Shown: positions 1 through 64,000 of the stretch, piece after piece | Numbering within the stretch: position 1 is the first letter of the stretch | Layout: every line of letters begins with the position of its first letter | NCBI RefSeq assembly: GCF_014694315.1 | Contig: NZ_JAAOXD010000001.1 | Span: forward strand, 1 to 64,000 | DNA length: 64,000 nucleotides | Reading direction: 5' to 3' | DNA from: Arthrobacter ipis | Lineage (GTDB): Bacteria > Actinomycetota > Actinomycetes > Actinomycetales > Micrococcaceae | Notes under the pieces: model-generated | Database searches by the model: none | Told to the model about the DNA's origin: nothing | Seen by the model: only the letters and a program-made list of their open reading frames with translations | Position numbers and translations under genes: made by a program

Positions 1-175
1 GGTGCGGCGCATCGGCGCCACGCTGGCGCCGCTCGGCTCGTGCCGCCTCGTGGCCATCGGCCCGGCGACAGCGGCGGAGGCGGAAGCCCTGGGGCTCGTC
101 GTGGCGGCCACGGCCCGGGAGGCCACGCCGGACGGGCTCGTGGCGGCCGTCATCCGGGCCGTTGAAGCCCCCTAA
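1..175 (+). CDS. hemD: Uroporphyrinogen-III synthase, 3' end (partial)
   Basis: The frame is open from base 2 to the TAA at 173-175 and gives about 57 C-terminal residues. They include IGPATAAEAEALG and a closing ATPDGLVAAVIRA segment, the typical end of HemD, which cyclises hydroxymethylbilane to uroporphyrinogen III. The gene starts before the window. hemB follows after 42 bp on the same strand, which supports the assignment. Only the last part is visible, so completeness cannot be judged. Confidence 0.8.
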   Translation, partial: VRRIGATLAPLGSCRLVAIGPATAAEAEALGLVVAATAREATPDGLVAAVIRAVEAP

Positions 176-217
176 GCATCCAATCATCAACAGCAGGCCC
201 ACAGTGAAGGACAGGAC

Positions 218-1198
218 ATGAGCTTTCCGCAACACCGCCCCCGGCGGCTCCGCACAACCCCCGCCATGCGCAGGCTCACGGCGGAGCACCGGCTTGCCCC
301 GGCAGACCTGATCCTTCCCGCGTTCATCCGCGAGGGGCTGTCGGAGCCCAATCCGATCGCCTCCATGCCGGGCGTCGTGCAGCACACCACCGACACCCTC
401 AAGAGGGCGGCAGCCGAAGCCGTGGAACTGGGCGTCGGCGGCATCATGCTGTTCGGCATTCCCGAGACCCGGGACGCGGAGGGCACCGCCTCGCTGGACC
501 CGGACGGGGTCCTCAACAAGGCCATCCGCGACGTCCGTGCCGAAGTGGGGGACAGCCTCGTGGTGATGAGCGACGTCTGCCTGGACGAATTCACTGACCA
601 CGGCCACTGCGGCGTCCTCGACAGCGACGGCTACGTGGACAACGACGCCACGCTGGAGATCTACGCGAAGATGGCGGTGGCCCAGGCCGACGCCGGCGCC
701 CACGTGCTGGGCCCGTCCGGGATGATGGACGGACAGATCGGCGTGATCCGCCAGGCCCTCGAGGACGCCGGGCACGTGAACACCGGCGTGGTGGCTTACG
801 CCGCGAAGTACGCGTCGGCGTTCTACGGGCCGTTCCGGGAAGCGGTGGACTCGCAGCTCAAGGGCGACCGCCGAACCTACCAGATGGACGCCGCCAACCG
901 CCGCGAGGCCATCCAGGAGGTGGAACTGGATCTTGCCGAGGGCGCGGACATGGTGATGGTCAAGCCGGCCATGAGCTACCTCGACATCCTCGCCGACGTC
1001 GCCGGGATGAGCCCCGTGCCGGTCGCCGCCTACCAGATCTCGGGGGAGTACGCCATGATCGAGGCCGCCGCCGCCAACGGCTGGATCGACCGGCGTGCCG
1101 CCATCACCGAATCGGTCCTTGGCATCCGCCGCGCCGGGGCCAACATGGTCCTCACGTACTGGGCCAGCGAAATCGCCGGCTGGCTCAAGGAATCCTGA
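218..1198 (+). CDS. hemB: Delta-aminolevulinic acid dehydratase (porphobilinogen synthase)
   Basis: This enzyme condenses two 5-aminolevulinate molecules to porphobilinogen in cytosolic heme/corrin synthesis. At 326 residues it has the normal family length. The Schiff-base lysine pair is visible: K197 in [12 protein letters not shown] and K249 in [10 protein letters not shown]. The motif [13 protein letters not shown] carries metal-site cysteines, suggesting a zinc-type enzyme. AAGGA lies about 7 nt before the ATG. The stop TGA shares its A with the ATG of the next gene (TGATG), so the two are probably translationally coupled. Confidence 0.96.
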
Positions 1199-2325
1199 TG
1201 CCGGAGCAAACCCCGGGCCAGACCGCAGAACCGGCCGGGGGACCCACCGCTCCGGTGGGTCCCGGGCAGATCCTGCTGGGCCTGAACACGTTCGGCGACG
1301 TCGGAGTCGACGGTGCCGGCGAGCCGAAGCCGCATGCCCAGGTGCTGCGTGAGCTGCTGGACCAGGCGGTCCTGGCTGACGCCGTCGGCCTTCACTCCTT
1401 TTGCGTGGGGGAGCACCACCGCCGCGACTTTGCCGTCTCCGCGCCCGAGGTGTTCCTGGCGGCCGCCGCGGCCAGGACCACCAACATCAGGCTCGGTTCG
1501 GCCGTGACCGTCCTGAGTTCGGACGACCCCATCCGGGTATTCCAGCGTTTCTCCACCGTGGACGCCCTGTCCGGCGGCCGCGCCGAGGTGATGCTGGGCC
1601 GCGGCTCGTTCGTCGAGTCCTTTCCGCTGTTCGGACTGGACCTGGCGGACTACGAGGTGCTGTTCGAGGAGAAGCTCGAGCTGTTCGACAGGGTGCGGGC
1701 GCAAAAGCCGGTCCACTGGGAAGGGCGCACCCGGCCTTCCCTTGCCGGGCTGAGCGTGTATCCGCCGCTGGAGAACCACCTGCTGCCGGCCTGGATCGGC
1801 GTGGGCGGCACCCCTGAGTCCGTCCTGCGCTGCGCGGAGTACGGCTACCCGATCATCTTTGCCATCATCGGCGGCCAGCCCCGTGCCTTCGCCCCACTGG
1901 TTGACCTGTACCGCGAGGCGATGGCCAAGTACGGCCAGCCCATGCAGCAGATCGCCACCCACTCGCCCGGCCACATCGCCGACACCGATGAGGCGGCCCG
2001 CGAGGAGCTCTTTCCGCACTGGCTTGCCCAGCGCAACAGGATCGGTGCCGAGCGGGGCTGGGGCCCGGGAAACCGGCGGGAATTCGACGCCATGTGCGGG
2101 CCCGAGGGCGCCCTGTACGTCGGCTCACCGGAGACGGTGGCGCAGAAGATCGCGCTGCTCAAGCGGAGCCTCGGCGTCGACCGCTTCGACCTGAAATACG
2201 GCAACGGCACGCTGCCGCACGAATCCATGATGCGCTGCATCGAACTCTTCGGCACCGTGGTGGCACCGCGGGTGGCCGAGCTTCTGTCCGGCGACATTAA
2301 TGACTCCAAGGACACTGTCCGGTGA
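1198..2325 (+). CDS. LLM-class flavin-dependent oxidoreductase (bacterial luciferase family)
   Basis: This is a 375-residue TIM-barrel flavoprotein of the luciferase-like monooxygenase superfamily. Family-typical segments are visible: [32 protein letters not shown]-like [17 protein letters not shown], and the [13 protein letters not shown] turn. The first 25 or so residues are Pro/Gly-rich and look like a linker. The substrate, and FMN versus F420 use, cannot be read from the sequence. It lies between hemB and hemL, overlapping hemB by one base (TGATG); the region before hemL is also compressed. A heme-related or redox role is only a guess from position. Confidence 0.85.
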
Positions 2326-2354
2326 CCCTCCCGCTGACTGAAAGAATGGGAACC

Positions 2355-3686
2355 ATGACTTCCAGTACTCCTCGCAACGAGGAACTTTTCGACCGCGCCC
2401 GCCAGCTGATGCCCGGCGGCGTGAACTCCCCGGTCCGCGCCTTCGGTTCCGTTGGCGGCACGCCCCGCTTCATGGTGGCGGCCAAGGGCCCGTACCTGAC
2501 CGATGCCGACGGCAAGGACTACGTGGACCTGGTCTGCTCCTGGGGCCCGGCCCTGCTGGGGCACGCCCACCCTGCCGTCCTCGATGCCGTGCATGCCGCG
2601 GTGGACCGCGGACTCTCCTTCGGTGCCTCGACCCCCGATGAGGCCAACCTGGCGGCCATCGTCAAGGAACGCGTTTCCGCCGTTGAACGGCTGCGCATGG
2701 TTTCCACCGGCACGGAAGCCACCATGACGGCCATCCGGCTGGCCAGGGGCTTCACCGGCCGCAACCTGGTGATCAAGTTTGCCGGCTGCTACCACGGCCA
2801 CCTCGACGGGCTGCTCGCGTCCGCAGGCTCCGGCGTGGCCACTCTCGCGCTGCCCGGCTCCGCCGGTGTCACGGCCGCCACCGCCGCCGAGACCCTGGTG
2901 CTGCCCTACAACGACCTCGCCGCCGTCGAGGCCGCCTTCGCCGAGCACGGCCCCAACATTGCCGCCGTCATCACCGAGGCCGCACCCGCCAACATGGGCG
3001 TGGTCACGCCGGCCGAGGGCTTCAATGCGGGCCTCTCCCGGATCACTACCGCCCACGGCGCCCTGCTGATCGTCGACGAGGTCCTGACCGGCTTCCGCAC
3101 CGGCTACTCCGGCTACTGGGGCCTCACCGGCGGCGCCGCCGACGCGACGGAGAAGTGGACCCCCGACCTGCTGACGTTCGGCAAGGTGATCGGCGGGGGC
3201 ATGCCGACGGCGGCCCTCGGCGGACGTGCCGACGTCATGGACTACCTCGCCCCGCTTGGTCCCGTTTACCAGGCGGGAACCCTGTCCGGTAACCCGGTGG
3301 CCATGGCGGCCGGCGTTGCCACCCTGACCCACGCCACCCGTGAGGTGTACTCGTTCGTGGACGCGCGGTCGCTGGAACTGTCCGGCGCCCTGTCTTCGGC
3401 CCTGGCTGCGGCCGGCGTGGACCACTCCATCCAGCGGGCGGGCAACCTGTTCTCGGTGGCCTTCGGTACGTCCGAGCAGGGGGTCCACAACTACAGCGAC
3501 GCACTGAAGCAGGAGTCGTTCCGCTACGCGCCCTTCTTCCACTCCATGCTGGATTCGGGCGTCTACCTGCCGCCGTCCGTCTTCGAGGCCTGGTTCCTGT
3601 CCGCGGCGCACGACGACGCCGCCATGAACCGGATCTTCGAGGCATTGCCCGCCGCCGCTGAGGCGGCCGCCGCAGCGAAGGCTTAA
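2355..3686 (+). CDS. hemL: Glutamate-1-semialdehyde 2,1-aminomutase
   Basis: A PLP enzyme that turns glutamate-1-semialdehyde into 5-aminolevulinate, the first committed tetrapyrrole precursor in the C5 pathway. The N-terminal [12 protein letters not shown] and the PLP-lysine motif [12 protein letters not shown] (K277 from this start) are diagnostic. I chose ATG 2355 ([12 protein letters not shown]) because the family starts a few residues before the LF..A...PGG block. In-frame GTG 2322 and ATG 2346 are alternatives; the GTG overlaps the stop of the upstream gene (GTGA). The frame ends at TAA 3684-3686, 27 bp before a strong terminator. Confidence 0.95.
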
Positions 3687-3713
3687 GCCGCCGTCGGACT
3701 TGTTCCCTGATTA

Positions 3714-3753
3714 AACAACTCTGGCACCCGCCGCGGCGGGTGCCAGAGTTGTT
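3714..3753. terminator. Bidirectional terminator between hemL and metQ
   Basis: A perfect 40-bp palindrome: the 20-nt arm 3714-3733 is the exact reverse complement of 3734-3753. It is GC-rich at the centre, with AACAACT/AGTTGTT edges that give a T-run on both strands. It sits between the convergent hemL and metQ genes and should end transcription from both sides. Confidence 0.9.
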
Positions 3754-3776
3754 TTGGTTCTCGGTGTCCTGTTGGC

Positions 3777-4622
3777 CTAGAAGGCTACGGTCACGTCACC
3801 GTTGGGCCATTCCTTCTGGATAAAGGCCTTGACCTCCGCGGAGTGCAGGAGCTCGTCCAGCTTCTTGATGCGCGGGTCGTCCTTGGACTCCGAGCGCCAG
3901 GCCAGGAAGTTGGCGTAGGGGTTGTTTTTGGTCGATTCCACGGCCAGGGCATCGGTGGTGCTGAGCCCGGCCTTGAGGATGAAGTTGCCGTTGATCAGGG
4001 CCAGGTCCACGGAGGGATCCTTCAGGTCGTTGATCAGCAGTTCAGGCTGGTTCTCGGAAAACTTCAGCTTTTTCGGGTTCTGGGAATCTGTCAGGCTGAT
4101 GACGGAGGTGTCATCCTTGATGTCCTTGACCAGGCCGGCCTTTTCCAGCACCCGGAGCGCGCGGACCTGGTTGGAGGGATCGTTGGTGATGGCGATCTTG
4201 GCGCCGTCCTTGATCTCGCTGATGTTCTTGACCTTCTCGGAGAAGGCGGCGTACGGCTCGATGTGGACGCCGGCGCCGTGGCCAAAGTCGTAGCCCTTGG
4301 TCTTGACCTGGTCCTCGAACCACGGCAGGTGCTGGTAGTAGTTGGCATCCAGCGAGCCGTCGCTCAGCGCCGTGTTGGGCGTCTGGTAGTCCTCGATCTC
4401 CTTGATGTCCAGCTTGAGGCCGGCCTTCGGGGCGAGGTCCTGGTTGAGGAACTCAAGGATCTTTGCCTGCGGAACGGGGCTGGCGCCGACGGTGAGGGTG
4501 ACGGGCTTGGCCGGGTCAAGAGCCTGGCTCGACTCAGCGCTGGGGGCGGAGGAACCGCCGCACCCGGTCAGTGCCAGGGCCGCGGCGATGCCGGTGGCGA
4601 GGAGGGTGAGTGATTTACGCAT
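3777..4622 (-). CDS. metQ: D-methionine ABC transporter substrate-binding lipoprotein
   Basis: A NlpA/MetQ-family binding lipoprotein that captures methionine for the MetNI importer. From ATG 4622 it begins MRKSLTLLATG with a hydrophobic signal segment and the lipobox LALTGC, so it should be lipid-anchored outside the membrane. AAAGGA lies about 9 nt upstream of this ATG, so the longer frame starting at 4679 is not needed. The mature part carries the family pattern, including the PLIxPF-like ligand-domain segments and NPxKLKFSE. It is the last gene of metN-metI-metQ, 97 bp after metI. Confidence 0.93.
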   Translation of the reverse strand: MRKSLTLLATGIAAALALTGCGGSSAPSAESSQALDPAKPVTLTVGASPVPQAKILEFLNQDLAPKAGLKLDIKEIEDYQTPNTALSDGSLDANYYQHLPWFEDQVKTKGYDFGHGAGVHIEPYAAFSEKVKNISEIKDGAKIAITNDPSNQVRALRVLEKAGLVKDIKDDTSVISLTDSQNPKKLKFSENQPELLINDLKDPSVDLALINGNFILKAGLSTTDALAVESTKNNPYANFLAWRSESKDDPRIKKLDELLHSAEVKAFIQKEWPNGDVTVAF

Positions 4623-4719
4623 GGGATGCGTTCCTTTCGAAATAACCTGGATCCCGACGGCGGCGCCGGGGAGATCCAATTCAGGTGCAGTGAGCGGCTA
4701 CTCGCTGCCGTGAAGACTT

Positions 4720-5391
4720 TTAGCGGTGGTCCAGGCTGCGGGAGATCCATTCGCCCGTGAGCTGGATGAGCTGGACGAGGACAATGATCAGCACGATGGT
4801 GACGATCATGACCGTGACGTCGAAGCGCTGGAAGCCGTAGTTGTAGGCGAGCTTGCCCAGTCCGCCGCCGCCGACGAGGCCGGCCATGGCGCTGTAGCCC
4901 ACCAGGGTCACAACAGTGGTGGTCGCGGCTGCAACGAGCGCGGGCAGGGATTCGGGCAGCATCACCTTGCTGATGACCTGCATCCGGGTGGAGCCCATCA
5001 CCTGGGCAGCGTCGATCTTGCCGTGGTGGACGTCGCGAAGGCAGGCCTCCACCAGGCGGGCGAAGAACGGAATGGTTCCGATGGAAAGCGAAACAGAGGC
5101 CGCCACCGGTCCGAGGCTGGTCCCCACGAGGAGCCTGGCGAGCGGGATCAGGGCCACCATCAGGATCGCAAAGGGGATGGATCGGGTGATGTTCACGACG
5201 ATGTCGCTGACGATCCGGTTGACCACCGGCAGGGGCCGCAGCCCGCCGGGAACGGTGACGTGCAGGAAGACGCCGAGCGGCAGTCCGATCAGCACGGTGA
5301 AGAAGGCAGAGATTCCCACCATCTGGAGGGTCTCGACGATGGCCTCCGGCAGTGCCTTGGCCAGGACAGGGTTGCTGAAGATCTCGTTCAC
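4720..5391 (-). CDS. metI: Methionine ABC transporter permease
   Basis: An integral membrane permease of 223 residues with about five hydrophobic helices and the ABC permease coupling motif region (EACLRDVHHGKIDAAQVMG). It forms the membrane channel with MetN in the cytosol and MetQ outside. The start is GTG 5389-5391, which overlaps the metN stop as GTGA, implying translational coupling. Length and order (N-I-Q) match characterised methionine importers. Confidence 0.93.
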   Translation of the reverse strand: MNEIFSNPVLAKALPEAIVETLQMVGISAFFTVLIGLPLGVFLHVTVPGGLRPLPVVNRIVSDIVVNITRSIPFAILMVALIPLARLLVGTSLGPVAASVSLSIGTIPFFARLVEACLRDVHHGKIDAAQVMGSTRMQVISKVMLPESLPALVAAATTTVVTLVGYSAMAGLVGGGGLGKLAYNYGFQRFDVTVMIVTIVLIIVLVQLIQLTGEWISRSLDHR

Positions 5392-6458
5392 TTGGAGTCT
5401 CCCGTCTCGGCGGCGAAGTCAGTGTCCGCCGGGGCGAATTCAGCCAGTTCCGCCTCGTTGGCGATGGAACCGGCCAGCTTGACGCTGATGCCTCGGCTGC
5501 GGAGGTAGCCCAGGACGGCGTCGCAGTCGGCGTCGTCGCCCAGCTGGACCCGCAGGTGGCCGAACTGCTGGCCGCCGAGGGTTTCGACGCTGCCGGCAAG
5601 AACGTTCAGGTCAATGTCGAAATGACGTGCCACTCCCGTGAGCACTGGCTCCTTGGCGCCGTCGCCGGAGAAGAGGATTTCCAGTACCGGCCCGGCCTGG
5701 AGCGCACCCTTGATGGGTTCCGACGCCGGCAGGGGCAGAAGTGCACGCGCCAGCTTGCTGTCCAGGTCCGAGGCGACCTCGGCGAGCGGGCCTGACTCGA
5801 TGACACGCCCCTTGGACAGCAGGGACACGGACCCGCAGACGCGCTTCACCACGTGCATCTCGTGGGTGATGATGAGCACCGTGAGCTGCAGGCGGCGGGT
5901 CAGGTCCTGGATCAGGTCGAGGATTTCATCGGTGGTGGCGGGATCCAGTGCGGACGTGGGCTCGTCGCACAGCAGGACGTCCGGGTCCGATGCCAGGGCG
6001 CGGGCGATGCCAACGCGCTGGCGCTGTCCGCCGGAAAGCTGGGAGGGGTAGGCATTCTCGAAGCCTTCGAGGCCCACAAGCTTCAGCAGCTCGGCGACCT
6101 TGGCCCGGATCTTGTCCTTCGGCGCCTTGACCAGTTCCATGGGGTGGGCCACGTTTCCGGCGGCCGTGCGCGAATCCATGAGGTTCGCGTGCTGGAAGAC
6201 CATGCCGATGCGGCGGCGGGCGGCGCGGATTTCCGAGTCCCTGACAGAGCTCAGTTCGGTACCGTCAATGTTGACCGACCCCGACGTCGGGCGGTCCAGC
6301 AATGTCAGGCAGCGCACCAGGGTGGACTTGCCCGCTCCGGAATGGCCGATAATGCCGTGGATGGAGCCTTTAGGGACAGAAAGCGATACCCCGTCTAGGG
6401 CCACCACTTCCTTTTTCCCCTGACGGTAGACCTTGCGCAGGTCGGTGACTGTGATCAT
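5388..6458 (-). CDS. metN: Methionine ABC transporter ATP-binding protein with NIL domain
   Basis: The ATPase subunit of the methionine importer, 356 residues. Walker A is GHSGAGKST, the signature LSGGQRQRVGIARAL and Walker B VLLCDEPTSALD. After about residue 260 a ligand-sensing ACT-like NIL domain follows, which in the E. coli homologue mediates feedback inhibition by methionine. Start ATG 6458 has GAGG 5 nt upstream on the coding strand. It heads the operon; about 300 bp of leader or intergenic sequence precede it. Confidence 0.94.
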   Translation of the reverse strand: MITVTDLRKVYRQGKKEVVALDGVSLSVPKGSIHGIIGHSGAGKSTLVRCLTLLDRPTSGSVNIDGTELSSVRDSEIRAARRRIGMVFQHANLMDSRTAAGNVAHPMELVKAPKDKIRAKVAELLKLVGLEGFENAYPSQLSGGQRQRVGIARALASDPDVLLCDEPTSALDPATTDEILDLIQDLTRRLQLTVLIITHEMHVVKRVCGSVSLLSKGRVIESGPLAEVASDLDSKLARALLPLPASEPIKGALQAGPVLEILFSGDGAKEPVLTGVARHFDIDLNVLAGSVETLGGQQFGHLRVQLGDDADCDAVLGYLRSRGISVKLAGSIANEAELAEFAPADTDFAAETGDSK

Positions 6459-6755
6459 TTATCCTCAGGAGGTAGGACTTGGGCAGGGCATAGCACAAGC
6501 AGGGTTCTGAACTAAATTATGTCAGCGCAGGGAAATGCCAGCCACTTCCGAACATCGTTCGGCCCTGGCCGCCCTGGTTGCACTATTGACTACTGTTCGC
6601 GCCTGCGGACCGCGTGAATGGCGGCCCACAACGGACTTCCTGAATCAGGAGGGCGGCGAGACGGCTTCCCTGGCTTTTGCCGGGTGCTGTGATCTTGGTC
6701 CCAGCGGCTTCCGTTCTGTTCCAGCCGTGCTTTTCGGGCTTACGGCCGCCTGGAT
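6459..6755. other. Intergenic region upstream of metN
   Basis: A 297-bp gap between metN and the exonuclease gene, both on the minus strand. An odd palindrome TCCTGA-A-TCAGGA lies at 6638-6650, and a TAATTT-like AT-rich patch near 6512-6522 could be the metN -10. I do not recognise a SAM riboswitch, T-box or clear intrinsic terminator. A short plus-strand frame (6535-6759) looks non-coding. Confidence 0.45.
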
Positions 6756-7466
6756 CTAGAAGCCGCCGCGGCTGGCGTCCTCCGGCGGCAGGACCGGCCA
6801 GTCGCCCTCGATGACGGCCGCGGGTTTGGTCTTGCGGAGGTACTGCTGGAAGTCGGCGGCCTGGCTCACGGCCCAGTCCACCTGGAGCTGGTGCAGCTGG
6901 CTGGCCGGCATGTTCAGCTTGGGGAACTTGCCGGCCATGGCATCGAGCATGCGCAGCGTTGCCAAGGCGTCCGCGGCCGATGTGTGGGCGTTTTCCAGGT
7001 CCACGCCGTACTCCTCGCACAGGGCGGTCAGCGTCCGCTTGCCCTTCCGGTACCGGTCCACCTGCTTGTTCATGATGTACGGGTCCAGGACGGGGAACCG
7101 GCTCAGCTGCGGCACGCCGTAGCGGGCCGACTCGGCGGCCAGGACGGTGAAGTCGTAGCTGGCGTTGAACGCGATCACCGGGACGTCGTCATCGAAAAGC
7201 CCCTGGAGCACGGCAGCGACTTCCTTGGTGACCTCAGCCGCAGGCCGGCCATGGCTGCGCGCGTGTTCGGTCGTGATCCCGTGGACCTCGCTGGCCTCCG
7301 CCGGAATCTCAACGCCCGGATCAGCCAGCCACTCATGCTCCCGAATCACGTTCCCGGAACTGTCGACCACGGTGACAGATGCCGTCACGATCCTGGCGGC
7401 ACGGGAGTTGCGTCCCGTGGTTTCGAGGTCGAACGCGGCCCGGGGGAGAGTGTTCCAAGTGCTCAT
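6756..7466 (-). CDS. DEDDh-family 3'-5' exonuclease (DnaQ-like)
   Basis: A 236-residue exonuclease-domain protein. Motif Exo I is FDLETTG (D13, E15 as metal ligands), Exo II includes the FNASYDFTVL segment and Exo III is HTSAADALATL (H and D). It resembles the epsilon-like or RNase T-like stand-alone exonucleases of actinobacteria. No polymerase or helicase domain is attached. ATG 7466 is preceded on the coding strand by TAATTT and then 6 nt (GGAGCC), which can be read either as a leaderless promoter or as a short SD. The exact substrate is unknown. Confidence 0.85.
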   Translation of the reverse strand: MSTWNTLPRAAFDLETTGRNSRAARIVTASVTVVDSSGNVIREHEWLADPGVEIPAEASEVHGITTEHARSHGRPAAEVTKEVAAVLQGLFDDDVPVIAFNASYDFTVLAAESARYGVPQLSRFPVLDPYIMNKQVDRYRKGKRTLTALCEEYGVDLENAHTSAADALATLRMLDAMAGKFPKLNMPASQLHQLQVDWAVSQAADFQQYLRKTKPAAVIEGDWPVLPPEDASRGGF

Positions 7467-7472
7467 GGCTCC

Positions 7473-7478
7473 AAATTA
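7473..7478 (-). promoter_or_regulatory. Putative -10 element (TAATTT), leaderless geometry
   Basis: TAATTT ends 6 nt before the ATG of the exonuclease gene on the minus strand, which would put the transcription start at or next to the start codon. Confidence 0.45.
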
Positions 7479-7598
7479 CCCGGAGGCACCGACAGTCAAG
7501 GTCCTTGCCCCGCGCGTGTCCGGCAGGGTGTGGGAAGACACGCTGTGGGAAGAGGCACACGGCGCCCGTCCTGGCGGCCGCTGATGCGTGCCGGCCGA

Positions 7599-7604
7599 TA
7601 GTCT
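7599..7604 (+). promoter_or_regulatory. Putative -10 element (TAGTCT), leaderless geometry
   Basis: TAGTCT is followed by 6 nt (GAGGGC) and the ATG at 7611. The GAGG inside the spacer could act as a very close SD instead. Confidence 0.45.
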
Positions 7605-7610
7605 GAGGGC

Positions 7611-8027
7611 ATGCGGGCGGAGTACGTGGAGGCGGTTTTGGCGGTGGTTGACCTCATTCCGGCCGGTTCGGCGGTGGCTTATGGCGACGTCGCTGAGCTT
7701 CTTGGCGCCGGAGGGCCGCGGCAGGTGGGGTCAGTGCTGAGCCATTACGGCAGCGGTGCGCCATGGTGGCGGGTGCTGCGGGCCAGCGGACTGGCCCCGG
7801 ACGGCCACGAGTCCGAGGCCCTCAACCACTACCTGCAGGAGGGCACGCCCCTGCGCGGGGACTATCGCGAGTTTGCGAGGACGGGCGAAGGACGGTGGCG
7901 CGTGGATCTGACCGCCGCGCGGTGGTCGCCGACGGACGCCGACTTCGATGCCCTGGACGTGGTTGCCGAGCGGCTGGAAGCGTCGCTGCGAAAATTGTCA
8001 GTCCCGGGTGATGGAATGTCTGTGTGA
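7611..8027 (+). CDS. Alkyltransferase-like protein (ATL, MGMT-related)
   Basis: A 138-residue protein with the DNA-binding fold of O6-alkylguanine-DNA alkyltransferases: VAYGDVAELL, the helix containing GGPRQVGSVL (R37) and the WRVLRASG segment. The active site normally reads PCHR; here it is PWWR (P51-W52-W53-R54), so the acceptor cysteine is missing. Family knowledge says such ATL proteins flag O6-alkylguanine for nucleotide excision repair rather than removing the alkyl group. The stop overlaps the GTG of adnA (GTGA), tying it to a double-strand-break repair operon. Confidence 0.88.
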   Translation: MRAEYVEAVLAVVDLIPAGSAVAYGDVAELLGAGGPRQVGSVLSHYGSGAPWWRVLRASGLAPDGHESEALNHYLQEGTPLRGDYREFARTGEGRWRVDLTAARWSPTDADFDALDVVAERLEASLRKLSVPGDGMSV

Positions 8028-11000
8028 CCGCAACACTCGACCAGACTTCAGCCGATCAGACTTCAGCCGATCAGGCATCCGCACCCACTTCGGAGCGGGG
8101 CCACGCGGACTCTTTCTCCGCCGCCCCGCTTCGCCCTGCGGGTCTTCGTTTGCTGCCCCCTCGCCAGGTGCACTCCCGCGTTCCGGTCCTCACAGCGGAC
8201 CAGCGGGCCGCCGTCGAAGTGCCCCGGGGAGCTGGCCCCGTACTGGTCCCCGGAGCGCCCGGCACCGGCAAATCCACCGTGCTCATCGAAGCGGCAATCC
8301 GCCGGGTGGAGGCGGAAGGGGTGGACCCCGAGCGGATCCTCGTACTCGCCCCCGGACGCCTTGCGGCCGACACCCTGCGGGACCGGTTTACTGCCAGGCT
8401 GAACCGGAGCCTGAGCACCACCCCGGCCCGCACCTGGGCGGCGTATGCCTTTGACCTCATCCGCCGTGCCAAGGCAGAAGGGCTCCTGCCGCTGTCGAAG
8501 GCGCCGCGGCTCCTGTCGGGCCCCGAGCAGGACCTCATCATCAAGGAACTGCTGGAGGGTCACGCCCTGCCGGGCCTCGGGCTGCCCTGGCCCGATGATC
8601 TCACGGCCGCCCTGCCTACGCGCGGGTTCCGGCACGAGGTCCGCCAGCTCTTCGACCGGATCACAGAGACGGGCCGCACCGCCGAGGACCTCGCCGGCCT
8701 GGGCCACGCCTGCGGACGGCCGGACTGGATCGCCGCTGCAGCACTGTATGCCGAGTACCGCGATGTCCTCGACCTCCGCATGCCGGAGGCGTTCGATCCC
8801 GCGGGCATCATCACCGCAGCCCGCCAGCTCTTTCAGGACTTCCCGGACTTCCTTGCGGCCGAACGCGACCGTCTCCAGCTGATTCTTGTGGACGACATCC
8901 AGGAGGCCAATCCCGCCGTCTTCGAACTCCTGGCCGATGTGGCCGCCGGCAAGGATGTCTACGTGACGTCCGCACCGGACACTGTGGTGCAGGGGTTCCG
9001 CGGAGCGCGGCCGGACCTCGTGGCCGAGCTCCCGGGCCTGCTCGGCGGCGAGGAACGGACGGCCATTGAGACGCCGCTTTCCTGTGCCCACCGCCATCAG
9101 CCGGCGGTGGCCCGGGCCTGGCTAGGGGTGGCGGACCGGATTTCCCTCCGGGCCGGCGGCCAGCTCGCCCGCCGTCTGGACCCGGTTGGCTCCGACCATG
9201 CTGACAATGCCGGAGAACCGGGTGACGCCACCCCGCCGTCAGGCGGCACCGTGGAAGCACATCTTCTGCCCTCGGCTGTGCATGAGCAGCGATACGTGGC
9301 CCAAAGAATTCTCGAGGCGCACCTCAGGGACGGGCGGTCGTTCGAGGACATTGCCGTCATTGTCCGGAACGGCGGCCAACTGAGCCAGCTGCAGCGCTAC
9401 CTTTCCGGCCAGGGCATTCCGGTGCGGATTCCGGTGGCGGAATCCGCCGTGCGCGATGAAGTGGCCGTCCGTCCGCTGCTCGACGCCTACGCGGTGGCCC
9501 TGGATCCGGAAATCCTCACGCCGGAGTCCGCTGTGTCGTTGCTGACATCCCGTATCGGAGGGGCGACGTCCCTCGAACTGCGCCGGCTCCGCCAGTCGCT
9601 GCGGCGGGAGGAGCTGCTCGGCGGGGGCGGCCGCTCCAGCGATTCCCTGCTCGTGGAGGCGCTCCTTGAACCCGGCGCGCTCGGCTCACTCGGCATCGAG
9701 GGCCGCTCGGCCCGCAGGGTCGCGCGGATGATCCAGGCCGGGCGGAAGGCCGTTGCCGAACCCGGGTCCAACGCAGAGACAGTGCTGTGGGCCCTCTGGC
9801 ACTCCACCGGCCTCGCGGCGGCATGGACGGCCGCCGCCCTTGCAGGCGGGCTGGTCGGAGCCCGGGCTGACCGGGACCTGGACGCCATGATGTCGCTGTT
9901 CCACACGGCCGAGCGCTACGTGGACCAGATGCCCGGATCCGGCCCCGAGCAGTTCCTCGAATACCTGCTCAACCAGGAACTGCCCATGGACACCCTGGCG
10001 GCGCGGGCCCAGGTCGACGACGCCGTCGAGCTCATGACCCCTGCCAGCGCCGCCGGCCGGGAATGGCCGTTCGTCATTGTCGCCGGCCTGCAGGAAGGCG
10101 TCTGGCCCAATACCCGCCTTCGCGGCGAGCTCCTTGGCAGCACACTGTTCGCCGACGCCGTCGAACATGGCGTGGAGTATGCGCTCCAGCTCGGCCCGCT
10201 GAGCCGGCTGCGGGAGATCCGCTACGACGAACTCCGCAGCTTTTCCACGGCGGTATCCCGGGCCAAGGACGTGCTGCTGTGCACCGCCGTGTCGTCGGAA
10301 GATGAGCAGCCGTCCTCCTTCCTGGACTACGTCGCGCCGCTGCTGCCGGACCAGGAGGGGCGCGGCTACACCCCCGTGGAACGGCCCCTGACGCTGCGAG
10401 CGCTCGTGGCCGAACTCCGCCAGCACGCCCAGCTGGACGGCCGGCTGGCCGCAGAGGCGGACGAGGCCGTTCGTGTCCTGGCCCGGCTTGCCACGGCGGA
10501 GCCGCCAGTTCCCGGAGCCCATCCGGACACCTGGTGGGGGCTGGCCCCGCTCACGTCCGTGGACCGTGTTGTGCCTCCTGGCGGGACCGTCTACGTTTCG
10601 CCGTCCAAGGTGGAGTCGGTGCAGCAGTCGCCGCTGGACTGGTTCGTCCAGGCCGCCGGAGGCGAGGCGGCCACGGACTTCGCCCGCAGCCTCGGCACCC
10701 TGGTGCACGCCATCGCCCAGGACCTCCCCGATGCCAGCGGAGCTGAATACCTTGCCGAACTCGTCCAGCGTTGGCCGGCCCTGGGCATGAAGGACAACTG
10801 GGAAGGCAAACTGGACTTCCGCCGGGCGGAAGCCATGGTCCGGAAACTGGCGCAGTACATCCTGGTCATGCGCAGCGAGGGCCGGCGGCTGGCTGGCGTC
10901 GAGCAGGACTTCGAAGTGAGTCTGCCCGAGCCTGGGGCTGTTCCCCGCGGGGATGTTCCCACTGATGAAGGGCCCCGGTCAGCCGTCCTGCGCGGACAGG

Positions 11001-11416
11001 TAGACCGGCTGGAAATCGATGGCGAGGGGCGGCTGGTGATCGTCGACCTCAAGACGGGCAAACGGCAGCCGGGCAAGGCCGAACTGGGCAGGCACCCGCA
11101 GCTGGGCGCCTACCAGGCGGCCGTTCTGGCCGGTGGCTTTGGCGCCACCGCAGCATCCGAGGCCGGGCCCCAGCCCGGCGGCGCCGTGCTGGCCCAGCTG
11201 GGCACAACCACCAAGAGCCCGGGCATCCAGCACCAGGATCCGCTGGACCCGGCGGACAACTGGGCCATGGAAATGGTGAACGACGCAGCCGCCGTGATGT
11301 CCGGCCACGAATTTGAGGCAAGGCACGATCCCGCCAAGGCCGGTTTCGGCGGCCACGGTTGCCGGCTGCCGGAGGTATGTCCGCTGTGTGCGCGGGGAAA
11401 GCAGGTTACCGAATGA
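8024..11416 (+). CDS. adnA: AdnA-like helicase-nuclease subunit (UvrD/RecB family)
   Basis: A 1130-residue protein with an N-terminal superfamily 1 motor and a C-terminal RecB-like PD-(D/E)XK nuclease, the layout of mycobacterial AdnA, which resects double-strand breaks together with AdnB. Walker A is GAPGTGKST (77-85). Motif II is degenerate: VDDIQ (D290-D291) in place of DExQ, suggesting a weak motor as in AdnA. The nuclease site shows D994 in QVDRLE and D1008-L-K1010 in IVDLKTGK. A C-terminal cluster C1113-X5-C1119-X2-C1122 may hold part of an Fe-S site. A 15-bp tandem repeat lies in the N-terminal tail. The start is GTG, overlapping the ATL stop. Confidence 0.88.
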   Translation: MTATLDQTSADQTSADQASAPTSERGHADSFSAAPLRPAGLRLLPPRQVHSRVPVLTADQRAAVEVPRGAGPVLVPGAPGTGKSTVLIEAAIRRVEAEGVDPERILVLAPGRLAADTLRDRFTARLNRSLSTTPARTWAAYAFDLIRRAKAEGLLPLSKAPRLLSGPEQDLIIKELLEGHALPGLGLPWPDDLTAALPTRGFRHEVRQLFDRITETGRTAEDLAGLGHACGRPDWIAAAALYAEYRDVLDLRMPEAFDPAGIITAARQLFQDFPDFLAAERDRLQLILVDDIQEANPAVFELLADVAAGKDVYVTSAPDTVVQGFRGARPDLVAELPGLLGGEERTAIETPLSCAHRHQPAVARAWLGVADRISLRAGGQLARRLDPVGSDHADNAGEPGDATPPSGGTVEAHLLPSAVHEQRYVAQRILEAHLRDGRSFEDIAVIVRNGGQLSQLQRYLSGQGIPVRIPVAESAVRDEVAVRPLLDAYAVALDPEILTPESAVSLLTSRIGGATSLELRRLRQSLRREELLGGGGRSSDSLLVEALLEPGALGSLGIEGRSARRVARMIQAGRKAVAEPGSNAETVLWALWHSTGLAAAWTAAALAGGLVGARADRDLDAMMSLFHTAERYVDQMPGSGPEQFLEYLLNQELPMDTLAARAQVDDAVELMTPASAAGREWPFVIVAGLQEGVWPNTRLRGELLGSTLFADAVEHGVEYALQLGPLSRLREIRYDELRSFSTAVSRAKDVLLCTAVSSEDEQPSSFLDYVAPLLPDQEGRGYTPVERPLTLRALVAELRQHAQLDGRLAAEADEAVRVLARLATAEPPVPGAHPDTWWGLAPLTSVDRVVPPGGTVYVSPSKVESVQQSPLDWFVQAAGGEAATDFARSLGTLVHAIAQDLPDASGAEYLAELVQRWPALGMKDNWEGKLDFRRAEAMVRKLAQYILVMRSEGRRLAGVEQDFEVSLPEPGAVPRGDVPTDEGPRSAVLRGQVDRLEIDGEGRLVIVDLKTGKRQPGKAELGRHPQLGAYQAAVLAGGFGATAASEAGPQPGGAVLAQLGTTTKSPGIQHQDPLDPADNWAMEMVNDAAAVMSGHEFEARHDPAKAGFGGHGCRLPEVCPLCARGKQVTE
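8042..8071 (+). repeat. Two perfect 15-bp tandem units inside adnA
   Basis: CAGACTTCAGCCGAT occurs twice in a row and encodes QTSAD-QTSAD in the disordered N-terminal tail. It is in frame, so the gene stays intact. Confidence 0.9.
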
Positions 11417-14400
11417 GCCGGACGGCGGAGCTGCCCGAGCCCAGGTTCAGTCCCGAAGAGTTGACCGTCCTGCTGGGAGAGAAAAACCTCCCGACGGCGG
11501 AACAGTCGGCCATCATCTCCTCGCCGCTGGCGCCCCGGCTGGTTATCGCCGGCGCGGGCTCGGGCAAGACCGCCACTATGGCCGACCGCGTCGTCTGGCT
11601 GGTCGCGAACGGTTGGGTCAGGCCGGAGGAAGTCCTCGGTGTCACCTTCACCCGGAAAGCTGCCGGTGAGCTGGCCAGCCGCATCCGCGCCAAGCTCAGT
11701 GCGCTGCAGCGGACTGCCATAGGTGACGCCGCCGGCACTGGAAACTCTGGTGGTGCCGTGGCAGGGGCGCTGCTCAGCGCCGATGCGCTGGAGCCGAAGG
11801 TTTCCACCTACCACTCGTTTGCCAGCGGCATAGTCTCCGACTACGGCCTGCGGCTCGGGATCGAGCGGGACGTGGTGCTGCTGGGCGGCGCGCAGGCCTG
11901 GCAGCTGGCAAGTGAGGTGGTTGAAGCGTTCGACGGCGAGTACTCGCACTTCAGGGTGGCCAAGTCCACCCTCGTCAAAGCCGTCATCCAGCTCGCGGGG
12001 GAGTGCGCGGAACACCTCCAGGACCCGGACGGTGTCCAGGGCTGGCTGATGCAGCGGCTGGCCGAGTTCGAGGCCCTGCCGTATGCGGCAGGGGCAAAGA
12101 AGAACCCCAGCCAGGCCGCGGGCGAGCTGGGAGCCATGCTCCGGACGAGGGCAAGCGTGGCGGAGCTCGTGGGGCGGTACGCCGAAGCCAAGAGAGCACG
12201 CGGAGCCCTGGACTTCGGCGACCTCGTGGCGCTCGCGGCCCGCGTGGCCCGCGAGGTGCCCCTGGCCGCCGAGATGGAGCGCCAGCGCTACAAGGTGGTG
12301 CTGCTGGACGAATTCCAGGACACGTCGCACGCCCAGCTGGTGCTGTTCTCCAGGCTCTTCGGGGACGGCCACGCCGTTACGGCCGTGGGTGATCCGAACC
12401 AGTCCATCTACGGCTTCCGCGGGGCGTCCGCCGGGCAGCTGTTCCACTTCGTCAACGAGTTTCCGGTCTGCGAGGACGGCCCGTCAGGGACGGCGTCCCG
12501 GCGTCCTGCCCCCGTTTCATACCTGACCACCGCCTGGCGGAACGGCCGCAACATCCTGGCCGCCGCCAACCTGATCTCGGCGCCGCTCAGCGCCGCCGCG
12601 GCCCAGGCCGGACCTGCTGGGCAGCGTTCCTCCAGCGCGGCCGTGGAAGTGCCTGCGCTGCGGCCCAGCCCCGCTGCGGTGCAGGGCCGGGTGGTGATCG
12701 GCCGTTTTGCCACCGATGAAGATGAAGCAGCGGCGATCGCCAAGGATCTCCTGAGGTTCCGTGCCACGGATTTCGACGGTTCCTCCTCGGAACCGCGTGT
12801 CCAGCCGGCCATGGCAGTCCTGTGCCGCAGGCGCGCGCAGATGGAATGCCTCCGCAAGGAGTTCGAGGCCACTGGGATCCCTTATGAAATTGTGGGCCTC
12901 GGGGGCCTGCTGGACACTCCCGAAATTGTGGACCTGGTGTCCACATTGCGGGTCCTGGCCGACCCCGGCCGGTCGGATTCACTGATGCGTCTCCTGGCCG
13001 GAGCCCGGTGGCGGATCGGTCCGGCTGACCTCATGGCGTTCCGGGACTGGTCCGCGTTTCTGGCCCGGCGCCGCGGCGTGGCGGATAGCGGCCGCGGCAT
13101 GGTCGATAGCGGCCGCGGCCCAGGCGGAAACGATCCGTCCGCCCAGGAGGATGCGGAGGCCTCCGACGTCGTTATCGAGGGCGACATTACCGACGCCGCA
13201 AGCCTCGTCGAAGCGCTGGACTGGCTGCCCAAGGAAGGGTGGACGTCGGCGCACGGCCGCAGCCTGACCCCTCCTGCACTGGAGCGCCTGCAACGCCTGG
13301 GCACGGAGCTGCGGCAGCTTCGGGCGCTGATGGGGGAAGATCTGACCACCCTGCTGGGCGAGGTCGAACGTGCGATGCTGCTGGACATCGAGGTCGCAGC
13401 GAGGCCCGGCTTCAGCATTCACCAGGCGCGGCGGAACCTGGATGCGTTCCAGGACGCGGCCGCCGGGTTCCTGCAGACATCGCACCGTGTGGACGTCCTG
13501 GCCTTCCTTTCTTGGCTGGAAGCGGCGGCATCGGAGGAGGGCGGCCTGGACGTGCCGCCCGCGGAGGTCAACCACGAGGCCGTGCAGCTGCTGACGGTGC
13601 ACGCCTCGAAGGGGCTCGAATGGGACGTCGTGTTCGTGCCCGGCCTGAACTCGGGGGCGTTCCCCAGCAGCCGTGACTCGAGGTGGAGCAGCGGCTCCGC
13701 GGCCCTGCCCTGGCCTCTGCGCGGGGACCGTGCCGACCTTCCGCAGTGGGATCTGGACCAGCCGGACCAGAAGGGCTGGCTGGACGCCGAGAAGATGTTC
13801 AAGGGCGACGTCCAGGCCCACGGGGAGGCTGAGGAACGGAGGCTGGCCTACGTTGCCTACACCCGGGCCAAGCACGTGCTCTGGGTGTCCAGCGGGGCCT
13901 GGGTGGGCGGGCGCGGCGGGATGGCGGAGATGTCGCCGTTCCTGGCCGAGCTGGCGCCCCTGGCAGAGCAGGAAACTGCGGAAATCCACCCTGGCTCTGT
14001 CGATGAGGAATCCCTGCCCCAGGAAAGTCCCCTGACCCGGGAGCTGGAGGTGGCGGCCTGGCCGTACGATCCGCTGGAAGGACCTGTGGACCCCCGCAGC
14101 GGGAACCGTTTGCGGCTAATGCCGGGACGACGGGAAGCGATGGACCGTTCCGCCGGTCGGCTGCTCGCCGAGATCGCCGCGGTCGAAGCCGGTACGCCGG
14201 GGCTCCCCGCGGGCCAAGGGCTCCGTCCCCAGGCCGCAGGCTGGGAACGCGAAGCCGCACTCCTTCTGGAACGCCGCTTGAGGCGGGCCCGGAGCCGTGA
14301 CGTTCATCTGCCCGGGCACATCTCAGCGTCCACTCTGGTGGACCTGGGGGAGGACGCCGAGGCCGTGGTGCAGCGGCTCAGGAGGCCTGTCCCGCGCGAA

Positions 14401-14901
14401 CCGGGGATGTCTGCGCGCAAGGGAACTGCCTTTCATGCCTGGGTGGAAGAGTACTTTGGAACGGCGGGAATGCTGGACCTCGGCGAAGCGCCCGGCTCTG
14501 ACAACCACATCGACGAGGCCTACGGCCTCGACGACATGGTTGCCACCTTCAAGGACTCACGCTGGGCACACAGATCGCCGGCCTACGTGGAGGTCCCCGT
14601 GGAGACCCGGATCGGCGACGTCGTTGTCCGCGGCCGTATTGACGCAGTGTTCCGGGACGCCGACGGCGGCTGGGACCTCGTGGACTGGAAGACCGGACGC
14701 CGGCCGTCCGCAGGGCAGCTGAAGACCAAGAGCGTGCAGTTGGCTGTCTACCGGCTGGCCTGGGCCAGGCTTAAAGGCGTTCCGGTGGAGGAGGTCCGGG
14801 CTGCCTTCTTCTACGTGGCTGACAACCATGTGGTGCGCCCCCACGACCTCGCGTCAGGCGACGAACTCGAAGGGATCGTGGCTGCCGCCCTCGCCGGTTA
14901 G
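11413..14901 (+). CDS. adnB: AdnB-like helicase-nuclease subunit (UvrD/RecB family)
   Basis: The second subunit of the AdnAB-type end-resection machine, 1162 residues from ATG 11413, which overlaps the adnA stop as ATGA. Walker A is GAGSGKT (47-53) and the canonical motif II is LDEFQD (D299, E300, Q302), so this should be the main motor. Motif V HASKGLEWD and motif VI AYTRAKH are intact. The C-terminal nuclease has D1077 in GRIDAVF and D1091-W-K1093 in VDWKTGR. A longer in-frame start at 11359 lies inside adnA and is unlikely. A 21-bp-period repeat (encoding DSGRG twice) lies near 13084-13119. Confidence 0.9.
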   Translation: MSRTAELPEPRFSPEELTVLLGEKNLPTAEQSAIISSPLAPRLVIAGAGSGKTATMADRVVWLVANGWVRPEEVLGVTFTRKAAGELASRIRAKLSALQRTAIGDAAGTGNSGGAVAGALLSADALEPKVSTYHSFASGIVSDYGLRLGIERDVVLLGGAQAWQLASEVVEAFDGEYSHFRVAKSTLVKAVIQLAGECAEHLQDPDGVQGWLMQRLAEFEALPYAAGAKKNPSQAAGELGAMLRTRASVAELVGRYAEAKRARGALDFGDLVALAARVAREVPLAAEMERQRYKVVLLDEFQDTSHAQLVLFSRLFGDGHAVTAVGDPNQSIYGFRGASAGQLFHFVNEFPVCEDGPSGTASRRPAPVSYLTTAWRNGRNILAAANLISAPLSAAAAQAGPAGQRSSSAAVEVPALRPSPAAVQGRVVIGRFATDEDEAAAIAKDLLRFRATDFDGSSSEPRVQPAMAVLCRRRAQMECLRKEFEATGIPYEIVGLGGLLDTPEIVDLVSTLRVLADPGRSDSLMRLLAGARWRIGPADLMAFRDWSAFLARRRGVADSGRGMVDSGRGPGGNDPSAQEDAEASDVVIEGDITDAASLVEALDWLPKEGWTSAHGRSLTPPALERLQRLGTELRQLRALMGEDLTTLLGEVERAMLLDIEVAARPGFSIHQARRNLDAFQDAAAGFLQTSHRVDVLAFLSWLEAAASEEGGLDVPPAEVNHEAVQLLTVHASKGLEWDVVFVPGLNSGAFPSSRDSRWSSGSAALPWPLRGDRADLPQWDLDQPDQKGWLDAEKMFKGDVQAHGEAEERRLAYVAYTRAKHVLWVSSGAWVGGRGGMAEMSPFLAELAPLAEQETAEIHPGSVDEESLPQESPLTRELEVAAWPYDPLEGPVDPRSGNRLRLMPGRREAMDRSAGRLLAEIAAVEAGTPGLPAGQGLRPQAAGWEREAALLLERRLRRARSRDVHLPGHISASTLVDLGEDAEAVVQRLRRPVPREPGMSARKGTAFHAWVEEYFGTAGMLDLGEAPGSDNHIDEAYGLDDMVATFKDSRWAHRSPAYVEVPVETRIGDVVVRGRIDAVFRDADGGWDLVDWKTGRRPSAGQLKTKSVQLAVYRLAWARLKGVPVEEVRAAFFYVADNHVVRPHDLASGDELEGIVAAALAG
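13084..13119 (+). repeat. Short in-frame repeat in adnB
   Basis: GATAGCGGCCGCGGC occurs at 13084-13098 and again at 13105-13119 (period 21 bp), giving DSGRG twice in a linker between helicase motifs. Confidence 0.85.
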
Positions 14902-14922
14902 GAAGCGCACCGGTCAGGAAGA

Positions 14923-14952
14923 CTGGCCGGTTGGGATGGACAGGCCGGCCAG
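14923..14952. terminator. Weak hairpin between convergent adnB and phosphotransferase genes
   Basis: CTGGCCGG (14923-14930) pairs with CCGGCCAG (14945-14952) across a 14-nt loop. There is no T-run, so it may be only a weak terminator. Confidence 0.35.
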
Positions 14953-14968
14953 GCCGCCCCCGGGAAGG

Positions 14969-16297
14969 CTAGGTCGTCTTCGCGTCGACCACCGTGAGGG
15001 CAACAGTGGAGGTGTCGGCGCCAGAGGGCTTCGGGGCCGGGACGTCGTCCTGGGTCCCGTCTTCCGAACCGGCGGATTCGGCACTGTCAGATGCGCCAGC
15101 ATCCTCCGCCGCGTCATCATCCGCTGCATCGTGCGAGGCGTCCTGGCCAGACGGCTGGTCGGTGGTGCCCCCGGCGTTCTCCCCGTCAGCCGGGATGGGC
15201 GTCACCTCGACGGGGATCGGTGTCACGTCAACAGGGATGGGCGTGACGTGGACGGCGGGCATGGCCTCGGAAACGTCGGTGGCTGCCGGGGCATCCACCA
15301 GGCCGGGAGCGGCCGCTGCCTGGCCCGTTGGCGGGGAGTCGGGCTTGGCCGGGGGCAGCGGCTCCACGCTAATGGGCTGGCCGCCGTATTCGGCGATGTC
15401 GTCGGCCAGCGTGGAAAGCATGCCTTCAGCCTCGGCGATCATGTCGGCGTCGGCCGCCGCGATGCCCTTGACGAGGTACTGGGCCAGTGCAAACTCCGCC
15501 GAGAGCGCGGCGCGGCGCAGCAGGTGGTTGTCCGGCGCGTCGCGGCGTTTCGCGGTGTAGTGCTTGACCACGGCGTCGACGAACTCGTGCTCATTGGATG
15601 CCACGAGCCATGCGAGGTCGTCCGCGGGATCGCCGATGCGCAGGTCGGTCCAGCCGGTGACTGCAGTGACGCGGTGGTCCTCGACCAGCAGGTTGTCCTC
15701 GTGCAGGTCACCATGCACCACGCAGGGGTTGAACCGCCAAAGCGAGACGTCCTCCATGGCGTGCTCCCAGCGCCGGAGCAGGAGGGCCGGGATCTTGCCC
15801 GTGGTGGCGGCCATGTCGAGTTCATTGAGCCTGCGCTGCCGGAACTCGTTCGGGGTGTAACTGGGAAGGTCGGCGTTGCTCACCAGCGCGCGGGGCAGGT
15901 CGTGAATGGCTGCCAGCGCGGTGCCGATCTCCTTCGCCAGCTCCTGCGGTCCTGCCGTCAGCTCTTCAACGGTGCGCGTGGTGCCTTGGAGGTGGGAATA
16001 AACGAAAGTGGTCAGGTCCTGCTGCCGGACGGTGCCGGCCACGGTCGGCATGAGAAACGGCAGTTCGGCCCGGATGGCGGGCACGAAGGCGCGCAGTACC
16101 AGGAACTCGGTCTCCAGCCTGGTGCTTGCTTCCGCGTGCCGGGGTGAGCGGACGCGCCAGCGCTTGCCTTCGGCATCAAGAAGGAGGGCCGAATCAAAGT
16201 CTGCCGGGTCATCCGGGGCAGAGCTCACTGCAGTCGGGCTCAGTCCGGGGACTGCCGCGGTGGCCACAGCTGCCAGTTCGATTGGTTCTCTTCTCAC
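14969..16297 (-). CDS. APH-family phosphotransferase with acidic Pro-rich C-terminal tail
   Basis: A 442-residue protein whose first 280 or so residues form an aminoglycoside/macrolide phosphotransferase (protein-kinase-like) fold. The Brenner motif is VVHGDLHEDNLLV, with catalytic D and N; the following metal motif is GWTDLRIGDPADDLAWL. The tail, from about residue 290 on, is rich in Pro, Ala and acidic residues and has a VTPIPV(D/E) heptad repeated about three times. The substrate cannot be told; many actinobacterial homologues are of unknown function, so a resistance label is not justified. GTG start, with TACCGT 6 nt upstream. Confidence 0.82.
   Translation of the reverse strand: MRREPIELAAVATAAVPGLSPTAVSSAPDDPADFDSALLLDAEGKRWRVRSPRHAEASTRLETEFLVLRAFVPAIRAELPFLMPTVAGTVRQQDLTTFVYSHLQGTTRTVEELTAGPQELAKEIGTALAAIHDLPRALVSNADLPSYTPNEFRQRRLNELDMAATTGKIPALLLRRWEHAMEDVSLWRFNPCVVHGDLHEDNLLVEDHRVTAVTGWTDLRIGDPADDLAWLVASNEHEFVDAVVKHYTAKRRDAPDNHLLRRAALSAEFALAQYLVKGIAAADADMIAEAEGMLSTLADDIAEYGGQPISVEPLPPAKPDSPPTGQAAAAPGLVDAPAATDVSEAMPAVHVTPIPVDVTPIPVEVTPIPADGENAGGTTDQPSGQDASHDAADDDAAEDAGASDSAESAGSEDGTQDDVPAPKPSGADTSTVALTVVDAKTT
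15191..15256 (-). repeat. Degenerate 21-bp repeats encoding VTPIPV(D/E)
   Basis: About three diverged units of 21 bp (7 codons) in the C-terminal tail of the phosphotransferase gene. The protein repeat is better conserved than the DNA. Confidence 0.75.
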
Positions 16298-16303
16298 GGT
16301 TCC

Positions 16304-16309
16304 ACGGTA
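16304..16309 (-). promoter_or_regulatory. Putative -10 element (TACCGT), leaderless geometry
   Basis: On the minus strand TACCGT is followed by GGAACC and the GTG start (16297-16295) of the phosphotransferase gene. Confidence 0.5.
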
Positions 16310-16449
16310 GATTGAGCGGCGTCCAAGACAACGATGTGTCGCGGCGAGTCTTGAGATCCGCCCAAATATGGGTACCGGGCGGCGAGTGGAAACGCACAGT
16401 CCGGGCCTGCCGATGCCCTCCCGAAATGTAAATTGTCACTGCTAGTCAG

Positions 16450-16455
16450 TACGGT
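16450..16455 (+). promoter_or_regulatory. Putative -10 element (TACGGT), leaderless geometry
   Basis: TACGGT is followed by GGATAC and the nudC ATG at 16462, placing a likely transcription start on the ATG. Confidence 0.5.
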
Positions 16456-16461
16456 GGATAC

Positions 16462-17514
16462 ATGAGTCATGCGGAGGCCGCTGCGCCGGTCGGTCAAGCG
16501 GCGGGCGCCACCACGGAAAACCAGCTGCCGGCAGGCCAACTGCCGGCCAACCATCTCTTCGATACCGTGCTGCCGGTTCGGCCCGCAATGGTCAACAGGG
16601 GGTCGGTTGAACGGATGAGCCCAGGCCTCATTCCGGACCTGCTTGCCGCGGGAACGGCCAAGGCGATGCTCCTGTCCGGCCGGCACGCGCTGGTGGACGG
16701 GGACGCGCTCGTCCTGGCGGAGGCCGGACCACTGCTGGACCGGCTTGAGGGAACGGCGTCCGGCCCGGCGCACGTCATCTATCTCGGCGCGGCCCTCGGC
16801 TCGGAGGACCTGCCGGCCGGAACGGGTGTCCTGCTCTTCATTCTGCCGGAACCGGTGGACCCCGGTACTGCCGGCCTGCCCGCCGGCGCCACCTGGGAAG
16901 GATTCCGGGACGTCGCCGCGCAACTGGACGCGACGCACACCGCCCTGTTCGTTGAGGCCAGTGCCATTGCCAACTGGCACGCCACCCACACCCACTGCCC
17001 CCGGTGCGGCGCCGCCACAAACGTGGAGGCCGGCGGATGGGTCCGGCGGTGCCCGGCCGACAACTCCGAACACTACCCGCGCACGGACCCGGCCATCATC
17101 GTCACGGTGGTCGGCCCGGACGGCCGCGTCCTGCTGGGCGGTGGCGGTCCGCTGGACGCGAAGAACTACTCCACGCTGGCAGGATTCGTCGAGCCAGGGG
17201 AATCCCTCGAACAGGCCGTCGTCCGGGAAATCCAGGAAGAGGTGGGCGTGCGGGTGAGGGCGTGCCAGTACCTCGGCTCCCAGTCGTGGCCGTTCCCGGC
17301 GTCCCTTATGCTCGGCTTTACAGCCGTCACCGACGACACAGAAGCGAAGCCCGACGGCGTCGAGGTCACCAGGGCACGCTGGTTCAGCCGGGAGGAACTC
17401 CAGGAGGCAGTGCTCAGCGGCGAAATTACCATTTCCACCAGGCTCTCCATCGCCAGGTCCCTCATCGAGCACTGGTACGGCGGCGTGATCCAGGACCGTC
17501 CGGCTGACGACTGA
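16462..17514 (+). CDS. nudC: NAD(+) diphosphatase / NADH pyrophosphatase
   Basis: A Nudix hydrolase that cleaves NAD(H) to NMN(H) and AMP; family members also decap NAD-RNA. The Nudix box is complete from G241 to G262: G241-x5-E247-x7-R255-E256-x2-E259-E260-x-G262. The NudC-specific SQSWPFPASLM motif follows. The zinc ribbon has C179-x2-C182 and C197, but the position of the fourth Cys is D200 (CPAD), so the zinc site is altered or uses another ligand. Length 350 is slightly long because of an N-terminal extension. It is divergent from the phosphotransferase gene. Confidence 0.93.
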   Translation: MSHAEAAAPVGQAAGATTENQLPAGQLPANHLFDTVLPVRPAMVNRGSVERMSPGLIPDLLAAGTAKAMLLSGRHALVDGDALVLAEAGPLLDRLEGTASGPAHVIYLGAALGSEDLPAGTGVLLFILPEPVDPGTAGLPAGATWEGFRDVAAQLDATHTALFVEASAIANWHATHTHCPRCGAATNVEAGGWVRRCPADNSEHYPRTDPAIIVTVVGPDGRVLLGGGGPLDAKNYSTLAGFVEPGESLEQAVVREIQEEVGVRVRACQYLGSQSWPFPASLMLGFTAVTDDTEAKPDGVEVTRARWFSREELQEAVLSGEITISTRLSIARSLIEHWYGGVIQDRPADD

Positions 17515-17600
17515 CCAGCAGGCCCGGCCGGCAACATGCACACCGTTGACGCCACCATGGCGGACCAGCCCATCCATCCACATGAAGCAAGCAGCAAGAA

Positions 17601-19733
17601 GTGACGACAGAAAATCCTGATGGCAGCGCCTCCCTGGAGGACCGGATCCTTGGAGGCCTCGACGCGGAGCAGCGGGAAGTGGCCACCACCCTGACCGGCC
17701 CGCTCTGCGTGCTCGCCGGAGCCGGCACCGGCAAGACCCGCGCCATCACCCACCGGATCGCCTACGGCGTGCACTCGGGGGTCTACAGTCCGCAGCGGCT
17801 GTTGGCGGTCACATTTACGGCACGGGCGGCAGCGGAAATGCGCAGCCGGCTCCGCGATCTTGGGGTTGGGAACGTCCAGGCCAGGACGTTCCACGCTGCC
17901 GCGCTGCGGCAGCTCCAGTTTTTCTGGCCGCAGGCGGTGGGCGGAGCGCTGCCCAACTTGCTGGACCACAAAGCACAGATGATCGCCGAGGCCGCCCGGC
18001 GGCTTCGGCTGAGCACCGACCGTGCTTCCATCCGAGACCTGGCGTCGGAAATCGAGTGGGCCAAGGTATCCATGCTGACGCCCGCCAACTATCTGGAAAA
18101 CGCGCAGGACAGGGGCGCGCCGGGAGGCTTTGACCTTACGGCCGTGGCCCGCGTGTTCCAGGCCTACGAGGACGTGAAGACCGACCGCAACGTTATCGAC
18201 TTCGAGGACGTCCTCCTGATTACTGTGGGCATCCTGCAGGAAGACCCCAAGGTGGCGGCGACGGTCCGGGAACAGTACCGGCACTTCGTGGTGGACGAAT
18301 ACCAGGACGTTTCCCCGTTGCAGCAGCGCCTCCTGGAGCTCTGGCTCGGCGGCCGCAACGAGCTGTGCGTCGTGGGTGACGCCAGCCAGACCATTTACTC
18401 GTTCACCGGCGCATCCCCGAAGCACCTCCTCGGGTTCAAGGCCCAGTACCCGGACGCGAACGTGGTCAAGCTGGTCCGGGACTACCGTTCCACTCCGCAG
18501 GTGGTCAAGCTGGCCAACGATCTCCTCGCCTCGCGCCGGAGCGGCGGACCGGCGGCCGATGCTGCCTGGGCCGCGCCGCTGAAGCTCGTGGCCCAGCGGG
18601 ACCCGGGACCCCTGCCCCAATTCACGGAATGCACGGATGACGAGGCCGAGGCTGCAACCGTCGCCGGCAAGATCCGCACACTCCTCGACGACGGCGTGCC
18701 GGCGAGTGAGGTCGCTGTCCTGTTCCGCACCAACGGCCAGTCGGAGGCCTACGAGCAGGCTCTGGCGTCGGCCGGGATCGGCTACCAGCTGCGCGGCGGC
18801 GAGAGGTTCTTTGCCCGGAAGGAGGTCCGCGACGCGATCCTGCAGCTCCGTGCGGCCACCCGTGCCGTATCCGAGTCCGATCCCCAGCCGCTGGGCCAGC
18901 TGGTGCGCGACATCGTCGCGTCGCTGGGTTACACGGACACCGCCCCGCACAGCGGGGGTGCCCTGCGGGAACGCTGGGAATCCCTGGCCGCGCTGGTGGC
19001 TCTGGCGGACGAGCTGGCGCAGAACCGGGGGCCGCAGTTCGGCCTGGCTGACTTCGTGAACGAACTTCAGGAACGCTCCGTTGCCCAGCACGCCCCCACC
19101 GTCCAAGGGGTCACGCTGGCGTCCCTGCACGCGGCGAAAGGCCTTGAATGGGACGCGGTTTTCCTCGTGGGGCTTAGCGAAGGGCTCATGCCCATCTCCT
19201 TCGCGGACGATCCTGCCGCGGTGGACGAGGAACGCCGGCTGCTCTATGTCGGCATCACGCGGGCCCGCGAGCACCTGTCCCTCTCGTGGTCCACCGCCCG
19301 GACCCCCGGCGGGCGTGCCAACCGCAAACCGTCCCGCTTTCTCGACGGGCTGCGCCCGGACTCCGTGGCCAGTTCGAGCGCACGGGGGAGGGGACCCGCG
19401 CCGCGCCGCAAGGCGGCCGCCCCCGCATCCTGCCGGGTCTGCGGCAGCATGCTGGCCAGCGGAGCCGAACGGAAGGTTGGCCGCTGCAGCCAGTGCCCGC
19501 CCAGCTATGAAGAGCAGACGTTCAACGCGCTCCGTGAATGGCGCAAAGAAGTCGCACATTCCGCCGACGTCCCGGCCTTCGTGGTTTTCACCGACGCAAC
19601 CCTGACTGCCATCGCCGAAGCCCGGCCGTCCTCGCTCGAGGAACTGGCCCGGCTCGCGGGCGTAGGTCCGTCCAAACTCGAGCGGTACGGCGAGGCAGTC
19701 CTCGCGGTGCTGACGGAAAGCAGCACATTCTGA
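17601..19733 (+). CDS. uvrD2: UvrD2-like ATP-dependent DNA helicase with tetracysteine and HRDC domains
   Basis: A superfamily 1A helicase of 710 residues. Walker A is GAGTGKT (40-46), motif II VDEYQDVSP, motif V HAAKGLEWDAVFL and motif VI YVGITRARE. After the motor comes C611-x2-C614 and C629-x2-C632, then an HRDC domain (about 640-705). This layout is that of mycobacterial UvrD2, where the tetracysteine module is needed for unwinding. Start GTG 17601. The stop overlaps the ATG of the next gene (TGATG). It is close to nudC (86 bp) on the same strand and may share its transcript. Confidence 0.9.
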   Translation: MTTENPDGSASLEDRILGGLDAEQREVATTLTGPLCVLAGAGTGKTRAITHRIAYGVHSGVYSPQRLLAVTFTARAAAEMRSRLRDLGVGNVQARTFHAAALRQLQFFWPQAVGGALPNLLDHKAQMIAEAARRLRLSTDRASIRDLASEIEWAKVSMLTPANYLENAQDRGAPGGFDLTAVARVFQAYEDVKTDRNVIDFEDVLLITVGILQEDPKVAATVREQYRHFVVDEYQDVSPLQQRLLELWLGGRNELCVVGDASQTIYSFTGASPKHLLGFKAQYPDANVVKLVRDYRSTPQVVKLANDLLASRRSGGPAADAAWAAPLKLVAQRDPGPLPQFTECTDDEAEAATVAGKIRTLLDDGVPASEVAVLFRTNGQSEAYEQALASAGIGYQLRGGERFFARKEVRDAILQLRAATRAVSESDPQPLGQLVRDIVASLGYTDTAPHSGGALRERWESLAALVALADELAQNRGPQFGLADFVNELQERSVAQHAPTVQGVTLASLHAAKGLEWDAVFLVGLSEGLMPISFADDPAAVDEERRLLYVGITRAREHLSLSWSTARTPGGRANRKPSRFLDGLRPDSVASSSARGRGPAPRRKAAAPASCRVCGSMLASGAERKVGRCSQCPPSYEEQTFNALREWRKEVAHSADVPAFVVFTDATLTAIAEARPSSLEELARLAGVGPSKLERYGEAVLAVLTESSTF

Positions 19734-20326
19734 TGCGCGGAAACCAAGAGACCGGCAGGCCACTGACCACCCATGACGGGGCTCCGGTTGAGATCCGGCG
19801 CTCTGCCCGCCGGCGCCGCACGGTCGCAGCCTTCTGGGAGAACGGCACCGCAGTCGTCGCCATCCCCGCCCACTTCAGCCGGGCGCAGGAGGCGGACTGG
19901 GTTCACCGGATGCTGGAGAAGCTCCGGACCCAGGGGGAGAAGCGTTCCAGCGGTGCGGGGCGGCGGCCTTCCTCGGACGCGGCGCTGGCCGCGCACGCTG
20001 CCCAGCTCTCGGCCAGGTACTTGGGCGGCAGGTCGGCCCCGACATCGGTCCGGTGGGTCAGCAACCAGAACTCCCGCTGGGGTTCAGCCACCCCCTCGGA
20101 CGGATCCATCCGGCTTTCGGACAAGCTCCGGCCCATGCCGCAGTGGGTCATCGACTACGTGCTGCTGCACGAACTGGCTCACCTGCTGGTGGCAGGCCAT
20201 AACGCCGCGTTCTGGAAGCTGCTGGAGGCCTACCCCGAAACGGAGCGGGCCAAGGCTTTCCTGGAGGGCGTGTCGTTTGCCACGTCGCGCGCCCTGCCGG
20301 CAGGCGAGGCTGAACCGGCTCTCTAA
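19733..20326 (+). CDS. YgjP-like (DUF45) zinc metallopeptidase
   Basis: A 197-residue protein of the M48-related YgjP/WLM group. The zinc motif HELAH is at 146-150, with GHNAAFW a few residues later supplying the third ligand, and the upstream NQNSRWGSATP segment is typical. Start ATG 19733 shares a base with the uvrD2 stop; an upstream frame inside uvrD2 is not needed. Substrate and role are unknown. No membrane segment is visible, so it should be cytosolic. Confidence 0.85.
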   Translation: MRGNQETGRPLTTHDGAPVEIRRSARRRRTVAAFWENGTAVVAIPAHFSRAQEADWVHRMLEKLRTQGEKRSSGAGRRPSSDAALAAHAAQLSARYLGGRSAPTSVRWVSNQNSRWGSATPSDGSIRLSDKLRPMPQWVIDYVLLHELAHLLVAGHNAAFWKLLEAYPETERAKAFLEGVSFATSRALPAGEAEPAL

Positions 20327-20345
20327 AGACCGCGGGTTGAGCAGG

Positions 20346-20395
20346 CCCCGCTGGTTGAGCTTGTCGAAACCATTCGACGAGCTCAACCAGCGGGG
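20346..20395. repeat. REP-like inverted repeat (GGTTGAGC-TTGTCGAA family)
   Basis: Left arm 20346-20368 and right arm 20373-20395 are inverted copies with one mismatch and a 4-nt loop. A partial copy of the GGTTGAGC core sits just upstream (20335-20342) and GGTTTCGA follows. It lies between two convergent genes and may also stop transcription. Elements with this core are, to my knowledge, common in Micrococcaceae intergenic regions. Confidence 0.75.
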
Positions 20396-20401
20396 TTTCG
20401 A

Positions 20402-21832
20402 CTAGCTCTTCGGCGCGGAGCCGTCGTCGCCGGACGGCTTTTCGCCTTCGTCCTCATCGGTCTTTTCCCCAGCGCCCTCGTCGGGGCTGTCAAATCCGCC
20501 GTTCAGCAGCTTCTGAAGGGCATCGTCCACTTCGCTGTCACTGGCCTCGGCGAGCTTGCGGCGTTCGCTGAATCCCTTGGGATCGTCAAGGTCCTCGGCG
20601 GTGGGGAGCAGGTCCGGATGCTTCCAGATGGCGTCGCGGCCGTCGATGCCGCGCTCGGCCTTGAGCGACGCCCACAGCGTGGCGGCTTCGCGGAGGCGGC
20701 GGGGCCGCAGCTCCAGTCCGACGAGGGAAGCGAACGCATGTTCCGCGGGACCGCCGGTGGCCCGGCGGCGGCGGACCGTTTCGCGGAGCGCTGCGGCAGA
20801 GGGGAGGACCTTCTCCGTGGCGGCAGCGGTGAGCTCGTCCACCCATCCCTCGACGAGGGCAAGGGCCGTCTCCAGCTTCTGCAGGGCCTGGTCCTGTTCC
20901 GGCGTGCGCTGCGGCATGAAGACGCCCTGTGAGAGGGCCTCCTGGATCCCCTCCGGGTTGCTGGGATCAAGGTCCCGCGCCAGCTCCTCGATCCGGGACG
21001 TGTCAATGTGGATGCCGCGGGCGTAGGCCTCAATGGCACCCAGCAGGTGCCCGCGCAGCCACGGAACCTGGACGAACAGGCGGGCATGGGCGGCCTCGCG
21101 GACGGCGAGGAAGAGCCGGATGTCGTTTTCGGGAAGGCTGAGCCCCTCGCCGAATTTGGCCACGTTGCCGGGAAGCAGCGCCATCTCCAGATCGGCCAAG
21201 GGAACTCCGATGTCCGTGGAGCTGACCACATCGGTGGACAGGGCTCCGATGGCCTGGCCCAGCTGCATGCCGAAGATGGCACCGCCCACGTTCTGCAGCA
21301 TGGACGAGGCGCCGCCCATCATGGACTTCATCTCCTCCGGCATCTGCTCCGTCATGGCGGTGGAGAGGGCGTTGGCCACACTGTTGGCCACGGGCTCTGT
21401 CAGCCGCTTCCAGGTGCCGAGTGTCTCCTCCACCCATTCGGCGCGGGACCACGCCTTGCCGATGAGGCCTGTAGCGGGCAGGTCGGTGACCTGGTCGAGC
21501 CACAGTTCGGCGAGCCGCAGCGCCTCATCCACTTCACGTGACTGCGCGGGCGTGACCGAGGGGTCGGAGCTGCCCGCGGCGACGCGGCGGGCGTTCTCAT
21601 GGGCGAGCTTCCAGTTGACCGGGCCCTCCGAGGGCGCGCTCATCATGGCCTGCACCTGTGAGAACATCTGGGCCAGCAGGTTGGGATCGTTCGGCAGTCC
21701 GGCTGCTTTGGCCAGTTCTGCGGGGTCAATGTCACCCAGGCCCTTGCCGCCCATGAGGTTCTGCAGCATCTCTGCGAGCGGATCCTTTGGATTTTCGTCG
21801 CCATTGGACGGATTGAGTGGATTGGAGGTCAT
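20402..21832 (-). CDS. DUF2342 / putative zinc-dependent metalloprotease family protein
   Basis: A 476-residue protein matching the actinobacterial family annotated as zinc-dependent metalloprotease (DUF2342). Recognisable parts are NWKLAHENAR, the GxxxGxxxxxLS segment (GQAIGALSTDVVSSTDIG) and REAAHARLFVQVPWLRGHL. I see no classic HExxH, so the protease label rests on family naming only. The C-terminus is acidic and low-complexity. Coding-strand SD GGCGGGA precedes ATG 21832. It faces the Lon-like gene divergently across 223 bp. Confidence 0.72.
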   Translation of the reverse strand: MTSNPLNPSNGDENPKDPLAEMLQNLMGGKGLGDIDPAELAKAAGLPNDPNLLAQMFSQVQAMMSAPSEGPVNWKLAHENARRVAAGSSDPSVTPAQSREVDEALRLAELWLDQVTDLPATGLIGKAWSRAEWVEETLGTWKRLTEPVANSVANALSTAMTEQMPEEMKSMMGGASSMLQNVGGAIFGMQLGQAIGALSTDVVSSTDIGVPLADLEMALLPGNVAKFGEGLSLPENDIRLFLAVREAAHARLFVQVPWLRGHLLGAIEAYARGIHIDTSRIEELARDLDPSNPEGIQEALSQGVFMPQRTPEQDQALQKLETALALVEGWVDELTAAATEKVLPSAAALRETVRRRRATGGPAEHAFASLVGLELRPRRLREAATLWASLKAERGIDGRDAIWKHPDLLPTAEDLDDPKGFSERRKLAEASDSEVDDALQKLLNGGFDSPDEGAGEKTDEDEGEKPSGDDGSAPKS

Positions 21833-22055
21833 GATCCCGCCGATCGTCGGTGTGACTATTAATCAACTTCACGCTACCCCTGTGCGGGAGCGGCTGTCTG
21901 CCGAAAGCGGGGACGTTCGCTGTAGGCAAAGAGCTAACGGCAGGCCCGGACGCGTACTGTTAGAAGCCGGAACGTATGTAGGCTGCGCCCCGGGCCGTTC
22001 GCCGGGCTGCGGCCGCGGTGCAGCGCTGAACGACGCGGTGCGGAGAGGTCCTTCA

Positions 22056-23216
22056 GTGACGATTACCAAGGGCGGCCAGCCCGCAGAGGAGTCCCCGGCG
22101 CCCGCCGCCGGTGGCAGGAATGCCGACGGAACCGGGGACACCCGCCGGTCCGGGCGTGCCCGGGGCAGGGATCCCCGCATCTCCGCCATGACATTGTCCG
22201 GGCTCCTGGCGCTCGGGCTGGGCGTGACGGCCGCAGTCCTTCCGGTCCCGTATGTGGTGGAATCGCCGGGGCCGACGTTCAACACCCTGGGCACGGAGAA
22301 TGCGACGCCAGTGATCAGCGTTTCCGGCCGCGAGACGTTCCCGGCCAAGGGGAACCTTGATCTGACCACTGTCTACGTCGACGGCGGCCCCAACGGTCCC
22401 GTAAGCGTCTTTGAGGCGTTCTCGGCCTGGCTGGACGGCTCCAAGTCGGTGTATCCCGAGGAACTGATCTTCCCGGCGGGTGTGACCAAGGAAAGCTCCC
22501 AGCAGGAGAGTGCCGTGGCCATGGCCACGTCGCAGGAGAACGCGGTGGCGGCGGCCCTGAAGGGGCTCGATATCGCCTACACGCAGAAGCTCGAAGTGGC
22601 GGACCTGTCCGAGGGGTCGGCCGCGCAGGGCAAACTGCTGAAGGGTGACATCTTCACCTCCATCAACGCCAAACCTGTCACCTCGCTGGAGGTGATCCAG
22701 GACGAACTGGCCGCTGGAAAGGGGAAGCCCGCCGTCGTCGTCGTAAGCCGGGACGGCAAGCAGGTCACGGAAACCGTGACGCCGGCGAAGAACCCGTCCG
22801 GACGGTACATCCTGGGCGTGCTGCTGCAGTACCGCTTCACCTTTCCGTTCGACGTGAAGATATCCCTGGACAAGGTGGGCGGCCCGAGCGCCGGGATGAT
22901 GTTCGCCCTGGGAATCATGGATACCCTGACGCCCGGGGATCTCACCGGCGGAAGACACATCGCGGGGACCGGCACCATCAGCCCCGACGGCGTGGTGGGC
23001 CCGATCGGTGGCATCGCGGTGAAGATGCACGGTGCCCGGGACGACGGCGCCACCATGTTCCTCGCCCCGGCGGCGAACTGCGCAGAAGTTGTGGGGCATA
23101 TTCCTGACGGGCTGCAGGTGGTCAAGGTGGAAAACCTGGACGAGGCAAAATCGGCCGTGGAGCTGGCCGCCAAGGGCGCGGACACGTCGGGTCTTCCGGG
23201 CTGCACCAACAACTAG
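22056..23216 (+). CDS. YlbL-family PDZ / Lon-like (S16) membrane protease
   Basis: A 386-residue protein with one N-terminal membrane helix (around 50-70), a PDZ domain (about 150-240) and a C-terminal Lon-type protease domain. The Ser-Lys dyad is S278 in GGPSAGMMFALG and K323 in GIAVKMHGARDDGA. Homologues (B. subtilis YlbL, actinobacterial Lon-like proteins) are membrane-bound, with the protease outside. I chose GTG 22056 because GGAGAGG lies 8 nt before it; the frame stays open far upstream but antisense to the neighbouring gene. Confidence 0.88.
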   Translation: MTITKGGQPAEESPAPAAGGRNADGTGDTRRSGRARGRDPRISAMTLSGLLALGLGVTAAVLPVPYVVESPGPTFNTLGTENATPVISVSGRETFPAKGNLDLTTVYVDGGPNGPVSVFEAFSAWLDGSKSVYPEELIFPAGVTKESSQQESAVAMATSQENAVAAALKGLDIAYTQKLEVADLSEGSAAQGKLLKGDIFTSINAKPVTSLEVIQDELAAGKGKPAVVVVSRDGKQVTETVTPAKNPSGRYILGVLLQYRFTFPFDVKISLDKVGGPSAGMMFALGIMDTLTPGDLTGGRHIAGTGTISPDGVVGPIGGIAVKMHGARDDGATMFLAPAANCAEVVGHIPDGLQVVKVENLDEAKSAVELAAKGADTSGLPGCTNN

Positions 23217-23346
23217 ACTAAATCGAGGAACTAAGGCCCCGGTCCGCTCGTGGCACTTATTGACAGCCGGTGCCGGCGCTATGCAGGCGTTCCACTGAAA
23301 ACTTAAAATTAATACCAGCAACTGACAAAAGCTATGAGGTACGAGT

Positions 23347-26334
23347 TTGTCCCGTCCTGCCAGCCCCACCCCGCCCGGAAAACTCCAGACAAGGCGAGGT
23401 GCCTTGACGCCCACGCTCATCGTCGTTGCGCTGGTTGTTGTCGGGTTCATCTTCTTCGCCAATGTATGGACGGACGTCCTGTGGTACCAGCAGCTTGGCT
23501 ACTTCGAAGTGTTCCTGACGGAGAACCTGGCCCGGATCGGCATATTTGCCACCGGCTTCCTCCTCATGTTCGCGGCCGTGTTTTACGCGATCCGCATCGC
23601 CTACCACGCCCGGCCCGTCTATGCGCCGGACTCAGAGATCCGGGATAACCTCAACCGCTACCAGGCGCAGCTGGAACCCGTACGGCGTGTGGTCATGATC
23701 GGGCTGCCTGTGCTGTTTGGGCTCTTCGCCGGCAGCGCCGCCTCCAGCCAGTGGCAAAAGGTCATGCTGTTCTTCAACCAGGAGTCCTTCGGCCAGAAAG
23801 ATCCGGAGTTCGGACTGGACATCGGTTTCTATCTGATGACGCTGCCGTTCCTGGGCTTCGTCACCGGGTTCCTGATCAGCGTGGCCATCGTGGCCGGCAT
23901 CGCGGGCATCCTCACCCACTACCTCTACGGCAGCATCAGGATCATGGAACGCGGCATCTTCACCAGCCGCGCCGCGCAGATCCACCTCGCCGTCACCGGC
24001 GCTTCGTTCCTGATTCTGCTGGGCATCAACTTCTGGCTGGACCGCTACTCCGCACTGCAGAACAGCGGGGGCCGCTGGGCCGGCGCGCTGTACACCGACG
24101 TCAACGCCGTCATTCCCACGAAGGCGATCCTGGCCGTGGCGGCGGCACTGGTCGCCATCCTCTTCATCATCGCAGCCGTCATCGGCAAGTGGCGGCTTCC
24201 GGTCATCGGCACGGCGATGCTGGTCATCACCTCCATCCTTGCCGGCGGCGTCTACCCGTGGGTCATCCAGCAGTTCCAGGTCCGCCCCTCCGAGCAGACC
24301 CTTGAACGGAAGTACATCGAGCGCAACATCGGCATGACCCGGGCAGCCTACGGCCTGGACCAGGTCAAGGTGGAGCGGTACAACGCCACCACCACCACGA
24401 CCGCCGGCGCCCTGGCTCCGGACGCCCAGACCACAGCCAACATCCGGCTCCTGGACCCCAACCTGATCTCGGACGCCTTCTCGCAGCTCGAGCAGTTCCG
24501 TCCGTACTACCAGTTCCCCAAGGCGCTCAACGTCGACAGGTACATGGTGGACGGCAAGATGCAGGACACCGTCATCGCGGTGCGCGAGCTGAACCCGGAC
24601 GGCCTCGCCGCCGACCAGCAGTCCTGGCTGAACCGCCACATCGTCTACACCCACGGCTACGGCGTGGTCGCCGCGAAGGGCAACAAGTTCACGGCCGACG
24701 GAAAGCCAGAGTTCCTGCAGTCCGGCATTCCGTCCACCGGCGTCCTCGGCAATGACCAGACCTACGAACCCCGCATCTACTTCGGGGAGGACTCGCCGGA
24801 GTACTCGATCGTAGGTGCCCCGGAAGGCGCGGCGCACCGTGAGCAGGACCGCCCGGCGTCCAAGGAAGGCGGCGAGACCCAGTACACCTTCACCGGCAAC
24901 GGCGGGCCGAACGTCGGCAGCTTCTTCAACAAGGTCCTGTACTCAATCAAGTTCCAGTCCTCGGACCTGCTGCTGTCCGACGGCGTGAACGACGCCTCCC
25001 AGATCCTGTACGAACGCAACCCGCGTGAACGCGTGCAGAAGGTGGCACCCTACCTGACGGTGGACGGCAATGCCTATCCCGCCGTCGTTGACGGCCGGGT
25101 CAAGTGGATCGTGGACGGCTACACCACGAGCCAGTACTACCCCTACTCGCAGCAGGAACAGCTCTCCGACGCCACCACGGATTCGCAGACCACCGCCGGC
25201 CGCAACGTGGCACTGCCCAACAGCTCCGTCAACTACATCCGCAACTCGGTCAAGGCAACCGTTGACGCCTATGACGGCTCCGTGACTCTCTACGCCTGGG
25301 ACGACCAGGACCCGCTCCTGAAGGCCTGGCAGAAGGTGTTCCCTTCCACGCTGAAGCCCTATTCGGAGATGTCCGCCGCTGTCATGAGCCACGTCCGCTA
25401 CCCGGAGGACTTGTTCAAGGTGCAGCGTGAGCTGCTGGGCCGCTACCACGTGACGGACCCCGTGAGCTTCTACAAGAACGACGACGCGTGGAGCGTTCCG
25501 AACGATCCCACCGTGTCCGAAGAGGTCAAGCAGCCGCCGTTCTACATGTCACTGCAGATGCCGGACCAGAAGGCCCCGGCGTTCCAGCTGACGTCGTCCT
25601 ACATTCCGCAGGTGGTCAACAATAACGCCCGCAACGTTCTCTACGGCTTCCTCGCGGCGGATTCCGACGCGGGTTCGAAGAAGGGCGTCAAGGCGGACAG
25701 CTACGGGCAGCTCCGGCTGCTGCAGGTTCCGCCCGAAGCCCAGGTGCCCGGCCCCGGCCAGGCACAGAACAAATTCAACTCGGATCCCACCGTCTCGCAG
25801 GCGCTGAACCTGCTGCGGCAGGGCGCATCGGATGTGCTCAACGGCAACCTGCTGACGCTTCCTGCCGGCCGGGGCATGCTGTACATCCAGCCGGTGTACC
25901 TCAAGTCCACGGGTGAAACGTCCTATCCGACGCTGCAGAGGGTGCTCGTGGCCTTTGGCGACAAGATCGGTTTCGCGCCCACCTTGGACGAGGCTCTGAA
26001 TCAGCTGTTCGGGGGCCGGTCCGGAGCGACGGCCGGTGACTCCGACAACAATGGGCAGACGCCCGCAACGCCGGGCGGCGGAGGCGCCACACCGGCCCCC
26101 GCGGCAGACGCCAAGGCGGCGCTGAAGGCCGCGCTGGATGAAGCAAACGCGGCCATCAAGGCCGGCCAGGACGCGCTGGCCAAGGGCGACTTTGCGGCGT
26201 ACGGCGAGCAGCAGAAGAAGCTGTCGGCGGCACTGAAGAAAGCGCTCGACGCCGAGGCCAGGATTGGCAGTACCGGCACGGCCAGCAGTCAGACCTCGCC
26301 GTCCGCGACGCCGACGCCGACACCCAGCAGCTGA
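23347..26334 (+). CDS. UPF0182 family large membrane protein
   Basis: A 995-residue protein with about seven transmembrane helices in the first 310 residues and a long hydrophilic part afterwards, as in the UPF0182 (COG1615) family of actinobacteria and cyanobacteria. Function is unknown. The start is TTG 23347 ([11 protein letters not shown]), with GAGG about 8 nt before it. The C-terminal 110 residues are Ala/Pro/Thr-rich with a coiled-coil-like Ala/Lys section. Upstream, TTGACA at 23260-23265 and an AT-rich patch near 23300 could form a promoter. A strong terminator follows 20 bp after the stop. Confidence 0.88.
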
Positions 26335-26354
26335 CTGAAGGCAGCTGAGTAAGT

Positions 26355-26396
26355 GAAAGGCCGGCCCTCCCCGCGACGGGGATGGGCCGGCCTTTC
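26355..26396 (+). terminator. Terminator after UPF0182 gene
   Basis: GAAAGGCCGGCCC (26355-26367) pairs perfectly with GGGCCGGCCTTTC (26384-26396); the loop itself contains a CCCCGCGACGGGG hairpin. TTTC follows the stem. Confidence 0.85.
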
Positions 26397-26487
26397 GTGC
26401 ATTAGCCGGGCCCAGGGTTCCCGAGACGCAGATCACGTCGTTTGGATTTGGCCTCCTGTTCACCGGCCGGTAGAGTAGTTCTTGCGA

Positions 26488-26561
26488 CGCGGGGTGGAGC
26501 AGTTCGGTAGCTCGCTGGGCTCATAACCCAGAGGTCACAGGTTCAAATCCTGTCCCCGCAA
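26488..26561 (+). tRNA. tRNA-Met (initiator, CAU), copy 1
   Basis: A 74-nt cloverleaf. The anticodon stem-loop is TGGGCTCATAACCCA (anticodon CAT) and the T arm is CAGGTTCAAATCCTG. The acceptor stem has C1 opposite A72, the unpaired first position typical of initiator tRNA. CCA is not encoded: the discriminator A is followed by CTG. TAGAGT at 26471-26476 is a likely -10, and a terminator follows at once, so it looks like its own transcription unit. Confidence 0.95.
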
Positions 26562-26567
26562 CTGAAG

Positions 26568-26605
26568 AAAAGACCCGGATCACCGCATGGTGGTCCGGGT
26601 CTTTT
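26568..26605 (+). terminator. Terminator after tRNA-Met copy 1
   Basis: The 17-nt arm 26568-26584 pairs with 26589-26605 (one mismatch) around GCAT, and the stem ends in TTTT. Confidence 0.85.
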
Positions 26606-26685
26606 GTTGTCCGGAGAGTTTCTGGCCCAAGCGAAACAGCAGTGGTCAAAGCCTCCGCAAAAGTAGGGTATTGTTGATCAAGCGA

Positions 26686-26759
26686 CGCGGGGTGGAGCAG
26701 TTCGGTAGCTCGCTGGGCTCATAACCCAGAGGTCACAGGTTCAAATCCTGTCCCCGCAA
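26686..26759 (+). tRNA. tRNA-Met (initiator, CAU), copy 2
   Basis: Identical over all 74 nt to the first copy, 198 bp downstream, with the same GCGA before it. Here CCA is encoded right after the discriminator base (26760-26762). TAGGGT at 26664-26669 may be the -10. A separate terminator follows. Confidence 0.95.
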
Positions 26760-26768
26760 CCAGAAGGA

Positions 26769-26795
26769 AGCCCTGGCCACAATGTGGCCGGGGCT
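26769..26795 (+). terminator. Terminator after tRNA-Met copy 2
   Basis: AGCCCTGGCCAC pairs with GTGGCCGGGGCT (one G-T pair) and is followed by TTC. It lies 7 bp after the encoded CCA. Confidence 0.75.
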
Positions 26796-26924
26796 TTCTG
26801 CATTACCGGAGCATTTGTTCATGTGCTCGGGGTTCCTAGTATTCTCTTTCGCAGGGCCCGGAATTCCTGGCCGCCGCAGGGCGCCTACACTGGTCAGTCA
26901 TTCTCGAGAGGAATGGATAGCTCG

Positions 26925-27860
26925 ATGTCCACAACGAAGAACAAGTCCGGCACTGCCAGGGGCAAGCGCGCCAGGCTGTACTGGGCGGTGCCTGCAGCGC
27001 TCGTGGCACTGGTGCTGGTGGTGCTCCTCGCAAAGTGGATCACGGGACTGCCCGCCGTTGCCTCCTTCATGGAGGACTACCCCGGACATTCCGAGCTTCC
27101 CGCCGGCGCCCCCGTGGGCTTCCCGGCCTGGCTGGCCTGGCAGCACTTCCTGAACGCCTTCTTCCTGCTGCTCATCATCCGTTCAGGCTGGCAGGTCCGT
27201 ACCACCACCCGCCCGGGCGGCTACTGGACCCGGAACAATAAGGGCCTTGTCAGGACCCGGACGGCTCCTACCAAGATCAGCCTGGAGCTATGGTTCCACC
27301 TCACCCTTGATGCGCTGTGGATCCTGAACGGGATCGTCTTTGTGATCCTGCTGTTCGCGACCGGCCAGTGGACGCGGATCGTTCCCACATCATGGGATGT
27401 TTTCCCGAACGCCGTCTCGGCCGCCCTGCAGTACGCTTCGCTGAACTGGCCCACGGAGGACGGCTGGGTCAACTACAACGCCCTGCAGCTGCTGACCTAC
27501 TTCGCCACGGTTTTCATCGCCGCTCCGCTGGCCTTCATCACGGGCCTGCGGATGTCGGCCGCGTGGCCCAAGAAGGCCGCCGGGCTGAACAAGGGCTTCC
27601 CCATCGAGGCCGCCCGCGCAGTGCACTTCCCGGTGATGATCTACTTCGTGGCCTTCATTGTGGTGCACGTGTTCCTGGTCCTGGCCACGGGCGCGCTCCG
27701 CAACCTCAACCACATGTACGGCGGCAGCGACGACGTGAGCTGGGTCGGTTTCTGGTTCTTCGCGGCATCAGTTGCGGTGATGGTTGCGGCGTGGTTCCTG
27801 GCGCGGCCTCTGTTCCTGCGCCCGATCGCGTCCCTCATGGGCAAGGTCACCAGCCGCTAG
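26925..27860 (+). CDS. Cytochrome b561-like membrane protein
   Basis: A 311-residue protein with about six membrane helices. Histidines placed in helices (WLAWQHFLNAF, ELWFHLTLDAL, AVHFPVMIYFVAFIVVHVF) resemble the bis-His heme ligands of the Ni/Fe-hydrogenase b-type cytochrome and cytochrome b561 families. A periplasmic partner (for example a molybdenum enzyme) would be expected but is not in this neighbourhood. ATG 26925 is preferred; in-frame ATG 26913 directly abuts AGAGGA and is less likely. Electron-transfer function is inferred. Confidence 0.75.
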   Translation: MSTTKNKSGTARGKRARLYWAVPAALVALVLVVLLAKWITGLPAVASFMEDYPGHSELPAGAPVGFPAWLAWQHFLNAFFLLLIIRSGWQVRTTTRPGGYWTRNNKGLVRTRTAPTKISLELWFHLTLDALWILNGIVFVILLFATGQWTRIVPTSWDVFPNAVSAALQYASLNWPTEDGWVNYNALQLLTYFATVFIAAPLAFITGLRMSAAWPKKAAGLNKGFPIEAARAVHFPVMIYFVAFIVVHVFLVLATGALRNLNHMYGGSDDVSWVGFWFFAASVAVMVAAWFLARPLFLRPIASLMGKVTSR

Positions 27861-27890
27861 CCCGCCGGCATTGCTGCCCGCCGGGGCAGC

Positions 27891-29318
27891 TCACCTGTCC
27901 TTGAGCCGCTGGTAAGTGTCCAGCGCCCTTTCACGGGATTCCTGCAGGCCCATCAGCGGTTCCGGGTAGCCCGGAGCCGCCGCTGCGTTCTTCCACGGCT
28001 CGTGCACCGTCCGGTCATCCAGGTCGGCGAGTTCCGGTATGTAGCCGCGCAGGTAACTGCCTCCGGCGTCGAACTTCTTGCTCTGCGTCACCGGGTTGAA
28101 AATGCGGAAGTAAGGCGACGCGTCCGCGCCCGAGCCCGCCACCCATTGCCAATTGGCCGGGTTGTTTGCCGCGTCGGCGTCGACCAGGGTGTCCCAGAAC
28201 CAGGCCTCGCCCACGCGCCAGTCCGCAAGCATGTTCTTCACCAGGAACGACGCCGCAGCCATCCGCACCCTGTTGTGCATCCACCCGGTCTGCCACAGCT
28301 GCCGCATTCCGGCGTCTACCAGGGGATAGCCTGTGTGCCCCTGCTGCCAGGCCTCCAGTTCGGCGTCCGACGGCGTTTGCCAGGCGAAGTTGTCGAACTC
28401 CCGGCGGTAGTTTTGCGTGGCCAGGTCCGGATTCTCGTACAGCAGCTGCCAGCAGAACTCACGCCAGCCGAGCTCGCTGCGGAAGATCCCGACGCCGGCC
28501 GGTGCGTGCCGGGGAAAGCGTTCCCGCAGGGAATGCCAGACACGGAAGGGACTAATTTCGCCAAAACGCAGGTGCGGCGAGAGGCGGCTGGTTCCCTCGA
28601 CGGCCGGCAAATCGCGGCCCCTGCCGTAGTCCTCCACGGGCCCACCGAGAAAATCTTTCAGCCGGTCGTGGGCGCCGTCTTCGCCGGGGGTCCACGTCGC
28701 GGCGAGACCGCCGCTCCAGTCGGGCTTGCGGGGGAGGAGCCGCCAACCGTCCAGCCGGTCACCGGCCGGCGGGCGTCCGGACGTTCCGGCTGCTGCGGGC
28801 TGCGGCAACTGGTCCGGGGCATCGGTGGGAAGGCGCGGTTCGGCACCGGCCAGGCAGGAACGCCAGAACGGTGTGAAGACCTTGTACGGCCCGCCTGAAC
28901 CGGTGCGCACCGTCCACGGCTCGAACAGCAGGTTTGCCTGGAAGCTGGTGCTCTCAATGCCCTGCCCGGCGGCCCACTCCTCGATGCCTGCGTCGATGGT
29001 CCGCTCCGGCAGGCTGTAACGCCGGTTCCAGAACAACCTGCCGGCGCCGGTCGCAGCCGCCAAATCCTCGATGACCGAAGCGGCGGCGCCCCGGCGCAGC
29101 AACAGCCGTGACCCGCGCGCCTCGAGGCTGGCGGCGAGGGCGGACAGGGAGTGGTGGAGCCACCATTTCGCTGCCGCGCCCAGCGGGCGGATGCCGGGGG
29201 AGTCCTCGTCGAGGATGTACACCACCGTCACCGGATCCGGCAGTGCAGCCGCGGCGGCGAGGGCGGGATTGTCGTCGAGGCGGAGGTCGTCACGGAGCCA
29301 GACAATGGTGGAAGCCAT
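27891..29318 (-). CDS. phr: Deoxyribodipyrimidine photo-lyase
   Basis: A 475-residue light-dependent repair enzyme that splits cyclobutane pyrimidine dimers using FAD. The N-terminal antenna domain begins IVWLRDDLRLDDNPAL. The FAD-binding domain has TSRLSPHLRFGEISP, the W-rich MRQLWQTGWMHNRVRMAAASF block and DADAANNPANWQWVAGSGAD. Length and motifs fit class I CPD photolyases. TAGCGT lies 6 nt before ATG 29318. It follows pspA on the same strand but is separated from it by a terminator. Confidence 0.94.
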   Translation of the reverse strand: MASTIVWLRDDLRLDDNPALAAAAALPDPVTVVYILDEDSPGIRPLGAAAKWWLHHSLSALAASLEARGSRLLLRRGAAASVIEDLAAATGAGRLFWNRRYSLPERTIDAGIEEWAAGQGIESTSFQANLLFEPWTVRTGSGGPYKVFTPFWRSCLAGAEPRLPTDAPDQLPQPAAAGTSGRPPAGDRLDGWRLLPRKPDWSGGLAATWTPGEDGAHDRLKDFLGGPVEDYGRGRDLPAVEGTSRLSPHLRFGEISPFRVWHSLRERFPRHAPAGVGIFRSELGWREFCWQLLYENPDLATQNYRREFDNFAWQTPSDAELEAWQQGHTGYPLVDAGMRQLWQTGWMHNRVRMAAASFLVKNMLADWRVGEAWFWDTLVDADAANNPANWQWVAGSGADASPYFRIFNPVTQSKKFDAGGSYLRGYIPELADLDDRTVHEPWKNAAAAPGYPEPLMGLQESRERALDTYQRLKDR

Positions 29319-29324
29319 GGATTC

Positions 29325-29330
29325 ACGCTA
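29325..29330 (-). promoter_or_regulatory. Putative -10 element (TAGCGT), leaderless geometry
   Basis: TAGCGT, then GAATCC, then the phr ATG, all on the minus strand. No SD is visible. Confidence 0.5.
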
Positions 29331-29348
29331 CAGGTCCTGGAGACGGCA

Positions 29349-29378
29349 GGGGCCGGGATCCATGTGGATCCCGGCCCC
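29349..29378 (-). terminator. Terminator after pspA
   Basis: GGGGCCGGGATCCA (29349-29362) and TGGATCCCGGCCCC (29365-29378) are perfect 14-bp arms with a 2-nt centre. There is no clear T-run on the minus strand. Confidence 0.65.
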
Positions 29379-29408
29379 GTAGCGGTGCGCCCAGGTTTGA
29401 GTGCGCGA

Positions 29409-30203
29409 CTACAGCTTGTCGAAGTCCGCCTCGTCCACCGTGTTCGCGGATGCGGATGCCGCGGTGCCTCCTGCTCCAATGGCCGGCTTCGCGTTCCCAG
29501 ACTTCAGTGCCGCCAGGCGGGCCTCGATTTCCGTCTGCTCGCCGAGGTCCTCAAGCTGGTTGAACTGGGCGTCAAGGCTCGACTCCGCGAGCTCCTGCTG
29601 GCCGCGGACTTTGGCTTCCTCCCGCCGGATCTTCTCTTCGAACCGGCCAACCTCGCTTGTCGGGTCCATGATGTCGATGCTCTTCAGCGCATCGTGGACC
29701 TGGGATTGGGCAGCCGCGGTCTTGGAGCGGGCGACCAGTTCATTGCGCTTGCTCGTGAGCTGGTTCAGCTTGCCCTTCATCTGGTCGAGTCCGGTCTTAA
29801 GGCGGTCCACCACGTCGGCCTGTGACGCGATGCTCGGTTCCGCGGCCTTGGCCTCGCTTTCGGAAGCCATCTGGCGCTGCAGGGCAACCTTTGCCAAGTT
29901 GTCGAACTTTTGGGCATCAGAGGCGTTGCCATTGCTGCGGTACTCATCGGCCTTGCGTGAAGCCGCAAGAGCCTTGTTGCCCCAGTCCTGGGCGTTCTTC
30001 ACGTCCTCGTTGTAGTCGTCCTGCAGCATCCGCAGGTTACCGATGGTCTGCGCCACTGCGGACTCGGCCTCGGCGATGTTGTTGCTGTAGTCCCGCACCA
30101 TCTGGTCGAGCATCTTCTGGGGGTCCTCGGCCTGATCGAGCAAGGAATTGATGTTCGCTTTAGCGAGCTGCGCCATGCGGCCAAAAATGGACTGCTTAAC
30201 CAT
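29409..30203 (-). CDS. pspA: PspA/IM30 family envelope-stress protein
   Basis: A 264-residue, mostly coiled-coil ESCRT-III-like protein. It begins MVKQSIFGRMAQLAKANINSL..AEDP, the amphipathic membrane-binding helix and start of the family, followed by long Ala/Glu/Lys helices to about residue 220. Such proteins bind and stabilise stressed inner membranes. AAAGG lies about 7 nt before the ATG. It is downstream of the TPM-domain gene on the same strand, a pairing seen in other actinobacteria, but a hairpin separates the two. Confidence 0.88.
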   Translation of the reverse strand: MVKQSIFGRMAQLAKANINSLLDQAEDPQKMLDQMVRDYSNNIAEAESAVAQTIGNLRMLQDDYNEDVKNAQDWGNKALAASRKADEYRSNGNASDAQKFDNLAKVALQRQMASESEAKAAEPSIASQADVVDRLKTGLDQMKGKLNQLTSKRNELVARSKTAAAQSQVHDALKSIDIMDPTSEVGRFEEKIRREEAKVRGQQELAESSLDAQFNQLEDLGEQTEIEARLAALKSGNAKPAIGAGGTAASASANTVDEADFDKL

Positions 30204-30273
30204 GGTGTTACCTTTCGTCCTGCTCCGTGTGTGCCACTGAATACAGTGAACTGTTGTTATACCGCTTCTATCC

Positions 30274-30296
30274 GCCGGCCCGGTGGCCGGGCCGGC
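30274..30296 (-). terminator. Hairpin between TPM gene and pspA
   Basis: GCCGGCCCGG (30274-30283) and CCGGGCCGGC (30287-30296) form a perfect 10-bp stem just after the TPM gene stop. There is no T-run, so termination may be partial. Confidence 0.5.
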
Positions 30297-30311
30297 CCTT
30301 AGTAATGCCGG

Positions 30312-32381
30312 TTAGAAACTTCCCGAGTCCCCGCCGCCGAAGTCGCCCCCGCCGAAGTCTCCTCCGCCAAAGTCCCCGCCGAAACCGCCGGAGTCGCCGC
30401 CCCAGCCACCGCCGTCACCGTGTCCGCCGCCCCAGCCGCCGCCGCTGCCGCCGTTGAGGATGGAGTTGATGAGGATGCCCCCAAGGATCGCGCCGCCCAG
30501 GCCGCCGCCTCCGCCGCCGCCGAACATGCCGCCGCGGCCGTATCCCTGGCCGTACCCTTGGTTGGCGTAGCCGAAGCTGTCGACGTCAGACTGTGCCAAC
30601 TGGGCCGCCTGGGCAGCCAGCGCATGCGCCTGCTGCGCGTAGGTCAGCGCGGTCAGGGGGTCATTGCGGGAGATGGAGAGCGCGTAATCGAGGTTGCGCT
30701 GGGCCTCCGCCAGCCGGGTCCGGGCCTCGGTGCCGACGCCGCCGCGGCGGGCGGTGATGTAATCCGACGTGGCGCTGATCTGCGCCTGCGCCGACATGAT
30801 GGTCTGCTGCAGGGACGCCTGAGCCCTGCGGGCCTGTTCCTGCTGGTCCCGGATCCCGCCCAGGGCTTGGTCGAGGGCCTGGTGCGCCGACTCAACCCGC
30901 TCCAGAGTGGCAATGGGGTCGATCTTGCCGCTCTGGATTTCGCTCTTTACCCGGGCAAGGGCTGCTTCCACTCCGGCAACAGGTCCCTCAAGTTCGCGGT
31001 GGGCGCCGGACTGGATCATGGCTCTCGCCTGGGCAAGGTCCTGGGAGGTGTCCACAACAGCGGATTCCAGTCCCTGACGGGCCGAGTCCAGGTTGCCGGC
31101 CACCTTGGAGATTGCATCGAGCAGCACGTTCGTCTGGTGCAGGCTCTCCTCCGATGCCCGGACGGCCACGGCGGCGAGGCTTCCCTCTCCGGCCGCGAGC
31201 TTTTCACGTGCAGCGGCGCTGGCGTTCTGCACGAAGGCCAGCCGTTCCTTGGCCTGGCTGATGTTGTCCGACACCTGGGCCAGAGCGCTGTCCGCGTACT
31301 TGCCGCGCAGTTCGGCCAGGGTCAGGTCGGCCCGGGCGATCTTTGCGTCCGCGTCCGTGGCGCCGGCGTCCACTGCTGCGAGCGCCTGCGGCGCGTTCTT
31401 CTCGAGTTCGCGCAGCGAGTCGAAGTCGGCCTTCTGCTCCTGCAGCGACGCCAGAGCCGCTTCCGACCTCCTGATGATTTCGCCGAGCCAGCTGCGCTGC
31501 TGTTCTTCGGTGTCGGGGATGTGGTCGTCCAGCTGCTGCTGCAGCTTGAACGACTCAGACATGTGCGCCTTCGCCTCCTGGAGAGCTTTGGTGAAGTTGC
31601 CCACGGCCGCTTCCCCGTATTGCGCCTCGGCGAAGCCCAGTTCCTGCTCGCTCGACTTGATCGCGTCGTCGGCTTCAATCAGCAGGGAGCCGCTCTTCCG
31701 GCGCAGGTCGTCGATGCTCATGCCAGCTAGGGGATCGAGCTCCGCGCCCTGCGGGCCGTAGCTTGCGCTGGACGCCTGCCCAGCCTTCTTGCGCCTGTTG
31801 CGCAGGTAAAGGTACGTGCCCGCGCCACCGGCGGCCACGATGCCGGCGCCCACCAGGACGGCCGTGCCTGCACCGGCGCCCGAAGGTACTGTTCCGCTTC
31901 CGCCGCCTGCCGCGTCTCCGATGGCCCCCGCAGTATCAATGGCAGCCTGGGCAAAGTCCCTCTTGCCGCCGCCGAGGTTGGCCGCAATGGCGTTCTGCGT
32001 GATGTTCCCGGTCTTCGACGCTATGGAGCTCGCCGAGTTGGGGGCGAAGTAATAGTGCCCATCGGTGGAGATAGCCAGCAGAACGTCTGCCCTGCCCATG
32101 CCCTTTTTGGTGGCCACAGCCTGTCCCCATGATTTGCCATCAGCCGGATTTTCGAATGACTTCACGGTGACCACGTACAGGTTGTACTTGTGGTCCTTGA
32201 GGAGCTTCTGGATGGAGTCCTCAACTTCGCCCTTGCGGCTGCCGAGGACGTTGGCGTCGTCGACGATGTTTTGGCCGGAGGGGATGGTTACCGGATCGTC
32301 CGCCCAGGCTGCCGCGGCCGGAGCCGCCAGCATTGCCGTCAGGCCGATCACGGCGAGAACACGTTTCAACATTGACCGCAT
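30312..32381 (-). CDS. TPM-domain membrane protein with coiled coils and Gly-rich tail
   Basis: A 689-residue protein: signal peptide (residues 1-27, MLAAPAAAAWA), an extracytoplasmic TPM domain (about 35-165; IVDDANVLGSRKGEVEDSIQKL, LLAISTDGHYYF), one membrane helix (about 175-198), then about 400 residues of Ala/Gln-rich coiled coil and a Gly-rich end (GGDFGGGDFGGGD). TPM domains occur in proteins linked to membrane quality control and photosystem repair. The order with pspA suggests an envelope-stress module. The Gly-rich end is encoded by GCCGAAGTC-like repeats near 30330-30395. Confidence 0.82.
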   Translation of the reverse strand: MRSMLKRVLAVIGLTAMLAAPAAAAWADDPVTIPSGQNIVDDANVLGSRKGEVEDSIQKLLKDHKYNLYVVTVKSFENPADGKSWGQAVATKKGMGRADVLLAISTDGHYYFAPNSASSIASKTGNITQNAIAANLGGGKRDFAQAAIDTAGAIGDAAGGGSGTVPSGAGAGTAVLVGAGIVAAGGAGTYLYLRNRRKKAGQASSASYGPQGAELDPLAGMSIDDLRRKSGSLLIEADDAIKSSEQELGFAEAQYGEAAVGNFTKALQEAKAHMSESFKLQQQLDDHIPDTEEQQRSWLGEIIRRSEAALASLQEQKADFDSLRELEKNAPQALAAVDAGATDADAKIARADLTLAELRGKYADSALAQVSDNISQAKERLAFVQNASAAAREKLAAGEGSLAAVAVRASEESLHQTNVLLDAISKVAGNLDSARQGLESAVVDTSQDLAQARAMIQSGAHRELEGPVAGVEAALARVKSEIQSGKIDPIATLERVESAHQALDQALGGIRDQQEQARRAQASLQQTIMSAQAQISATSDYITARRGGVGTEARTRLAEAQRNLDYALSISRNDPLTALTYAQQAHALAAQAAQLAQSDVDSFGYANQGYGQGYGRGGMFGGGGGGGLGGAILGGILINSILNGGSGGGWGGGHGDGGGWGGDSGGFGGDFGGGDFGGGDFGGGDSGSF

Positions 32382-32688
32382 GGCAACCCTTCAGCACGCC
32401 GCGGCTGGTTCGGGACGAACAGCCGTCATAGAATGCAGCAGCGCCCCCACGCCGGGTGTAAAGCCGCAGGTCGCTGTGGCAATTCTTCTTGATTCTATGG
32501 TGCACTAGCGGGAGCGTCCACGGCGGGGAATATGCCACCAGCGAAAAGCGCCGGAGACCTTGGTGGTGTCCCGAACACTGGTCAGGTACACCATCCCGGC
32601 GGCCATTCAGGAACCTCCCAGCAAACGTCGGTTTTAGTTTCAGTCGGATCGTCCATAGTTAATGCAGACGAGGATGAAAGGAAGTCCA
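32382..32688. other. Divergent intergenic region (TPM gene / HtrA-like gene)
   Basis: 307 bp with no convincing gene. An inverted pair CATAGAAT (32427-32434) and ATTCTATG (32492-32499) lies 57 bp apart. CATAGT near 32654-32659 might be the -10 for the protease gene. I see no other structure. Confidence 0.4.
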
Positions 32689-34272
32689 ATGACTGAGCAC
32701 CCAGTACCGGGCGCAGCACCTGAGAACCGAGATCCTTCAGGGCGGCCTGTTGATCCGAACCCTCGGCCTGAGCCCGCTGAGGGTCTCCAGCCTCCTGCGC
32801 AGCAGGACGGCGGGCACGGCACCGCCAACGCTTCGGAAAACCCCACGGTGCGCCTGGACTCCGAAAGGAACCCCACCATGCCGCTGTACCGGCCCGCGCA
32901 GGACCCAAACCAGCAGCAGCGTTCCGACGGCCCGCACCCCGTCTACCCGCAGCATGCCCCCTTCTACGGGCAGCAGTCGGCTCCGGGCACCCAGCCGATC
33001 GGTACCCAGTACTCCCAGCACAACCCGCATTCCCCGTACCAGGACACTCGTGGCAGCCAGCCCAAGCGCAAGGCGACGTTCGGTGTGGGGACCCTCGTGG
33101 CCAGTATCCTCGCCGCGGGCCTCGTGGGCGGCGGTGTTGCAACCGTTGGCTCCGGCAACCTGTTCGACGCCGGCGGCACCGCACCGGCCGTCAGCTCCGG
33201 CAGCCAGCCCGGCACCGTGATCGTGAACAACCAGGACTCGGTCAACGAGATCACGGCAGCGGCCGTCAAGGCGTCACCGAGCGTTGTGACCATCAAAGCC
33301 ACCAGCGGCAGCGACGGCGGCACGGGCTCGGGGATCATCCTCGACGACCAGGGCCACATCCTCACCAACACCCACGTGGTGACGCTGGACGGCGCCACCG
33401 CCAACGCGGAAATTCAAGTCCGCACGAACGACGGACGCGTCCTCAGTGCCAAGGTGGTTGGTACGGACCCGCTTTCCGACCTCGCGGTCATCAAGGTGGA
33501 CGACCCGTCAGGGCTCACGCCGGCAGCCCTGGGCGATTCCAGCAAGCTGAACGTCGGGGACACGGCTGTTGCCATCGGTTCGCCGCTGGGCCTCACCGGC
33601 ACGGTGACGGACGGCATCGTCTCCACGCTGAACAGGACCATCAGCGTCGCATCCTCGGCAGCCCCGAAGCAGGGGACGGACAACTCCCAGGGCGGGGGCC
33701 AGGGCTTCGAGTTCGCTCCTCCGGGCCAGGGGCAGGGCCAGAGCTCGGCCAGCAAGGGATCGATCTCCATCAATGTCATCCAGACGGATGCGGCCATCAA
33801 CCCGGGCAACTCCGGTGGTGCCCTGGTGAACAGCAAGGGTGAAGTGATCGGCGTCAACGTCGCGATCGCCTCCGCGGGTGGCAGCTCCGCTGCAAGCGGA
33901 ACAGGCAACATCGGCGTCGGCTTCAGCATCCCGATTAACAGTGCAAGGCGCGTGGCGCAGGAAATCATCGACAACGGCAAGGCCACGCACGGCCAGCTGG
34001 GCGTGAGCGTCCAGCCGAAGGCGGAATCGGAGGCGGGCTTCTCGACGGGTGCCGATGTGGCCTCGGTGGAGCAGGGCTCCGCGGCGGCCAAGGCAGGAAT
34101 CAAGGCGGGCGACGTGGTGACGCGTTTCAACGATCTGGTGATCAGTGACCCGAACCAGCTGACGGCAGCCGTCCGCGAGCAGCCGTCCGGCTCGTCAGTG
34201 AAGATCACGGTCCTGCGCAACAATCGCGAACAGCAGCTGGACGTCACGCTCGGCGCAGCCGCAGAGCAATAG
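32689..34272 (+). CDS. HtrA/DegP-like serine protease with PDZ domain
   Basis: A 527-residue membrane-anchored S1C protease. The first 120 or so residues are Pro/Gln-rich and cytosolic, followed by one membrane helix (about 130-150), a trypsin-like domain and a C-terminal PDZ domain. The catalytic triad is H229 (TNTHVV), D264 (DLAVIKVD) and S375 (GNSGGAL). The role is degradation or refolding of damaged envelope proteins. ATG 32689 follows AAAGGAAG by about 5 nt. The last codons including the stop are repeated three times (see 34261-34302). Confidence 0.92.
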   Translation: MTEHPVPGAAPENRDPSGRPVDPNPRPEPAEGLQPPAQQDGGHGTANASENPTVRLDSERNPTMPLYRPAQDPNQQQRSDGPHPVYPQHAPFYGQQSAPGTQPIGTQYSQHNPHSPYQDTRGSQPKRKATFGVGTLVASILAAGLVGGGVATVGSGNLFDAGGTAPAVSSGSQPGTVIVNNQDSVNEITAAAVKASPSVVTIKATSGSDGGTGSGIILDDQGHILTNTHVVTLDGATANAEIQVRTNDGRVLSAKVVGTDPLSDLAVIKVDDPSGLTPAALGDSSKLNVGDTAVAIGSPLGLTGTVTDGIVSTLNRTISVASSAAPKQGTDNSQGGGQGFEFAPPGQGQGQSSASKGSISINVIQTDAAINPGNSGGALVNSKGEVIGVNVAIASAGGSSAASGTGNIGVGFSIPINSARRVAQEIIDNGKATHGQLGVSVQPKAESEAGFSTGADVASVEQGSAAAKAGIKAGDVVTRFNDLVISDPNQLTAAVREQPSGSSVKITVLRNNREQQLDVTLGAAAEQ

Positions 34273-34302
34273 GCAGCAGAGCAATAGGCGGCAGAGCAGT
34301 AA
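34261..34302 (+). repeat. Three 15-bp-period copies of the gene end, each with a stop codon
   Basis: GCAGAGCAATAG occurs at 34261-34272 and 34276-34287, and GCAGAGCAGTAA at 34291-34302. All are in frame with the protease gene, so each unit reads AEQ-stop. Confidence 0.9.
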
Positions 34303-34313
34303 CTGCGCCCAGC

Positions 34314-34352
34314 ACGACGGCGGGCCGCACTTGGGGTGCGGCCCGCCGTCGT
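34314..34352 (+). terminator. Terminator after HtrA-like protease gene
   Basis: The 17-nt arm 34314-34330 is perfectly complementary to 34336-34352, around a 5-nt loop. The stem is very GC-rich and lacks a long T-run. Confidence 0.75.
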
Positions 34353-34524
34353 CGTCCCTGCCCTTGGCTCTGGCCTTTGACACAGGCGTTAACGGGACGT
34401 CATATGACGGGCCCAATATGGTTAGCTAGGAGCTACCCGTATCCCGGGCGTTCCACGGCCACGACCTCACCCGGCTGGCTATCCACAAGCACGGAAGGCT
34501 GCTGTAAACACAGTGGAAGAGACA

Positions 34525-35325
34525 TTGAAGATCGTCGTCCTGGTCAAGCATGTGCCGGACGCCCAGTTCGACCGGCACCTCACCGGCGAGGGCCACACCA
34601 CGGACCGCGACGAAAGCATCCTGTCTGAACTGGATGAGTACGCCCTGGAGGCCGCGCTTCAGCTGGCCGAAGCCCGCGGCGGTGCCAAGGCCGGCAACAA
34701 GGTGATCGCTTTGAGCATGGGTCCGGCGGGCGCTGTGAACGCCATCAAGAAGTCCCTGCAGATCGGTGCCACCGAAGGCGTGCACCTCACCGACGGGGCC
34801 CTCGCCGGCTCTGATGCGGCCGCCACGTCCCTGGCGCTCGCGGCCGCCGTCCGCCACCTCGGCGCGGACACCCCCGTGGACCTCGTGCTGACCGGCATGG
34901 CCTCCACCGATGGCGAGACCTCCCTGGTGCCTGCGCAGCTCGCCGAGCGTCTGGGGCTTCCGCAGGTTACGTTCGCGTCCTCCCTGGAGGTCGACGGCGG
35001 ACGTGTCTCGGCACGCCGCGATGCCGACACCCACTCGGAGACCGTAGAGGCGTCGCTTCCCGCCGTGGTTTCCGTGACCGACCAGATCAACGAGCCGCGC
35101 TACCCGAACTTCAAGGGCATCATCGCGGCTAAGCGCAAGAGCATCACCACCCTGTCCCTGGCTGACATCGGAGTGGATTCCTCGCAGGTGGGCCACGCCG
35201 GGTCCTGGACCCGCGTGACGGCGGCCGAGGAACGCCCGCCGCGCACTGCCGGCACCATCATCACGGACGAAGGCGACGCCGGCATCAAGCTGGTTGACTT
35301 CCTGGCCGCCCAGAAGCTGCTCTAA
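34525..35325 (+). CDS. etfB: Electron transfer flavoprotein beta subunit
   Basis: With EtfA it carries electrons from acyl-CoA and other dehydrogenases to the quinone pool. The protein starts (M/L)KIVVLVKHVPDAQF and shows the AMP-site signature region VLTGMASTDGETSLVPAQLAE, and RYPNFKGIIAAKRK near the end. I prefer TTG 34525 because GGAAGAG lies about 5 nt before it and homologues start at this position. GTG 34513, four codons upstream, is the alternative (270 residues). Confidence 0.92.
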   Translation: MKIVVLVKHVPDAQFDRHLTGEGHTTDRDESILSELDEYALEAALQLAEARGGAKAGNKVIALSMGPAGAVNAIKKSLQIGATEGVHLTDGALAGSDAAATSLALAAAVRHLGADTPVDLVLTGMASTDGETSLVPAQLAERLGLPQVTFASSLEVDGGRVSARRDADTHSETVEASLPAVVSVTDQINEPRYPNFKGIIAAKRKSITTLSLADIGVDSSQVGHAGSWTRVTAAEERPPRTAGTIITDEGDAGIKLVDFLAAQKLL

Positions 35326-35339
35326 GGGGATTCCACAAC

Positions 35340-36293
35340 ATGGCAAACGTACTGGTATTCATTGACAACCCCGGGCAGGCTCTCAAGAAGAGCAGCCTGG
35401 AACTCCTCACCATCGCCCGCTCCCTCGGGGAAACTGCCGTGGCGGTCAACGGCGAACTGTCCGACGACGTTGCCGGCACCCTGGGCGCCTACGGTGCGGC
35501 CACCGTCTTCCGGCCGTCCGCAGCGGACCTCGACGATTACCTGGTCGCGCCGAAGGCCGCCTTCCTGGCTGCCGTAGCGGACAAGTCCGGTGCCACCATC
35601 GTCCTGCTCGAGAACTCGCCTGAGGGCAAGGAAATCGCGGCACGGCTCGGCATCCGTCTGAGCGCCGGCGTCATCACCGACGTCGTCGCGGTCGACGCCG
35701 ACGGCACCGCCCACAAGTCCGTGCTGGCAGGTTCCTACACCACGACGGCGAAGGCCACCACCCCGGTCACCGTGCTGTCCGTGAAGGCCAACACCGTGGA
35801 CCCGGAACCCGCGGCGGCTCCCGGCGCACCGGAAACCCTTACCGTTGATGTCCCTGCCGACGCAACTGCCGCGGCAGCCCGCATCACGTCCCGGGAACAG
35901 AAGGTCGCCAGCGGCCGCCCGGACCTCACCGACGCACGCATCGTGGTGGCGGGCGGACGCGGCCTCGACGGCGATTTCGGCCCCGTGGAGGAGTTGGCGG
36001 ATGCACTGGGTGCGGCCGTGGGCGCCTCCCGCGCGGCAACTGACGCCGGCTGGATCAGCCATGACGCCCAGGTCGGACAGACCGGCAAGACCGTTTCGCC
36101 GCAGCTGTACATCTCCGCCGGAATCTCCGGTGCCATCCAGCAGAAGGCGGGCATGCAGACCGCGAAGGTGATCGTCGCCGTGAACAAGGACGCCGAATCG
36201 CCGGTGTTCGAAATCGCGGACTTCGGCATTGTGGGCGATCTCTTCCAGGTGCTGCCGCAGGCAACTGAAGAAATCAAGAAGCGCAAGGCCTGA
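35340..36293 (+). CDS. etfA: Electron transfer flavoprotein alpha subunit
   Basis: 317 residues, 14 bp after etfB. The C-terminal FAD-binding signature is clear: LYISAGISGAIQQKAGM followed by IVAVNKDAESPVFEIADFG and GDLFQVLPQ. The N-terminal domain is the usual EtfA pseudo-repeat of EtfB. ATG 35340 follows AAGGGG. The heterodimer is cytosolic. The next gene begins 4 bp after the stop, so the three are probably co-transcribed. Confidence 0.94.
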   Translation: MANVLVFIDNPGQALKKSSLELLTIARSLGETAVAVNGELSDDVAGTLGAYGAATVFRPSAADLDDYLVAPKAAFLAAVADKSGATIVLLENSPEGKEIAARLGIRLSAGVITDVVAVDADGTAHKSVLAGSYTTTAKATTPVTVLSVKANTVDPEPAAAPGAPETLTVDVPADATAAAARITSREQKVASGRPDLTDARIVVAGGRGLDGDFGPVEELADALGAAVGASRAATDAGWISHDAQVGQTGKTVSPQLYISAGISGAIQQKAGMQTAKVIVAVNKDAESPVFEIADFGIVGDLFQVLPQATEEIKKRKA

Positions 36294-36297
36294 ATCC

Positions 36298-37077
36298 TTG
36301 ACCCCAAACGCTGCATCAGCGCAGAGCCCGTTCAATCCGGAACAGCACCGGATTGAGCGGGTGCTCTGTTTCTCAGCCCATCCCGACGACATCGATTTCG
36401 GCGCAGCCGGCACCATCGCCGGGTGGACGGCGGCCGGCGTCCAGGTCAGCTACTGCATCATGACCGACGGCGACGCCGGCGGTTTCGATCCCCGGCAGCG
36501 CGCCGAAATCATCGCCCTCCGCGCGGCCGAGCAGGAGCGTGCTGCGGCCCTGGTCGGCGTCACGGACATCCACTACCTGCACCAGCGGGACGGGTACCTT
36601 GAGCCGAATCACGAGGTGATGCGCGGAGTAGTGAAGCTGATCCGCGAAATCCGGCCCGACGTCGTGCTTTCCATGCATCCGGAGCGCAACTGGAAGCGGA
36701 TCCAGAAGAGCCATCCTGACCACCTGGCGGTGGGGGAGGCGGTGACCCGTGCCGTCTACCCTGCAGTGGAAAACCCGTTCGCTTACCCGGACCTCGCCGA
36801 GGCCGGCATGGAGGCCTTCAAGCTTCCGTGGCTGTGGCTCTACGCCGGTCCGGAGGAGCGGGAGAACCACGTTGTGGACGTCACGGACCATGTGGAGAGC
36901 AAGCTCGAGGCGATCCACGTGCACGTCAGCCAGCATCCCGACGCCGAGGCCATGGAGGCAACGGTCCGGCGCGGCATGCAGGTGAACGCCGAACGCTCCG
37001 GCCTCCCCACTGGCCGGAGCGCCGAGGCGTTCCACGTGGTCATGGTCAACGGGCCGGGGACCATCGCCGGCTTCTAG
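36298..37077 (+). CDS. PIG-L family zinc deacetylase
   Basis: A LmbE/PIG-L N-acetyl hydrolase, about 259 residues from TTG 36298. The zinc site is AHPDD (27-31) plus HPDH in KSHPDHLAVGEA. Family members include MshB and Mca of mycothiol metabolism, but the sequence alone does not show which sugar or thiol conjugate is used. The start is uncertain; the TTG has AAGG about 9 nt upstream. It sits directly after etfA. Confidence 0.85.
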   Translation: MTPNAASAQSPFNPEQHRIERVLCFSAHPDDIDFGAAGTIAGWTAAGVQVSYCIMTDGDAGGFDPRQRAEIIALRAAEQERAAALVGVTDIHYLHQRDGYLEPNHEVMRGVVKLIREIRPDVVLSMHPERNWKRIQKSHPDHLAVGEAVTRAVYPAVENPFAYPDLAEAGMEAFKLPWLWLYAGPEERENHVVDVTDHVESKLEAIHVHVSQHPDAEAMEATVRRGMQVNAERSGLPTGRSAEAFHVVMVNGPGTIAGF

Positions 37078-37096
37078 GCAGACCTCTGGCGTGCCG

Positions 37097-37870
37097 TCAC
37101 CCTCCGGCTGAACTGAGCTGCGACGCCGCGTAGACCTTGATCCCCTCCAGCAGGTAGGGGGCGAGGCCTGCGCGGCTCTTGTCGTAGAAGGCAGTGAACC
37201 GGGGATCCTCGACGTACATCCGGCCCAGGCCAACGTACCTGTCCGCATCCGGGGTCCAGCTGACGCAGACCCAGCGGTAGTGGCGTTCGACGGCGGCCTG
37301 CACCCGGGCGTCGTCCGGCGGCAGGCCGGCGTCCAGGCACCGGGCCAACTCCTCGTTGATTGCACCGGCGTCAGCCATGAAGGCCTCCTTGTCGGCAGCG
37401 CTGAGCGCGGCGTGGCGCGCCTTGCTGTCCTCGACTGCGTTACCGCCCCACCGCTGGCGGGCCTCCTCCTCGTAGGGGTTGGTGTCAAAGTCCTTGAAAA
37501 TTTCCTCGCCTGACATGGCGTCTCCTCGCTGCAGTGCCGATATGGTGGCGCCGACGGTCCTGGCCATGCGGTCCAGGCGGTCGCGCTCGGCCAGCAGCCA
37601 TTTCCGGTGCACGTTCAGCGCATCCAGCTGGTCTGCCTTGCCGTCCAGAACCTGGCCAATGGTTTCCAGGCCAAGGCCAAGTTCGCGGAGAAGCAGGATC
37701 CGCTGAAGACGCAGCAGTTCAGGCTGCGTGTAGTAGCGGTAGCCGTTGTGCCCGGTGTAGGCAGGCGGCAGCAACCCCACCTGGTCGTAATGCCGGAGGG
37801 TCCTGGACGAGACCCTGCTCAGCTTCGCCAGTTCGGCGGTGGACCAGCTCCGGAGTTCTTCCTGCTTCAT
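37097..37870 (-). CDS. MerR-family regulator of the TipA type
   Basis: A 257-residue regulator: N-terminal MerR winged helix (LSRVSSRTLRHYDQVGLL, YRYYTQPELLRLQRI), a dimerisation coiled coil (about 75-110), and a C-terminal TipAS-like effector domain (about 140-255; KARHAALSAADKEAFMADAGAI and AVERHYRW). TipAS domains bind small molecules such as thiopeptides. Its own promoter has a 19-bp spacer and a central inverted repeat, so autoregulation is likely. No neighbouring multidrug gene is visible. TACGCT-GGAGGC precedes ATG 37870. Confidence 0.9.
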   Translation of the reverse strand: MKQEELRSWSTAELAKLSRVSSRTLRHYDQVGLLPPAYTGHNGYRYYTQPELLRLQRILLLRELGLGLETIGQVLDGKADQLDALNVHRKWLLAERDRLDRMARTVGATISALQRGDAMSGEEIFKDFDTNPYEEEARQRWGGNAVEDSKARHAALSAADKEAFMADAGAINEELARCLDAGLPPDDARVQAAVERHYRWVCVSWTPDADRYVGLGRMYVEDPRFTAFYDKSRAGLAPYLLEGIKVYAASQLSSAGG

Positions 37871-37876
37871 GCCTCC

Positions 37877-37907
37877 AGCGTAGAAGTTGACGCAACGTCA
37901 ACGTCAA
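37877..37907 (-). promoter_or_regulatory. MerR-type promoter with 19-bp spacer and operator
   Basis: On the minus strand: -35 TTGACG (37907-37902), 19-bp spacer, -10 TACGCT (37882-37877), then GGAGGC and ATG. A perfect inverted repeat GTTGACG-N3-CGTCAAC occupies 37886-37902, inside the spacer apart from one base that touches the -35. Both features are hallmarks of MerR-activated promoters. Confidence 0.8.
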
Positions 37908-37948
37908 GCCTGCATGAAGTAGCTCTGGTCCAGGTGCGTCGGCCGGGC

Positions 37949-38839
37949 TCAGGTGTTCAGCGGAGCGGCAGCCACAGTGGGGAGCGTCGGCGTAGCGGAC
38001 CCGCCGACGGGTTCGACCGTGATGCCGAGCGCAGCCGCGGAGCCGATGCCCTTGACCAGGGCCGGCTTCGACAGTGCCTCCGCGTCCATCAGGCCCTGCG
38101 AGACAGGGGTGGAGCCGTCCTTGGGAATCAGCCACATCTGGTAGACCTTGCCCGCGGGCGGCGGCGGCACATCCTTCATCCGCACCACCAGCGCATCATG
38201 CGACTGCGAGATCGAAACGGTCGCCGTCCCTCCGCCATTGACGTCGACAGTCGCCTGCCGCGCGTCCTGTGCCTCGATGACCTGGTTGAAGGGATCGTTC
38301 TGGTTGGCCAGGTAGGCCCCGATGCCAACACCGCCGAGCGCGATCACGGCAGCAGCCGCAACACCGATCAGCCAGTTGCGGAGCCCGGACTTCCGGCGTC
38401 GTACTTCACGGCGTTGGCGTGCAGCGGAAAGTTCGTCGGCAGCGTGGGCGGGCTCGGCCGCAGGCAGGGCAGCCGGCGCGCCGGCGACGGTGGTTTCCGC
38501 CGTAGCGGCATGTGGCCTGGCCTGCCCCTCCGCCGGTGCAGCGGCGGGAAGCTGCGCGACAATCCGGGCGAACAGGTCCGCAGGAGGCTCCTCCTCGGCC
38601 GTAAAGGACAATGCCAGAGTCTCCCTGGCTTGGCGGACGCGGTCGTTGAAGGAGTCGCGTTCAGCCTCGGGAGCGCCGCTGACGTAGGCGTCGATGGCCT
38701 CCCGCTCTGCGTCGCTGATGGCGTCCAGGGCGTAAATTTCGGCCAGTTCCACTGCCCGGCCGGCCGCCAGGTCGGTGGGAATATCGGCAGCAAATGCCCT
38801 GGGCAGCTGGCGACCGCGGGAATCATTCGTATCGGTCAT
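37949..38839 (-). CDS. rskA: Anti-sigma-K factor (RskA-like)
   Basis: A 296-residue membrane anti-sigma factor. The cytosolic N-terminal half (about 1-100; VELAEIYALDAISDAEREAIDAYV) binds the sigma factor, one membrane helix lies at about 155-175 (NWLIGVAAAAVIALGGVGIG) and the extracytoplasmic RskA domain follows. Release of such factors usually depends on regulated proteolysis. The ATG at 38839 is 2 bp after the sigK stop, so the two genes are one unit. No CHCC zinc motif is visible in the N-terminal part. Confidence 0.88.
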   Translation of the reverse strand: MTDTNDSRGRQLPRAFAADIPTDLAAGRAVELAEIYALDAISDAEREAIDAYVSGAPEAERDSFNDRVRQARETLALSFTAEEEPPADLFARIVAQLPAAAPAEGQARPHAATAETTVAGAPAALPAAEPAHAADELSAARQRREVRRRKSGLRNWLIGVAAAAVIALGGVGIGAYLANQNDPFNQVIEAQDARQATVDVNGGGTATVSISQSHDALVVRMKDVPPPPAGKVYQMWLIPKDGSTPVSQGLMDAEALSKPALVKGIGSAAALGITVEPVGGSATPTLPTVAAAPLNT

Positions 38840-38841
38840 TG

Positions 38842-39447
38842 TCAGCTCACCCCCAGGCAGGTCTTGAGTCGGATCAGTCCGTCACGGATGCGGGACTTGA
38901 TGGTCGGAATGGCCGCGTTCAGCTTTTCAGCCACTTCACGGTAGGTGAGGCCGCCGTAGTAGGCGAGCCGCACGGATTCCTGCTGCGTCTCGGTCAGCGT
39001 CTCCAGGCAGCGCACCACGGCTTCGGCCTCCAGCCGGCTGTCCACCTCGTCCGATACCGAGTCATGGTCGATGTCCTGGCTGTTGGCGCCGTACCTGGCC
39101 TCGCGGTCGCTCGCGGACTGCGAGGACCGGACCTTGTCCACGGCCCTGCGGTGCGAAATGGTCATGAGCCAGGCCAGGGGACTTCCGCTCGCGGGATCGA
39201 ACTTGGCGGCGTTTTGCCAAACCTGCAGGAAGACCTCCTGCGTGGTGTCCTCGCTGAGCTCCGGGTCGATCAGCACCCGGCGCGCCATGCCGAACACCCG
39301 CCGCGACGTCAGCCGGTAGAACTCGGCGAAGGACGCCTGGTCGCTGTCGGCAATCCGCCCCAGCAGCTGTGCCAGCTGCTGGTTAAGGTCGACGGCGGTG
39401 CCGGGCGGCGCTGGAGCGTCAAAGTTCGGCGCGTTGGGAGTTTCCAT
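38842..39447 (-). CDS. sigK: ECF sigma factor SigK
   Basis: A 201-residue ECF sigma factor. The region 2 block AEFYRLTSRRVFGMARRVL..ELSEDTTQEVFLQVW, WLMTISHRRAVDKVR, and the region 4 block LTETQQESVRLAYYGGLTYREVAEKLN, followed by TIKSRIRDGLIRLK, match SigK. ATG 39447 gives METPNAPNF and a normal length; TATGCT lies 8 nt before it. An alternative in-frame GTG at 39558 has a perfect AAGGAG 6 nt upstream and would add 37 residues unlike other sigma factors. Controlled by RskA. Confidence 0.9.
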   Translation of the reverse strand: METPNAPNFDAPAPPGTAVDLNQQLAQLLGRIADSDQASFAEFYRLTSRRVFGMARRVLIDPELSEDTTQEVFLQVWQNAAKFDPASGSPLAWLMTISHRRAVDKVRSSQSASDREARYGANSQDIDHDSVSDEVDSRLEAEAVVRCLETLTETQQESVRLAYYGGLTYREVAEKLNAAIPTIKSRIRDGLIRLKTCLGVS

Positions 39448-39613
39448 CACTCTCAAGCATAGGTTGCCTGCCGGCGGGTGCTGCACACGGGTTTGGGCTG
39501 TGGCAGCATCGTGCCGGGCAAAACGGAATGCCGCGTTGCCCGGTTGGAGTGTTTTCACCTGCCGCTCCTTACGCCCTGTGGATGTGCGCGCCCTTTGGGC
39601 GTGCTCAGGAGGG

Positions 39614-39640
39614 ATTCGGTGCGGCACCGGCTTTGGATGG
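39614..39640 (-). promoter_or_regulatory. Candidate SigK-type autoregulatory promoter
   Basis: On the minus strand CCATCC (39640-39635) is followed, after 15 bp, by CCGAAT (39619-39614). These hexamers are the mycobacterial SigK -35 and -10 consensus as I recall it, with a spacer 1-2 bp shorter than I remember. Position: about 160 bp upstream of the sigK ATG. Confidence 0.6.
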
Positions 39641-39663
39641 GTGCCCGTGCGCGCGGGCCGCCC

Positions 39664-40131
39664 TCAGAGCTGTGCGCCGCTGAAACCCTGCTGGCGCCAG
39701 GCCTCGTAGACGGCAATGGATGCCGCGTTTGCCAGATTCAGCGACCGCAGCGACGGCAGCATGGGCAGGCGGACCCGGGACGTGACGTGGGGATCGCGCT
39801 TCACGTCATCCGGCAGGCCCACCGACTCCGGGCCGAACAGCAGGACATCGCCCGGCACGTAGGCGATGTCCGTGTAGGACACCTCGCCGTCGGAAGTGAA
39901 GGCGAAGACGCGCTCCGGCTGCAGCGCCTCCCAGGCGGCCTCGATGTTGGGATGGACGGTGACCACCGCCAGGTCGTGGTAGTCCAGGCCGGCGCGGCGG
40001 AGCTTGGCATCGGAGAAGTCAAAGCCCAAAGGCTCCACGAGGTGGAGTTCGGCGCCGGTGATGGCGGCAAGGCGGATGGCGTTGCCCGTATTGCCGGGAA
40101 TTTCGGGCGTGTGGAAGAGAATGCGGAACAC
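39664..40131 (-). CDS. trmL: tRNA (cytidine(34)-2'-O)-methyltransferase
   Basis: A 155-residue SPOUT methyltransferase that 2'-O-methylates the wobble base of tRNA-Leu in E. coli. Visible motifs are FHTPEIPGNTGNAIRLAAITGAEL (N-terminal signature, conserved Asn), LLFGPESVGLP (SAM knot) and RSLNLANAASIAVYEA (closing knot). It is a minimal TrmL without an extension. The start is GTG 40131, preceded by TAGGAT and 6 nt. It lies just upstream of sigK but points the same way, with 216 bp between. Confidence 0.9.
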   Translation of the reverse strand: MFRILFHTPEIPGNTGNAIRLAAITGAELHLVEPLGFDFSDAKLRRAGLDYHDLAVVTVHPNIEAAWEALQPERVFAFTSDGEVSYTDIAYVPGDVLLFGPESVGLPDDVKRDPHVTSRVRLPMLPSLRSLNLANAASIAVYEAWRQQGFSGAQL

Positions 40132-40137
40132 GGTTCA

Positions 40138-40143
40138 ATCCTA
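40138..40143 (-). promoter_or_regulatory. Putative -10 element (TAGGAT), leaderless geometry
   Basis: TAGGAT, then TGAACC, then the GTG start of trmL on the minus strand. Confidence 0.5.
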
Positions 40144-40190
40144 GCGTCGGAAAATCCGGCACTCTTCGGGCAGGACCTCAGTGCACGGCT

Positions 40191-41135
40191 TTAGTGCATG
40201 CCCCTGAGCAGCCTGGCGAGTACTTGGACATTGACGGTGTTCGGCGCCGGACCGGAGGCCAGGAAATCCTTGAGCCCGCGGGACAGGCCGGCGGCGTTGA
40301 CCACCTGGACGACGTCGGAGCCGCCGCGGGAACGGCGGTGGCGGTCGATGACGGGTTCGTGGAGGTTGCCGTCCGCGCTGTGGACCACGGTCCACCCGGT
40401 CACATTCAGCTCGGGGAAAATGTCCTGCATCTGCCAGACCACATGGGCCAGCTGCGGCGGGGCGACCGACCGGCCGCCGTGGTTCAGCGTGCTTCCGTCC
40501 CAGGCGTAGGCCCCCTTGGGCAGCAGCATGGAACCAATCAGCGCAAGCCGGTAGCCCGAGAGCAGCGCGTGGTCAATGTGGCTGTTGTCCGCCGGGGCCT
40601 GCAGCCCGTTGATCAGGCGCGCCGCCGGGATCGCCGGCAGGACCTGCCTGCTGATCAGCTGTACCGTGCGCAGCTCGCGCTGGATCCTGGCTTCAGCGCC
40701 GAAGATGCCACGCTTTCGGGGCATGCCGTGGACCTGCTGGCTGGCCAGCTCCAGCGGGAGGAGCGGAACAGCGCCCGGCGTGTCGAAGGGCGGCACATAG
40801 ACAGGGGCATCGCCGGAGGTGTTCCGGGGCGTTCCCGGCTTGTGGATGGTCGCCGAGGCGTGGCTGCCGGCGGCCGGGGCGTCGAAGTGGGCTTCGTCGC
40901 CTTCTGCGCGGCTCCGGCGCGGGCCGGCCGCGTAGGAGCGGTCGTAGGCGGCCCGCCGCTGGGGATCAATGAGCGTCTCATATGCAAGGGTCACCTGGCG
41001 GAACGCCGCGGCGTCGCCTCCATGATCCGGATGCGAAACGCGGGCAGCCTTGCGGTAGGCCACCTTGATCTCGCGCTCCGTCGCGGTCACCGCCACGCGG
41101 AGCACTTCGTAGTGGGAACTGCTGCCCTTGGTCAA
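40191..41135 (-). CDS. J-domain (DnaJ-like) protein
   Basis: A 314-residue protein with an N-terminal J domain (about 8-70) whose HPD motif is H35-P36-D37 in RVSHPDHGG; it should stimulate a DnaK-type ATPase. No Gly/Phe-rich or zinc-finger region follows, so it is a class III (C) J protein. The rest (about 100-314) is not a family I recognise by eye; it contains [20 protein letters not shown] and a helical C-terminus. The TTG start at 41135 has AAGGA 6 nt upstream. Confidence 0.82.
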
Positions 41136-41281
41136 GCATGGTCCTTAAGTCGTTGTTGCCGGCGTGCATGCGCTGCCCGGTGTGCCAAGCATATAAGCCG
41201 GTCTTGACGGTCTTCTGGAACAACGACCGCAGCAGGGTTGCGGGTTCCCGCCGGTGGAAAGCTGGGGGAACGCAGGGCGTC

Positions 41282-41287
41282 TAGACT
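41282..41287 (+). promoter_or_regulatory. Putative -10 element (TAGACT), leaderless geometry
   Basis: TAGACT is followed by 7 nt (TTTCGGA) and ATG 41295 of the lipoprotein gene. Confidence 0.45.
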
Positions 41288-41294
41288 TTTCGGA

Positions 41295-41990
41295 ATGGGA
41301 GTTCGGACAGGTCGCGGTGATGCCCGCCGTATACACGTGGTGATGGCAGCCGTTGGGGCCGTTGCCCTTCTCGGGGGTTGCAGTGTGGGTGTGCCGGATC
41401 CGGCTGCCCCGAGTCACCGGCCTGTCAGCAGCGGACCGGGCACCCCGACCATTACCCCCGGACACGACGCCGGTGCAGTGGCCGCCCGCGACATGCCGTT
41501 CTCGGCAGGGGCCACGCTGGCACATGGGGTTCCCGTCGGGCTGTCGGAGGACCTGGCCGAAGCGCCGCAATGGAAACAGGTGGTCAGTAACGCGGGTGGC
41601 GCGAGCCGCTATCAAAAATCCGACGGCTGCCAGGTGGCGGCCGAGGTGCGCCAGGACCAGTGGCCCCTGGTGGCGGCTGATGACAGGGAATCGACGGCGG
41701 CGCTGTTTGCCTATCTGGACCCCACTGTCCTGCCCGCCTATTTGAAGCCGGCATCGCTGCGGTGGGGCGGTGAGCAAGGCAAACCTGGGCCGGCCGTGGA
41801 TGTACTGGTTCTGGAACGTGCCGCCAAGCCAGCAGGTCAGAAAGCCGGGAAGGCCACGGCGGTGCTGGCCCGGGTTTTCGGTACGGCCGGCTCGTCTGTC
41901 TATGTGTCGGCGTCGTGCCCGACGGCGGCGGCGCTCGCCGCCGCCCGGGCAGACATTAGTCAGTGGCTGACGGTGGTTCCGCCCGGCTGA
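41295..41990 (+). CDS. Putative secreted lipoprotein of unknown function
   Basis: A 231-residue protein with a basic start, a hydrophobic stretch and the lipobox VALLGGC, so it is probably lipid-anchored. Mature sequence is Pro/Ser/Thr-rich at first and then a compact domain with two cysteines (DGCQVAAEV and SASCPTAAA) that could form a disulfide. I do not recognise the family. The 3' end overlaps the convergent doxX-like gene by 31 bp. A later in-frame ATG (41343) directly before the hydrophobic segment is an alternative start. Confidence 0.75.
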   Translation: MGVRTGRGDARRIHVVMAAVGAVALLGGCSVGVPDPAAPSHRPVSSGPGTPTITPGHDAGAVAARDMPFSAGATLAHGVPVGLSEDLAEAPQWKQVVSNAGGASRYQKSDGCQVAAEVRQDQWPLVAADDRESTAALFAYLDPTVLPAYLKPASLRWGGEQGKPGPAVDVLVLERAAKPAGQKAGKATAVLARVFGTAGSSVYVSASCPTAAALAAARADISQWLTVVPPG

Positions 41991-42406
41991 TGAGCCGCTG
42001 CGGCGGTGGCTAGCCGGTTGAGGGCCAGCGCACCCACGAACAGGCCGAAGTCGCGCAGGGCGACGTCGTAATAGGCCCCGAGGATGAGCAGGTTCACAAT
42101 GATCCCCAGGAGCCAGGCAGCCACCACATGCGAACCGATCCGCGGCCGGAGGGCTACCAGGATTCCCGCAATTATCTCGACGACGCCGACGGCGTACATC
42201 ACCGTCTGCGCCGGCAAGTGCAAGGTATCCGGAACCACCGGTGCGAGGTAGCCGGTCCAGTCGGTCAGGAGGTTGGTGAACTTGTCCAGGCCGAACAGGA
42301 TGGGCGCGACGGTGAACGCGGTGCGCAGTAGCAGGAACGCCTGGCGGGCCGGATCCGCCGCGAGCGTTCGCGGGTTTGCAGACTCCTTCAGTGCCGTAGA
42401 TTTCAT
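41960..42406 (-). CDS. DoxX-like membrane protein
   Basis: A 148-residue protein with about four membrane helices and DoxX-type features (LLRTAFTVAPILFGLDKFTN, a Gly/Val-rich second helix). DoxX relatives take part in thiol and redox stress handling in mycobacteria and in sulfur metabolism elsewhere; the function here is inferred. AAAGGAG lies 6 nt before the ATG. The promoter (TTGCTA-N18-TAAAAT) is covered by the operator at 42418-42446. It is divergent from the Cys-rich regulator and overlaps the lipoprotein gene at its 3' end. Confidence 0.82.
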   Translation of the reverse strand: MKSTALKESANPRTLAADPARQAFLLLRTAFTVAPILFGLDKFTNLLTDWTGYLAPVVPDTLHLPAQTVMYAVGVVEIIAGILVALRPRIGSHVVAAWLLGIIVNLLILGAYYDVALRDFGLFVGALALNRLATAAAAHQPGGTTVSH

Positions 42407-42417
42407 GGCGAACTCCT

Positions 42418-42446
42418 TTCTAAAAGTAGGTAGCTTGATTTTAGAA
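42418..42446. promoter_or_regulatory. Operator O1 over the doxX-like promoter
   Basis: TTCTAAAA (42418-42425), 13 bp, then TTTTAGAA (42439-42446): a perfect 8-bp inverted repeat. It overlaps the minus-strand -10 TAAAAT (42443-42438) and reaches the SD, as a repressor site would. Confidence 0.8.
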
Positions 42447-42467
42447 CCATCATCCCTTCTTTAGCAA
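42438..42467 (-). promoter_or_regulatory. Promoter of the doxX-like gene
   Basis: -35 TTGCTA (42467-42462), 18-bp spacer, -10 TAAAAT (42443-42438) on the minus strand. The predicted start lies about 25 nt before the ATG. Confidence 0.7.
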
Positions 42468-42485
42468 CGGATCTTGATTTTAGAG
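42457..42485. promoter_or_regulatory. Operator O2, half-degenerate, at the regulator's own promoter
   Basis: TTCTTTAG-N13-TTTTAGAG with the same 29-bp geometry as O1; only the right arm is well kept. CTTGATTTTAGA is an exact 12-bp direct repeat of 42434-42445. O2 ends just before the regulator's -10 (TACGCT). Confidence 0.6.
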
Positions 42486-42486
42486 T

Positions 42487-42492
42487 TACGCT
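42487..42492 (+). promoter_or_regulatory. Putative -10 element (TACGCT), leaderless geometry
   Basis: TACGCT, then GGATCC, then ATG 42499 of the regulator gene. Confidence 0.5.
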
Positions 42493-42498
42493 GGATCC

Positions 42499-43188
42499 AT
42501 GAGCCGCCCAACTGAGCACCGCGAATCCAAGACCGCTCTTCCGTGGACCGGCCGCCTGGCAGCCCTGGCCTCGCTGGGCGACGCCAGCCGGCGGCGCCTT
42601 TTTGAGTACGTCGCAGGCCAGCCGTCGGCGGTGGGGCGGGATGACGCTGCGGCCGCGCTGGGCATGCCCAGGTCTACGGCGTCCTTCCATCTGGACAGGC
42701 TGGTCCGCGACGGATTGCTCGCCGTCGAGTTCCGCAAGCTCGGCGAAAAGGCCGGCCCGGGGTCGGGCCGTCCGGCGAAGCTGTACCGCCCGGCGCTGGA
42801 AGAAGTGGGTGCGTCGGTACCGGACCGGAGCTACGACCTGGCCGGAGAGCTGATGGCCACCGCGATTGAATCCTCCATGGCCGCCGGGGGAGGGGTGCGC
42901 GAGGCACTGGCTGACGCGTCCTACTCCCGGGGCCGCGCACTGGGCGGTAACGGATCATCCCTGGATGAAGTGCTCGGGAGCATTGGCTACATGCCCGAAC
43001 AGGACACCGAGGGCGGCACCATCCTGATGAACTGCCCCTTCCATCGGCTCGCGGACGGGCACGCGGACGTGGTGTGTGCCATGAACGGAGCGTTTTTGAG
43101 TGGCGCCGCCGCTGCCTGCGGGGTGCCGGAGGAGAAAGTGGTGGAAGACAGGACGGCCGGGCGCTGCTGCGCCAGGATCAGGCCCTGA
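42499..43188 (+). CDS. HTH regulator with C-terminal cysteine cluster (SufR-like)
   Basis: A 229-residue regulator: an ArsR/DeoR-type winged helix at about 15-95 (LASLGDASRRRLFEYV, PRSTASFHLDRLVRDGLL) and a C-terminal domain resembling COG2345/SufR repressors. It carries C179 (NCPFHRLA), C193 (VVCAMN), C207 (AACGV) and C223-C224 (GRCCARI), which could bind an Fe-S cluster or a metal. It sits between the doxX-like gene and a cysteine desulfurase and is the best candidate ligand-responsive repressor for the TTCTAAAA operators nearby. Confidence 0.8.
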   Translation: MSRPTEHRESKTALPWTGRLAALASLGDASRRRLFEYVAGQPSAVGRDDAAAALGMPRSTASFHLDRLVRDGLLAVEFRKLGEKAGPGSGRPAKLYRPALEEVGASVPDRSYDLAGELMATAIESSMAAGGGVREALADASYSRGRALGGNGSSLDEVLGSIGYMPEQDTEGGTILMNCPFHRLADGHADVVCAMNGAFLSGAAAACGVPEEKVVEDRTAGRCCARIRP

Positions 43189-43211
43189 GGCGGCTGAAAC
43201 GTGGCGGCGTC

Positions 43212-43217
43212 TAGAAT
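43212..43217 (+). promoter_or_regulatory. Putative -10 element (TAGAAT), leaderless geometry
   Basis: TAGAAT is followed by TTAAGC and GTG 43224 of the cysteine desulfurase gene. No SD is visible. Confidence 0.55.
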
Positions 43218-43223
43218 TTAAGC

Positions 43224-44453
43224 GTGCCTGTTTACCTGGACCATGCCGCCACCACGCCCATCGCAGCCGAAGCCCTGGCTGCACTGACGCGCGAGCTGTC
43301 CCGGACCGGGAACCCCTCGTCCCTCCATGGCTCCGGCCGCCGGGCGAGACGCTCCGTGGAGGACGCGCGGGAAACCCTTGCCTCCGCGGCAGGCGCCCAT
43401 CCCTCGGAGGTCATCTTCACCTCGGGCGGCACCGAAGCGGACAACTTGGCTGTCAAAGGCCTGTATTGGTCCCGGCTGGCGGAAGACCCACGCCGGCGCC
43501 GGATCCTGTGCTCCGCCGTCGAGCACCATGCCGTGCTGGACACCGTGGAGTGGCTCGAGCGTCACGAAGGTGCGGAAGTGTCCTGGCTGCCCGTCAGCCA
43601 TGACGGCGTGCTGGACCTCGAAGCGCTGCAGGCAGAACTCGCGCGTGACCCCGAGTCCATTGCCTTGGTGACGGTCATGTGGGCCAACAACGAGGTGGGC
43701 AGCATCCAGCCCGTCCATCGGGTGGTGGAGCTCGCGCACGCCGCTGGCGTCCCGGTGCATTCGGACGCGGTGCAGGCGTTCGGCTCTGTCCCGGTGGATT
43801 ACCGGGCCTCCGGGCTGGATGCCATGTCCATCTCAGGCCACAAGATTGGCGGGCCGGTCGGCGTCGGTGCCCTCATCTTGGGGAGGTCGGTGAAGCTCAC
43901 GCCGGTACAGCACGGCGGCGGCCAGGAGCGCGACGTCCGCTCGGGGACGCTGGACACGGCGTCCATCGCGGCCTTCGCCGCCGCAGCCGACTCCGCAGTG
44001 AGGAACCTCGACGCCGAGGCAGGGAGGATTTCCCGGCTGCGGGACCGTCTGATCGCGGGAGTCCGTGACGCGGTTCCGGCGGCGGTGCTGCGCGGGCCGG
44101 CGGGCGACGGGCGGCTGCCCGGCAATGCCCATTTCACCTTTCCCGGCTGCGAGGGTGACTCCCTGCTGTTCCTCCTGGACCTCGCCGGCGTCGAATCGTC
44201 CACCGGCTCCGCGTGCACGGCAGGTGTTCCGCGTCCGTCGCATGTCCTCCTTGCCATGGGCCTGGACGAAGAAACGGCGCGCGGTGCACAGCGCTTCACC
44301 CTGGGGCATCCTTCAGCGGAAGCGGACGTCGACGCACTCCTCGCGGCCTTGCCCGGCGCTTACGCCCGGGCGCGGCAGGCCGGAATGGCCGGTCATGAAT
44401 CCTCCATTCAGACGGCGGCCACCGTTGCCCGGCAGGGTTCGGGCATCAGCTGA
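43224..44453 (+). CDS. Cysteine desulfurase (IscS/NifS family)
   Basis: A PLP enzyme of 409 residues that transfers cysteine sulfur to acceptors such as MnmA. The N-terminus YLDHAATTPIAAEAL is typical, the PLP lysine is K207 in SGHKIGGPVGVG and the persulfide cysteine C331 in SSTGSACTAG. It is the single-cysteine class I type, and mnmA 1.4 kb downstream is a likely recipient. GTG start with leaderless geometry. ATCAGCTG, spanning the stop, is repeated 15 bp further on (44460). Confidence 0.92.
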   Translation: MPVYLDHAATTPIAAEALAALTRELSRTGNPSSLHGSGRRARRSVEDARETLASAAGAHPSEVIFTSGGTEADNLAVKGLYWSRLAEDPRRRRILCSAVEHHAVLDTVEWLERHEGAEVSWLPVSHDGVLDLEALQAELARDPESIALVTVMWANNEVGSIQPVHRVVELAHAAGVPVHSDAVQAFGSVPVDYRASGLDAMSISGHKIGGPVGVGALILGRSVKLTPVQHGGGQERDVRSGTLDTASIAAFAAAADSAVRNLDAEAGRISRLRDRLIAGVRDAVPAAVLRGPAGDGRLPGNAHFTFPGCEGDSLLFLLDLAGVESSTGSACTAGVPRPSHVLLAMGLDEETARGAQRFTLGHPSAEADVDALLAALPGAYARARQAGMAGHESSIQTAATVARQGSGIS

Positions 44454-44460
44454 TCCGGTA

Positions 44461-45717
44461 TCAGCTGGCCTCCGGCACCAACTGGTCGAGCGGAACCGTC
44501 TCATCGGCCAGCCGCTCGGCAGGCACCTCGGTCCGGCCGTTGATGAGCGCCTTGATGGTCTTCTGTGCACTTGGCTTGACGGACCTCGGCCAATTAACGC
44601 TCATGCCGGCCACGACCCGCCCGTCCTGCTGCCAGAACGCCACGAACTCCTTGCTGTCCAGCGAGCCGCGGATGACCGGAACCGCCTTTGCTGCGAGCGA
44701 CGGGAACCCCGAGTACTCCATGCTGACGTCGAACTGGTCGGTGTAGAAGTAGGGGACCGTGTCCAGGGCAACGTCCTGGCCCAGCATGGCCCGGGCCGCC
44801 ACCTTGCCGCCGTTGAGCGCGTTGGACCAGTGTTCGCTGCGGTGGTGCTCGCCGGTGAATGGATGCAGCGCATTGGCGGCGTCGCCGGCGGCAAAAATAT
44901 CCGGGGCACTGGTCCGCAGTGAAGCGTCCGTGAGGATACCGTTGCGGACCTCCAGCCCGGCCGACGTGGCGAGTGCTGTTTCCGGTACCACTCCCACGGC
45001 GATCACCACGATGTCCGCGGGCAGGAGTTCGCCGGCGTCGGTCAGCACGCCCGTCACCCGTCCGTTTTGTCCGGTGATTTCCTTGGCGGAGGCGGGTAGC
45101 CGGAAGCGGACTCCGTTGTCCTCGTGCAGGGCACGGAAAAAGCTGCCCAGCTCCGGGCCGATCGCCGCGGCCAGCGGGATATCCTCAAGCCCGAGCAGTG
45201 TGACCTGGTTGCCGTAGGTGCTTGCCGCCGCGGCCAGTTCCATCCCGATCCAGCCGGAACCGATGAGCACAACGTTCCGTCCACCTGACGGCAGCTGTTC
45301 CCGCAGGCGGCGGCTGTCATCGAGCGTGCGGAAGGTGGTGACGCCGTCCAGTTCCGCGCCGTTCAGCGGCAGCGCCCGGGGCTTTGCGCCGGGCGCCAGC
45401 AGCAGTGCCCCGTATCCTTGGATTGTTCCGTCGGCGAAGCGGACGGTGTGGGCTGCCGGATCAACCGATGCCACAGGGTTGCCCAGCCTGAGGCTGACCT
45501 TGTTGTCCGCGTACCAGCCCTCCGGTGCGACCTCGACGGCGTCCTCCCCGGCTTTGCCGAGCAGGTATTCCTTGGAGAGTGGCGGCCGAAGATAGGGCCG
45601 GTGCGGCTCGGTCCCTGCGATGGTGATGTTCCCGGCGTACCCTTCGGCGCGCAGGGTGCGGGCCGCCGTCGCTCCGGCCAGTCCGGCGCCCACGATGATG
45701 ATGCTTTCAGGGTTCAT
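44461..45717 (-). CDS. FAD-dependent NAD(P)H oxidoreductase (ferredoxin reductase-like)
   Basis: A 418-residue two-domain Rossmann flavoprotein: FAD site IIVGAGLAGATAARTL near the start, NAD(P) site VLIGSGWIGMELAAAAS (about 150-165), second FAD motif DIFAAGDAAN (about 280) and a C-terminal reductase domain. It resembles rubredoxin/ferredoxin reductases of oxygenase systems, but no ferredoxin or oxygenase gene lies nearby. Its promoter is TTGACG-N17-TAAAGT and operator O3 covers the -10, so it probably belongs to the same regulon as the doxX-like gene. It converges on the desulfurase gene with a 7-bp gap. Confidence 0.87.
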   Translation of the reverse strand: MNPESIIIVGAGLAGATAARTLRAEGYAGNITIAGTEPHRPYLRPPLSKEYLLGKAGEDAVEVAPEGWYADNKVSLRLGNPVASVDPAAHTVRFADGTIQGYGALLLAPGAKPRALPLNGAELDGVTTFRTLDDSRRLREQLPSGGRNVVLIGSGWIGMELAAAASTYGNQVTLLGLEDIPLAAAIGPELGSFFRALHEDNGVRFRLPASAKEITGQNGRVTGVLTDAGELLPADIVVIAVGVVPETALATSAGLEVRNGILTDASLRTSAPDIFAAGDAANALHPFTGEHHRSEHWSNALNGGKVAARAMLGQDVALDTVPYFYTDQFDVSMEYSGFPSLAAKAVPVIRGSLDSKEFVAFWQQDGRVVAGMSVNWPRSVKPSAQKTIKALINGRTEVPAERLADETVPLDQLVPEAS

Positions 45718-45753
45718 GGCTACTCGATTCGCCCGGCAGGCCAGTGGCCCACA

Positions 45754-45782
45754 TTCTAAAAATGGTACTCGTGACTTTAGAA
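45754..45782. promoter_or_regulatory. Operator O3 at the FAD oxidoreductase promoter
   Basis: TTCTAAAA (45754-45761), 13 bp, CTTTAGAA (45775-45782): the same 29-bp layout as O1 with one mismatch. The right arm overlaps the minus-strand -10. Confidence 0.8.
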
Positions 45783-45802
45783 GGGCGGGCTGGAACCGTC
45801 AA
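45774..45802 (-). promoter_or_regulatory. Promoter of the FAD oxidoreductase gene
   Basis: -35 TTGACG (45802-45797), 17-bp spacer, -10 TAAAGT (45779-45774). The leader is about 50 nt. Confidence 0.75.
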
Positions 45803-45886
45803 GGAAATTTAGGCCCTGATTCCGGCAGCAAGTAGAATAGTCCGGCAACCCGTGCGTCATGGGTCCAAATCCAACAGAAAGCCATA

Positions 45887-47026
45887 ATGCGAGTTCTAGC
45901 AGCCATGAGCGGCGGAGTTGACTCCGCCGTTGCCGCCGCCCGCGCCGTCGAGGCAGGGCACGACGTCGTTGGCGTTCACCTCGCGCTGTCGAGGATGCCG
46001 GGCACCCTGCGCACCGGCAGCAGGGGCTGCTGCACCATTGAAGATTCGCGCGATGCCTGGCGGGCCTGCGACGTCTTGGGGATTCCCTACTACGTGTGGG
46101 ACTTCTCCGAGCGGTTCAAGGAGGATGTGGTCCAGGACTTCATCGACGAGTACGCCGCAGGCCGCACCCCCAACCCCTGCATGCGCTGCAACGAGCGCAT
46201 CAAATTTGCCGCCCTGCTCGAAAAGGCGATCGCCCTCGGGTTCGATGCCGTGTGCACGGGCCACTACGCCAAGGTGATCGAGGACGCCGACGGAAACCGC
46301 GAGCTGCACCGTGCCGCCGACTGGGCGAAGGACCAGAGCTATGTCCTCGGCGTGCTCACCCACGAGCAGCTCAAGCACTCCATGTTCCCGCTTGCGGACA
46401 CCCCGTCGAAGGCTGAGGTGCGGGCGGAGGCCGAACGGCGCGGACTGTCAGTGGCCAACAAGCCGGACAGCCACGACATCTGCTTCATTCCGGACGGTGA
46501 CACCGCCGGGTGGCTCGCGGAAAAGATCGACATGACCACGGGGGACATCGTTGACGAGACCGGCGCCAAGGTGGGCGAACATCCCGGAGCGAACGCATTC
46601 ACCGTCGGGCAGCGGCGGGGGCTGAAGCTTGGCCGGCCCGCCGCGGACGGCAAGCCGCGGTTCGTGCTGGAGATCCGGCCGAAGGAAAACAAGGTGGTGG
46701 TGGGGCCTGAGGCCCTGCTGGCCATCGACGAAATCCGCGGCATCAAGGTTTCCTGGGCCGGCCTGCCCATCGATGAGGTTGACTCCGGCGCCGACTTTGA
46801 CTGCCATGCGCAGGTGCGCGCACACGGCGACCCCGTTCCTGCCACGGCGCGTATTGAGCGGGTTGCCGACGACGCCGGGATTGCGCGGGACAGCCTTGTG
46901 GTGACCCTGACGGACCCGCTGCGCGGCGTTTCTCCGGGCCAGACCGTGGTGCTCTACCAGGGCAGCAGAGTCCTCGGCCAGGCGACCATCGACGCCGCGC
47001 GGTCCCCGCAGCGGGCGCAACTCTGA
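45887..47026 (+). CDS. mnmA: tRNA 2-thiouridine(34) synthase
   Basis: Adds sulfur to U34 of tRNAs for Lys, Glu and Gln using ATP and a persulfide. The PP-loop is SGGVDS (8-13); the catalytic pair is C98 in NPCMRCN and C199 in DICFIPDGD. The central domain and C-terminal beta-barrel (about 300-370) are present and length 379 is normal. ATG 45887 follows AGAAAG. TAGAAT at 45833-45838 is a likely -10. A strong T-tailed terminator follows. Sulfur donor is probably the desulfurase encoded nearby. Confidence 0.94.
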
Positions 47027-47052
47027 CCGTGCTCCGGTCTCCGGAGTGAGAG

Positions 47053-47082
47053 CGGCCGGCGGATATCCGCCGGCCGTTTTTT
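47053..47082 (+). terminator. Intrinsic terminator after mnmA
   Basis: A perfect 24-bp palindrome 47053-47076 (12-nt arms) is followed by six T residues, the clearest rho-independent terminator of the window. Confidence 0.95.
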
Positions 47083-47273
47083 GTTGCCATTTCCCGGTTT
47101 CCGACCGTTCGGTCAGCGGACCGCAGTTCATTCTGGTAAATTTTGTGTCTCAACTCACACGATGCAATGTTTCACCGGGCAACCTTCTGGTTGAATCAGA
47201 GGCATCAGCGGGCTGCCCGCACACGAGTCGGATCGGGCACCCCGCGCGTACTCATCGAACAGAAAGTTCACAG

Positions 47274-48908
47274 ATGGCAATGAATCAGAGGGCCTTGAAG
47301 AGCGCTATCGCGCTGGCAGGCGTTTCCGCTTTCGCACTCACAGCCTGCACCGGCCCGTCCGGAGGCGGGGGAACGTCCACCGGCGACGCCGGCGGAGGGA
47401 CCATCACCTACGGCACCACGGACAAAGTTGTCACCCTGGACCCCGCCGGCTCCTATGACGCCGGCTCGTTCATGGTGATGAACCAGGTCTATCCATTCCT
47501 CATGAACTCCAAGCCCGGATCAGCCGAGGCCAGCCCGGACATCGCGGAATCCGCCTCCTTCACGAGCCCCACCGAATACACCGTTAAGCTTAAGCCGGGC
47601 CTCAAGTTCGCCAACGGCCACGCGCTGACGTCCTCGGACGTCAAATTCTCCATCGACCGCGTCGTCAAAATCGCGGACCCCAATGGACCGGCGTCACTGC
47701 TCGCGAATCTGAAATCGGTGGCAGTCAAGGATGATTCCACAGTCGTCTTTACGCTTAAGGCGGCGAACGACCAGGTCTTCCCGAGCGTCCTCGGTACCAA
47801 CACCGGTCCCATCATCGATGAAGAAGTCTTTCCGGCGAACAAGATCATGAGCGATGACGAGATCGTCAAGGGCAAGCCCTTCGCGGGCCAGTACACGATC
47901 GAGAGCTACAAGAAGAACGAACTTGTCAGCCTCAAGGCCAACCCGGACTACAACGGCGTGCTCGGCAAACCCGCCAACGACGGCGCCAACATCAAGTACT
48001 ACGCCGACTCCAACAACCTGAAGCTGGACGTGCAGCAGGGCAACATTGACGTTGCCGGCCGCAGCCTGACAGCCACCGACGCCGCGGACCTTGAAAAGGA
48101 CTCGAAGGTCAAGGTGCACAAGGGCCCCGGCGGCGAACTGCGCTACATCGTCTTCAATTTCGACACCATGCCCTTCGGCGCGAAGACGGCCGACGCCGAC
48201 GCCAAGAAGGCGCTCGCCGTCCGGCAGGCCATGGCCGACATTGTGGACCGGGATGCCATCGCAACCCAGGTCTACAAAGGCACCTACCTTCCAGCCTTCT
48301 CGGTCGTTCCGGATGGATTGCCAGGTGCAGCGCAGCCCCTCAAGGAGATGTACGGCGACGGCAACGGCAAGCCCGACCTTGACAAGGCCAAGAAGGCGTT
48401 CGCCGACGCCGGCATCACCGGCACGGTCAACATCAAACTGCAGTACAACCCGGACCACTATGGCAAGTCCTCCGGCGATGAATACGCCATGATCAAGGAA
48501 CAGCTGGAGAAGTCGGGCCTGTTCAAGGTGGACCTGCAGTCCACGGAGTGGGTGACCTACTCCAAGGCACGTACCGCGGACGCATATCCCGTCTACCAGC
48601 TTGGCTGGTTCCCGGACTACTCCGACGCGGACAACTACCTCACGCCGTTCTTTATCCCGGGCAACTTCCTCAAGAACCACTACGAGAACCCGGCTGTCAC
48701 TGACATCATCAAGAAGCAACTGGTCACGGCTGACAAGACCGAGCGCGAAAAGTCTCTCGGCGACGCGCAGACGGCGGTCGCCAAGGACCTTTCCACGTTG
48801 CCGCTGCTGCAGGGCGCACAGCTGATGGTGGCCGGCGCGGATGTCAAGGGCGTAGAACAGACGCTGGACCCGTCATTCAAGACCCGCCTCGGAGTGATCT
48901 CGAAGTAG
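47274..48908 (+). CDS. Peptide ABC transporter substrate-binding lipoprotein
   Basis: A family 5 (SBP_bac_5, DppA/OppA type) binding protein of 544 residues. The signal peptide ends in the lipobox FALTAC and is followed by a Gly-rich linker. The family segments TVKLKPGLKFANGHALTSSDVKFSIDR and RQAMADIVDRDAIATQVYKG are intact. ATG 47274 has AGAAAG about 7 nt upstream; the frame is open further upstream, into the intergenic region. It precedes two permeases and an ATPase and is separated from them by a hairpin that may lower downstream expression. Confidence 0.9.
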   Translation: MAMNQRALKSAIALAGVSAFALTACTGPSGGGGTSTGDAGGGTITYGTTDKVVTLDPAGSYDAGSFMVMNQVYPFLMNSKPGSAEASPDIAESASFTSPTEYTVKLKPGLKFANGHALTSSDVKFSIDRVVKIADPNGPASLLANLKSVAVKDDSTVVFTLKAANDQVFPSVLGTNTGPIIDEEVFPANKIMSDDEIVKGKPFAGQYTIESYKKNELVSLKANPDYNGVLGKPANDGANIKYYADSNNLKLDVQQGNIDVAGRSLTATDAADLEKDSKVKVHKGPGGELRYIVFNFDTMPFGAKTADADAKKALAVRQAMADIVDRDAIATQVYKGTYLPAFSVVPDGLPGAAQPLKEMYGDGNGKPDLDKAKKAFADAGITGTVNIKLQYNPDHYGKSSGDEYAMIKEQLEKSGLFKVDLQSTEWVTYSKARTADAYPVYQLGWFPDYSDADNYLTPFFIPGNFLKNHYENPAVTDIIKKQLVTADKTEREKSLGDAQTAVAKDLSTLPLLQGAQLMVAGADVKGVEQTLDPSFKTRLGVISK

Positions 48909-48931
48909 GGCTCCACCCCATCAGGTCCTGA

Positions 48932-48979
48932 CCAGCCAAGGAGGCGGGACGCCTTCCGGGCGTTCCGCCTCCTTGCTGG
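48932..48979 (+). terminator. Attenuator-like hairpin inside the peptide importer operon
   Basis: Arms 48932-48953 and 48959-48979 pair with one mismatch and one bulge around TTCCG. It lies between the binding-protein gene and the first permease and has no T-run. Partial termination or mRNA protection are both possible. Confidence 0.65.
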
Positions 48980-49037
48980 CCGGTGAACAGCCGATTCCGG
49001 ATCCGTGACGGACCCGGAAACACAGAATCAGGCAGTA

Positions 49038-50129
49038 ATGACAACTCTTATTGAGGCGCCGCCAAGCGACGCAGACGGCCTTTTGCCGACAAAGAAAAAG
49101 AAGTCCGGCGGGGGACTGGGCCAGTACATCCTGATCAGGTTCCTCCTGATCTTTCCAACCATCTTCATTCTGGTCACCATGGTGTTCTTCCTCATGAGGA
49201 TCACCGGCGACCCCATCACGGCTGCCATGGGCGGCCGCCTGCCTCCGGACCAGCTGCAGCAGCGGATTCATGACGCCGGATACGACCGGCCGCTCCCCGT
49301 CCAGTACTTCGAATACCTGGGCCAGTTGGTGACCGGCAATTTCGGCACCACCCTCTCTGACAACCGCCAGGTTACGGAGATGCTGGCAACCTATGGTGCG
49401 GCCACGCTCGAACTTACCGTCAACGCGCTCATCGTTGCGCTTCTGGTGGGCATTCCATTCGGGATGATCGCCGCCCACCGCAGGGACCACGCACCGGACG
49501 CGGTACTGCGGGTCTTTGCCATTCTCTGCTACGCCACACCCGTATTTTTTGCCGGGCTGCTGCTGAAGCTGACCTTCGCAGTGTGGTTGGGCTGGCTGCC
49601 CGTGGCGGGGCGGGCGAAAACCTCCAGCGAACTTGCCCTCACGGGACTGCAGGCACCAACTGGGATTTATTGGCTGGACGCGCTCAGAAGCGGCAATATG
49701 GCCGCCCTCGGCGACGTGATGGCGCATGCCGTCCTGCCCGCTGTTGCCCTGGGCCTGCTGACAGCAGGAATCTTCCTCCGGCTGGTGCGCACCAATCTCA
49801 TCGGCACGCTGGGCCGCGACTATATCGAGGCGGGCCGCTCGCGCGGCGTCAGCGAATTCCGGCTGGTCACCAAGCACGCCTACAAGCCTGCCCTGATCCC
49901 CATCATCACTGTCATGGGCCTGCAGATCGCGGTGATGCTCGGCGGCGCCGTGCTTACGGAAAAAACCTTTGAGTGGAAAGGGCTGGGCTTCCAGTTGGCC
50001 AACTACCTAACGGCCCGCGACTTCGTGGCCGTCCAGGGCATCGTGGTCCTCCTGGCCGTCATCGTCGCCATCACCAACTTCATCGTGGACATCGTGGCCG
50101 CGCTGATCGATCCCCGTGTGAGGTACTGA
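49038..50129 (+). CDS. Peptide ABC transporter permease 1 (DppB-like)
   Basis: A membrane protein of about 363 residues with six helices. The long extracytoplasmic segment after helix 1 (LMRITGDPITAAMGGRLP, GYDRPLPVQYFEYLGQLVTGNFG) is typical of DppB-type permeases. The EAA loop is DYIEAGRSRGVSEFRLVTKHAYKPALIPI. ATG 49038 has AGG about 6 nt upstream; GTG 49005 is an in-frame alternative. It pairs with the following permease. Confidence 0.88.
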   Translation: MTTLIEAPPSDADGLLPTKKKKSGGGLGQYILIRFLLIFPTIFILVTMVFFLMRITGDPITAAMGGRLPPDQLQQRIHDAGYDRPLPVQYFEYLGQLVTGNFGTTLSDNRQVTEMLATYGAATLELTVNALIVALLVGIPFGMIAAHRRDHAPDAVLRVFAILCYATPVFFAGLLLKLTFAVWLGWLPVAGRAKTSSELALTGLQAPTGIYWLDALRSGNMAALGDVMAHAVLPAVALGLLTAGIFLRLVRTNLIGTLGRDYIEAGRSRGVSEFRLVTKHAYKPALIPIITVMGLQIAVMLGGAVLTEKTFEWKGLGFQLANYLTARDFVAVQGIVVLLAVIVAITNFIVDIVAALIDPRVRY

Positions 50130-50131
50130 CA

Positions 50132-51154
50132 ATGAGCCGCAACCCTCCAATGGAAGCCACCATGCACCACAAGGCACCGCTTCTCAAACGGCTGCCAGTC
50201 ATTTCCCACTTCAACAAAAGCGTCGGACTCCAGCGGGGCATGCTCGTCGCCGGCCTCGTCCTGACCGCCACGTTCCTCCTGACGGCCATTTTCGCCCCGC
50301 TCCTCGCCCCCTACGGATATGCGCAACTTTCCGACTCCGACGGCAGCTTTCCCACGCAGCAGCCTCCCGGCGGAAAGCATCTGCTGGGCACCACCGTGGG
50401 CGGCTATGATGTCCTGTCCCGGGTCATCTGGGGCTCCCAGACCGCCATCCTCGTGATCGTCGTGGCCGTGGTGCTGTCCATCTTCGCGGGCGTCATCCTC
50501 GGCCTGGTGAGCGGATACCTCGGCGGCTGGCTCGACCGTGTCCTCGTGGTGGTGGCAGACGCCATCTACGCATTCCCGTCACTGCTGGTGGCCATCGTCA
50601 TGGCCATCGTCATCAGCGGCGGCGAGTCCAGCCTCTTTGGCGGCGTGCTCGCCGCGGCGATCTCCATCACGGTGGTGTTCATTCCGCAGTACTTCCGGGT
50701 CATCAGGGCGGAGACCATCAGGCTCAAGGCGGAACCCTTCGTCGAATCGGCTAAAGTGGTGGGCGCCTCCAGCGTCCGCATCATGGGCCGGCACATCTAC
50801 CGGAATGCCACCCGCACACTTCCGCTGATTTTCACCCTGAATGCTTCCGAGGCGATCCTGACCCTCGCAGGCCTGGGCTTCCTGGGATTCGGCATCGAGC
50901 CCTCGTCCGCCGCCGAATGGGGCTTCGACCTCAACAAGGCGCTGGCGGACACCACCTCGGGCATCTGGTGGACCGGCGTGTTCCCGGGCCTCGCCATCGT
51001 CTGGACGGTGCTTGGCCTGACGCTGGTGGGGGAGAGCATTAACGACCTCAACGATCCCCGTCTCCGCGGGCGCAAGCGCGCCGGTAACAAGGGCGGACCG
51101 GACTCGGCCGCGGCGGCCCAGGCAGCCATTTCAGCAGATGTGAGAAGCTCATGA
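50132..51154 (+). CDS. Peptide ABC transporter permease 2 (DppC-like)
   Basis: 340 residues with the DppC/OppC N-terminal helix, GGKHLLGTTVGGYDVLSRVIWGSQTAI and the EAA loop PFVESAKVVGASSVRIMGRHIYRNA. ATG 50132 lies 2 bp after the upstream stop, with GAGG 8 nt before it. The C-terminus ends in a charged, Ala-rich tail (LRGRKRAGNKGGPDS). It overlaps the ATPase gene by 4 nt (ATGA). Confidence 0.9.
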   Translation: MSRNPPMEATMHHKAPLLKRLPVISHFNKSVGLQRGMLVAGLVLTATFLLTAIFAPLLAPYGYAQLSDSDGSFPTQQPPGGKHLLGTTVGGYDVLSRVIWGSQTAILVIVVAVVLSIFAGVILGLVSGYLGGWLDRVLVVVADAIYAFPSLLVAIVMAIVISGGESSLFGGVLAAAISITVVFIPQYFRVIRAETIRLKAEPFVESAKVVGASSVRIMGRHIYRNATRTLPLIFTLNASEAILTLAGLGFLGFGIEPSSAAEWGFDLNKALADTTSGIWWTGVFPGLAIVWTVLGLTLVGESINDLNDPRLRGRKRAGNKGGPDSAAAAQAAISADVRSS

Positions 51155-52866
51155 CCATCAATATCGGATCTGTTTCTGACCGGCACGCAGCCGGCCCCGT
51201 ACCGGTGCTGGACATCGACCATCTTAAGGTCACGTTCGCCACCGACGCCGGGGACGTCCACGCCGTCAAGGACGTGAGCCTCGAAGTGAACGAGGGGGAA
51301 GTGCTCGCTATCGTCGGCGAATCCGGCTCCGGCAAGACCGTGACGGCCAAGACCATCCTCGGCCTGCTGCCGGAAACCGCCATCAGCTCCGGCGCCGTGG
51401 TGATCAACGGCAGCAACGTCATCAGTGTCAGCCCGGGGAGGCTCCGCCAGATCCGGGGACGGGACGTGGCCATGGTCTTCCAGGAGCCGTCCACGGCGCT
51501 GAATCCCGTGTTCACCGTCGGCTGGCAGATCGCCGAAGGGATCCTCGCGCACGCAGGGAGGGACGGCGGCAAGCGGGTCAGTGCGAAGGAAGCGAAGGCC
51601 CGGGCCATCGAGGCCCTACGCAAGGTGGGCATCCCGGACCCTGAAACGCGCGTCAACTACTACCCGCATCAGTTCTCCGGCGGCCAAAAGCAGCGCGTGG
51701 TCATTGCCGCCGCGCTTGCCCTGAATCCGGGGCTGATCGTGGCGGACGAACCCACCACCGCCCTGGATGTCACCGTGCAGGCGGAAATCCTGGAGCTCCT
51801 GCGGGACCTGAGGGACAAGTACGGGACGTCCATTGTGCTGATCACGCACAATATGGGCGTGGTGGCCGACCTCGCCGACCGAGTCGTGGTGATGTACCAG
51901 GGCGACGTCGTCGAGGAAGCCAGCGCGAAATCCCTCTTTGCCGAGCCGCGGCAGGACTACACCCGGAAGCTGCTGGCCGCCGTCCCGCACCTTGGCCGGC
52001 ACTCGGCGTCCGAAGGAATGACGGAGCGCGCGCACCAGGGCGGGCAGGTGCTGGTGGAGGCCAAAGGCCTCACCATCGAGTACCCGGGCAGGCTGGGCAG
52101 CCCCGCCTTCAAGGCCGTCGACGGCGTCAGCTTCACGGTATCCGAGGGCGAAGTGTTCGGACTCGTTGGTGAATCCGGTTCCGGAAAGACCACCATCGGC
52201 CGGGCCATCGCCGGCCTTAACCGGACCACCGGCGGAAGCCTGAACGTCCTGGGCTACGAGATGCTGAACTTCAAGGAACGGACCTTCAAGCCGCTCCGCA
52301 AGGAGATCGGGTTCGTCTTCCAGGACCCGGCAGCGTCCTTCAACCCGCAGCTGACCATCGGCGACTGCGTCGCCGAACCGCTGGTCATCCACACCAACCC
52401 TTCACCGGCGCAGGCGCGCAAGCGCGTGGGTGAGCTGCTGGAGTCAGTCCAGTTGCCGGCGTCGTACGCTGACCGTTTTCCCCATGAGCTCAGCGGCGGG
52501 CAGCGCCAGCGCGCATCACTGGCGCGTGCGCTGATCCTGAACCCGAAATTGCTCATCGCCGATGAGCCGACGTCGGCACTGGACGTTTCGGTGCAGGCGA
52601 AAGTCTTGGAGCTGTTCCGTGAAATCCAGCAGGAGTTCGGGTTCGCGGCGCTGTTCATCAGCCACGACCTTGCGGTGGTGGACATGCTGTCGCACTGGGT
52701 CGGGGTGCTGTACAAGGGCAAGCTCGTTGAGCAGGGAATCGGCCACCACGTCATGGGCTCCCCGCAGCATGACTACACGAAGCGGCTGATCGCGTCGCTG
52801 CCTGTCCCGGACCCGGCCGAGCAGGCCAAGCGCCGGGAGGACCACCGCGCCCTGCTGGGCATCTAG
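51151..52866 (+). CDS. Peptide ABC transporter ATPase, two nucleotide-binding domains fused
   Basis: A 571-residue fusion of DppD-like and DppF-like ATPases. Both halves are complete: GESGSGKTVTAK and GESGSGKTTIGR for Walker A, FSGGQKQRV and LSGGQRQRA signatures, and LIVADEPTTALD and LLIADEPTSALD Walker B. The oligopeptide-type C-terminal extensions are present after each. One polypeptide therefore replaces the usual two. TGGGCATCTAG, including the stop codon, is repeated 16 bp later. Confidence 0.92.
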   Translation: MTINIGSVSDRHAAGPVPVLDIDHLKVTFATDAGDVHAVKDVSLEVNEGEVLAIVGESGSGKTVTAKTILGLLPETAISSGAVVINGSNVISVSPGRLRQIRGRDVAMVFQEPSTALNPVFTVGWQIAEGILAHAGRDGGKRVSAKEAKARAIEALRKVGIPDPETRVNYYPHQFSGGQKQRVVIAAALALNPGLIVADEPTTALDVTVQAEILELLRDLRDKYGTSIVLITHNMGVVADLADRVVVMYQGDVVEEASAKSLFAEPRQDYTRKLLAAVPHLGRHSASEGMTERAHQGGQVLVEAKGLTIEYPGRLGSPAFKAVDGVSFTVSEGEVFGLVGESGSGKTTIGRAIAGLNRTTGGSLNVLGYEMLNFKERTFKPLRKEIGFVFQDPAASFNPQLTIGDCVAEPLVIHTNPSPAQARKRVGELLESVQLPASYADRFPHELSGGQRQRASLARALILNPKLLIADEPTSALDVSVQAKVLELFREIQQEFGFAALFISHDLAVVDMLSHWVGVLYKGKLVEQGIGHHVMGSPQHDYTKRLIASLPVPDPAEQAKRREDHRALLGI

Positions 52867-52882
52867 AACGTTGGGCATCTAG
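52856..52882 (+). repeat. Direct repeat over the stop codon of the ATPase gene
   Basis: TGGGCATCTAG occurs at 52856-52866 (with the real stop TAG) and again at 52872-52882, 16 bp apart and therefore out of frame. Confidence 0.85.
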
Positions 52883-52895
52883 GTCCGCACGGCAA

Positions 52896-52935
52896 ACTTG
52901 CGTCCCCGCCCTCCGCAGAGGGCGGGGACGCAAGT
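52896..52935 (+). terminator. Terminator after the peptide importer operon
   Basis: Perfect 18-bp arms (52896-52913 and 52918-52935) around CGCA. GC-rich stem; the arms begin and end with ACTTG/CAAGT. Confidence 0.85.
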
Positions 52936-53076
52936 GTCCGCTGGTCTAGCCAGAGACCACCTTGGTGTTGAACACGCTGTTCCCTTGCTTCAGGAAAATC
53001 CGCAGCCACAGAGGCAGCTAACACTTACATTCTCCGCCAGGATCCTTAACACGGGCAGGGAGTCCTGCAGTGCCCA

Positions 53077-53082
53077 TAGACT
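53077..53082 (+). promoter_or_regulatory. Putative -10 element (TAGACT), leaderless geometry
   Basis: TAGACT, then GGAACC, then ATG 53089 of the chorismate mutase gene. Confidence 0.55.
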
Positions 53083-53088
53083 GGAACC

Positions 53089-53511
53089 ATGACCGAGCTG
53101 AACCATGATCTGCCTGACACCGACTCCTACGATCCTGCCGCCAGCTCCCTGGCCGGGCATGTGGATCCTGCGGTGATGGCGGAGCTGCTATCGATCCGGT
53201 CAAGCATCGACAACATTGATGCAACCCTCGTCTACCTTCTCGCGGAACGGTTCAAGGCGACACAGAAGGTGGGATTCCTCAAGGCTGCGCACCGCCTCCC
53301 CGCGGGGGATCCCGGCCGTGAAACCGCACAGATTGCCCGGCTCCGACGCCTTGCCGAGGATGCCCAGCTGGACCCGGCGTTCGCGGAAAAGTTCCTGAAC
53401 TTCATCATCGGCGAGGTGATCCGGCACCACGAGGCGATCGCCGAGGACCACAACTCTGGGGGCGGAACGGCCAACGGGTCGGCCAGCCCCTCCGCACCGC
53501 TTACCGCCTAA
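53089..53511 (+). CDS. Chorismate mutase (AroQ type)
   Basis: A small helical enzyme (140 residues) that converts chorismate to prephenate for Phe/Tyr synthesis. It shows the AroQ helix pattern: IRSSIDNIDATLVYLLAERFKATQKVGFLKA, then LDPAFAEKFLNFIIGEVIRHHE. Catalytic Arg/Lys positions are consistent (R in helix 1, K in KVG). N- and C-terminal tails are low-complexity. It has no signal peptide, so it is the cytosolic form. The next gene starts 3 bp after its stop. Confidence 0.88.
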   Translation: MTELNHDLPDTDSYDPAASSLAGHVDPAVMAELLSIRSSIDNIDATLVYLLAERFKATQKVGFLKAAHRLPAGDPGRETAQIARLRRLAEDAQLDPAFAEKFLNFIIGEVIRHHEAIAEDHNSGGGTANGSASPSAPLTA

Positions 53512-53514
53512 GCC

Positions 53515-54555
53515 GTGCCGGACCCAGACTTCCAGCTGCCCGCCCAGGTAACCGCCACCGCCCTGGGACCCTGGCCGGGCCAGGACCCGGTGGAGGCCAA
53601 CCGCATCATCCGCGGTGAGCTCGGCAGCCCGCACCTGCCCTTTCTTGCTGAACTGCCTGACCGTGGCGTCGGTGCCGACGCCATAGGCCGCACCGCCTCA
53701 CTCCTGGTGGACCTGGCAGTGGACGTCCAGCCGCACGGCTGGCGGATCGTTGACCGGCCCGGGCGAGACCTTGTCCGGGCAAGGTCCGCCCTCTCCACGG
53801 ACATCAACGTGCTGGCCGACATCGCCGGCGAAGAGGACAGCGCCGCCGACGAATTCAAAGTCCAGCTGCGCGGCCCCTTGAGCCTGGCCGCCGGCCTGCA
53901 CCTCCACAACGGCGAGCGGGCCCTGATCGACTACGGCGCCCGCCGCGACATCGCTGCTTCCCTCGCCGCCGGGGTCGGCGCGCACTTGGCCAAGGTGTCC
54001 GCCGCCGTTCCCGGGGCCAGGCTCGTGGTGCAGCTCGACGAACCGGACATTGCCTCGGTCCTCGCCGGCACCATCCCCACTTCCAGCGGCTACCGGACCC
54101 TGCGCTCCGTCTCCGGACACGAGGTCACGGAGCTCTGGCGCGTGCTGGTTGACGCCCTCCGCGAGGCCGGCGCAGCCGAGATCGCCATCGCAGTGCCGGA
54201 GATCGAGGCCCCGTTCGAAAGGATTGTGGCTGCCGGCGCGGACGCCATCGCCGTTCCACTGCGGGCCCTGACCACCCGGCAGTGGGAACAGCTCGCGGAG
54301 GCAGTCGAAGCCGGCAAGCGGCTCTGGGCCGGTGCCCTGCAGGCTGACGGGCCGGGCGGCGTGCCGAAGGCATCCGACGTTGTCGAATCTGTCCGGCGTC
54401 CGTGGCAGCAGCTTGGACTGCCGCTGGCGTCGCTCGGCACGCTACGGGTCACGCCGTCGGGCGGCCTTGAAAGGCAGTCACCAGCCGCCGCGACGGAGGT
54501 CCTTACCCGCCTGACCCAGGTTGCCGACGGCCTGAACCAGCTGGCGCTCGGCTGA
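53515..54555 (+). CDS. MetE-like (UROD/MetE superfamily) protein lacking cysteine
   Basis: A 346-residue protein resembling the C-terminal catalytic barrel of cobalamin-independent methionine synthase (LVVQLDEPDIASVLAG; DAIAVPLRALTTRQWEQL). The protein contains no cysteine at all, so it cannot have the MetE His-Cys-Cys zinc site that activates homocysteine. It is probably a divergent paralogue with another role; similar genes occur near ligA and mnmA in actinobacteria. GTG start; coupled to chorismate mutase. Confidence 0.7.
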   Translation: MPDPDFQLPAQVTATALGPWPGQDPVEANRIIRGELGSPHLPFLAELPDRGVGADAIGRTASLLVDLAVDVQPHGWRIVDRPGRDLVRARSALSTDINVLADIAGEEDSAADEFKVQLRGPLSLAAGLHLHNGERALIDYGARRDIAASLAAGVGAHLAKVSAAVPGARLVVQLDEPDIASVLAGTIPTSSGYRTLRSVSGHEVTELWRVLVDALREAGAAEIAIAVPEIEAPFERIVAAGADAIAVPLRALTTRQWEQLAEAVEAGKRLWAGALQADGPGGVPKASDVVESVRRPWQQLGLPLASLGTLRVTPSGGLERQSPAAATEVLTRLTQVADGLNQLALG

Positions 54556-54586
54556 TCAGCGCCAGGGTGAGCAGGCTGGTGCTTCC

Positions 54587-55357
54587 TTAGCTTCGTCGCT
54601 CCCAGCGGTCGGGCCTGGCATACGCCGGAAGGAAACCTGCTGAAGAACTTCCGGACGGATAGGGTTCCAGGCGGTAGTCGAAGTGGCCGGCATAGACCAG
54701 GACGAGGCCGAGCTGCGGCTGGATCACCTTCACTTGGATCCTGTGCCGTCCGGTTTCCCCCGCGGCCGGGTCCCACCACTGCTCCGCGTACGCTTTCGCG
54801 TCAAGGGCGGCCGGCAGCGGCAACCGGAGCGGGCCGAGGAACAGCCGCGATACTTCGGAGACCCCGCGCAACCTACCCTCCGCTGTCACGTCGAGATTCA
54901 GGTCCGTGACCAGCCGGCGGTACCGGCCCACGTAGTCCACGAGGCGTGCTTGGCCATCGCCGCCGCCCGCTTCCACACTGGTGGTGTCCTGAAAGATCCT
55001 GGTCCTGGCAGGGAAGAATATTTCGCGCCGGGCAGTCAGGCTGGAGCGGCCGAAAGGATCGAGATGTGCATGGTTTTCGATCCGGAACGGCACGCCCTCG
55101 CCGTACTCCGGAAAGAAGGCCTGCTCACCGGCGGCCAGCCGAAGCATCGGCCGCAGCCACTGCTGCCTGCAGCCCACCACGTCGAAAACGCCCTCGCCGA
55201 CGCCGAAGCTGCCGGAACCCGGGGCGAGCGAAAAGTACTCCTGCAGTTCCGGCTGCAACCGGAAGAAGGCGGCGCCCAGCGCCTGGCGGTAGATCGCGGC
55301 GTTCACGGCGGCTCCTGATATGTTGTCTGACGATTCTGCATTCCGGCTGATACTCAC
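54587..55357 (-). CDS. DUF4166-like protein
   Basis: A 256-residue protein that I tentatively place in the DUF4166 family (AIYRQALGAAFFRLQPELQEYF; GVPFRIENHAHLDPFGRSSLTARREIFFP). Function is unknown. No signal peptide or membrane segment is evident. It is the last gene of the MoxR/DUF58 operon, overlapping DUF58 as GTGA, which argues for co-regulation but gives no role. Confidence 0.6.
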   Translation of the reverse strand: MSISRNAESSDNISGAAVNAAIYRQALGAAFFRLQPELQEYFSLAPGSGSFGVGEGVFDVVGCRQQWLRPMLRLAAGEQAFFPEYGEGVPFRIENHAHLDPFGRSSLTARREIFFPARTRIFQDTTSVEAGGGDGQARLVDYVGRYRRLVTDLNLDVTAEGRLRGVSEVSRLFLGPLRLPLPAALDAKAYAEQWWDPAAGETGRHRIQVKVIQPQLGLVLVYAGHFDYRLEPYPSGSSSAGFLPAYARPDRWERRS

Positions 55358-56646
55358 AGCCGCCCCGCCGCCTTGAGCCGGATATAGGCATCGGCCAGCG
55401 CGGGCGGCAGCTGGTGCGGCTCGGCGTCCACCACTTCGACGCCGAGCTGGCGGAGCTGGGCACCCACGGCTTCCCGCTCGAGGAGCGCCCGTTCCGCGGC
55501 CGCCGCGCGGAAAACCTGGGCCGCCGTCGTCCTGTCCTGGAGCATCTCGCCAAGCAGCGGGTCCCGGACCGACGCCACCACCACTACGTGCTGCTGGGCG
55601 AGCCGCGTCACCATCGGAATGAGGCCCTCCTCCGGCGCGCCGCCATCCAGGGCGGTCAGCAGCACCACGAGCGAACGGTGCGCCGACACCGCACGGACCT
55701 GGGCAGGCACCTGTGCCCAGTCCAGTTCGATGAGTTCTGCCTGCAGCGGCACCGCCGCCTGCACCAGTTGCCCCAGCAGGTTGCCGCCCGCCGTCGTGCC
55801 TGCCCGGGCGCGCATCCTCCGGTCGAAGGCGAAGAAGTCGACGCGGTCCCCGCCGCGTTCGGCAAGGACGCCCAGCAGCAGCGCGGCCTCGATGCCGGTA
55901 TCCAGCCGGGGCTCGTCGTTCACGCGCGCAGCGGCGGTCCGAGACGTGTCCAGCATGATCACCACACGCCGGTCGCGCTCCGGCCGCCAGGTGCGGACGA
56001 CGACGGCGGACCGCCTCGCCGTCGCGCGCCAGTCGATGGAGCGGACGTCATCGCCCCGGACATAGTCGCGCAGGGAGTCGAATTCGGTTCCGGCGCCTCG
56101 GATCTGCACTGCCGCCTTACCGTCGAGTTCCCGCAGCAGGCGCAGTTTTGATGGCAGGTGCCGCCGGGAATTGAAAGGCGGCAGCACCCGTAGCGATCCG
56201 GGAGCGTGCACCGTTTTCTGACGGGCCGCCAGCCGGAGCGGTCCGAAGGAGCGGACGGTGATGTGGGGCGCCTTGAGGTCACCGCGCCGGACCGGCCTGA
56301 GCCTGACGCCGAGGCGGCGCCGTTCACCGGCCGGAACTTCTGTGGCCTGGACCGGGTTTTCAGCCCCGGCGGAGGGCTGCCAGGCGTCGCGCACGACGGC
56401 CCTGAGCCTGCGCCTGCCACGGTTATGCACCGTCAGCACGGAGTCCGCCGTGCCCCCGAGTGTGACGTTGGCGGGCGCTGACCTTTCCACCGAGACCTGC
56501 TGCAGTGCCGCGGCCAGCAGTACGTCCAACAGGATCAGGACGCCAAGAACCAGAAGCACGCCAAGCACGGTCAGCCAGCCGGGAAAGAGCAGCACCGGCG
56601 CCAGCCCGGCTGCCGCCAGGAGTACCAACCGTCCGGAAATGGCCAT
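55354..56646 (-). CDS. DUF58 domain (vWA-like) membrane protein
   Basis: About 430 residues from ATG 56646. Two N-terminal membrane helices are followed by a beta-rich region and the DUF58 core with a MIDAS-like segment: EFDSLRDYVRGDDVRSIDWRATAR, and VVIMLDTSRTAAARV. DUF58 proteins typically work with MoxR ATPases in cofactor insertion or assembly of envelope complexes. The start chosen is 4 nt after the moxR stop; an upstream frame would overlap moxR. Confidence 0.85.
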   Translation of the reverse strand: MAISGRLVLLAAAGLAPVLLFPGWLTVLGVLLVLGVLILLDVLLAAALQQVSVERSAPANVTLGGTADSVLTVHNRGRRRLRAVVRDAWQPSAGAENPVQATEVPAGERRRLGVRLRPVRRGDLKAPHITVRSFGPLRLAARQKTVHAPGSLRVLPPFNSRRHLPSKLRLLRELDGKAAVQIRGAGTEFDSLRDYVRGDDVRSIDWRATARRSAVVVRTWRPERDRRVVIMLDTSRTAAARVNDEPRLDTGIEAALLLGVLAERGGDRVDFFAFDRRMRARAGTTAGGNLLGQLVQAAVPLQAELIELDWAQVPAQVRAVSAHRSLVVLLTALDGGAPEEGLIPMVTRLAQQHVVVVASVRDPLLGEMLQDRTTAAQVFRAAAAERALLEREAVGAQLRQLGVEVVDAEPHQLPPALADAYIRLKAAGRL

Positions 56647-56650
56647 GGGA

Positions 56651-57702
<1,052 letters not shown>

Positions 57703-57706
<4 letters not shown>

Positions 57707-58983
57707 CTGGCCTGTACCTCTTTCTCTAGTCGGACAAGTTCCTGTGCCCAGCGGACAAGCTGGCCCTCGGTCGCAGGACGGTGCTGCAGGAGCTGCTGTA
57801 TTTCGGCGGCGTTCCGGTCCAAATGGCGGGCTGCGGCGGCCGCCACGTCAGAGCCGGCCACGTCAGAAAGCCCGGCTGCGGTGCCCACCCGGAGTGCCGA
57901 GGCAAGCCGGACGACGGTGCCGGCACGGAGGGTGTCCGCCGCCCTGGCAACGTCGTGGGCCTCGTGGTACAGGCGGGCCCTGCCCTCGGCGGTTTCGGCG
58001 GACTTCACCACCACCGGCAGGGGTTCGAAGACCAGCGGGCCCAGACGGCGCCCGCGCCACAGCACGGCAAACAGGGCCACCACAATGAGCCACGGGGCCA
58101 CAAACGCCGACCACGCCGGTGCAAGCTCGGCCAGGGTCTTCGGGGCGGGGCTGCCCCCGAGGTCCCCGGGACCCGGCAGGTACCAGACGAGGTCTCCCTG
58201 GCTGCCCAGGGTCCGCAGGGTGAGGGCGGCGTTGCCGTTGGCGGCCAGGAACTGGTTGCTGATCACGGCTGTGCTGCCGATGACCACGAGCTTGCCGTCC
58301 TCTGCCGAGGCGTAAAGGCCACGCCCGCTCCCGCCGGCGCCGTAGCAGACGGTGCCGCCGGCGTAGAGGAAGCCTCCGTCCGCGCTGATGTCGCCGGCGG
58401 CCTGGGCATCGGCAACGGTGCATTCCGGCTGGAGGGTCTTCTCCGAGCCGGGGACCACCCCGGCCTGCCGGATGGTGCTGCCCAGACCGGTCAGCGTGGC
58501 CAGGCGCGGCGAGACGACCACCAGCCGGTCCGTCTCTGCAAGCAGCCGGCGGAGCCGTTCGGGAGCAAGGAACCCGCGCTGGTCGTAGACCAGGACAGTA
58601 GAGCCGGACCCTCTGCCGCGGCTTGCACGCGCTGCTGCCAGAGTCTCCTCAAACGACGCCGTCTGTTCAGCAGTGACGCCCTGAGCACCGAGGATTTGGG
58701 CTGCTGCCCTGGCACCCTGCGGGCCGGGGTTGCGGATGGACAGCTCCTGGTTGTCCCCCTGTTGCGTCGACTGGAACGCGAGGACCACCGCAAGGGCAAC
58801 GGCCAGGGCCAGGCCGAAGAGCACTCCCGCCCGGTGCCTGCGCATCCAGCCGGTCTTCCTGCGTCGGGCTGCGACCATGACGCCGCCTTCGCTCATACCG
58901 CCGCCCGGCGGGGTATCAGTGCCGGCTGCATCCGTGCCAGCTGCTTCCGTGCCGGCCAGTTGCGCGCGGGGGAGATGCGTCAC
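57703..58983 (-). CDS. DUF4350 domain membrane protein
   Basis: 426 residues: a short Ala/Gly/Thr-rich start with an AAGTD repeat, one helix (about 55-70), an extracytoplasmic DUF4350 region (about 80-250; SIRNPGPQGARAAAQILGAQGV, VLVYDQRGFLAP, IGSTAVISNQFL), a second helix (about 285-305) and a cytosolic C-terminus. Function unknown; always found with MoxR/DUF58/DUF4129 in actinobacteria as far as I recall. GTG start overlaps the upstream stop (GTGA). Confidence 0.82.
58919..58956 (-). repeat. 15-bp-period repeat in the DUF4350 gene
   Basis: Units GTGCCGGCTGCATCC and GTGCCAGCTGCTTCC plus a partial third copy (plus-strand view) encode AAGTD-type repeats at the N-terminus. Confidence 0.75.
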
Positions 58984-59687
58984 TTGGGCACCGCCAGTCC
59001 GCCGGGCGCGCCCTCTGCGTAGGAAGGCGTGAGCCTTTCCAGGGTCGAGTCCAGCTCAGCCACCGCGGCATGGTCGGCTGCCAGCGCGCTCCCACTGCCG
59101 TAGCGGACAGCATCAAAGATGCGGGCAGCGGCCTCGAGTTTGTCACCGGCCGCAGGGAACGCCCGGCTGAGCTGTCCGGCAGCCTCGTCGGCTGTCCGGC
59201 CGGGCTGGGGGTCCAGGACGGCCCGGTCCTCGGCCGAACTCACCAGCGCGCGGAACTGTTCGACGACGGCGGCCGCCCAATCACCACGTGCGGCCGCGGC
59301 TTTTGCACGCTCCCGGTAGTCGGCTGCGGTGGCGGCTGCTTCGGCATCGAAAATCTCCTTCGGAGCGCGGCGGCGGGGGTTCAGCCGTGGCCGCGCCAGG
59401 ATGATGGCCACAGCTAACAGAATGGCGATGCCAAGGCCGATGAAGGGCGCCACCGGAGGTCCTTCGGCAGGGGACTGGCCATCGGTCACGGACTGCAGCC
59501 AGTCGAGGAACTGCTGCCAGAGGGTTTCCAGCCAGCCGGGTGCCGCCTCCCTGTACTCGCGTTTGGAGAGCTCCTCCACGGCCCAGCGGCGCGCTTCTTC
59601 CCGGTCAGGCTGCACCGGCGCTTCCAGGGTCCGGTTCAGCAGTGCCGTGGCGTGCCCCAGGGCCGGGACGAAGCCGACGGTGCTCAT
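58980..59687 (-). CDS. DUF4129 domain membrane protein
   Basis: 235 residues. One membrane helix (about 85-105) separates an N-terminal extracytoplasmic part (EEARRWAVEELSKREYREAAPGWLETLWQQFLDWL) from a cytosolic DUF4129 helical domain (REAAKAAAARGDWAAAVVEQFRALVSSAE-like). In other bacteria DUF4129 is the C-terminal part of transglutaminase TgpA proteins; here it is alone. ATG overlaps the upstream stop (ATGA). Confidence 0.82.
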   Translation of the reverse strand: MSTVGFVPALGHATALLNRTLEAPVQPDREEARRWAVEELSKREYREAAPGWLETLWQQFLDWLQSVTDGQSPAEGPPVAPFIGLGIAILLAVAIILARPRLNPRRRAPKEIFDAEAAATAADYRERAKAAAARGDWAAAVVEQFRALVSSAEDRAVLDPQPGRTADEAAGQLSRAFPAAGDKLEAAARIFDAVRYGSGSALAADHAAVAELDSTLERLTPSYAEGAPGGLAVPK

Positions 59688-61039
59688 CCCGGCATCGTCG
59701 GCGGCCCCGGGGGCGGCGGCCAGCCTGCTGAATTCCCGTAAGGGCCGGCCTGATGGGTGCCGGGTTGGTATGGGCCCTGTTGGTAGGGCCAGGGCTGTTG
59801 AGGGTCTGCGCTGTTCCGGCCCGGGCTGTAGACAGGCACGTCCCGGCCCGGAATGCCGCCGTCGTCATGGCCCGTTTCCAGTAGCCGGAGCAGCGCGATG
59901 TCCAGTCCGTCGTTGCGCATCCGCAAATCCATGTAGAGCAAAGCCATGACCGACGTCTGGAAGGCGAACGCCACGGCGCCGACGGCGGCGGACACGATCG
60001 CCGTGGCGACACCCACCACTGCCTGCAGGGCGGCCGCCTGGCTGGCCGGGTCCTGGGGGCCTGCCACGGTGGTGAGCAGGGTGAGCGGGATGAGGACGAT
60101 CTGGCCAATGATGCCGACGAGGAGTGACACCACGAGGACGATGCCGAAGACCCGCCACCAGCTTCTCCGGGTGACGGCCCAGGAACGCCGTATGCCATCC
60201 AGCGCTCCCACGTCCTCGACGACGATGACGGCAGGTGCGACAGTCAGCTTGACGGAAACCCAGATTGTGGCTGCGATAAAGGCCAAAAACAGCGGAAGCA
60301 CGATGACCAGGGACCCGGTACCCATCGAACTGGCCAGCAGTACGGTGGCCAGGGCCATGAGGGCGCCGCCCAGCAGCACGGTTGCCACCCCGATCCCGGC
60401 GAGGCGGACCAGCGCCCACGCCCGGCCCCGCGCCAGCAGCCACATCTGCCGGAAGCCCGTTTGCCGGTTGAGGATGGACCGGGCCACGGGGACCACCATG
60501 GCCCCCTGCATCACCAGGGAGATAAACACCGTTACCAGGCCGAAAAGCACAAAGCCGCCCGCCACGGCCGCAAAGAGGGAGGTCATCTCAGAAGTGCTGA
60601 GGCTCGTCAGCCAGGCCTCTGCGGAAGCATCGGATGCCGGGGTGACCAGCGGGACGACGCCGGCAATCACAGCCCCCAACGCCTGGGCAATGAGGCCTGC
60701 TCCAAGCATCGCCTTGGGATTCCGCCGGATCGTCTTGAAGGCCCCGTCCATGATTTCGCCGAACATCAGCGGCCGCAGCGGAACCACGCCGGGTTTCGGC
60801 GGGGCCGCGTACACGGGAAAGGGAACGGCGGGGTTCAGTCCTGTGGGCTTCGGCGGCGCTGCGGGATGTGGGTTTGCGCTCCACTGGTGGGGCGGCCCGT
60901 AGGGCTGGTGGGCACTGGGCTGATACGGTCCGGATTGGTAGGGCCCGGGCTGCTGGCTGCCCCACTGCGGGGGTGCGCCCCATGGCTGTTCAGGCGGCCT
61001 TTCGCCGGACGGCGGGTGCTGCGGATCCTGCTCTGACAA
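59684..61039 (-). CDS. Membrane protein with glycerophosphodiester phosphodiesterase membrane domain
   Basis: About 451 residues. The N-terminal 90 are Pro/Gln/Tyr-rich, followed by six helices of the GPDPase membrane domain (RPLMFGEIMDGAFKTIRRNPKAMLGAGL; AVIVVEDVGALDGIRRSWAVTRRSWWRV). No phosphodiesterase catalytic domain is present. TTG 61039 is preferred because GGGGAGGA lies about 5 nt upstream. It heads the six-gene operon and is divergent from mtrA. Role unknown. Confidence 0.8.
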   Translation of the reverse strand: MSEQDPQHPPSGERPPEQPWGAPPQWGSQQPGPYQSGPYQPSAHQPYGPPHQWSANPHPAAPPKPTGLNPAVPFPVYAAPPKPGVVPLRPLMFGEIMDGAFKTIRRNPKAMLGAGLIAQALGAVIAGVVPLVTPASDASAEAWLTSLSTSEMTSLFAAVAGGFVLFGLVTVFISLVMQGAMVVPVARSILNRQTGFRQMWLLARGRAWALVRLAGIGVATVLLGGALMALATVLLASSMGTGSLVIVLPLFLAFIAATIWVSVKLTVAPAVIVVEDVGALDGIRRSWAVTRRSWWRVFGIVLVVSLLVGIIGQIVLIPLTLLTTVAGPQDPASQAAALQAVVGVATAIVSAAVGAVAFAFQTSVMALLYMDLRMRNDGLDIALLRLLETGHDDGGIPGRDVPVYSPGRNSADPQQPWPYQQGPYQPGTHQAGPYGNSAGWPPPPGPPTMPG

Positions 61040-61233
61040 CCTGTTCCTCCCCAAGGTGCGCACAGACCAACGGCTGGGCACCTCCAGACTATAGTTCCGC
61101 CGTCGGGCATCCTAGCTTCCGGCCGGTTCGGGCTGCGGCGGACCGCTGGCTGCCGTGTCCGGCACCCCGGCACGCGCCCCGCCGAAAACTCCATCAATAA
61201 GACAAAGCAACAGCAATAAGGGAATATATAACT

Positions 61234-61908
61234 ATGAAGGCACGCATTCTGGTGGTTGATGATGACGAGGCGCTCGCAGAAATGATCGGCATTGTCCTGC
61301 GCAACGACGGCTTTGAGCCCGTCTTCTGCGCGGACGGCGGACAGGCTCTGGACGTCTTTCGCACATCAAAGCCGGATCTCGTGCTCCTCGACCTGATGCT
61401 GCCGGGAACGGACGGCATCGAGGTATGCCGGCAGATCCGCTCCGAGTCGGACGTGCCGATCGTCATGCTGACGGCCAAATCGGACACCTCCGATGTGGTC
61501 AGGGGACTGGAGTCGGGTGCCGACGATTACGTGCCCAAGCCCTTCAAGCCGGCGGAACTTGTTGCCCGGGTGCGGGCGCGCCTGCGCCCCGGTGACCAGA
61601 AGGCGCCCGAAACGCTGCGCATTGCGGACATCACCATCGACGTCGCCGGCCACCTGGTGAGCCGTGGCGACGAGCGGATTTCACTGACCCCGCTCGAATT
61701 CGATCTCCTGGTGGCCCTGGCGCGCAAGCCCTGGCAGGTATTCACCCGCGAGCTGCTTCTTGAGCAGGTCTGGGGCTACCGGCACGCGGCTGACACCCGG
61801 CTGGTCAATGTCCATGTCCAGCGACTGCGGTCCAAGATTGAACGTGATCCGGAAGCTCCGGAAGTTGTAATGACGGTTCGTGGTGTCGGCTACAAAGCAG
61901 GGTCCTGA
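61234..61908 (+). CDS. mtrA: Response regulator MtrA
   Basis: An OmpR-family regulator of 224 residues: receiver domain with D9-D10 acidic pocket, phosphoacceptor D53 (LLDLML), T in VMLTAKSD and K in YVPKPFKP, then a winged-helix DNA-binding domain (about 130-224; LTPLEFDLLVALARKP, RLRSKIERDPEAPEVVMTVRGVGYKAG). In mycobacteria and corynebacteria it controls cell-wall, division and osmotic genes and is essential in M. tuberculosis. AAGGGA precedes ATG 61234 by about 11 nt. Confidence 0.94.
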   Translation: MKARILVVDDDEALAEMIGIVLRNDGFEPVFCADGGQALDVFRTSKPDLVLLDLMLPGTDGIEVCRQIRSESDVPIVMLTAKSDTSDVVRGLESGADDYVPKPFKPAELVARVRARLRPGDQKAPETLRIADITIDVAGHLVSRGDERISLTPLEFDLLVALARKPWQVFTRELLLEQVWGYRHAADTRLVNVHVQRLRSKIERDPEAPEVVMTVRGVGYKAGS

Positions 61909-63949
61909 ACCGCAGGGCCAGAATCCCCCTGAGACGCCCGCGGGATCCGGTCCCCGCGGGAACTCGCCGGCGGCAGAGAACGCTCGGGACGGCGCTCGCA
62001 AACCCGGTCCGCGCCCAAGCCCGGAGCACACCGACGCCTTCGGGGCCGGACTCGCGGGGTTGCCCTTGCGGGCCCGGATCTGGCAGCGCCGCGCCCTCAT
62101 CGTCGTGCTGCGGGTCGGCCGCCTGGTGCGCACCGGCGTCGACCGCATCTTTCCCGGCATCCGGCATCTGCTGCACTCCCTGCAGCGGCGGTGGCGCAGG
62201 TCGCTGCAGTTTCGCACTGTCCTGACCACCCTGCTGCTGTCCGTAAGCTCGTTCGCGATCGTCGGCGCTTACCTGTCCAACCAGATTGCCAACAACCTGT
62301 TCCACGAACGGCTGACGCAGGCGGAGTCCGAGACCCGCTACAACGTCAAGCAGGTGCAGGACACGTTCGACGGCGCCCAGGTCACCGACCAGTCAAGCGT
62401 GATCACGCTCGTCTACGACACCCTCAACGCCGTTGAGGGCAAGGGCTCGGTGATCCAGCGCCGCTACGTATTTGAGGCGATGCCGGAGCAGACCAAGCCC
62501 CGCAACCGGTGGGTGGAGTCGCGCGCATCCGACCAATTGACCATCAGCGTCATTCCCCCAGACCTCCGGGCAGCAGTCCAGGACTCCGGCAAGGAGCAGT
62601 TCTGGGCGTCCACGGAGTTCCCGGTGGGAACAGAAGACCGGCCGGGCATCGCCGTCGGCAACAAGGTGACGTTCAACGGCACGGTTTACGAGCTTTATCT
62701 GATCTACGACCTCAACACGGCACAGCAGACCCTGAACGAAATCCAGAATGTCCTCTGGGCCGGCGGCGCTGCGCTGATCCTCATGATCGGCGGCATCGCC
62801 TGGTACGTCACGCGCAACGTGGTGAGTCCCGTCAGCCACGCCGCCGTGGTCTCGGAAAAGCTGGCAGCAGGCCAGCTGCAGGAACGCATGGTGGTCAAGG
62901 GGGAGGACGAGGTGGCACGCCTCGGGGCTTCGTTCAACCATATGGCCGCGAGCCTGCAGGAGCAGATCACGCAACTGGCCACGCTGTCCCAGATGCAGCA
63001 GCGGTTCGTTTCCGACGTGTCCCACGAGCTCCGGACCCCGCTGACCACCGTCCGGATGGCCGCTGAGGTGCTGTACGACGCCCGCAACGACTTCGACCCC
63101 ATCAACAAGAGGTCCGCCGAACTGCTCTACAACCAGGTGGAGAGGTTCCAGTCGCTGCTGGCGGACCTGCTGGAAATTTCCAGATTCGACGCCGGCGTGG
63201 CCATGCTCGACGCCGAGGCGACGGACATCGTCCAGCTCATCTCGCACGTGATGGAGGGCGCGGCCCCCGTCGCCGAAGAGTACGGCTCGACGATGAAGCT
63301 GAATGCGCCGGAAGGCAGCGTCGTGGTGGAAATGGACTCCCGGCGCATTGACCGCATCCTCCGGAACCTGATCCTGAACGCCCTCGAACACGGCGAAGGC
63401 CGGGCGGTCAACATCTCCGTCGCCTCCAACGCGGACGCTGTCGCCGTCACCGTCAGGGACCACGGAATCGGCATGAGTCCCGCCGAGGCGGCCCGCGTCT
63501 TCGACCGCTTCTGGCGCGCCGATCCCGCCCGGGCCCGCACCACCGGCGGCAGCGGGCTGGGCCTGTCCATTGCCACCGAGGACACCAAACTGCACAACGG
63601 CTGGCTCCAGGCCTGGGGGAACACCGGGGTCGGCTCCAACTTCAGGCTCACGCTCCCGCTTAAACAGGGCGGCACCATCACAAAGTCGCCGCTGCCCCTT
63701 GAACCTGCAGACGTGGGGCTCGGCAGGCCCGGCGACCACAGCGTCCTCGTGCTGGGTTCCGGCGCCACCGCTGCGCTGGAGGGACCAGCGCCAAAGAACT
63801 CTGCGCCGCAAGACTCCGCTGCCGCAGGTAACGCCGGCGCCGTGGCAGGGGACTTCGCCGCGGGCACGTCGCCGGCCACGAATGCCGAGCCCGCTGCGGC
63901 CGCCGCATCGCGCAAACCGGAGACAGCGCGCACCGGGGAGCGTTCGTGA
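61880..63949 (+). CDS. mtrB: Sensor histidine kinase MtrB
   Basis: 689 residues: a basic, Pro-rich cytosolic start, helix 1 (about 118-138), an extracytoplasmic sensor loop, helix 2 (about 290-312), HAMP domain, then H-box SDVSHELRTPLTTVR (H382) and N/G boxes (LRNLILNALEHGEG, DHGIGM, TGGSGLGLS). It overlaps mtrA by 29 nt; the start GTG 61880 is uncertain and other GTGs lie nearby. The C-terminus is a long Ala-rich tail. Forms the MtrAB system with the lipoprotein LpqB. Confidence 0.92.
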   Translation: MVSATKQGPEPQGQNPPETPAGSGPRGNSPAAENARDGARKPGPRPSPEHTDAFGAGLAGLPLRARIWQRRALIVVLRVGRLVRTGVDRIFPGIRHLLHSLQRRWRRSLQFRTVLTTLLLSVSSFAIVGAYLSNQIANNLFHERLTQAESETRYNVKQVQDTFDGAQVTDQSSVITLVYDTLNAVEGKGSVIQRRYVFEAMPEQTKPRNRWVESRASDQLTISVIPPDLRAAVQDSGKEQFWASTEFPVGTEDRPGIAVGNKVTFNGTVYELYLIYDLNTAQQTLNEIQNVLWAGGAALILMIGGIAWYVTRNVVSPVSHAAVVSEKLAAGQLQERMVVKGEDEVARLGASFNHMAASLQEQITQLATLSQMQQRFVSDVSHELRTPLTTVRMAAEVLYDARNDFDPINKRSAELLYNQVERFQSLLADLLEISRFDAGVAMLDAEATDIVQLISHVMEGAAPVAEEYGSTMKLNAPEGSVVVEMDSRRIDRILRNLILNALEHGEGRAVNISVASNADAVAVTVRDHGIGMSPAEAARVFDRFWRADPARARTTGGSGLGLSIATEDTKLHNGWLQAWGNTGVGSNFRLTLPLKQGGTITKSPLPLEPADVGLGRPGDHSVLVLGSGATAALEGPAPKNSAPQDSAAAGNAGAVAGDFAAGTSPATNAEPAAAAASRKPETARTGERS

Positions 63950-64000
63950 GCCGGGGGCGTCCGGCAGCCCGCGGGGTTGCTGCAGGGCTGCTGGCCGTCA
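63946..64000 (+). CDS. lpqB: Lipoprotein LpqB, 5' end (partial)
   Basis: GTG 63946 overlaps the mtrB stop (GTGA) and opens a frame reading MSRGRPAARGVAAGLLAV to the end of the window. A basic start followed by a hydrophobic stretch fits a lipoprotein signal. The mtrA-mtrB-lpqB order makes LpqB the expected product; the lipobox lies outside the window. Confidence 0.75.
   Translation, partial: MSRGRPAARGVAAGLLAV

Follow-up and report, generated by a model that had tools for sequence, protein, structure and literature searches.

A 29-bp palindrome as the probable operator of a linked SufR-like regulator in Arthrobacter ipis

Introduction

Which protein recognizes the 29-bp palindrome that recurs at promoters of one Arthrobacter ipis locus, and which genes does it control? 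We analyzed the 64,000-nucleotide stretch that contains the locus (hereafter the window), for which a preliminary description had proposed a small redox/sulfur regulon with a shared operator. The palindrome is very probably the binding site of the linked cysteine-rich regulator, as judged from the sequences compared here. More specifically, and with a probability of roughly 0.78, it would be the operator of a SufR-like repressor that controls a few redox-type genes, regulates itself and probably carries an Fe-S cluster. The relevant features of the window are:

41960-42406, minus strand, DoxX-like membrane protein of 148 aa (PF07681 at 22.1 bits, below the cut-off of 23.6)
42418-42446, no strand, operator O1, TTCTAAAA-N13-TTTTAGAA, with 0 mismatches, 11 bp 5' of the doxX-like start codon
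42438-42443, minus strand, predicted doxX −10 (TAAAAT) within O1, with a weak −35 (TTGCTA) at 42462-42467
42457-42485, no strand, candidate operator O2 at the regulator's own promoter, left half degenerate and right half almost intact
42481-42486, plus strand, possible regulator −10 (TAGAGT), picked by eye without a tool call, inside and just beyond O2
42499-43188, plus strand, regulator of 229 aa with an N-terminal winged HTH (HTH_20) and a SufR-like C-terminal cysteine domain (C179, C193, C223, C224)
44461-45717, minus strand, FAD oxidoreductase of the ferredoxin/putidaredoxin reductase type (Pyr_redox_2 at 216.2 bits and Reductase_C at 50.7 bits, both above cut-off)
45754-45782, no strand, operator of the FAD oxidoreductase gene, with 1 mismatch, 36 bp 5' of the start codon
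45774-45779, minus strand, predicted FAD-gene −10 (TAAAGT) within the FAD operator, with a −35 (TTGACG) at 45797-45802

Results and Discussion

Probable operator sites in the window and the genome

The perfect palindrome and its one-mismatch copy ahead of the FAD oxidoreductase gene were both found where the preliminary description had placed them. Only 0.01 matches to TTCTAAAA-N13-TTTTAGAA are expected in the window, in which these two were observed. The description had also put the operator over the −10 of both target genes, and the predicted −10 hexamers do fall inside the two sites; between 41900 and 46000 there are 2 promoter-like sites (shuffle mean 0.3). The −35 of the FAD gene is kept across aligned loci as CcGTCAAGG (+ strand). 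It is possible that the regulator activates rather than represses these genes, but the overlap of the operator with the −10 speaks against activation. The half-degenerate third copy, said to contain an exact 12-bp repeat, is O2: 4 of its 16 arm positions are mismatched, and CTTGATTTTAGA is common to O2 and O1 without change.

A genome scan, proposed earlier as a check, found the motif rare and placed at targets. The 4.5-Mb genome holds 3 sites at ≤3 mismatches, none with more than 1; the pattern read backward, as a control, likewise gives 3 at this threshold, but 0 at ≤2. A third target in the genome, outside the window and unlinked to the regulator, is the gene for a small DUF1440-like membrane protein; the operator is missing at 2 of 16 DUF1440-like genes. 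In 611,617 bp we found 84 sites at ≤2 mismatches, whereas 200 shuffled-arm controls averaged 0.03 with a maximum of 2; at ≤3 mismatches the real arms gave 96 sites and the highest shuffled arm 23. Other spacers from N8 to N18 yielded at most 1 site each in the same 611,617 bp (≤2 mismatches). In the doxX-side and FAD-side alignments (48 and 50 rows, comprising the window and those of 59 loci with a ≤3-mismatch site where expected) the information per base is 1.87 and 1.75 bits for the arms, 1.13 and 1.05 bits for the spacers, and 0.16-0.70 bits for the flanks. Since the spacer is itself partly conserved, the site may be recognized as something other than a plain palindrome. At loci L102, L103, L105, L175, L176 and L178, sites with ≤2 mismatches are not ahead of a recognized target, and these may be chance or lineage-specific.

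The regulator's own promoter is probably part of the regulon. Of 58 loci, 45 have TTTTAGAG at the end of the best-scoring window just 5' of the regulator; the same holds for 9 of the 10 loci without doxX. While the operator at the divergent target is clear and lies over the −10, the own-promoter copy is half degenerate, with 4 mismatches at the O2 position in this genome and 6 in 30 of 58 loci; autoregulation would therefore rest mainly on one half-site.

The regulator resembles SufR

The five C-terminal cysteines attributed to the HTH regulator are C179, C193, C207, C223 and C224. In an Arthrobacter-type alignment of 60 rows, C179 and C193 occur in 59 (with a gap in the remaining row) and C223 and C224 in all 60, and the four are present together in 59/59 homologues, nearly all from other genera. 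C207 is variable (39/60 in the Arthrobacter-type set and 18/59 in the homologues mostly of other genera).

The genome encodes a SufR-type protein of its own, distinct from the regulator:

L218:5099-5953, minus strand, SufR-type gene beside sufB

The regulator aligns with this SufR in hhalign with a probability of 94 over 201 columns, and C179, C193 and C224 align with its cysteines at near-identical spacing. As in Synechocystis SufR, Mycobacterium Rv1460 and the genome's own SufR-type gene, there is an N-terminal HTH with a glycine-rich GxGxGRPxK-like wing. The combination by which SufR is recognized, an HTH with three conserved C-terminal cysteines, is thus present, and the three cysteines match in position. 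The regulator differs from SufR in an extra invariant cysteine (the CC pair), in lying away from the suf genes, and in its targets and operator. Linkage to and control of the suf operon were not found for it; a separate 284-aa HTH gene stands directly 5' of sufB, and none of the 3 operator sites in the 4.5-Mb genome scan is at suf. The SufR-type operator is CAAC-N6-GTTG, whereas the conserved element at the targets here is TTCTAAAA-N13-TTTTAGAA. For Rv1460, one report (PMC6034842) gives C203, C216 and C244 as required and the protein as binding an Fe-S cluster. The SufR-like cysteine pattern of the regulator would accordingly favor Fe-S sensing.

The same operator and regulator could instead work with cysteines that coordinate a metal such as zinc or act as thiol switches, the signal being a metal, an oxidant or an electrophile. 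The N-terminal domain has matches in HTH families of the ArsR/SmtB type, with which the regulator shares its HTH domain (Foldseek best match 6j05, 92 alignment columns, E 3.7e-3). The invariant adjacent C223-C224 is also unlike the SufR arrangement, since only its second position, C224, stands opposite a SufR cysteine. Both the length of the SufR alignment, with its three matched cysteines, and the NCBIfam metalloregulator model, which the regulator is far from passing (25.6 bits, cut-off 55), argue against this reading, which we regard as possible though somewhat doubtful. Unlike ArsR/SmtB repressors, the regulator is 229 aa long and has a separate C-terminal cysteine domain. A Foldseek search of the regulator against the PDB gave no match with E <0.001; because its best matches, spanning ~90 residues of HTH proteins, cover only the HTH part, the cysteine domain is without a clear structural match.

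Target genes and the sulfur reading

The doxX-like target aligns with the DoxX family and only narrowly misses its gathering score. A class homologue (locus L262) passes PF07681 with 25.1 bits, while the homologue at L177 had no Pfam match. The doxX-like homologues adjoin the regulator across the class; a search by sequence found no solved relative of the doxX-like protein. The nearest solved relatives of the FAD oxidoreductase include rubredoxin, putidaredoxin and ferredoxin reductases. A redox role for the regulon is plausible.

Of the redox/sulfur regulon first proposed, the shared operator, the few targets and a plausible redox role are retained. The sulfur part fared less well, because neither the cysteine desulfurase nor mnmA tracks with the site in this genus. 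The regulator and the desulfurase are adjacent in this genome (35 bp) and lie <300 bp apart in 29 scored loci, as would be expected if the regulon also served sulfur transfer with the desulfurase and mnmA as members. However, the distance exceeds 700 bp in 23 scored loci, with an opposite-strand EamA transporter gene in between in the examples inspected; in this genus no site belongs to the desulfurase itself, and the FAD-side site is missing in 3/3 loci that keep mnmA without the FAD gene. In another genus (L179-L181) the site stands between the desulfurase and a divergent FAD gene, about 67-77 bp 5' of the desulfurase, and it is possible that it controls the desulfurase there. We consider sulfur transfer as a function of the regulon unlikely.

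Conservation in the genus and family

The proposal that the linked regulator is the binder agrees with the distribution of the site. Among 61 genus genomes sampled, all 51 with the regulator have a site at ≤2 mismatches. Six of the 10 genomes without the regulator have no site at this threshold, 3 have a single identical chance match (overlapping an ABC-transporter coding region in G022), and one, which is 68% complete, has a site ahead of folE-FAD. Among 120 family genomes the site occurs in 31/39 with the regulator vs 6/81 without it, although related genomes are non-independent and the genus and family counts thus overstate certainty; Fisher values, which disregard relatedness, are given no weight as evidence. 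Eight of the 39 have no N13 site at ≤2 mismatches, and an N14 version is found in 2 of these 8 (G078, locus L134, and G098, locus L122).

Loss of the motif from orthologous promoters had been named as evidence against the operator, and these promoters keep it. O1 is present in 46/48 loci with doxX vs 1/10 without, and the FAD-side site in 48/50 loci with the FAD gene vs 0/3 without. Scoring covered 58 of the 59 loci for O1 and, for the FAD site, the 53 loci that have mnmA. L013 was scored as a miss owing to a partial mnmA match, though its site can be seen, and L018 has 4 mismatches. The site is retained at doxX or FAD genes distant from the regulator (L170-L174, L177, L179-L181). The Microbacterium homologue loci L058 and L061 lack the O1-type palindrome and keep only an O2-like element.

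Neither the FAD site nor the DUF1440-like one adjoins the regulator gene, as would suit a global regulator encoded elsewhere with the linked HTH gene as a bystander. We set this reading aside as very unlikely, since the presence of the site tracks the linked regulator across the genus and mostly also in the family, and the same half-sites adjoin it across the class.

A class-wide version of the site

Outside the family the site continues as TTCTA-N20-TAGAA, one base longer than the N13 form of Arthrobacter. In 483 kb around the regulator, 17/17 exact TTCTA-N20-TAGAA sites are ahead of a doxX, folE or DUF3291 gene. The 40 class regions, each centered on the regulator, come mostly from the top of a list of 86 class genomes with a match, so that neighbor counts are non-random; 23 of the 40 have no exact TTCTA-N19/20-TAGAA. 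At doxX promoters outside the family, which overlap with these regions, the exact site is found in 13/22 (shuffles 0.005) and a site with ≤1 mismatch in 19/22 (shuffles 0.18); the 22 are those of the 28 class loci that gave a doxX match, the other 6 being left out. Some arms show paired changes on both sides, for example TTCTAACG/CGTTAGAA and TTCTATAA/TTATAGAA. Although a transcript could fold back through the perfect 8-bp arms, an RNA hairpin or attenuator is hardly credible and was set aside, since the predicted −10 inside the repeat would leave only part of it in the transcript, the almost fixed spacer (N13 in the Arthrobacter set, one base longer elsewhere) fits DNA phasing, and no T-run follows the repeat.

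Proposed mechanism and significance

From the cysteine pattern and from the sites, which are conserved and track with targets and regulator, we infer binding, repression, a cluster and its signal as follows. A regulator dimer, or a pair of dimers, would bind two TTCTA half-sites spaced by about two turns of the helix. Bound over the −10 elements of the doxX and FAD oxidoreductase genes, it would keep RNA polymerase off these promoters; it would also bind 5' of the unlinked DUF1440-like membrane protein gene, and the weaker copy at its own promoter would provide autoregulation. The C-terminal cysteines most likely carry an iron-sulfur cluster, and when the cluster is lost or altered, DNA binding would fall and the few redox-type genes would be turned on.

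In the literature searched, a search of limited reach, we found no description of the operator or of a regulator of the doxX/FAD/folE set. We read the regulator as a repressor of the SufR type that controls itself together with a small and apparently undescribed regulon. Perhaps, as a highly speculative extension, a SufR-like Fe-S sensor turns on a membrane/pterin redox defense throughout the class, comprising DoxX, FolE (GTP cyclohydrolase I) and an FAD reductase, joined in some lineages by DUF3291, pterin-binding or DUF1440-like proteins. In animals, two arms of ferroptosis suppression likewise involve GTP cyclohydrolase and an AIF-like flavoprotein; by this parallel, and just as speculatively, the module might both make radical-trapping pterins or quinones and recycle them at the membrane.

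The reading as operator of the linked SufR-like repressor would join one HTH gene and several unnamed targets into a single testable regulon common to many actinobacteria. It would add a second regulator of the SufR type, one that has a separate operator and targets other than suf, and the operator would supply a compact promoter predicted to be redox-responsive. The regulon would also allow us to ask directly which damage or signal reaches DoxX, FolE and ferredoxin-type reductases.

Palindromic sites in the window and the genome

The preliminary description claimed a 29-bp palindrome, two arms around a 13-bp spacer, at two promoters, with a degenerate third copy. The features concerned, and one gene pair outside the regulon, are as follows.

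37949-39627 (-), sigma-70/ECF-type sigma factor gene, then RskA-type anti-sigma-K gene (outside the regulon finding)
41960-42406 (-), doxX-like membrane protein gene (doxX)
42418-42446, palindrome on the doxX side (O1)
42457-42485, copy at the regulator's own promoter (O2)
42499-43188 (+), HTH regulator, 229 aa
44461-45717 (-), FAD oxidoreductase gene (FAD gene)
45754-45782, FAD-side site

O1 and the FAD-side site lie exactly where claimed, with 0 and 1 mismatches against a window expectation of 0.01, and each of the two palindromes contains the −10 hexamer predicted for its gene, doxX or the FAD gene. O2 is also present, with 4 mismatches (one of them in the right half), and the claimed 12-base repeat is exactly common to O2 and O1. 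The motif is rare: the 4.5-Mb genome holds 3 sites at ≤3 mismatches, each with 0 or 1, the third being G000:C12:132545-132573. A backward control pattern also gave 3 matches at ≤3 mismatches in this genome (0 at ≤2), and therefore only close matches carry weight.

Conservation of the site and its association with the regulator

A homology search with the regulator yielded 59 loci (611,617 bases), nearly all from Arthrobacter or close relatives. These contain 31 perfect sites, 59 at ≤1 mismatch and 84 at ≤2, as compared to means of 0, 0 and 0.03 (maximum 2) in 200 shuffled-arm controls; at ≤3 mismatches there are 96 sites against a control mean of 0.33, with one control as high as 23. Spacers of N8 to N18 other than N13 gave no site at ≤1 mismatch in these loci, and only N15 gave a single site at ≤2. 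Information per base is 1.87 and 1.75 bits in the arms, 1.13 and 1.05 in the spacers and 0.16 to 0.70 in the flanks; conservation extends to the −35 element of the FAD promoter.

Among 61 genus genomes, all 51 with the regulator (40 + 11) have a site other than a recurring chance match. Of the 10 without the regulator, 6 have no site and 3 have one identical 29-mer only, which in genome G022 lies across the start of a presumed ftsE, an ABC-transporter ATPase gene. The 29-mer, with 2 mismatches, recurs in L104 (G022:C1:705550) and in G032, G033, G047, G059 and G099; it is a coincidence that inflates site counts. In the tenth genome, G026, a site precedes folE and an FAD gene; at 68% completeness, this genome may have its regulator in the missing part of the assembly. 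In 120 family genomes the site is found in 31/39 with the regulator versus 6/81 without, and of the eight regulator-bearing genomes without it, the two inspected have the palindrome with one extra spacer base (L122 of G098, L134 of G078). We infer that the site belongs to the linked regulator.

Predicted target genes and the sulfur-transfer neighbors

O1 is kept in 46/48 loci with doxX beside the regulator, and among loci without doxX there it occurs in 1/10 (L053, 3 mismatches). The FAD-side site is present in 48/50 loci with the FAD gene. When doxX (L170-L174, L177) or the FAD gene (L179-L181) is distant from the regulator in other genera, a site still shortly precedes it. The regulator and doxX stand without the desulfurase-mnmA neighborhood in L025, L035 and L039, where the site is kept. 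Across these comparisons the site appears to belong to its target genes, its gains and losses serving as natural experiments.

The sulfur part of the claimed regulon, in which desulfurase and mnmA would be members serving sulfur transfer, is quite unlikely. The distance between regulator and desulfurase is ≤300 bp in 29 loci and exceeds 700 bp in 23, and the FAD-side site is missing in 3/3 loci that retain mnmA without the FAD gene. In the examples read (one domain-scanned), an opposite-strand EamA transporter gene separates regulator and desulfurase (L017; L030, L049 and L053 by eye). Judged by the gains and losses of the site across loci, both genes are probably neighbors and not members in Arthrobacter. 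The exception that favors membership is L179-L181, where the site sits between the desulfurase and a divergent FAD gene, so that the desulfurase could be co-controlled there.

A third predicted target, beyond doxX and the FAD gene, is marked by the unlinked genomic site, 60 bp before the gene of a 158-aa membrane protein with weak resemblance, below cut-off, to DUF1440 and DUF6789. In 13 of the 16 genus genomes with this DUF1440-like gene, a site with ≤3 mismatches lies within the 200 bp scanned upstream, and in a fourteenth (G031, L101) one with 2 mismatches lies slightly beyond. In G014 and G016, which lack the usual site, the gene has a diverged second copy of the regulator in its vicinity, at about 0.8 and 4 kb (L235, L236); in G016 an FAD gene stands between the two.

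The predicted regulon outside the family

The regulator occurs in 86/296 class genomes (E up to 1e-20). At 22 doxX promoters beside it, TTCTA-N20-TAGAA is exact in 13 and within one mismatch in 19, versus 0.005 and 0.18 in shuffles. Inner arm bases covary in several loci (TTCTAACG with CGTTAGAA; TTCTATAA with TTATAGAA). In 40 larger regulator-centered regions (483,157 bases, partly overlapping the 22 loci), exact TTCTA-N19/20-TAGAA occurs 17 times, in 17 regions, versus about 0.03 expected at 70% GC. All 17 sites precede doxX (12), folE (2) or DUF3291 (3). The regulator's neighbors in these regions are doxX (23), folE (11), FAD (11) and DUF3291 (9); examples of folE, DUF3291 and one doxX family clear Pfam's cut-offs. 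In L275, L277 and L280, regions without doxX, a DUF3291 gene follows the regulator downstream, and TTCTA-N19-TAGAA stands between them.

Plasmids carry the set as well: pNOCA01 of Nocardioides sp. JS614 (regulator, FolE, FAD) and pLPS8 of Rhodococcus opacus (regulator, DoxX, FolE, FAD). The folE gene, encoding GTP cyclohydrolase I, adjoins the FAD gene in L183, L239, L251, L252, L255, L257 and L058; each of these loci except L239, which covers a short stretch, also has the regulator alongside. This neighborhood suggests a pterin link. The one folE of the A. ipis genome is at none of its three sites. Separately, the FAD gene is followed by pterin-binding (dihydropteroate synthase-like) and RibD_C genes in L179, L180, L181, L187, L058 and L061, all from other genera.

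The regulator and its proposed mode of action and signal

The regulator combines an HTH_20 domain with a C-terminal domain bearing NCPFH and a CC pair. Of the five C-terminal cysteines pointed out earlier, C179, C193, C223 and C224 are invariant (59/59) in a set of homologues drawn almost entirely from other genera; 18/59 have C207. The AlphaFold model (mean pLDDT 79.9) has weak matches only, to HTH proteins, among solved structures. A. ipis also has a SufR-type gene directly upstream of sufB, named by position and similarity; in profile comparison its product aligns with the regulator over 201 columns (probability 94), three of its C-terminal cysteines aligned to C179, C193 and C224. PMC6034842 describes Fe-S cluster binding by Rv1460, the M. 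tuberculosis SufR homologue, with C203, C216 and C244 required. In build the regulator is like SufR; its position, targets and operator are different, and we regard it as SufR-like and not as SufR.

Half-sites are spaced 21 or 22 bp center to center, two turns. The arrangement suggests that a dimer or pair of dimers on the two half-sites over the −10 would repress transcription, with autoregulation via O2. The O2 right half is a candidate element, conserved as TTTTAGAG in 45/58 loci and kept in 9/10 loci that lost doxX. The FAD protein is nearest to ferredoxin-, rubredoxin- and putidaredoxin-type reductases, and PMC12161575 reports DoxX-like proteins increased under oxidative stress; a redox signal is therefore plausible. 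As judged from the protein sequence, such a signal would most likely be Fe-S based.

No description of this operator or its regulon is among the papers listed in the literature searches. The kind of system, an autoregulated repressor with a palindromic operator and a SufR-like sensor, is already known. What appears to be new is the regulon, together with its operator.
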